Positions 1-21,415 of a DNA stretch of 21,415 nt are shown one piece after another; the stretch's first letter is position 1, and every line of letters starts with the position of its first letter. The position numbers were made by a program, and so were the translations under genes. The notes under the pieces were generated by a model. It ran no database searches. It was not told where the DNA came from and saw nothing but the letters and a program-made list of their open reading frames with translations. This DNA comes from a virus: the IMG/VR virus record IMGVR_UViG_3300033571_010015, positions 1-21,415 of that record. One strand, given 5' to 3'.

Positions 1-753
1 ACCCGCCGCGCGGAAGCCCTCGGCCACGTTCTCGGCGTGCGCGATGCTGGCGCAAAACGCGATCGCCGGCGCCCCGTCGCAGGCTTTCCTGTACCAGTCC
101 ACCGCGTGCCCGGTGACGCCGCGATTGTTTACCGCCTGGTCGATCTCCGCGGCCACGTAGTCTCCCATCCGGGTGTGCATTCCCTCGGTGGAAACAGTCT
201 TGGGAGAGTAGTACTGCACCCGCGATAAAAACCCACGGTCCATCAGGTCCTGCACGCGCGCCCCCAGCACCATCTCGTCAAACACCTCCCCAAGCCCTTT
301 GCCGTCGAGTCGCTGCGGCGTAGCGGTGACGCCCACGACGCGCGCCGCTGGGTACGCGTTGAGGATCACGTCCCAGCTTCCGGCGGTGGCGTGGTGCGCT
401 TCATCACAGATGATCCAGTCTGGTTTCCACGCGATTTTCGGAATCCGGCTTTTGAGCGTATGCACGCCGGCGACCTGCGCCAGATGGCAAAGTTCGCGCT
501 TGCGACGGGCGGCGATGAACCCGTGCGGGATGTCGAACCGCGCCAGCGTGCCGGAAATTTGCTCTAGTAGGAAATCCCGGTGAGCCAGCAGGAGCACCCG
601 GTTTCCGCGGGAGATGAGCTGCTGGGTCAGGTGGGAGAACATCACCGTTTTCCCTGCGCCCGTTGGTGCCACGAGCAACACGCGGCGATGCTTGGCAGTG
701 AACGCGGCGCGCAGCCCGTCAATGCAGCTTTGTTGGTAATCTCTGAGCTTCAT
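1..753 (-). CDS. Superfamily II DEAD/DEAH-box helicase, C-terminus beyond window
   Basis: The frame starts at the ATG at 753 and stays open to base 1, giving 251 residues. It has the N-terminal motor domain of a superfamily II helicase: LRDYQ near residues 3-7 (Q-motif-like), Walker A APTGAGKT at 29-36, DEAH at 117-120 and motif III TATP at 143-146. The second RecA-like domain has begun at the window edge and its arginine-finger motifs are not visible. Such phage helicases unwind DNA with ATP during replication or recombination. It follows the SSB-type, RecT-like and exonuclease genes, so a role in phage replication or recombination is inferred. The gap from the preceding gene is 42 bases and has no clear Shine-Dalgarno; it holds one copy of a repeated intergenic motif. 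Family assignment is firm; the exact cellular role is not. Confidence 0.9.
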   Translation of the reverse strand, partial: MKLRDYQQSCIDGLRAAFTAKHRRVLLVAPTGAGKTVMFSHLTQQLISRGNRVLLLAHRDFLLEQISGTLARFDIPHGFIAARRKRELCHLAQVAGVHTLKSRIPKIAWKPDWIICDEAHHATAGSWDVILNAYPAARVVGVTATPQRLDGKGLGEVFDEMVLGARVQDLMDRGFLSRVQYYSPKTVSTEGMHTRMGDYVAAEIDQAVNNRGVTGHAVDWYRKACDGAPAIAFCASIAHAENVAEGFRAAG

Positions 754-795
754 TCATTGGTGCGCGTGGTCGGATGCGCGCCCCCCGGTAAACGA

Positions 796-1239
796 TTAAA
801 ACGGGATGCTGCCCATCGGAATTTCGTCCGCTGGTTGCTCGGCCTCCGGCCCTCCGGCGATGGTTCCGCGCGGGAGCCAGCTTAGGATCTCGGTGAACTG
901 CTTCCCCTCGTGTTTGCCTTTTGTGACTTTTTTCCCGAGTCCGATTTTGACAACGCCGGAGCACCCGACGAGGTCGGCGGCTTCAAAGTCCACCTCCGCT
1001 CCAATTTCGTCGGAGAACCCCAGTGCGTGCCGCACCTGCGTCATTTTCCACGCGGCAGCATCTGTGTTGTAGAGCTTTTCCGTAAACCGAATTTCCGAAT
1101 TCGGCCCAACGGAAACCTCCATCTCCACCATTTGGTCGCCGTTCATCGAATAGCCCTCCGTTGCCGATTTTACGCGCGCGACGTAGGTGCCAGGCTGCAA
1201 AAGCCCGCGTGATTCTTTGGGTGTGTATTTGATGCTCAT
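796..1239 (-). CDS. Putative phage single-stranded DNA-binding protein (DUF669-like)
   Basis: This encodes 147 aa from the ATG at 1239, chosen because it overlaps the preceding stop as ATGA; a longer in-frame start at 1275 would run further into that gene. The body is mostly beta-strand-like with an early GTYVARV segment, as in small phage OB-type proteins. The C-terminus is acidic and proline-rich and ends in DEIPMGSIPF, close to the acidic IPF tip by which bacterial SSB recruits partners. It lies between the RecT-like and helicase genes, which fits a role in coating ssDNA. The family call rests on general resemblance and the tail, since I cannot run a profile search. Confidence 0.6.
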   Translation of the reverse strand: MSIKYTPKESRGLLQPGTYVARVKSATEGYSMNGDQMVEMEVSVGPNSEIRFTEKLYNTDAAAWKMTQVRHALGFSDEIGAEVDFEAADLVGCSGVVKIGLGKKVTKGKHEGKQFTEILSWLPRGTIAGGPEAEQPADEIPMGSIPF

Positions 1240-1907
1240 AGGGATGCTTTTCTTTCGGTCGCGGCTGCTTTGCACGCTTGGTAGTACTCAGTGGACGGAT
1301 CCCAACCGCGGGTGGCGTATTGAAACGCTTCCACGAGCTCCGGCAGCGATTTCGCGTTCGTGATGACGGCGGGCACTTCCGGCGTGCGTTCCAATTCGAT
1401 GGTGGTTGGCTGTCCTTCGATAGTCGCGGTGACTTGCTCGGGAAACGTGCTCACCTCCTCGGGTGTGTACATCCCAACAATCACACCGGGGTAAACGGTT
1501 CGGACGCCCTCGGAAATGCAGCGTGCGCGAAACATCGCGGCGGGCCACTTTTCAAGGTTGCCGACGCCGGCTTTGCGCGCCCTTTCCATCGTCCATGTGA
1601 TAGTGACGCTGCCTCCGGCGGCGTGCGTAAACGTGCCGCTGACTTGGTCGTCGCCGTAGGTTTCCCACTTAACGCGCCCGCCGGCGGCCTGGAAGCGCGC
1701 CAGCATCGCGTCCGCGGTTAGCGTTGGCTTGCCTTGGATTATGTGGTAGTGGGTCGCGGCTTTCGCCGGGTGGAGCCCGTCGGCCTGGGCGACGAGCATG
1801 AGCGCGGCGGCCTGTTCGGGTGTTTTGAAGCCGAAGGATCCGGCCTTGGCAAGGACAAGCGCCATCGCTTGGATTTCCTGAAACGGAATGAGTTGATGTT
1901 CTGACAT
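1236..1907 (-). CDS. RecT-like single-strand annealing protein (candidate)
   Basis: The product is 223 aa from the ATG at 1907. The core resembles phage proteins annotated as RecT-type annealases: an N-terminal helical part with PEQAAALMLVAQADG, then GKPTLTADAMLARF, a beta-rich GGSVTITW stretch, and a conserved AMFRARCISEGVRTVYPG block followed by GMYTPEE. RecT/Red-beta-like proteins anneal complementary single strands and usually pair with a 5'-3' exonuclease; a PD-(D/E)XK nuclease gene lies upstream in the same cluster and an SSB-like gene overlaps its end by 4 bases. The C-terminal 60 residues are variable, probably a partner-binding tail. The preceding gap is 49 bases and has no good ribosome-binding site. 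Confidence 0.6.
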   Translation of the reverse strand: MSEHQLIPFQEIQAMALVLAKAGSFGFKTPEQAAALMLVAQADGLHPAKAATHYHIIQGKPTLTADAMLARFQAAGGRVKWETYGDDQVSGTFTHAAGGSVTITWTMERARKAGVGNLEKWPAAMFRARCISEGVRTVYPGVIVGMYTPEEVSTFPEQVTATIEGQPTTIELERTPEVPAVITNAKSLPELVEAFQYATRGWDPSTEYYQACKAAATERKASL

Positions 1908-1956
1908 AGTAGTTTTTATGGTTTTCCGCGTGTAGGATGCGCGGCCCCCTGTTGAT

Positions 1957-2115
1957 TTATTTCCCAGCGCACCGGTCGCGGAGCGCTTTGTCTCGCTGTG
2001 CTCTCGCTGCCCGTTGCTCTAGTTTTTGCTGTTTGGTTTGGAATTTATCCACGACTCTGGTTCCGCAGCGGACTCGAAATGTGTCAGCAATAACGCCTTG
2101 ATTGCGGTGGCCCAT
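1957..2115 (-). CDS. Small basic hypothetical protein
   Basis: A 52-aa frame starts with ATG at 2115, two bases after the stop of the 104-aa gene, and ends in TAA at 1957-1959. The product begins MGHRNQGVIADTF, and its second half is a strongly basic, Gln/Arg/Lys-rich helix. Its support is tight packing in the operon and its filling of an otherwise empty gap of about 200 bases. No domain is recognised. A small nucleic-acid-binding accessory protein is possible but only a guess. Confidence 0.5.
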   Translation of the reverse strand: MGHRNQGVIADTFRVRCGTRVVDKFQTKQQKLEQRAARAQRDKALRDRCAGK

Positions 2116-2117
2116 AA

Positions 2118-2432
2118 TTATTTGTTGGCGGCAGCAATAATTTCGTCAGCCCAGCGAAGAGCCATTTCTACATCCTCGCAGATCGGGCCATTGAGGAACA
2201 TTACCGCAATCTCCAACCGCCCAGGATCCTTTCGCACCCAGTCGGGGCGGGATGACTGTTGCCAGCCATTGGCCTGCGCCAATCGCCCTTGTACCATTCT
2301 TAATTCTCCCTTGAGCCGCTCCACTTCGCGGCGCGCGCGGTCGCGTTCGTCGGTTAAACGCGCGGTGATGGCGTAGGCCTTTTCCAGTTCTTGTCTTAAG
2401 GGATTCTCATCCCAGTTCATGAGTTTGCTCAT
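2118..2432 (-). CDS. Coiled-coil hypothetical protein, 104 aa
   Basis: The start at 2432 overlaps the preceding stop as ATGA. Residues of roughly 10-55 form a charged heptad-like coiled coil (ELEKAYAITARLTDERDRAR and following). The C-terminal third contains GRLEIAVMFLNG and ends WADEIIAAANK. That tail matches the end of the adjacent 215-aa protein, so the two are paralogous at least in this domain. This RLEIA...AD.(L/I)IAAA tail occurs in many small phage early proteins of unknown function. I assign no activity; multimerisation through the coil is likely. Confidence 0.75.
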   Translation of the reverse strand: MSKLMNWDENPLRQELEKAYAITARLTDERDRARREVERLKGELRMVQGRLAQANGWQQSSRPDWVRKDPGRLEIAVMFLNGPICEDVEMALRWADEIIAAANK

Positions 2433-3076
2433 GGTTGTTTTTCCTCCTTCGCTGCCGCAATGAGTGCGTCTGCCCCATCGAGTGCGTACTTGATCCAGTC
2501 GCCACTAACTTTTGTCACATACGTTGTGTTGGAAAACCTGCCGGCAACGAGCTGCGCCGCAATCTCAAGGCGGGAAGGTTCTGGGCGGACAAGCGCAACA
2601 GCGGCTGTGAGATTTGTGATGGCGGCCTTTTTTAAGTCCTCAATGTGGTTCTCAAGTCGCAAAACCTCTTGGTTTGCGGCGCCCCATCCCCTTTGCATTC
2701 GCTCCATTTCGTCAAAGTAACCATCGCGTTCTGTGGTCAAAAGTTTCACTTTTGCCTCTAATTCAAAAACCTCCTTGGCTGCGACACCAAGCCTCTCTCG
2801 GTAATCGTCCCGCTGGCCCGCGAGCAGCCCGTAGTCGTGCGGCGTGCGCTCGGAAATGGCCTGAGCCAACTCTGTCTTCAGGCTATCCGCCTTAGCAAGG
2901 GCCTCGTCCCGCAATTTGACGAGATCGTTGATGATCCCGTTGTAGTGGCTGGTTGAGTCAGACAGTTCCTGCTTCAACCGATCCATCTCAGCTCGAAGAT
3001 CCTGAACGGTGGGATCAGATTCGGCCATCTCGCGGCCGTACTCAGCAAGCGCTGCTACTACTTTTTCAATATCCAT
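2429..3076 (-). CDS. Long coiled-coil hypothetical protein, 215 aa
   Basis: The product starts MDIEKVVAALAEYGREM and is almost wholly predicted helix up to about residue 160, with long stretches of charged heptads (DLRAEMDRLKQELSDS, AKVKLLTTERDGYFDEMERM). The C-terminus holds SRLEIAAQLVAG and DGADALIAAAKEE, shared with the downstream 104-aa protein. No catalytic motif is visible. Position in the early operon beside recombination genes suggests a structural or adaptor role in DNA metabolism, but this is only context. The gene is preceded by a 121-base non-coding gap with a repeated motif and a CA-rich leader, so it may begin a transcription or translation unit. Confidence 0.75.
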   Translation of the reverse strand: MDIEKVVAALAEYGREMAESDPTVQDLRAEMDRLKQELSDSTSHYNGIINDLVKLRDEALAKADSLKTELAQAISERTPHDYGLLAGQRDDYRERLGVAAKEVFELEAKVKLLTTERDGYFDEMERMQRGWGAANQEVLRLENHIEDLKKAAITNLTAAVALVRPEPSRLEIAAQLVAGRFSNTTYVTKVSGDWIKYALDGADALIAAAKEEKQP

Positions 3077-3197
3077 ATCAATGTTTGGTTTGTTGGTTTG
3101 GTCTGCGTGTTGGACAGATGCGCAGCCCCTGACCGATCTCTCCTCGGCAAGTCACGCCTCTTGACACTTGGCGGCGTTCCCGATCTGGCGTCCCAGA
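3077..3197 (-). promoter_or_regulatory. Non-coding gap with repeated motif and CA-rich leader
   Basis: This 121-base gap is one of the longer gaps in the minus-strand early operon. On the minus strand it holds AGGGGCTGCGCATCTG (about 3130-3115), also present in modified form near 770-790 and 1930-1950. A CA-rich stretch then runs to the ATG at 3076 (ACCAAACCAACAAACC). There is no Shine-Dalgarno sequence and no convincing -35/-10 pair. A regulatory role is inferred from repetition and position only. Confidence 0.35.
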
Positions 3198-3518
3198 TTA
3201 CTTTGGCAGCTTCTTCAAGCCATCCATGCCGTCACGCAGCAGCCTGAAAAACAGCTCTGTGCTGATCGTCACGCGCCACGGCTTTCTGTCTTTTTTGTGC
3301 GCGACAACCCAGTCCTTTAACTGGCCGGCATCCCTGCTGGCCTGCTCGATGGCGCCCTCGAGGTTCAGGGCCTGCACACATTTCACTTCAAAGTGAAGTG
3401 CAGCCAGTTCCTCGCAAATGACGTCTGGGCTGTCTGCGCCCCCGGCAATAGAGTCAATCGACTCCGCCAGTTGCCGCGTCGCTTCGATGAGTATTTCGGT
3501 TTTTGTCGTCATAATCAT
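3198..3518 (-). CDS. Hypothetical protein, 106 aa
   Basis: The start is taken at the ATG at 3518, which overlaps the upstream stop as ATGA; the ATG at 3512 is a close alternative (104 aa). The product begins MIMTTKTEILIEATRQ and is mainly helical, with an acidic middle and a basic C-terminus (AHKKDRKPWRVTIS and GLKKLPK). I recognise no domain. It directly follows the exonuclease gene and is translationally coupled to it, so a small partner or modulator of that enzyme is conceivable, but nothing in the sequence demonstrates it. Confidence 0.65.
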   Translation of the reverse strand: MIMTTKTEILIEATRQLAESIDSIAGGADSPDVICEELAALHFEVKCVQALNLEGAIEQASRDAGQLKDWVVAHKKDRKPWRVTISTELFFRLLRDGMDGLKKLPK

Positions 3519-4477
3519 TTCCCCGCCACAAGCGGCGCCTGCCCCAGTTTCTGCTGCACGATCTCCTCCGGTAGCACCGCCCCCGCGGCGGACCAAAGCG
3601 CTTCGGCCTTTTTCCCGCTGATGCTGCCCCCGGCGCGGATCGCGTCACCGGCGCCGATGGTGCCAGCCTCCACCGCGGCGGCGATGTGCTCGGCGTCCAC
3701 GTACGCGCTGGCACGCGGTTTCTGCAGCCGCCACCCAGGCACGGCCTGCCCAGCTTCCAGCAGTTCGCGGGCCTTGGCCTTCGCGGCGTCGCGAAAGTCG
3801 TCCAGCGTGTTGCACGCGGCGAGAAATTTCCCGAGTCGCTCGGGGTCCTCCAGAAGCGTGAGGAAACCGTCGTTTTTAACCGCCAGCGCCCCGGTGTAGG
3901 ACGCCACCCGCGCCGAGCACGTCAGCGATTTTGCGCACCAGCCGCAGTATTCATTTTCCCGCGGTGGCGTGCCGATGTTCCGCAGCACGCCGGCCACAAT
4001 CGCCTTCGCCGAGTCGTACGTGAAATGATGCGTGACCACCTTGCGCTGGTCGCAAAACAGCAGGTGCGCGGTCCACTCCACCTCGAAATTTTCTTCCATG
4101 AACCCAAGCGCGTACGCTGCCATCTGCGCTTCGTAATCGTAAATCTGGCCTGATTTCAGATCCACGTGCCACTTCCCGCGGGCGGCGACGCCGTCGGCGG
4201 TGCCCACGTGCTCCATCAGGGAGCATTTGCTACGGCAGTCGGTTTCCGCGGTCGTCAGCCCGTCGCGGGCGCCACCGAGTCGAAGGCATTCGTTAAGCGC
4301 CCAGCGCACGGCGCCGGCGTCCTCCTCGGAAAGTTCCCAGTCTGGGAATTCTGAGTGCGTCCACGCGTGCCGGAACGCCTCGTCCAGTTTGTTGCCGCGC
4401 GCTGCGGCGTCGCTGGTGCCTCCAGCGGATTCGTATTGCCCGCACGCGGCGAGCTTCGGAAGTGATGAGTGTCTCAT
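3515..4477 (-). CDS. PD-(D/E)XK exonuclease with Cas4/AddB-like cysteine pattern
   Basis: The 320-aa product starts at the ATG at 4477, coupled to the upstream stop by ATGA; an ORF start at 4537 would overlap that gene more. RecB-like nuclease motifs are visible: ARGNKLDEAF near 26-35 (the RG..H/DE helix), GTADG with Asp95, DLKSG with Asp106 and Lys108, and QMAAY at 118-122. Cys12, plus C178-x2-C181-x5-C187, matches the four-cysteine iron-sulphur arrangement of Cas4 and AddB nucleases. The enzyme probably resects DNA ends to feed the RecT-like annealase in the same operon. About 130 residues follow the cysteine cluster and are not assigned. Nuclease call firm, Fe-S call inferred. Confidence 0.78.
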   Translation of the reverse strand: MRHSSLPKLAACGQYESAGGTSDAAARGNKLDEAFRHAWTHSEFPDWELSEEDAGAVRWALNECLRLGGARDGLTTAETDCRSKCSLMEHVGTADGVAARGKWHVDLKSGQIYDYEAQMAAYALGFMEENFEVEWTAHLLFCDQRKVVTHHFTYDSAKAIVAGVLRNIGTPPRENEYCGWCAKSLTCSARVASYTGALAVKNDGFLTLLEDPERLGKFLAACNTLDDFRDAAKAKARELLEAGQAVPGWRLQKPRASAYVDAEHIAAAVEAGTIGAGDAIRAGGSISGKKAEALWSAAGAVLPEEIVQQKLGQAPLVAGK

Positions 4478-5013
4478 TTCTTTTTCTTGGTTTTGTTTTT
4501 GGCTGCCATGCTTGCAAACCCGCAAGCGCGGGAGCAATTCCGGCGCGGGTTGCCGGGTGTTTTCTCAAACGCCTGCCCGCAGCCGTCGCAGTTGATGGTG
4601 ACTTTCGGTTTCGCAAAAAACATGCCGTTGCGCTTGAGCACCGTGGTCCGGCACGCGTCCGAGCAGCATTTTTGTTTCCTCACTATTGGCTGGAATGTTT
4701 TCCCGCACCCCGTGCAGGCTGCCGGATCCAGCCGGCAACTCACGCACCGGTCGCGGATGATGCTCACGTGCCGGGTAAATTTCACCCCGCACGTCCGGCA
4801 CGTCTGCGTCACCGAGCGCACGCCGGCGTTTTCACGCGGTTCCGGCGCCGGCTTCGGCTGTTTGATAAGCCCGGCCTTAATGGCGCGTTGCACCAGCGCT
4901 TTCGCCTCCGAGAGCACCAAGGTTTCCTCCGCCTGTGGTTCCTCGGGAAACGCAAATTCCTTGGTGCGCGCCGGTCGGCTCCACACCGGTTTGCCGTTCA
5001 TCGTGCCGTTCAT
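4474..5013 (-). CDS. Multi zinc-finger protein, 179 aa
   Basis: The start at 5013 makes an ATGA overlap with the preceding stop; an upstream in-frame start at 5097 would lie inside that gene. The N-terminal half is a proline-rich, charged linker with a short helical segment (LSEAKALVQRAIKAGLI). The C-terminal half holds three cysteine clusters: CRTC with CVSC, CTGCG with CCSDAC, and CDGCG with CSRAC. The last two share CxGCGxxF...CSxAC, a treble-clef or zinc-ribbon pattern seen in small phage DNA-binding proteins and in HNH-type proteins, but no HNH active site is visible. The C-terminus ends in a polylysine run. DNA or RNA binding is likely, the target unknown. Confidence 0.75.
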   Translation of the reverse strand: MNGTMNGKPVWSRPARTKEFAFPEEPQAEETLVLSEAKALVQRAIKAGLIKQPKPAPEPRENAGVRSVTQTCRTCGVKFTRHVSIIRDRCVSCRLDPAACTGCGKTFQPIVRKQKCCSDACRTTVLKRNGMFFAKPKVTINCDGCGQAFEKTPGNPRRNCSRACGFASMAAKNKTKKKK

Positions 5014-5207
5014 CGCGTGTAGGAAATTGCCCAGAGGTTGATGAACATCAGGCCCGCGAAGATAAGCGCCTCGGCCAGGTTGGCGGCGCCGATGCACGCC
5101 AGCAGGTCGATCAGGAAAAGCGCACCGAGCGTGCCGAGTTTGGCGGCGGTCCAGCGCCGCGTGTTGGGCGCCGAGCGGTAAGGTTTGGAATAGTGACTGG
5201 TGCTCAT
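5010..5207 (-). CDS. Small membrane protein, 65 aa
   Basis: A basic N-terminus (YRSAPNTRRWTAAK) precedes two hydrophobic stretches, LGTLGALFLIDLLACIGAA and LIFAGLMFINLWAI, so a two-span inner-membrane hairpin is likely. Its end overlaps the zinc-finger gene by 4 bases. There is no recognisable family. It lies in the early region rather than beside the endolysin, so a holin role is less likely than superinfection or host-membrane functions, though this is only context. An 80-base structured gap precedes it, and the bases before its ATG are CA-rich instead of carrying a Shine-Dalgarno. Confidence 0.65.
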   Translation of the reverse strand: MSTSHYSKPYRSAPNTRRWTAAKLGTLGALFLIDLLACIGAANLAEALIFAGLMFINLWAISYTR

Positions 5208-5287
5208 TGTTGGTTCATTGGTTGGTTTGTCTCTGACGGCCTCGTCAGTGGCGGCATCACCGCGCAGACGCCCGAAGGCGTTTCGGC
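5208..5287 (-). promoter_or_regulatory. Structured intergenic region with three tandem hairpins
   Basis: Three short perfect inverted repeats sit side by side: 5233-5248 (CTGACG, 4-base loop, CGTCAG), 5251-5263 (GCGG, 5-base loop, CCGC) and 5268-5281 (ACGCC, CGAA, GGCGT). Read on the minus strand, the last has a C(TTCG)G loop, a classic very stable tetraloop, 7 bases after the stop of the 45-aa gene. No T-run follows, so it is not a canonical terminator. It may protect or process mRNA, or form a structured leader for the membrane-protein gene. Confidence 0.45.
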
Positions 5288-5425
5288 CTAGAAATCAAAA
5301 GATGCGCGCCCTTTGCGGACTTCTTCTGCCAATTCCTCGGCGGCATATTCGGCTTCGAGAGCCAGCCGGTCTTCCATTTCTTCGTAGGTTTCTGTGTCGT
5401 CGTTCAGTGCGGTTTTCGTTGTCAT
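5288..5425 (-). CDS. Small acidic hypothetical protein, 45 aa
   Basis: A frame from ATG 5425 to TAG 5288-5290 encodes a strongly acidic helical peptide (DDTETYEEMEDRLALEAEY, then AEELAEEVRKGRASFDF). It is too short for many gene finders, but it has gaps on both sides, a coding-like composition and a conserved-looking start context. It could mimic nucleic acid or bind a basic partner, for instance the adjacent 53-aa basic protein; that idea rests on charge alone. Confidence 0.55.
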   Translation of the reverse strand: MTTKTALNDDTETYEEMEDRLALEAEYAAEELAEEVRKGRASFDF

Positions 5426-5469
5426 GGCGCTCAGTATAGCCAACCAAACACGCTTGGCTAGGTTTATTT
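5426..5469 (-). promoter_or_regulatory. Inverted repeat upstream of 45-aa gene, possible operator/promoter
   Basis: The gap holds a perfect 7-base inverted repeat, TAGCCAA (5437-5443) and TTGGCTA (5454-5460), with a 10-base spacer. On the minus strand a TATACT hexamer (5438-5433) overlaps its downstream arm and lies 7 bases before the ATG at 5425, which would give a nearly leaderless transcript if it is a -10 box. No good -35 is seen. A similar sequence precedes the gene starting at 6044. Confidence 0.35.
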
Positions 5470-5631
5470 TCAGATTTTTTTCGCCCGCTTTAAAGCGTTG
5501 AGTTCCCGCGCTTTAGGACGCGGCTTGGAGGCGTTCTGGCGCGCGGCTTCGGCTTTTTTTGCGGATTTTGCTGCGCCTCCGAGTTTCCCGATTTCCCGGC
5601 AGTGGTCGCGGATCGTTTTTTCAGTGTTCAT
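5470..5631 (-). CDS. Small basic protein with GKLGG...A-rich motif, 53 aa
   Basis: The frame runs from ATG 5631 (overlapping the DUF3310 gene by 11 bases) to TGA 5470-5472. The product begins MNTEKTIRDHCREIGKLGG and continues with a lysine- and alanine-rich segment ending in KPRPKARELNALKRAKKI. Lys/Ala/Gly-rich proteins of this type (GG.AKS.AK..AAR.N) are common small phage proteins; a nucleic-acid-binding role is likely on composition but not shown. Confidence 0.6.
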   Translation of the reverse strand: MNTEKTIRDHCREIGKLGGAAKSAKKAEAARQNASKPRPKARELNALKRAKKI

Positions 5632-5833
5632 TTTGCTGTAAACGGTTGATTTCGCAGTTGATATACCACGCGGCTTTTTTGAGGTCCTCCACGGCTTCTC
5701 CCTTAAGCCCTGCGCGCCAGAGGTATTTCACGGCGTTGCCGATGCAGAAATTTAGGTGCTGCGTGATCTGGATGCACTCCACGCCCGACGGGTGGGACGT
5801 GTAATGCTGCGGATGGTTTACAGGGTCACTCAT
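5621..5833 (-). CDS. DUF3310 family protein
   Basis: The 70-aa product has nearly all the hallmarks of the DUF3310 (SaV-like) phage family: VNHPQHYTSHPSGVECIQI near the start, then FCIGNAVKYLWRAGLKG, and EDLKKAAWYINCEI at the end. Some members are annotated as nucleotide-kinase-like, but a defined reaction is not established. It overlaps both neighbours (8 bases with the gene before, 11 with the gene after), showing it is part of a coupled early operon. Length is normal for a single-domain member. Confidence 0.85.
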   Translation of the reverse strand: MSDPVNHPQHYTSHPSGVECIQITQHLNFCIGNAVKYLWRAGLKGEAVEDLKKAAWYINCEINRLQQNEH

Positions 5834-6044
5834 GTTTATTCTCTGCGATCTTCTCCAAAAACAGTTCCGCGGTTTTCGCCGCCACGCTGAAAACGAGCGG
5901 CCCGGATTTCGGTGTGCCGGTACAGAAAAAATGCCCGTCCACTTCGGCGATTACGAGCAGCCGGGTTGCCTTAACGTGTTCCGCGGTAAGCTCGGAAGCG
6001 GTTTTGAGCGCCAGCGTAATGCGGCGCAACTCTTTTTTTGTCAT
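5826..6044 (-). CDS. Hypothetical protein, 72 aa
   Basis: This is the first minus-strand gene after the divergent gap at 6045-6195. It begins MTKKELRRITLALKTASEL, with a helical N-terminus, a short beta segment (RLLVIAEVDGHFFCTGTP) and a helical C-terminus (AAKTAELFLEKIAENKHE). No domain is recognised. As the leading gene of the early operon, with a palindrome in front of it, it might have an early regulatory or host-takeover role; this is positional inference only. Confidence 0.6.
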   Translation of the reverse strand: MTKKELRRITLALKTASELTAEHVKATRLLVIAEVDGHFFCTGTPKSGPLVFSVAAKTAELFLEKIAENKHE

Positions 6045-6195
6045 GCAATCAGCCTAGCAAACCAAGCTTGGTTGTAAAGCTCTCGATAGAAGTGCCTTTG
6101 TTTCAGAAGGTTAGTCAGACCCGCCGCAGGTTCTCCCTGCGTACCATTCGGCAATCCTTGTCGCGCGCCGAAATATCGTGTACCTCTCAGAGCGC
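6045..6195. promoter_or_regulatory. Divergent intergenic region with palindrome and hairpin
   Basis: This 151-base gap separates the minus-strand early operon from the only plus-strand gene, so it should hold promoters for both directions. A perfect 14-base palindrome AACCAAGCTTGGTT lies at 6060-6073, 16 bases before the minus-strand ATG, and is a good operator candidate. A hairpin with CGCAGG and CCTGCG arms and a 5-base loop lies at 6125-6141. I do not find a convincing sigma70 -35/-10 pair. Confidence 0.45.
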
Positions 6196-6453
6196 ATGGA
6201 AACTATTATCCCAACGACTAAAACACGCAAGCCCCGCACCACCAAAACCGCCGCGCCGCACGTCGCCGCGATGAAAAAAGCGATGTCCGCGGCCCTCAAG
6301 GCCGAACACGCGTTCAGCCTCGCCGCCAGCCGGATCGAGGCTCAGATCGCCGAGATCCGCACCAGTCTGGAGTCCAAACGCGCAGCAGCCCTCGCCGCTT
6401 GGCGGGAAGTCGAAGCGCGCGCCGCTGAGTGCGCCAGCACGCACGGAGCCTAG
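6196..6453 (+). CDS. Sole plus-strand gene: Lys/Ala-rich helical protein, 85 aa
   Basis: The ATG at 6196 is preferred over an in-frame GTG at 6178. The product begins METIIPTTKTRKPRTTKTAA, a basic, Thr/Pro-rich tail, followed by a long alanine-rich helix with coiled-coil character up to residue 85. The opposite-strand frame across the same bases is less protein-like. Nothing identifies a DNA-binding domain, although the tail could contact nucleic acid. It converges on the endolysin gene, and the two stop codons share the same four bases (CTAG, 6450-6453). A regulatory or moron gene under its own promoter is possible. Confidence 0.6.
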   Translation: METIIPTTKTRKPRTTKTAAPHVAAMKKAMSAALKAEHAFSLAASRIEAQIAEIRTSLESKRAAALAAWREVEARAAECASTHGA

Positions 6454-7052
6454 TCACCCGCCGGGACGAGTCCGGCCTCAAAAAGGTCGGCCTCTTCCTC
6501 GCGGCGGCGCCGGAGCCCCTTCACCGCCGGCCAGAGCCGCGTCATCGCCCGGAGCTGCGCCGGAATGCCGGCGTGGTCGCCAGCGCGCAGCAATTCCTGA
6601 ATCCGCGCCATCTCAGAGCGACGCTCGCCGGTGAGTGACGGCCCGCGGTTAAACACGAGCGAAACCAGCGCCGCGGCGCAATCGCCAGGCAGGCTTTCCA
6701 CCTGCGGGTAAATGCGAAGCGTCCGCAGGTACCACGTCGGAATTGTCACCTCTTGGAACACCGCCAGCGCGGCGGCCCAGGGGATCCCGAGATGCCGGAC
6801 GTGCGGCAACCGCTCCTGCGCGGCTTTGCCTTTGTGGGTGCTCACTGATACCAGCAACGCCAGCGCAGCGTCGTTGATCCGGCCCCGCCACGCCCGCGTG
6901 GTCTCGCCGGCGTGAGTGTGCCCGAGGTCCCAGCCCACGCCGATGGTGATGCCGGACTCGCCACCCGGCCACTCCGGGTTGGGGTCGTAGTAGGATTCTC
7001 CGCCAGTTTCCCAGCGGATGATTGCCTCGATGCCTTTGGTGCTGAGATTCAT
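6450..7052 (-). CDS. Endolysin, lysozyme-like glycoside hydrolase
   Basis: The 200-aa product begins with the helix GIEAIIRWETGGESYYDPNP, then WPGGESGITIGVGWDLGH. This matches the T4-lysozyme/pesticin-type fold: Glu15 in the first helix is the likely catalytic acid, and Thr36-Ile37-Gly38 corresponds to the TIG turn. A second conserved stretch, AALVSLVFNRGPSL, fits the distal helical lobe of such enzymes. It would cleave the glycan strands of peptidoglycan after holins open the membrane. There is no signal peptide, in line with holin-dependent release. It overlaps the preceding gene by 4 bases and follows four membrane-protein genes, forming a lysis cassette. Confidence 0.8.
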   Translation of the reverse strand: MNLSTKGIEAIIRWETGGESYYDPNPEWPGGESGITIGVGWDLGHTHAGETTRAWRGRINDAALALLVSVSTHKGKAAQERLPHVRHLGIPWAAALAVFQEVTIPTWYLRTLRIYPQVESLPGDCAAALVSLVFNRGPSLTGERRSEMARIQELLRAGDHAGIPAQLRAMTRLWPAVKGLRRRREEEADLFEAGLVPAGD

Positions 7053-7324
7053 TTGCGGAGGCTGCGGATGGTTTCCACGATTTTAAGCGCCGTGAACACC
7101 GCGGCCAGCAGGCAGCCGGCGACGCGGATCCACTGTTCAGCCTCGCTGAGTGACAACGCCAGCGCGCCCACGTTGGCGAGATTGACGGTGGCGAGGTCGA
7201 ACAATTGGCGGCTAGGCATTTGCGAGAAAAGTGGTTCCGGGTCCTGGCACCCGCGGCAGTCGTCCGGTGGCGTCATAGATCCCAGAATACGGTGAAATGC
7301 GGTCGGGCGGAAGCCCATTCCCAT
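7049..7324 (-). CDS. Small membrane protein of lysis cassette, 91 aa
   Basis: The start at 7324 overlaps the preceding stop as TGATG, which favours it over internal ATGs at 7276 and 7219. The N-terminal part contains TPPDDCRGCQDPEP with a CxxC pair. The C-terminal part has a hydrophobic stretch (WIRVAGCLLAAVFTALKIV) and a basic tip (ETIRSLRK), so one membrane span is likely. It lies immediately before the endolysin. A spanin-like or holin-accessory role is possible, but I see no lipobox and cannot assign a family. If translation starts at 7219 the product would be 56 aa. Confidence 0.55.
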   Translation of the reverse strand: MGMGFRPTAFHRILGSMTPPDDCRGCQDPEPLFSQMPSRQLFDLATVNLANVGALALSLSEAEQWIRVAGCLLAAVFTALKIVETIRSLRK

Positions 7325-7704
7325 CAGTTCCTGCCGGCGGCAGGACGCGCTTTACGTTTGCGAGGATTTGCAGCCCCGCGGGTGGTGTTGCGCCCAGGTA
7401 TTTTGCCTGATGCGCTGGGATGTTTGGTACGGGTAGGACGGTCATAAAAGAAAGAGATCCAAAGGAAATTCAGTGCGATGCCGATGTTGAGCATCACCTC
7501 GGAGGCTGCCGGACTGGAGAGCGTGAGCAGGTTCCAGGTCGCGCCGCAGACTGTCACCGTGGTGGCGGTTTTGCAAAGCACCGCGGCCCACGGCCTGCGC
7601 CAGATCGCGCTTTCAGGATGTCCGAAAACGCGGAACACAAGGTGCAGTGCGGACACTGCCAGCACGCCGTTAGCGGCTGCGTTTATTGCGGTTGCTGCTG
7701 TCAT
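7324..7704 (-). CDS. Multi-span membrane protein of lysis cassette, 126 aa
   Basis: The ATG at 7704 overlaps the preceding gene by 35 bases, which is long but leaves the first membrane segment intact. Hydrophobic stretches occur near the start (GVLAVSALHLVFRVF), in the middle (AAVLCKTATTVTVCGATWNL) and before the tail (VMLNIGIALNFLWISFFY). The last 40 residues are strongly basic (NPRKRKARPAAG), as is usual for the cytoplasmic tail of holins. A holin or antiholin is therefore plausible. A second frame overlaps its 3' end (7212-7445) and is judged probably spurious. Confidence 0.6.
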   Translation of the reverse strand: MTAATAINAAANGVLAVSALHLVFRVFGHPESAIWRRPWAAVLCKTATTVTVCGATWNLLTLSSPAASEVMLNIGIALNFLWISFFYDRPTRTKHPSASGKIPGRNTTRGAANPRKRKARPAAGRN

Positions 7705-7981
7705 CGGTAATAAATTTTGCGCTGATTGTTTCCACCGCGCGGAGCCCACAGAACCCAAGCAGAAATGCCGCTGCGTACGCGTATTGAGGTTCCCCGTCAA
7801 GCCGCGCGAGCTTTAGGATCAGCGGCGTGACGTAGTTCGCCGACGCGGCGCCCCCAAGCAGGCTTGCCAGCGTTCGCGGCAGGTTGCGCCCGGCTTCCTT
7901 GGATGACATCAGCACGGAGCCGGCAAAGCCCGCCATCGCCAGCCCGAGGTCGATTCCGGCATGTTTGAGCTCGTCGATCAT
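7670..7981 (-). CDS. Holin-like membrane protein, 103 aa
   Basis: The start at 7981 forms an ATGA junction with the preceding 3TM holin gene. The sequence reads MIDELKHAGIDLGLAMAGFAG, then a charged turn with SSKEAGRNLPRTLASLLGG, a hydrophobic ASANYVTPLIL segment and AYAAAFLLGFCGLRAVETI, before a basic C-terminus. Two to three spans with a small-residue-rich core and a TPL motif resemble several phage holins. With the adjacent 3TM-type gene it may form a holin/antiholin pair controlling lysis timing. Which of the four membrane genes is the true holin cannot be told from sequence. Confidence 0.6.
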   Translation of the reverse strand: MIDELKHAGIDLGLAMAGFAGSVLMSSKEAGRNLPRTLASLLGGAASANYVTPLILKLARLDGEPQYAYAAAFLLGFCGLRAVETISAKFITDDSSNRNKRSR

Positions 7982-8448
7982 TTTGCGGGAGGCTTGAACG
8001 ACGCCCCGTAGTAAAACGCCAACACCGCGGAAAACGCCGTCGAAAGCGAGCCAATGAGCAGACTCAGAGTGGTGGACTCCCACAGCTTCAGATCGCCCGT
8101 GAGCAGCCCAATCAGGATCGCAAAAAACCCGCCGGTGACGACGCACGCCAGCACGGGCGGCACCCAAGATCCCGTTGCGGTTTGCATGGTGCGCGCGTTG
8201 GCTCGGTCCTCCGCGGCAAGCTTCTCCGCGTCAATCCCGAGCTCCGCCATCCGCGTCTTGAGCTGCACGTCCGCGACCTGCAGCGCTGCAATCTGGTCCG
8301 TGGTGAGGTTGCCTCCGGTGAGCGTTTTCTCCACCGCGGCGGCGTCGCTGATCCCGAGCGCCTTGCCGGCAGCGTCCAACGCGGCAGCCCCCAACGGGCC
8401 ACCGAGCAGGGTGCCGATCGTCGGCAAGAGTTTGGAGATGAAGCTCAT
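7978..8448 (-). CDS. 3TM-type phage holin
   Basis: The ATG at 8448 shares one base with the preceding stop (TGATG), giving 156 aa. The N-terminus is MSFISKLLPTIGTLLGG, followed by a soluble helical part (TTDQIAALQVADVQLKTRM) and the sequence AAEDRANARTMQTATGSWVPP. The C-terminal third has two or three spans (VLACVVTGGFFAILIGLL and STAFSAVLAFYYGASF). The order DRANAR...W.PP.LA...GFF followed by a late FYYG segment is characteristic of the holin-of-3TMs family. It would form the membrane lesions that free the endolysin. Confidence 0.72.
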   Translation of the reverse strand: MSFISKLLPTIGTLLGGPLGAAALDAAGKALGISDAAAVEKTLTGGNLTTDQIAALQVADVQLKTRMAELGIDAEKLAAEDRANARTMQTATGSWVPPVLACVVTGGFFAILIGLLTGDLKLWESTTLSLLIGSLSTAFSAVLAFYYGASFKPPAK

Positions 8449-10514
8449 CAGAATGTCGCCAGAGTCGCCCGCCGCCACGCGTTGTTGGCGATGCATATGT
8501 AAAGCCCGGTGGAGTCAACCGCTATTTGTCCCCGCCTGCCGATTGCGGAAATACTCAATGGAACCGGCACCATTACCGTGTTGGTGGCACGAAGAGCGGC
8601 GGTCATGGTTGTTGACGTTGCCACCGTTTGAGAAGCTGAAATAGTGTACGTGCCCGTGCCTCCTGTTCCGGTGCCTGCAGCCGTGATGAGTACGGGTATC
8701 GTGATGCCAGCCCCGCTAACTAAGGCCCCGATCATAATAACGCCACTTGAAACGGAGGAAACAGTAAGCGTTGTGTCAGTGATGGTTGCGTTAAAAACAG
8801 CAGTAGAAGTTAAATACTCAAAAGTGCCATCCCACTCAACTGCATGAGCCTGTGGAGTGGTCATAAGCGACCCCGCTTGAAAATAGGCAGCGGCTTGGCT
8901 TGCGGCGGTTCCGCCTGCGCGGAATGTTTGCGGTCCCGTAAACGTGTTGCTGCTGGTCGATGCGGTTGGTGCTCTAGCAGGCAAAGAAATCACCGAAACC
9001 AACGCGTCGATCCCAACGGTGATGCTTCCAGAAAGCAGTAGGTTTGATGTCTGAATGCCCACCACAGAACCAGTTCCGTTGGTCCCGTACTGAATCATCG
9101 CGAAAACTGGCCCGATTAAAGATCCAGTAAACCAAGATGGACGACTGCAATTAAACCCAGTTCCAATCGAGTCAATGCGCCACGGCCCGTTCTGTGCGGT
9201 TGCAGTTTGTCCAGAGAGAATAAAGATGTCGTCAACCTGCATCGTGCGGTTATCCATCACCACCACGGAGCTGGAAACCAAAGTGGTGAGACTCGCGTTA
9301 AAAACGGTGATTGGCCCAGAACCGGACGCCCCCGCGTTAAGCGTCATCGTCACCTGAGTCGGAGAATCCACAGTCCGAATGACGCCGGTGACAACGCCGG
9401 CGGACAAACTCATGCCGGGCACGAGCGTCACCGTGGTGCTGGTAAATGTAATCACCGGAGAATTAATGGTCCAAACGCCCCCAGTGATGGTGCCAGCGGT
9501 CGCCAAAACCAAATTCGATGCATGCCGAATCTGAGCGGTCTGAATGCCCCCTAGCGCTTTTGTCGCGTCTCCAGCGTTGTCTGCGCCCGTTCCTCCGTCA
9601 GCAATGGCAAGTTGCGCCGATGCCGTCACTGCGCCCGTGCCGTTGCCCTTGAGCACCCCGGTAAGCGTAGTTGCACCAGTCCCGCCTTGAGCCACCTGCA
9701 CCGTTGCCAATTTACTGGACGCGATCGCCGCCCCGCTTGCCACGTCGGCATCCACCAGCAGCGACGCCGGCGACTGCAGCACGCCCGCTACGTTTTTCCA
9801 CAAACCCGTGCCGGCCACAAGCGGCAGCGACGTGTGAACGTGCGACGGCGTGTTGCCGCCAAACTGCCCGGTGACACTGTGGTTGTTGCCCGTCGCGTAC
9901 GCCTCCAGCGTCACAAAGATGCGGTCGGTGACAAGCATCGCGGTTTCCGGCACGAGCACCGTCAGCCCCACAAGCGCGGAGGTCGTGCCGATGGTCACCG
10001 CGGCAGAGGTCGCCAGCAGCGTAGGCGCGGCACTGCCATCGTACTTAAAAACTTTGGCCCGCACGCTATTGCTGTGATTATTGTCAGCCACCCCCAGCAA
10101 CCACACGTTGAAGTCCCACAGGCCCGCCGGGATGTCGGTGGTGCCCGGGTCCTGCGGACTCGCCTCGGAAATAAAACCGGCAAACTGCGTCCACGTGGTC
10201 GGCGTCAGCGTGCCGCTCGCTGCGGTCGTCTGCGCTGCGTCAGCACTGCGCCCGAGCTGCTTCGGTGTCCCGGGCAGGTTGGTCGTCGGCGCGTCCGCGT
10301 TCGTGCCCTGGTTGAGATAGTACGTCAGCCCGTTCGCGCCGCCACCACCGCCGCCCGTGGATGCCGCTGGCGCCCACTGCGTGCCGTTCCACGTGAGCAC
10401 CTGCCCGCTGGTCGGCGTGGTGGCTGCCACCGGCTGCCCTTTAAGTTTGTCCACGCTTGTCGAGTGGAGCCCGCCGGACACGTCGCCGGTAATGATTGGA
10501 GAGTTGAGTGGCAT
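8448..10514 (-). CDS. Large tail fibre / receptor-binding protein, 688 aa
   Basis: The N-terminus has the fibre-type module TGDVSGGLHSTSVDKLKG, then PTSGQVLTWNGTQWAP and a Gly-rich hinge. Residues around 90-210 look like a compact beta domain. Next come GGTGA repeats (VAQGGTGATTLTGVLKGN, IADGGTGADNAGDATKAL) typical of phage tail fibres. The rest is Ser/Thr-rich and beta-rich, with almost no charged residues. The C-terminal domain (ISAIGRRGQIAVDSTGLYIC to the end) is probably the tip. It is the last structural gene, directly before the lysis cassette. Three bases separate it from the preceding fibre gene. A role in host recognition is inferred. Confidence 0.75.
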   Translation of the reverse strand: MPLNSPIITGDVSGGLHSTSVDKLKGQPVAATTPTSGQVLTWNGTQWAPAASTGGGGGGANGLTYYLNQGTNADAPTTNLPGTPKQLGRSADAAQTTAASGTLTPTTWTQFAGFISEASPQDPGTTDIPAGLWDFNVWLLGVADNNHSNSVRAKVFKYDGSAAPTLLATSAAVTIGTTSALVGLTVLVPETAMLVTDRIFVTLEAYATGNNHSVTGQFGGNTPSHVHTSLPLVAGTGLWKNVAGVLQSPASLLVDADVASGAAIASSKLATVQVAQGGTGATTLTGVLKGNGTGAVTASAQLAIADGGTGADNAGDATKALGGIQTAQIRHASNLVLATAGTITGGVWTINSPVITFTSTTVTLVPGMSLSAGVVTGVIRTVDSPTQVTMTLNAGASGSGPITVFNASLTTLVSSSVVVMDNRTMQVDDIFILSGQTATAQNGPWRIDSIGTGFNCSRPSWFTGSLIGPVFAMIQYGTNGTGSVVGIQTSNLLLSGSITVGIDALVSVISLPARAPTASTSSNTFTGPQTFRAGGTAASQAAAYFQAGSLMTTPQAHAVEWDGTFEYLTSTAVFNATITDTTLTVSSVSSGVIMIGALVSGAGITIPVLITAAGTGTGGTGTYTISASQTVATSTTMTAALRATNTVMVPVPLSISAIGRRGQIAVDSTGLYICIANNAWRRATLATF

Positions 10515-10517
10515 AAA

Positions 10518-11003
10518 TTACTGATACAAAGGGATGTAGTATAGTTCACTCCCAACATTAAAAGTTTGCCACGCAACTGGAGTGGTTGTGCTGTTTGGAC
10601 TTCCACCAACGCTTCCGAACCCCCCGCCAGATCCGGCCACCAGCGCGCGGATGCTGATTAGCTCACCCGCCACGGGAGCCTCCACAAACGTAATGGTGCC
10701 GCCCGCGGTGTTGCTGATCGAATAGGTGCTCGGAGGTTGGTCGATCCCGCCCACGCTCACGATGTAGCCACCGTCCGCGTTGCCGTTGTACCCCGCAAAG
10801 GTAAACGCCGTGCTGGTCCCGTTGGCGGTGTGCTCGGTGACGGTTGTCCCAGCGGCCACCGGAATCCCGATCTCAGTCACTCCACCATCAGCGCCGAGAT
10901 ACAGTTTCCCACTGAAAGTGTTGACGGCGAGTTCGCCAAGGTTCAGCGAGGTCGGGTTGCCCGACGCCCCGCTCCTGCGTTTTGGAATAATCGGGAATGC
11001 CAT
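10518..11003 (-). CDS. Tail fibre-associated protein with MAFPIIP N-terminus, 161 aa
   Basis: It begins MAFPIIPKRRSGASGNP and continues LGELAVNTFSGKLYLGADGG, nearly the same module as the N-terminus of the next gene upstream (11007-11948), so the two are paralogues at the attachment end. The second half holds AFTFAGYNGNADGGYIVSVG, GIDQPPSTYSI and TITFVEAPVAGELISIRALV, a small beta-sandwich module recurrent in phage tail fibres. The end (ELYYIPLYQ) is distinctive. It may be a baseplate or fibre adaptor. No Shine-Dalgarno precedes its ATG. Confidence 0.7.
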   Translation of the reverse strand: MAFPIIPKRRSGASGNPTSLNLGELAVNTFSGKLYLGADGGVTEIGIPVAAGTTVTEHTANGTSTAFTFAGYNGNADGGYIVSVGGIDQPPSTYSISNTAGGTITFVEAPVAGELISIRALVAGSGGGFGSVGGSPNSTTTPVAWQTFNVGSELYYIPLYQ

Positions 11004-11006
11004 AAA

Positions 11007-11948
11007 CTAGTAAGTGCCCGCGGATGCAACTGTGGCGGTGCCGTCCACGGCGATTTCGATGGATGCGGATGATTTGATGCCGCCCACCACGGTGGATGTG
11101 CCGGGGATGATTTTTGCGGCGCCGGCGCCCGAAACGGTAAACCCGTTGCTGCTGATCGGATCCACGCTGAGAACCCCGATCTGCGCGGTCGTCGCGATCG
11201 GGAGTTGCGCGGTGCTGATGGCGCCCGCGGAGGTTAGCTGCGGCACCCCGCCAGCGGTGGCGAGTTGCGTGAGCTGTGCTGTGCTCACGGCGCCGATGTT
11301 TGCCGGCGTCAGCGTAATGTTGCCCGCAATCGCCGTCTGGTTGTTGACGGAGATCACTTCGTTTTTGGCGCCGTCGATGAAATCCCAGGTCGTGCCGTTA
11401 AACGCAATAATGTCGCCGGCCAGCACCTGCGTCTGCCCGTCAATTGCCGGCGAAAGTGTCGCGGTGTTGCTGGCAACGTAGTAATCGCCCTTTGATGCGG
11501 TGCCGGCCCCTACAACGCCACCGGATGCAATCACCGGCGAGGTGTTGACGGCCCAAGCTCCCTTGTAAGTGAGCGAGCCAACGGACGACGCCGGCAGCAG
11601 CGCGCTGGGGATTTTGCCATCCGCACCAAGTTGCGGAATCAACCCGGCCACCGCGGTGGTCGTGAGCGCCGCAATCTGCCCCGTGGTGAGCCCGCTGATC
11701 TGATAGCTGGAGATGAGCCCCGCCCCGGTGAGCTGCGGGATTTTGTCCGCCACAGCAAGCCGGGAGAGGTCGTTGGTCGTCAGCGCGTTTGCGGTGCCGC
11801 CGATCTCCACCACACCGGAGTTAGCTTTCATGTAGAGCTTGCCCGTCGCCGTGTTGACGGCCAGTTCGGCAAGCTGCAAAGAGCCGGCGAGAGGCGCGAC
11901 TTGCGAGGTCGCGATGGAATTGCGAATGGGGATGATCGGGAATGCCAT
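11007..11948 (-). CDS. Tail fibre-type protein with MAFPIIP N-terminus, 313 aa
   Basis: After MAFPIIPIRNSIATSQ and the shared module LAELAVNTATGKLYMKANSG come alternating helical and beta repeats (ALTTNDLSRLAVADKIPQL, LTTGQIAALTTTAVAGLIPQ) that look like trimeric fibre shaft. A central module reads YKGAWAVNTSPVIASGG, then KGDYYVASNTATLSPAIDG and VLAGDIIAFNGTTWDFIDG. It is followed by further shaft repeats and a small C-terminal domain ending ATVASAGTY. The AGTY end is shared with the collagen-like protein next door. A short fibre or adaptor that attaches to the same site as the 161-aa paralogue is likely. Confidence 0.72.
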   Translation of the reverse strand: MAFPIIPIRNSIATSQVAPLAGSLQLAELAVNTATGKLYMKANSGVVEIGGTANALTTNDLSRLAVADKIPQLTGAGLISSYQISGLTTGQIAALTTTAVAGLIPQLGADGKIPSALLPASSVGSLTYKGAWAVNTSPVIASGGVVGAGTASKGDYYVASNTATLSPAIDGQTQVLAGDIIAFNGTTWDFIDGAKNEVISVNNQTAIAGNITLTPANIGAVSTAQLTQLATAGGVPQLTSAGAISTAQLPIATTAQIGVLSVDPISSNGFTVSGAGAAKIIPGTSTVVGGIKSSASIEIAVDGTATVASAGTY

Positions 11949-11957
11949 TGTCGTGGT

Positions 11958-12257
11958 TTAGTAAGTGCCTGCAGTGAAGTTGACCGGCACCCACTCGGTG
12001 CCAGAAAACTCAAAAACTTGCCCCGCGGTCGGAGCGGTTGCGGAAACGGTTTTGCCGCGGATGCCGGTGACGGTGGCGACGCTGTTGTTGCCAACAGTTG
12101 CCACCGAGAGATCCCCCGTGACGGTGCCGAATGTTCCGGGCGGCCCCTGCGGGCCTTGCGGTCCCGTTGGCCCGGTTGGTCCGGTTGGCCCAGGAGTCCC
12201 CGGCGCACCGGTGAGGAGCGTGACAACCAAAGGCCCGCAGTTTGAATTACAACTCAT
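11958..12257 (-). CDS. Collagen-like tail protein, 99 aa
   Basis: The start at 12257, two bases after the preceding stop, is preferred over an upstream in-frame start at 12302. The product begins MSCNSNCGPLVVTLLTG, then about ten Gly-X-Y triplets with Pro and Thr (GAPGTPGPTGPTGPTGP and following), which would form a collagen-like triple helix. The remainder contains TGDLSVATVGNNSVATVTG and PTAGQVFEFSGTEWVP, the same module as at the start of the 688-aa fibre, and ends AGTY like the 313-aa protein. Collagen-like stretches are common in phage tail fibres. Its small size suggests a trimeric linker or spike. Confidence 0.75.
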   Translation of the reverse strand: MSCNSNCGPLVVTLLTGAPGTPGPTGPTGPTGPQGPQGPPGTFGTVTGDLSVATVGNNSVATVTGIRGKTVSATAPTAGQVFEFSGTEWVPVNFTAGTY

Positions 12258-12259
12258 GG

Positions 12260-12580
12260 TTAGGAGATAGTGGTGCGGGCCTCGATAAGGCGGATGTCCC
12301 AACCGTCGGGTCGCTGCACGTTTACCACGAGCTGCGCGCCGATCTGCGCTGAGAGCGCCGCGGTTTGGGTGTTGGTGAGCCGCAGCGAAACCACGTCCGG
12401 TGTGTTGCGGACGATGCTCGGCGTGGTCAGCGAGGCGCCCGCCGCGGTTTTAAGCGTCACCGCCACAAACCAGTTCGTGAGGTCGGCGTAGGGAGAGCAC
12501 GGCCCGTCCTGCTGAAGCTGGAACGAAAAATCCCAGTCGGTGCCGCGCTGGATCGTGGATGAAGTTTGGACGGCGACCAT
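12260..12580 (-). CDS. Hypothetical tail-region protein, 106 aa
   Basis: The ATG at 12580 overlaps the preceding stop by one base (TAATG); an in-frame start at 12658 lies inside that gene. The product begins MVAVQTSSTIQRGTDWDFSFQL, is mostly beta (WFVAVTLKTAAGASLTTP, VVSLRLTNTQTAAL) and ends WDIRLIEARTTIS. It resembles the small beta-sandwich proteins encoded near phage tail fibres, often described as upper baseplate or head-fibre-like proteins, but no specific family can be named. Its role as a fibre-attachment or decoration protein is inferred from position. Confidence 0.6.
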   Translation of the reverse strand: MVAVQTSSTIQRGTDWDFSFQLQQDGPCSPYADLTNWFVAVTLKTAAGASLTTPSIVRNTPDVVSLRLTNTQTAALSAQIGAQLVVNVQRPDGWDIRLIEARTTIS

Positions 12581-12813
12581 TATACCCAAGCGCTCCCGGA
12601 CAAGTAATTTCGCGCGCTGTCGCAGCACCCGGAAACGGGTTGCGCGCCCTCGGGCCACGCCCTTGCTTGGATCTCCTCCTGCTCAGTCGGGAGCAGTTTT
12701 AGCGGGCACAACGGCGCCGCATTTGCGATGCCGAAACGGGCACCGCAGTTTTGCACTCGGTCGCATTTCGCGCAGATGGCAGCGCGTTTGTCAACAATCC
12801 ACGCGGCGATCAT
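12580..12813 (-). CDS. Small four-cysteine protein, 77 aa
   Basis: The start overlaps the preceding stop by one base (TGATG). The pattern C14-x2-C17-x5-C23-x12-C36 (AAICAKCDRVQNC ... APLCPLKL) suggests a bound zinc ion or a small metal cluster; two more cysteines lie together (GCC) near residue 63. Small proteins with a CxxC...C...CPL motif recur in phage tail regions, with no known function that I can state. It is an odd cysteine-rich protein among beta-rich tail proteins. Confidence 0.6.
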   Translation of the reverse strand: MIAAWIVDKRAAICAKCDRVQNCGARFGIANAAPLCPLKLLPTEQEEIQARAWPEGAQPVSGCCDSARNYLSGSAWV

Positions 12814-14102
12814 CAGGCAAGTGTGGTTGAGATGCTCACGCTAAGTTTGTAGTAATTTTTCACCTCTTCGCCTTCGTCGTTCACGCTGGTTTCTTCCCAC
12901 TCGGTAACATTGCCGTCAGCAAAATGCCGCAAGCCAACCACAAAAGATTGAAGAGGTTCACCCGCGTTCATAGTCACATAAACCAGTCCGGCAGCACTAT
13001 CTATTTGTACTATTCGGTTTCTTTCAAACCATTTAAGTTTTTCTTTATAGTTGTAACTATAAGAGTCGTTGTGGTCATAAAAAACTAATGCGCCTTGCAA
13101 GTTATCATTTACGTTGAATCGCTTGCCAAAACTAAAAAAACCGTCATGGCTTGTAGTTGTTGAATCTTGAGTTATTTTAAAAGAAAGCACGTTTGTTGTT
13201 GCTTGCGTGTTTGTGTAAACAAGAAACTTTTTTCTGTGGTCTCGCTCAAGAATGTATTCATAGTCTTGATCCGAAACATAATTTGCTTCAGGCCAAATTG
13301 CTTTGTCTTTGTCTGGCCCTGTGTCTGCAACTATGTGCCCCACATAATAGTTCCATGCCTGCCCGTCAAAAATTATTCCAACATTCTGATGGTAATATCC
13401 GGCCAATTTTGTTTGTCCAAATTCGCCTTTGATATAAATGCTTTTTGTTGGAATCATTATTGTCCCCGGCTTTGCCAGCACGCCGTCCACTATTCCTCCA
13501 GATTCAAGAACTGGATCTTCATTAGGATCCCAAAAAAATGTTTTGCTGGGGTCTGGTAGCCGCCGCTGCGGGTAAACGTACCAGCGACCAGTTCCAAAAA
13601 CCCTATCAATGGCAACAATATCGCCGGGGTAAACCCGGCTCAAATTGTCAATTGGTGGGTCTATGACAATCGGATCATCAGGGTTTGCGTTTGGGGTGTC
13701 TGGTAATGCGACAACATAAAACGCGCCTTTTGGCGGTGGTTCATTATTAACTTTTCCAAATTGACTCAAAACTGGATCTGTGTTGACCTTCCATGATTTT
13801 TGATTTACCCAAAGATCATCTTTATATTGAAAAGGCAAAATTCCAGTGTCTACACTGCCTGAGCTGTTTCCAGTGCTGCTTGGGTAAATATCAAAAAACC
13901 CAAAAACAGTATCATCACCAATCCCAGTTTGGCAGGTGATTTGCTGTTCTGTTGCGTTTGAAGTTCCCGTGCTGCCACTAACGCTTCCAGTCAACTCCCA
14001 GTTCATAGTGCCGGCGCCGGCAAAAGGATTGAAAGCACCACTGCACTCAAAAGTTATTTCAATCGTCAGCCGCGGCCTTTTTTTGAAATCGTTGAGGCTC
14101 AT
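12813..14102 (-). CDS. Distal tail / fibre-like protein, low-GC gene, 429 aa
   Basis: The start at 14102 lies directly next to the preceding stop. The N-terminal 100 residues are Ser/Thr/Gly-rich beta (TMNWELTGSVSGSTGTSNAT). Two weakly similar blocks follow, around SWKVNTDPVLSQFGKV...KGAFYVV...YPGDIVAI and NEDPVLESGGIVDGV...KPGTIMI, resembling the YKG-type module in the 313-aa protein. The C-terminus is beta-rich with many aromatic residues, as in receptor-contacting domains. The bases are visibly AT-richer than the surrounding genes, with codons unlike the neighbours, which suggests recent acquisition. I do not recognise the whole protein. Confidence 0.65.
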   Translation of the reverse strand: MSLNDFKKRPRLTIEITFECSGAFNPFAGAGTMNWELTGSVSGSTGTSNATEQQITCQTGIGDDTVFGFFDIYPSSTGNSSGSVDTGILPFQYKDDLWVNQKSWKVNTDPVLSQFGKVNNEPPPKGAFYVVALPDTPNANPDDPIVIDPPIDNLSRVYPGDIVAIDRVFGTGRWYVYPQRRLPDPSKTFFWDPNEDPVLESGGIVDGVLAKPGTIMIPTKSIYIKGEFGQTKLAGYYHQNVGIIFDGQAWNYYVGHIVADTGPDKDKAIWPEANYVSDQDYEYILERDHRKKFLVYTNTQATTNVLSFKITQDSTTTSHDGFFSFGKRFNVNDNLQGALVFYDHNDSYSYNYKEKLKWFERNRIVQIDSAAGLVYVTMNAGEPLQSFVVGLRHFADGNVTEWEETSVNDEGEEVKNYYKLSVSISTTLA

Positions 14103-14654
14103 TTATGCAGTAGCCGGCGCAAGCGAGCACGGACTTGGAAATGGTTGGCGGCAGATGTTTTCAATCTTTGAGATTTTCACATCATCGCCTCGTCCATCAA
14201 CTGTAACAACTGCGATGAGGTTGTATTGAATTGCGTCTGTGTTTTGCCTAAGTTCCGTTTCGATTGAAAAGCTAACGCCAACTGGCAACAAGGTGTTTTT
14301 GTTAAACTCAATTTTGCTGTAGACAAAACTTGATGACATTAAATTCATCCTGAGTGGCGGGTTGTTGTCTGGAAACATCCCAAGCGGAAGCTGGTTCCAA
14401 ATAAGCCCCCAAGCAATTTCAACTTTCATCCCGTTGTTGTCGCTCACGTCAGTGACTCGAAACGGGCACGGAAGTGCGGTGCCACCTCCGCCGCCAATAA
14501 TTGAAGGCGGCAAAGCGATTGTGACACCGCCGTTGGTTTCTCGCAAAGAGTAGCCGGGTCCAGGGCGCAGCCTGATCTGTTTGATGGCGGCGTTTATTCG
14601 CTGGAGATCCTCCGCCAGAATCGGATTTCCAGTTTTTGGGTCTGGTAGGTTCAT
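14103..14654 (-). CDS. Hypothetical distal tail protein, 183 aa
   Basis: The ATG at 14654 overlaps the preceding stop as ATGA; an upstream in-frame start at 14702 would extend into that gene. It begins MNLPDPKTGNPILAEDLQRIN, a helix, and continues with RPGPGYSLRETNGGVTIALP. A run of five glycines separates this from a beta-rich C-terminal domain (FRVTDVSDNNGMKVEIAWG). The N-terminal part looks like an attachment or oligomerisation segment and the rest like a small fibre domain. No family is recognised. Its bases also become AT-rich, as in the following 429-aa gene. Confidence 0.65.
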   Translation of the reverse strand: MNLPDPKTGNPILAEDLQRINAAIKQIRLRPGPGYSLRETNGGVTIALPPSIIGGGGGTALPCPFRVTDVSDNNGMKVEIAWGLIWNQLPLGMFPDNNPPLRMNLMSSSFVYSKIEFNKNTLLPVGVSFSIETELRQNTDAIQYNLIAVVTVDGRGDDVKISKIENICRQPFPSPCSLAPATA

Positions 14655-15289
14655 CCTCCGTAAACGAGCTGGTCCCACTTTCCGGGTTTTGACGTGAGCC
14701 ATTCAAGTGTCACTCGATACGTCCCGCCCTCCTGCAACGCAGTTGCTCCAGTCAGCAAAAAATTCACCTGGCTGCTAAAGCTAAACGGGTTGCCTTGGAC
14801 ATCGTTGAACGCGCGCCCGACGCCAACCAAGGATGGCGGCACCGTGTAAACCTTTTGGTGCTTCAAAACAATTCTGGGCGAGAGGTAGTCCGTTTCTCCT
14901 CTGCTAAACCTTGCGTAAAGGTTTTGGACTACGGAGTTTGATGATTTTTTTGGGTCCACCGCATCCTCTCGGCCTTGCTTCCATTTCATCCAGTTTGCCA
15001 TTTCGGCAGCGCTCATCCCATCCCGGAAGTAAGGGTTGGTCTCAAGCGGTTCGCTTACCGTTGAGATGTCGAGGCTCCAAATGTCTGGATATTGAGTTGC
15101 GCCACCGCCGGGTTCGGGGATTTGTTCCGTGACGGTTTCCACCAACGTGTAAACGCCGTCCTCCCGAGTGAGAGTCCAGCTTGTGACGTTGTTGTTGGGC
15201 TCCATTTCGGAAAAGTCCCTAAAGACGCTCGTCTGGTATTTGTTTCCACGAGCGTCTTTGCCTGTTTCGATTTTTGTCAGAGTCTTCAT
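14651..15289 (-). CDS. Hypothetical tail protein, 212 aa
   Basis: This gene follows the tape measure gene with an ATGA overlap, the usual place for distal tail or baseplate hub proteins. The product begins MKTLTKIETGKDARGNKYQT, then alternating beta strands (TSWTLTREDGVYTLVETVTE), a helical segment (RDGMSAAEMANWMKWKQGRE) and a C-terminal YRVTLEWLTSKPGKWDQLVY. No catalytic motif is visible. Position suggests a minor or distal tail protein, but I cannot match it to a named family. Confidence 0.65.
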   Translation of the reverse strand: MKTLTKIETGKDARGNKYQTSVFRDFSEMEPNNNVTSWTLTREDGVYTLVETVTEQIPEPGGGATQYPDIWSLDISTVSEPLETNPYFRDGMSAAEMANWMKWKQGREDAVDPKKSSNSVVQNLYARFSRGETDYLSPRIVLKHQKVYTVPPSLVGVGRAFNDVQGNPFSFSSQVNFLLTGATALQEGGTYRVTLEWLTSKPGKWDQLVYGG

Positions 15290-16791
15290 TGGTAAACGGT
15301 TCCCATGCTTGAGGATGTGGCTGGTTGCAGCTTTCCAATTTTGTCCAGCATTTTGGCAGTGTTGTCCGCGGTTTTTTGCTGCGCGATAAGCTGTTGCCGA
15401 GCCAGATCCACGCCAGCGTTTTGCGGGCCTCCAACGTCGCCTCCTATTTTCGCCATGCTGGAAACGATGGAGCCAATCGGTTTTTCCTCAATTTTCGGGA
15501 TAAAGGCTGCCCCCGGTGGCGGCGGCGCTGGCGTTGCGTATTTTTCACGCGCTGCGGCTGCGGTTTTCTGCGTGCTTTCTGCAATTTTTGCTTGGTCCCG
15601 CTCAATCTCCGCCACCGTTTGCGTGGTGTCAAAAAGCGGAGCGGGCACCTTAAACTTTGCCATCTCAAAATCTTTTTTGAGTTTGGCTGTATCAATCAAC
15701 TCGCCCTTTGCCCGGACTTCCCCCTCTGCTTTTTTGGCTGCGGCTTCCGGGTTTTGCGCGGTGAAAAGTGCTTTCGTCTTTGCCGCCGTCGTTGCAAACA
15801 AAACCGCCATCTCGGTGGCAAGGAAATTTATTGCGTTTGCAAAAGCCAGCTTTAGTCCGGTGTAGGATTGCGCCCAAACCGTTTGCAGCGAGTCACTGAG
15901 CGAGTTTATCGCATCCATGAAAGCGAGCTTAAGCGTGTTGTAAACCAACTTTCCTTCAGTGCCAAAATTTTTGAAATAGTTGATCCAGAATGAAATTGCA
16001 TCGCCAAACGCTTTCCCGATGCCAGTCAAGTCGATGGAGTTGAGGCTGTCCACCACCTGAATAATCTGCGGCACCACCGCGGCAGCCATACCGACAAAAA
16101 GCCCCTGCATTTTGCTGCCAGCGGTCCCGAGCACGTCCGTCGCGCGGTCGAACAAGCCAGCGTTTTCCGCCATCAACGCAGCTTGGTTGCCAAGGTTTTC
16201 CTGCACGTCCTCCAGCCCGCCCGCAGAGAAAACCGACAGCAGCTTTGCGCCGCTTTTTCCGAAAACCTCCATGGACATTGCAGCACGCTGCGCCGGGTTC
16301 TGGATTTTGGAAATCGCCTCTCCAACCGCGGATAGTTGCTGGTCGGCAGAAAGCCCTTGGATGTCCTTAATGGAAATGCCCAGCGTTTTAAATTTTGCAA
16401 TGGCGGCGTCGTTGCCGGTGGCAGCCTCGGTGATGCTTTTTTGCAACTTCGCAACCACCGGTTGAACATCGCTGGCGCTCATGCCGGCTTGGTCGAACGC
16501 CGTTTGCAGCACCATGAGTTTGTCCACGGCAATACCAGTTTGCCCCGACAAATCCACCAGCGCGCCGCCGGCTTCCATCGCACTGTAAAAGCCACGAGCT
16601 GCCGCGGCGAGTGTTGCCATGATGCCGACGCCCCCCAGGAGCTTCTGGAACCCGCCAGCAAGCCCGTCAAACATGCCCGGTGCTGTAGCCGCTTGAATGC
16701 CCCTGCCCAGCCCGCGCATCGCGTTGTCTGCGCGTTGCACGCCAGAAACAAAGCCACTGGTATCTGCGGTGATTGCGATGGTGTTTGCCAT
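15286..16791 (-). CDS. Tail tape measure protein, 501 aa
   Basis: The product begins MANTIAITADTSGFVSGVQRA, the usual N-terminus of TMP/TP901-type proteins (ADTSGF...ADNAM). A small, Gly/Ala-rich region with GVGIMATLAAAARGFYSAME follows, then QTGIAVDKLMVLQTAFDQAG and an APAQ-rich helical body containing MSMEVFGKSGAKLL, a signature of many tape measure proteins. A hydrophobic stretch is near LFVGMAAAVVPQIIQ. At 501 residues it is short, consistent with a tail of roughly 75 nm if the usual 0.15 nm per residue holds. It is one of the few starts here with a strong Shine-Dalgarno, GGGAGG placed 5 bases before the ATG at 16791. Gene order after the chaperone frameshift gene is as expected. Confidence 0.85.
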   Translation of the reverse strand: MANTIAITADTSGFVSGVQRADNAMRGLGRGIQAATAPGMFDGLAGGFQKLLGGVGIMATLAAAARGFYSAMEAGGALVDLSGQTGIAVDKLMVLQTAFDQAGMSASDVQPVVAKLQKSITEAATGNDAAIAKFKTLGISIKDIQGLSADQQLSAVGEAISKIQNPAQRAAMSMEVFGKSGAKLLSVFSAGGLEDVQENLGNQAALMAENAGLFDRATDVLGTAGSKMQGLFVGMAAAVVPQIIQVVDSLNSIDLTGIGKAFGDAISFWINYFKNFGTEGKLVYNTLKLAFMDAINSLSDSLQTVWAQSYTGLKLAFANAINFLATEMAVLFATTAAKTKALFTAQNPEAAAKKAEGEVRAKGELIDTAKLKKDFEMAKFKVPAPLFDTTQTVAEIERDQAKIAESTQKTAAAAREKYATPAPPPPGAAFIPKIEEKPIGSIVSSMAKIGGDVGGPQNAGVDLARQQLIAQQKTADNTAKMLDKIGKLQPATSSSMGTVYQ

Positions 16792-16793
16792 AA

Positions 16794-17546
16794 TTACCTC
16801 CCAAAAACGTCTTCCCGGCGAAGCACGCCACGCGCGATCGCCTGCACAAGTTGCCTGCGGATGCTTTCCGCCTGCCTGCCGTAGGCTGAATCGAGCGCCC
16901 GCTGAATGTGCGCACTGTCTGTGTGTCGGTTCGGGTTTTTTGCCTTAAATTCAACCACGTTGCCGCGCATCGAAAACGATACGGATCCCGTGTTGCGTCC
17001 CTGCCAACGCGTAATCCAGTCCGGCACCGTGATTCCCAAAGCGAGCGCTGCGCGGCACCACCCGGCTGCCGTTGCTCCAATCGTGCGCTCAAGCATGGCA
17101 ATCACGGCCTTGCGCTTTTCGACCGTGGAAAAATGCCGCGGTGCTGCGTCAGGGTAGTGCTTATCTGGTTTCTGGTTTTGCTTGATGAACTGCACCAGCG
17201 TTGCCGGCGGCACCGCCAGTTCGGCTGCCAGTTCCTGCAACGCCGCTCGGCGTGCCTCTCGGCGGACGGTTTGAAGGGAACGCTGCACGGTTGCTTCGTT
17301 TCGGATTACAAGCGCGCGTTGCACGGTAGATTTGATCGCCTTGCGGGATGCGGAGAATCCTTTTGCGAAGGACCTGCCGGCCATAGGCGGCGTGAGCTTA
17401 AACGCGTGTTTGATTACGCCCTTGGCCTCGCGCCGGACCACTTGCTCCACGGTGAGTCGAGAAACTTGAACCTGCCGCGCTAGGTATCTGGCAAACCTGT
17501 CCGCAAAGTAACCGCCGTTGGTGGTGACGCGGATGCTACTCATCAT
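16794..17546 (-). CDS. Basic hypothetical protein between chaperone and tape measure, 250 aa
   Basis: The start at 17546 is chosen over 17624; it lies 11 bases before the end of the frameshift extension of the chaperone. The product begins MMSSIRVTTNGGYFADRFAR, is strongly basic and largely helical, with TVQRALVIRNEATVQRSLQT in the middle and a compact C-terminal part containing DSAHIQRALDSAYGRQAE. It has the look of a minor tail or tail-completion protein, but no family is recognised. Genes between the chaperone pair and the tape measure are uncommon in lambda-like order, which makes this one noteworthy. Confidence 0.65.
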   Translation of the reverse strand: MMSSIRVTTNGGYFADRFARYLARQVQVSRLTVEQVVRREAKGVIKHAFKLTPPMAGRSFAKGFSASRKAIKSTVQRALVIRNEATVQRSLQTVRREARRAALQELAAELAVPPATLVQFIKQNQKPDKHYPDAAPRHFSTVEKRKAVIAMLERTIGATAAGWCRAALALGITVPDWITRWQGRNTGSVSFSMRGNVVEFKAKNPNRHTDSAHIQRALDSAYGRQAESIRRQLVQAIARGVLRREDVFGR

Positions 17547-17757
17547 CTTCGTCCTCCACCTGTTGTTGCACCGGAAAAAGAATTTCCATCGGCGCCTTGT
17601 TGCGTCGCACTGTCCACGCTCCATTCGCCCACAACGCGGCGTGGTAAATCCGCAGCAGCATTGCCAGCGGCGCCCGGCGAAATATGAAGTCGAAGGTCCA
17701 TCCGGTTTCGCGCGCCAGAACTAGGACGAGTGCTTCCGTCCAGTCTGGCGCAGTGAG
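17536..17757 (-). CDS. Frameshift extension of the tail assembly chaperone (T-like domain)
   Basis: This frame has no start codon at its beginning, so it is only reached by a -1 slip at 17763-17757. It encodes 73 residues from LTAPDWTEALVLVLARETGW to QQQVEDEDDE, ending in TAG at 17536-17538, and is clearly coding-like: helical, with hydrophobic positions and aromatic Trp residues. Joined to the first 115 residues of the 126-aa product it gives a fusion of about 188 aa, analogous to lambda GT. In phage lambda the T part binds the tape measure complex and recruits the tail tube protein. The unshifted frame ends 20 residues later within the stem-loop. Confidence 0.85.
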   Translation of the reverse strand, partial: LTAPDWTEALVLVLARETGWTFDFIFRRAPLAMLLRIYHAALWANGAWTVRRNKAPMEILFPVQQQVEDEDDE

Positions 17758-17763
17758 TTTTTT
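17712..17763 (-). promoter_or_regulatory. Programmed -1 ribosomal frameshift signal (A AAA AAC + stem-loop)
   Basis: On the minus strand the heptamer A AAA AAC (17763-17757) is in the correct phase: its first A is the third base of Pro113. Five bases later an 8-bp perfect stem begins (17744-17751 paired with 17712-17719). Inside its loop is a second 5-bp stem (17737-17741 with 17724-17728) and an 8-base loop. The zero-frame TAG lies within the structure. Slip site, spacer and stem together are the textbook layout for -1 frameshifting. Confidence 0.88.
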
Positions 17764-18101
17764 GGTGAATCCTCCCGTGTGCTCCCGGGTTGCTGCAACA
17801 CCTCAACCTGCCCGGCCTCAACGGCAGCAGATTGCCCCCGGCACCAATCGGCGACTGGCTTTGCCAGCGCCAAAGGAAACCATCGCGAAAAGTTTTTGAT
17901 TTCCTGCAAAGCCACCCCATCAGAAATCGCCTGTTCAACGTCCTCCGGGTCGCGGCTTTGAATCCAAGCGCAAGCCACCACCTGTTCCTGTTCGCTCATC
18001 TCTGCAATGGCAAGGTCAGCAATCGCTTTTTGTGTGGTCAGCGTCCAAGGCCTGAGTTCCAGCGGCCCCACTTGCGTGTTTTTGAGGAAAAACGGGTTCA
18101 T
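17721..18101 (-). CDS. Tail assembly chaperone, unshifted product (G-like), 126 aa
   Basis: The ATG at 18101 overlaps the preceding stop as ATGA; the longer in-frame start at 18254 lies within that gene. The product begins MNPFFLKNTQVGPLELRPWT and is helical, with TTQKAIADLAIAEMSEQEQV and EQAISDGVALQEIKNFSRW. This fits the G-type tail assembly chaperones that coat the tape measure protein before tube polymerisation. After Pro113 the frame carries the slip site, then reads a short alternative tail to TAG at 17721. It lies between tail tube candidates and the tape measure gene, the standard place. Confidence 0.8.
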   Translation of the reverse strand: MNPFFLKNTQVGPLELRPWTLTTQKAIADLAIAEMSEQEQVVACAWIQSRDPEDVEQAISDGVALQEIKNFSRWFPLALAKPVADWCRGQSAAVEAGQVEVLQQPGSTREDSPKNSLRQTGRKHSS

Positions 18102-18523
18102 GCGAAACGCGCTTGGAATTCCTGTTTTAGCCATTCTGGCGAGTCGGGGTAAACGATGCCAAACGCTTGCCCGTCCCTGCGGGAGATCCCCACGGCGGCA
18201 GATTTGGCAAACCGTTTGAGGTCGCGCGCGTTGTCCCGGTAGCCGCGCATCCACGAGATGTCGGAATCAGGGTTCGCCTTGCACCATTCCAAATCTTCAA
18301 AACGCTTGCGAAATTCGTCGAAGTCGATTTCCGCGCCGTCCACCTTGGCAAGCACGTCGCAATTCACCACCCACCGGACGTGAGTTTTTCCAGCCTCGTC
18401 CACAAAGTGTTGAAAGCCGCCACGGCGAACCAAAGCACCGCCGCTAGTAAGCCAAGCGGCGATGATGTCAGTGTTGAAACTCTTGCCCGGAGATTCGTTG
18501 TCCTCAAGTAATCGGAGGCGCAT
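18098..18523 (-). CDS. Hypothetical tail protein, 141 aa
   Basis: The product begins MRLRLLEDNESPGKSFNTDI and has mixed structure: a beta region (RWVVNCDVLAKVDGAEIDFD) and a helical C-terminus (DARDLKRFAK-type segment and EWLKQEFQARFA). It sits between the tandem tail tube candidates and the chaperone gene, with a 12-base gap in front and a 4-base ATGA overlap after. No domain is recognised. A minor tail or tail-completion role is inferred from position. Confidence 0.6.
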   Translation of the reverse strand: MRLRLLEDNESPGKSFNTDIIAAWLTSGGALVRRGGFQHFVDEAGKTHVRWVVNCDVLAKVDGAEIDFDEFRKRFEDLEWCKANPDSDISWMRGYRDNARDLKRFAKSAAVGISRRDGQAFGIVYPDSPEWLKQEFQARFA

Positions 18524-18535
18524 AGATTTTTTGGG

Positions 18536-18850
18536 TTAGGTTGCGTTGGGGTAAAAAGTTGCAGTGGCAGACCAGCCGCGGAAATCATCGTTTTTTGAAT
18601 CTCGTGTGACGTTGGTCCAGATTCCTTTTCCCGTTACCGAAGTGATGCCGCTGGCAGCGTCACCAGCGTCATAAGGGGCAGTGTCGCCTTTTCCTTTCAC
18701 GCTCACCGTATAGCTGCGGTCGTAGGTTTTAGCCTCAGAATACAATCCAGCGGAGGTCAAAATCTGTTTGAATTCGCCTTTCATTTCAATGTCCAGCGAC
18801 TCAACAATTGTGCCGGTCGCGGTAACCATAGTGATGCCAAAGGTAGCCAT
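18536..18850 (-). CDS. Small tail protein paralogue B (tail tube candidate), 104 aa
   Basis: The ATG at 18850 follows the preceding stop with only one base between; a longer in-frame start at 19027 would overlap the previous gene. The product begins MATFGITMVTATGTIVESLD and has ...TVSVKGKGD, then TNVTRDSKNDDFRGWSATAT near the end. It aligns with the 99-aa protein encoded directly before it (TFG..., ES...E, KTKG/KGKG, NDDF, ATYT/ATAT), so the pair is a tandem duplication. No other candidate for the tail tube protein lies between the tail terminator and chaperone genes. Confidence 0.6.
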   Translation of the reverse strand: MATFGITMVTATGTIVESLDIEMKGEFKQILTSAGLYSEAKTYDRSYTVSVKGKGDTAPYDAGDAASGITSVTGKGIWTNVTRDSKNDDFRGWSATATFYPNAT

Positions 18851-18851
18851 A

Positions 18852-19151
18852 TTAAGCAAATAGGGTGTAGGTTGCTTCCGCGGTTGAGAAGTCGTCGTTG
18901 GTCTGTGAAACTTTTGACGATGTAAGTTTTGCGCCGGTGAACGCGCCTTCCGGCACCGTTTCAAGGTCGGCTTCCCCCTTCGTCTTGACCGTGGTAGTAG
19001 TGGTGCTGCGCGGCTTGCGCTGCACAATTACGGTTTGCCCATCGGCGTCGCGAATTGTGGAAAGCTCCACAACTTCTTCTTGCGTCGATTCCTGCAAATA
19101 ACCGCTCGGCGCAGTTACTCCAAATAATGTTGCTCCAAATGTTACGGGCAT
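18852..19151 (-). CDS. Small tail protein paralogue A (tail tube candidate), 99 aa
   Basis: The product begins MPVTFGATLFGVTAPSGYLQ and carries ADGQTVIVQRKPRSTTTT, then VKTKGEADLETVP and SQTNDDFSTAEATYTLFA. It is mostly beta-strand, small and rich in Thr, consistent with a tail tube or tail decoration subunit. It is followed directly by its paralogue (18536-18850). The lambda-like tube protein is usually larger, so this may instead be a tube variant or an associated protein. No Shine-Dalgarno is seen in front of its ATG. Confidence 0.6.
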   Translation of the reverse strand: MPVTFGATLFGVTAPSGYLQESTQEEVVELSTIRDADGQTVIVQRKPRSTTTTTVKTKGEADLETVPEGAFTGAKLTSSKVSQTNDDFSTAEATYTLFA

Positions 19152-19157
19152 AATTTT

Positions 19158-19538
19158 TTAAGGTTTAGGACCAAATCCAACAGTGTAAGGCATTGCGGTT
19201 CGCCAGTGGCGTTCCTCCCGGAGGTTGTCAGTGCTTTGCGCCACCACTCCGTAAAGTTGCACTGCGTTAGAAGCCAGCACCAGCGAGCGCATCGCGGCGT
19301 CCACGGCGGCAGCAAACTGCGCCTGCTGTGCGCGCGTGTAGTCGTCAGCCTGGCTGATAACATTCAGCGTCAGCGTGCCGCGTTGCAACGGACTGCCCAC
19401 CACGATGTCGGTTTGCAGTTCCATCAGGACGGCCTTTGCCGGGATCGGCTGGTCGTCTTGCGGCTCCCCGACGTAAACGCCCGGCAGCGCCAGCGAAAGA
19501 GCGGTCTGCACCGCTGCGGAGAAAACGCCGTCGATCAT
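19158..19538 (-). CDS. Tail terminator / tail completion candidate, 126 aa
   Basis: The start overlaps the preceding stop as ATGA. The product begins MIDGVFSAAVQTALSLALPG and has VLMELQTDIVVGSPLQRGTL, TLNVISQADDYTRAQQAQF and a C-terminal ending HWRTAMPYTVGFGPKP. A helix followed by strands, with a central DDYTRAQ...A.F...VD helix, resembles small tail-end proteins that cap the tail (lambda U/Z-type). It lies between the head-tail connector candidate and the tail tube candidates, the expected position. Exact family not established. Confidence 0.6.
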   Translation of the reverse strand: MIDGVFSAAVQTALSLALPGVYVGEPQDDQPIPAKAVLMELQTDIVVGSPLQRGTLTLNVISQADDYTRAQQAQFAAAVDAAMRSLVLASNAVQLYGVVAQSTDNLREERHWRTAMPYTVGFGPKP

Positions 19539-19837
19539 CGGGTGACGTCCTCCAGGTAAATTTTCCAGCTGATTGGATCCTCGTCCCAGCTTGTGATGCG
19601 GCGCTCGGTGCCGTTCACCGTAAGTTTGTTGCCTTTCACCGGATCAGGAAACCCCGCTTTCGCCACGCGGACGAAACCGGCGAAATGCTGCTCAAACCCG
19701 CCGGCGGCCAGTAGATCGGATGTTTTCTCGGACGCGACGCAATTCGCCGTCACCCCTGCGTAAGTGACGCTGTCGGCCTGCATGTAGCCGAGAGCGTCCC
19801 CCATTGCTGCGGCGGTGATGTCGGTCCAGTCAGACAT
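19535..19837 (-). CDS. Head-tail connector / joining protein candidate, 100 aa
   Basis: The ATG at 19837 shares one base with the preceding stop (TGATG). The product begins MSDWTDITAAAMGDALGYMQ and has a beta-rich remainder: DSVTYAGVTANCVASEKTSD, FVRVAKAGFPDPVKGNKLTV, and SWDEDPISWKIYLEDVTR. A short N-terminal helix followed by a beta barrel ending in W.I.L.. matches small head-tail joining proteins (lambda FII-like). Position between the capsid genes and tail genes supports this. The identification is structural reasoning, not a proven match. Confidence 0.6.
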   Translation of the reverse strand: MSDWTDITAAAMGDALGYMQADSVTYAGVTANCVASEKTSDLLAAGGFEQHFAGFVRVAKAGFPDPVKGNKLTVNGTERRITSWDEDPISWKIYLEDVTR

Positions 19838-20079
19838 CAGAGGAGCGGTTCCTTGGATGCTCGGCGCGCTGGCCTTGTGGGTTCAGCCTCTACCAGCGTT
19901 TCCACGAGTGTTTTTCCCCGGATCGTGCGGAAGTTATCGGGCGCCGGATTGCAAACCAGCACCAGTTTGCCGGGATTGGTGTGCGCCTTGAAAAACTGAC
20001 GCGCTTCCGCGGGTTCGTGCGAGGTGAAAATCACCTGCGGGCCTGCGCCCACGTCTTCGATGACGAGCGAAATTTTCAT
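19837..20079 (-). CDS. Hypothetical protein after the capsid gene, 80 aa
   Basis: The product begins MKISLVIEDVGAGPQVIFTS and continues with a helical AEARQFFKAHTNPGKLVLVC and a basic, Arg-rich C-terminus (AEPTRPARRASKEPLL). It is located 70 bases after the capsid stop, just past the terminator hairpin, and is coupled to the connector gene by a one-base overlap. No family is recognised. It might be a head-associated or DNA-packaging accessory protein, on position only. Confidence 0.55.
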   Translation of the reverse strand: MKISLVIEDVGAGPQVIFTSHEPAEARQFFKAHTNPGKLVLVCNPAPDNFRTIRGKTLVETLVEAEPTRPARRASKEPLL

Positions 20080-20096
20080 ACTTGGGATATTCGGAA

Positions 20097-20136
20097 AAGA
20101 GCCGGAACCTCCCCCGAAAGGGAAGCCCCGGCTCTT
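20097..20136 (-). terminator. Strong hairpin terminator after the major capsid gene
   Basis: Minus-strand RNA would fold a perfect 9-bp stem (20128-20136 with 20097-20105, AAGAGCCGG arms) enclosing a smaller stem (TCCC with GGGA). The stem's 3' side leads into TTTT on the minus strand, so it matches an intrinsic terminator. It lies 13 bases after the capsid stop. It could reduce transcription of downstream genes relative to the capsid gene, which is needed in the largest amounts. Confidence 0.7.
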
Positions 20137-20149
20137 GGGTGGTCAGTCG

Positions 20150-21031
20150 TTAGGGAGTGACGATGCGGACGCCCATGTTGGTGCCCTTTGCAACTCCGTA
20201 TATGCAACTGACTGAAACACAGGTCTTTCCGCCTTCCCTAGAGTAAAAACGGCGAAAACTGACCGGCAGCCCAAGGCCTGGGACAACCACTTCAGCAATT
20301 TCAATCGAATCCTCCAAAGCGGCTTCGGGGTTCACGCGGCGCGCCGCCATGATGAGCGCAGAGCTGTGCATCGCAAAACCGGCCAGCGCTTCGCCGTTGG
20401 CGTCGCACAAGTCGCTTTCGTAAATGTCGAAACCGGAAACACGCGGCACGGTGCCTTCAGCCTTGAACGGCGTGATGCCGGGGATTTCAGCGCTGATAAA
20501 GGTTTTGGAAATCGCGCCGTAGTACGCGGGATTCATCAAAACAGCCCGGCCCATTTTGGGAGCCTTAAGCGTCTGCGTCAGCGTCACACCGAGGTCGATC
20601 ACGTCTTGGCGGTCGAAATTTGCAGCGCTGGAAGAAAGCGGAGTCGTTGCGAAGTTCGCAGCGGTCACCAAGTTCCAGAGGTCACCAAAAACCTTGGCAC
20701 CCAAAGCCTGCACCATAGGAGCGAGGAAAAGGCGTTCGAAGTTGATGGAGCTTTGCAGCACCTCAATATCAGTAAACCCAAGCGTGACGGCTTGGTGCTG
20801 GTCGAGCGTAATCGTCCGAGCAGTGGTGTCGCCAGCCACCGGCGCATAACCTGCGCTTGCAACATCAACCACAGAAGGAACTGTGGCAAAGCGGGTTGTA
20901 ACGGATTGCCCAGCCGATGCGACATCGGTGGAGAAATTTGTCGTGATGCCCGCCAACGGAGCAAACGCGTTGGTGAGGTACGGCAGGGAGGTCTGTGAAA
21001 TTTGAGCGAGGAAATTTCCGCTTAATGGCAT
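20150..21031 (-). CDS. Major capsid protein, 293 aa
   Basis: The product begins MPLSGNFLAQISQTSLPYLT, then a beta region with TTRFATVPSVVDVASAGYAP, a helix (HQAVTLGFTDIEVLQSS) and NFERLFLAPMVQALGAKVFG. The C-terminal part contains AVLMNPAYYGAISKTFISAE, SGFDIYESDLCDANGEALAG and FAMHSSALIMAARR, matching many HK97-fold capsid proteins. It is preceded by a coiled-coil protein that could be a scaffold and followed by a terminator, as usual for a highly expressed capsid gene. There is no Shine-Dalgarno before its ATG; the leader is AT-rich. Confidence 0.82.
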   Translation of the reverse strand: MPLSGNFLAQISQTSLPYLTNAFAPLAGITTNFSTDVASAGQSVTTRFATVPSVVDVASAGYAPVAGDTTARTITLDQHQAVTLGFTDIEVLQSSINFERLFLAPMVQALGAKVFGDLWNLVTAANFATTPLSSSAANFDRQDVIDLGVTLTQTLKAPKMGRAVLMNPAYYGAISKTFISAEIPGITPFKAEGTVPRVSGFDIYESDLCDANGEALAGFAMHSSALIMAARRVNPEAALEDSIEIAEVVVPGLGLPVSFRRFYSREGGKTCVSVSCIYGVAKGTNMGVRIVTP

Positions 21032-21057
21032 AATATTAAGTTAGTTAGAGATGATTT

Positions 21058-21415
21058 TTAGAGTTGCATTGCTTTCTTGTTTGCCGCGAAAAATTCGTTT
21101 CGTTCGACAAAACCAAGAGTGTTGTAGTGTGCCCAGAGCTCGTCCTTGCTCTTAGACGGGGAAATTTGTTCGGGCACGATGGCAACGGGAGCCACGCCCA
21201 GATTCGCCACGATCGCATTTGCCTTGCTGGCGGCGTCAGCCTCGGCAGCTTTCATGGCGTCGAGCGCGGCGGCCAGATCGCGGTTGTTTGCGTTCGCAAC
21301 GTCCAGCGCGGCGGAGAGATCCGCGGCCTTGCCCTTGAGCGACTGGAATTCTGCGACCACTGCGGAATGCTCCGCGGTGAGTGCGTTAAGCGCGGCCAGA
21401 TCCGCCTGCGCGGCA
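21058..21415 (-). CDS. Coiled-coil protein upstream of capsid, 5' part beyond window (scaffold candidate)
   Basis: The frame is open to the window edge; a GTG at 21360 is only an internal codon, not the likely start. The visible 118 residues begin with an Ala/Leu-rich coiled coil (AALNALTAEHSAVVAEFQSL, LSAALDVANANNRDLAAALD) and end in a conserved-looking motif SKDELWAHYNTLGFVERNEF. Scaffold proteins and protease-scaffold fusions of tailed phages typically end in helical coils just before the capsid gene, so this is the best guess. The missing N-terminus could hold a protease domain. Confidence 0.6.
   Translation of the reverse strand, partial: AAQADLAALNALTAEHSAVVAEFQSLKGKAADLSAALDVANANNRDLAAALDAMKAAEADAASKANAIVANLGVAPVAIVPEQISPSKSKDELWAHYNTLGFVERNEFFAANKKAMQL

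Follow-up and report, generated by a model that had tools for sequence, protein, structure and literature searches.

A probable programmed -1 frameshift in a tail-chaperone-like gene of uncultured phages

Does a small gene near the tape measure gene of the virus record IMGVR_UViG_3300033571_010015 (IMG/VR) encode one protein or two? The gene lies on the minus strand of the window, by which we mean the whole stretch of 21,415 nucleotides that was analysed, and a first-pass annotation had proposed that it is a tail-chaperone-like gene with a lambda-type frameshift. A comparison of 67 sequences supports this proposal, and a programmed -1 ribosomal frameshift very probably yields two tail-assembly chaperones from the one gene. 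The features concerned are the following:

17721 to 18101, minus strand: zero-frame gene for a predicted G-like tail assembly chaperone of 126 aa, with ATG at 18101 and stop TAG at 17723-17721
17770-17775, minus strand: Shine-Dalgarno (SD)-like GGAGGA, tentatively a 5′ stimulator; best anti-SD pairing -10.3 kcal/mol
17763-17757, minus strand: slippery heptamer A_AAA_AAC, in codons CCA AAA AAC (Pro113-Lys114-Asn115)
17756-17752, minus strand: 5-nt spacer TCACT, the first three bases of which are TCA, where 51 of 67 sequences have a stop
17712 to 17751, minus strand: putative downstream stimulatory hairpin, identified by minimum free energy (MFE), covariation and suppressed synonymous change
17536 to 17763, minus strand: -1 frame from the slip site, predicted T-like extension of 73 residues after Asn115, with stop TAG
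16794 to 17549, minus strand: next gene, 251 aa, without a family match, its ATGATG overlapping the end of the extension
15286 to 16791, minus strand: tape measure protein, 501 aa, matching PHROG tape-measure families (e.g. phrog_8462, E 1.8e-16)

The slip site and hairpin within the window

The heptamer stands in the 126-codon ORF in the phase required for a tandem -1 slip, and the first-pass annotation had placed it correctly at Pro113, although without stating that the codons are read on the minus strand. Past the shift the translation begins LTAPDWTEALVLVLARETGW..., extends over 73 residues and closes with an acidic tail, EDEDDE, before the stop. Since an internal ATG of this extension is codon 33, a start-based gene caller would recover a 41-residue fragment at best, in agreement with the earlier claim that such calling misses the 73-codon frame. 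No ATG, GTG or TTG was found in the window's -1 frame ahead of the conserved part of the extension. The SD-like GGAGGA lies 6 nt before the heptamer. It is kept in nearly all close relatives, others of which have GGAGG about 14 nt upstream of the heptamer, and is weak or absent in distant families; it resembles the 5′ stimulator of dnaX, but its conservation is confined to the close relatives.

Downstream of the spacer, a perfect 8-bp lower stem is formed by GCGCCAGA (17751-17744) with TCTGGCGC (17719-17712), and a nested upper stem of 5 bp by GGACG (17741-17737) with CGTCC (17728-17724), directly after which comes the zero-frame TAG. The stem lengths agree with the first-pass annotation, which had read the structure as a two-tier stem-loop and offered its nested layout as an observation of its own. 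Both stems exist; however, energy folding merges them into one 16-bp helix with two bulges in the window, and close relatives have a single 17-18-bp helix with one bulge, so that the structure is better described as one bulged helix of 16-18 bp. The two-tier look is particular to the window and its nearest relatives, in which the upper stem is one base out of register, and the layout does not stand out as a distinctive feature: relatives have one bulged helix, usually with the stop right after the heptamer.

The segment 17756-17711 (46 nt) has an MFE of -26.3 kcal/mol (z -5.4), compared to -12.3 +/- 2.6 for shuffled sequences. None of 200 dinucleotide shuffles reached this value, and among about 7,100 windows of 46 nt on the minus strand just 6 were at least as stable. 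Among 19 in-phase X_XXY_YYZ heptamers within the genes tested, the one at 17763-17757 was alone in being followed by a strong hairpin, the others having -15.5 kcal/mol or weaker. AAAAAAC itself occurs ten times in the window. A second in-phase A_AAA_AAC, at 16941-16935 on the minus strand within the 251-aa gene, opens a -1 frame that continues for some 50 codons, into the tape measure gene; it has no strong hairpin, and was rejected as a second site, not being conserved in 12 relatives. Separately, a very stable hairpin lies at 20146-20090 on the minus strand, right after the stop of the major capsid gene, with 46-nt windows down to -32.9 kcal/mol; this is probably a terminator or processing site.

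Comparison with 66 other slip regions

Searches with the fusion protein, with a profile and with an extension-only profile returned 26, 47 and 78 viral contigs, respectively, in overlapping sets, these contigs being metagenomic fragments. We compared 67 distinct slip regions, the window and 66 others. In the species genomes of GTDB we found no convincing relative, the sole match, in Ruegeria, being discarded as it covers 15 residues. Relatives are 46-81% identical over residues 1-115 of the zero-frame protein. X_XXA_AAC is present at the homologous place in all 67 regions, as A_AAA_AAC in 41, G_GGA_AAC in 15 and C_CCA_AAC in 11; the letters of the motif thus vary while its pattern and phase are constant. 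The A-site codon is AAC in every case and never AAG. In Escherichia coli A_AAA_AAC slips less than A_AAA_AAG (PMC5009743), and the constant AAC may stem from the Lys and Asn tRNAs of the hosts.

This distribution bears on the idea that the polymerase, not the ribosome, slips on the A6 run, so that mRNA with one base fewer or two more would encode the fusion. Such a run is present in the window and 40 other sequences, and some dnaX genes in which the poly-A run is long are believed to make use of polymerase slippage (PMC3711429). Six is, however, a short run, and the 26 sequences with G_GGA_AAC or C_CCA_AAC have runs of three A, which suits tandem tRNA slippage instead; moreover, a hairpin spacing of about 5 nt from the heptamer is kept in most sequences. 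We consider transcriptional slippage very improbable.

The hairpin is conserved alongside the slip motif. In the 67-sequence alignment 92% of lower-stem cells can pair, compared to 14-38% when the partners are slid by one to three columns. Cells changed on both sides numbered 26, versus 7.6 in shuffles, and the covariation score was 0.179 versus 0.087, with none of 500 shuffles as high; these shuffle tests are inflated by sequence kinship, so that the slid control and the synonymous test described below weigh more. One pair, 31-58, has changed from G-C to A-U via a synonymous Leu change (CTG to TTG). The region downstream of the heptamer folds with z <= -2 in 66 of the 67 sequences. In the close set, four-fold sites in the codons of the lower stem have a mean entropy of 0.13 bits, compared to 1.41 elsewhere; when four other sites were drawn at random 100,000 times, no draw gave a value as low. 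Thus the comparison that had been proposed as a check, of the slip run and of paired bases in related phages, found both to be conserved and compensatory changes to be present among the 67 sequences.

The slip motif and its phase, the spacer, the hairpin and the extension all persist down to about 33-50% identity of the extension, which in 35 distant loci stays open for some 74-83 codons from the slip site and, across 21 aligned sequences, contains an invariant NGAWT motif. That a heptamer and a stem should have met by chance, at a gene 3′ end that had decayed or been mis-sequenced, is hardly credible: the repeated occurrence of AAAAAAC in the window, including the in-phase copy at 16941 with its open -1 frame, speaks for such an accident, but conservation in 67 sequences, covariation and an intact extension contradict it. 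Nor did we see what would be expected of independent genes, namely homologues with a disrupted slip site and a separate start codon for the extension. The extension could still be made separately, by reinitiation once the zero frame has terminated, in the manner of ordinary overlapping genes, and the zero-frame stops near its beginning would suit this, as would the annotation of the corresponding extension in phage Moulinsart as an ORF of its own with an internal start. However, the -1 frame has no start before the conserved part of the extension in the window, and in the 35 distant loci listed it has no ATG, GTG or TTG ahead of the slip; reinitiation also leaves the invariant in-phase X_XXA_AAC and the paired hairpin unexplained, and we regard it as highly improbable.

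Under the programmed ribosomal frameshift that we favour, most ribosomes would finish in the zero frame, giving the G-like protein of 126 residues. A smaller share, probably a few percent, would slip by -1 with the Lys and Asn tRNAs on A_AAA_AAC and continue into a 188-residue G-T fusion, the ribosome being held by the hairpin 5 nt downstream and perhaps by the upstream SD-like element. By analogy with lambda, G would coat the tape measure protein, while tail-tube subunits would be recruited by the T part of the fusion; if the roles are lambda-like, the ratio of G to G-T would matter for tail assembly. Reporter frameshift rates of 6% and 7% have been reported for two chaperone genes of an HK97-like cluster (PMC3711429), and the molar ratio in lambda is about 30:1 (PMC5009743).

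The zero-frame stop next to the heptamer

In 51 of the 67 sequences a zero-frame stop directly follows the heptamer (TAA in 30, TAG in 12 and TGA in 9). TCA takes the place of this abutting stop in the window and its nearest relatives; in the window the zero frame ends 11 codons (33 nt) further on. A quick tree with long branches gave 7 changes between stop and sense codon and 12 inferred switches between TAA, TAG and TGA. The Leu codon of the -1 frame that creates the stop is CTA in 42 of the 67 sequences, compared to about 5-7% of CTN codons elsewhere. Given this frequency, the switches of stop type and the enrichment of CTA, set against the TCA of the window, the abutting stop seems to be preferred without being obligatory.

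Whether a stop abutting X_XXA_AAC is a selected part of the mechanism in this phage group is a stronger claim, which we consider possible but doubtful, 16 of the 67 sequences, the window included, being without one. If it were true, the slip site would mark the precise end of the short chaperone, and competition between release factor and slippage would set how much fusion is made relative to the short protein. With the HIV-1 slip site in a bacterial system, changing the next codon to a stop lowered shifting and extra RF2 abolished it, and two viruses have a stop codon immediately past the heptamer (PMC4373837). In some bacteria dnaX likewise has its zero-frame stop immediately past the shift site (PMC5009743). 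Heptamer-to-stop distances in other tail chaperone genes are longer than the 0 nt usual in this family: 15 nt in lambda, 15 nt in N15 (from annotation) and 18 nt in P2, against 33 nt in the window. Mean distances in the PRFect study were 26 nt for the SEA-PHAGES set and 36 nt for the Xu set (PMC10885494). A simple motif scan did not recover the slip sites of HK97 and phiC31. The stop-abutted slip sites of the family offer a natural set in which to study how termination competes with slippage in bacteria.

Gene neighbourhood, known chaperone systems and phage Moulinsart

Gene order at the locus is G, T, one gene and the tape measure gene, all on the same strand. A -1 shift near the 3′ end of a gene that precedes the tape measure gene is likewise the arrangement of lambda G/GT, and HK97 gp13/gp14, N15 gp14/15 and P2 E/E′ share the layout upstream of the tape measure gene, with other slip sites. 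A position between tail-tube genes and tape measure gene is thus evident on the tape-measure side and only partly shown on the upstream side, where HMM searches of the window did not identify a tail-tube gene. Two adjacent small ORFs of about 100 aa each, at 18536-19151 on the minus strand and without family matches, lie where the tail-tube genes would be expected. Further upstream, 19538-19158 gave a weak tail-completion/terminator match, to PF11367 at E 0.0019, which does not reach the family's cut-off, and to phrog_176 at E 0.15. A gene of 141 aa without an assigned family (18098-18523, minus strand) separates the chaperone gene from the presumed tail-tube genes, and its stop overlaps the chaperone ATG at 18101; in phiC31 a gene (gp40) is similarly placed, after the one for the major tail protein and before the frameshifted one.

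Scans of both halves against Pfam, PHROG and NCBIfam, alone and across alignments, gave no family match. In particular, the families of lambda G (PF06894, TIGR01674) and lambda T (PF06223, TIGR01715) matched neither the fusion nor the extension above curated cut-offs, while lambda G and T, run as positive controls with the same tools, matched their own families. Alignment to lambda G and T by hhalign was not significant, with probabilities of 2.9% and 1.2%. Just past the slip the extension resembles lambda T (LARETG / LAREMG), and we treat this LARE.G match as a lead only. The structures of the two halves of the fusion were predicted apart; the model of the zero-frame protein is mostly helical, at moderate confidence (mean pLDDT 78), and searches with this G model using Foldseek and VIA-align gave no significant solved structure and listed no known chaperone. 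Because neither half matches the lambda G/T HMMs while the lambda controls do, the pair is best viewed, as judged from sequence, as a chaperone family without a name that uses a known mechanism and lies outside the lambda G/T sequence families. We infer the chaperone function from gene position and the frameshift, not from homology.

The signals also differ from those of known systems. The lambda slip site is G_GGA_AAG with AAG in the A site, whereas the window has AAC and a strong hairpin 5 nt downstream. An A-rich heptamer with an upstream SD-like element and a downstream stem-loop as stimulators is also found in dnaX, in unrelated genes and hosts (PMC5009743). If our reading is correct, the known lambda-type frameshifts would be joined by a tail-chaperone pair without a named family, from uncultured phages that are linked to Verrucomicrobiota phages.

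These links come from two proteins. The capsid protein of the window shares 52% identity with its counterpart in Verrucomicrobia phage P8625, and the extension has a relative in the Akkermansia gut phage Moulinsart (41% over 51 residues, E 5e-4); on this evidence the window phage likely has a host in Verrucomicrobiota. In P8625, no equivalent slip site was found in the region past the tail gene P8625_16. In Moulinsart, WAK79076.1 ends ...APSKN, and the gene has A_AAA_AAC followed by TAG (ON453896.1, 11081-11090) and a hairpin after the slip of -32.4 kcal/mol (z -4.4). The Moulinsart G part was not retrieved when the window's G served as query in a simple protein search. Two further ORFs precede the tape measure gene in Moulinsart, as compared to one gene in the window. 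Nine IMG/VR loci carry close copies, in which heptamer and stop are the same.

The annotation of Moulinsart treats the pair as two hypothetical proteins that have nothing to do with each other, and since the extension (WAK79077.1) was called from an internal start, it misses the predicted fusion. Annotations of this kind would need correction, both where start-based callers miss the extension and where, as in Moulinsart, the pair has been split into two ORFs. The prophages induced in the OMM12 consortium include Moulinsart, whose listed host is A. muciniphila (PMC10197239); as it can be induced there, the frameshift prediction is directly testable in this phage.
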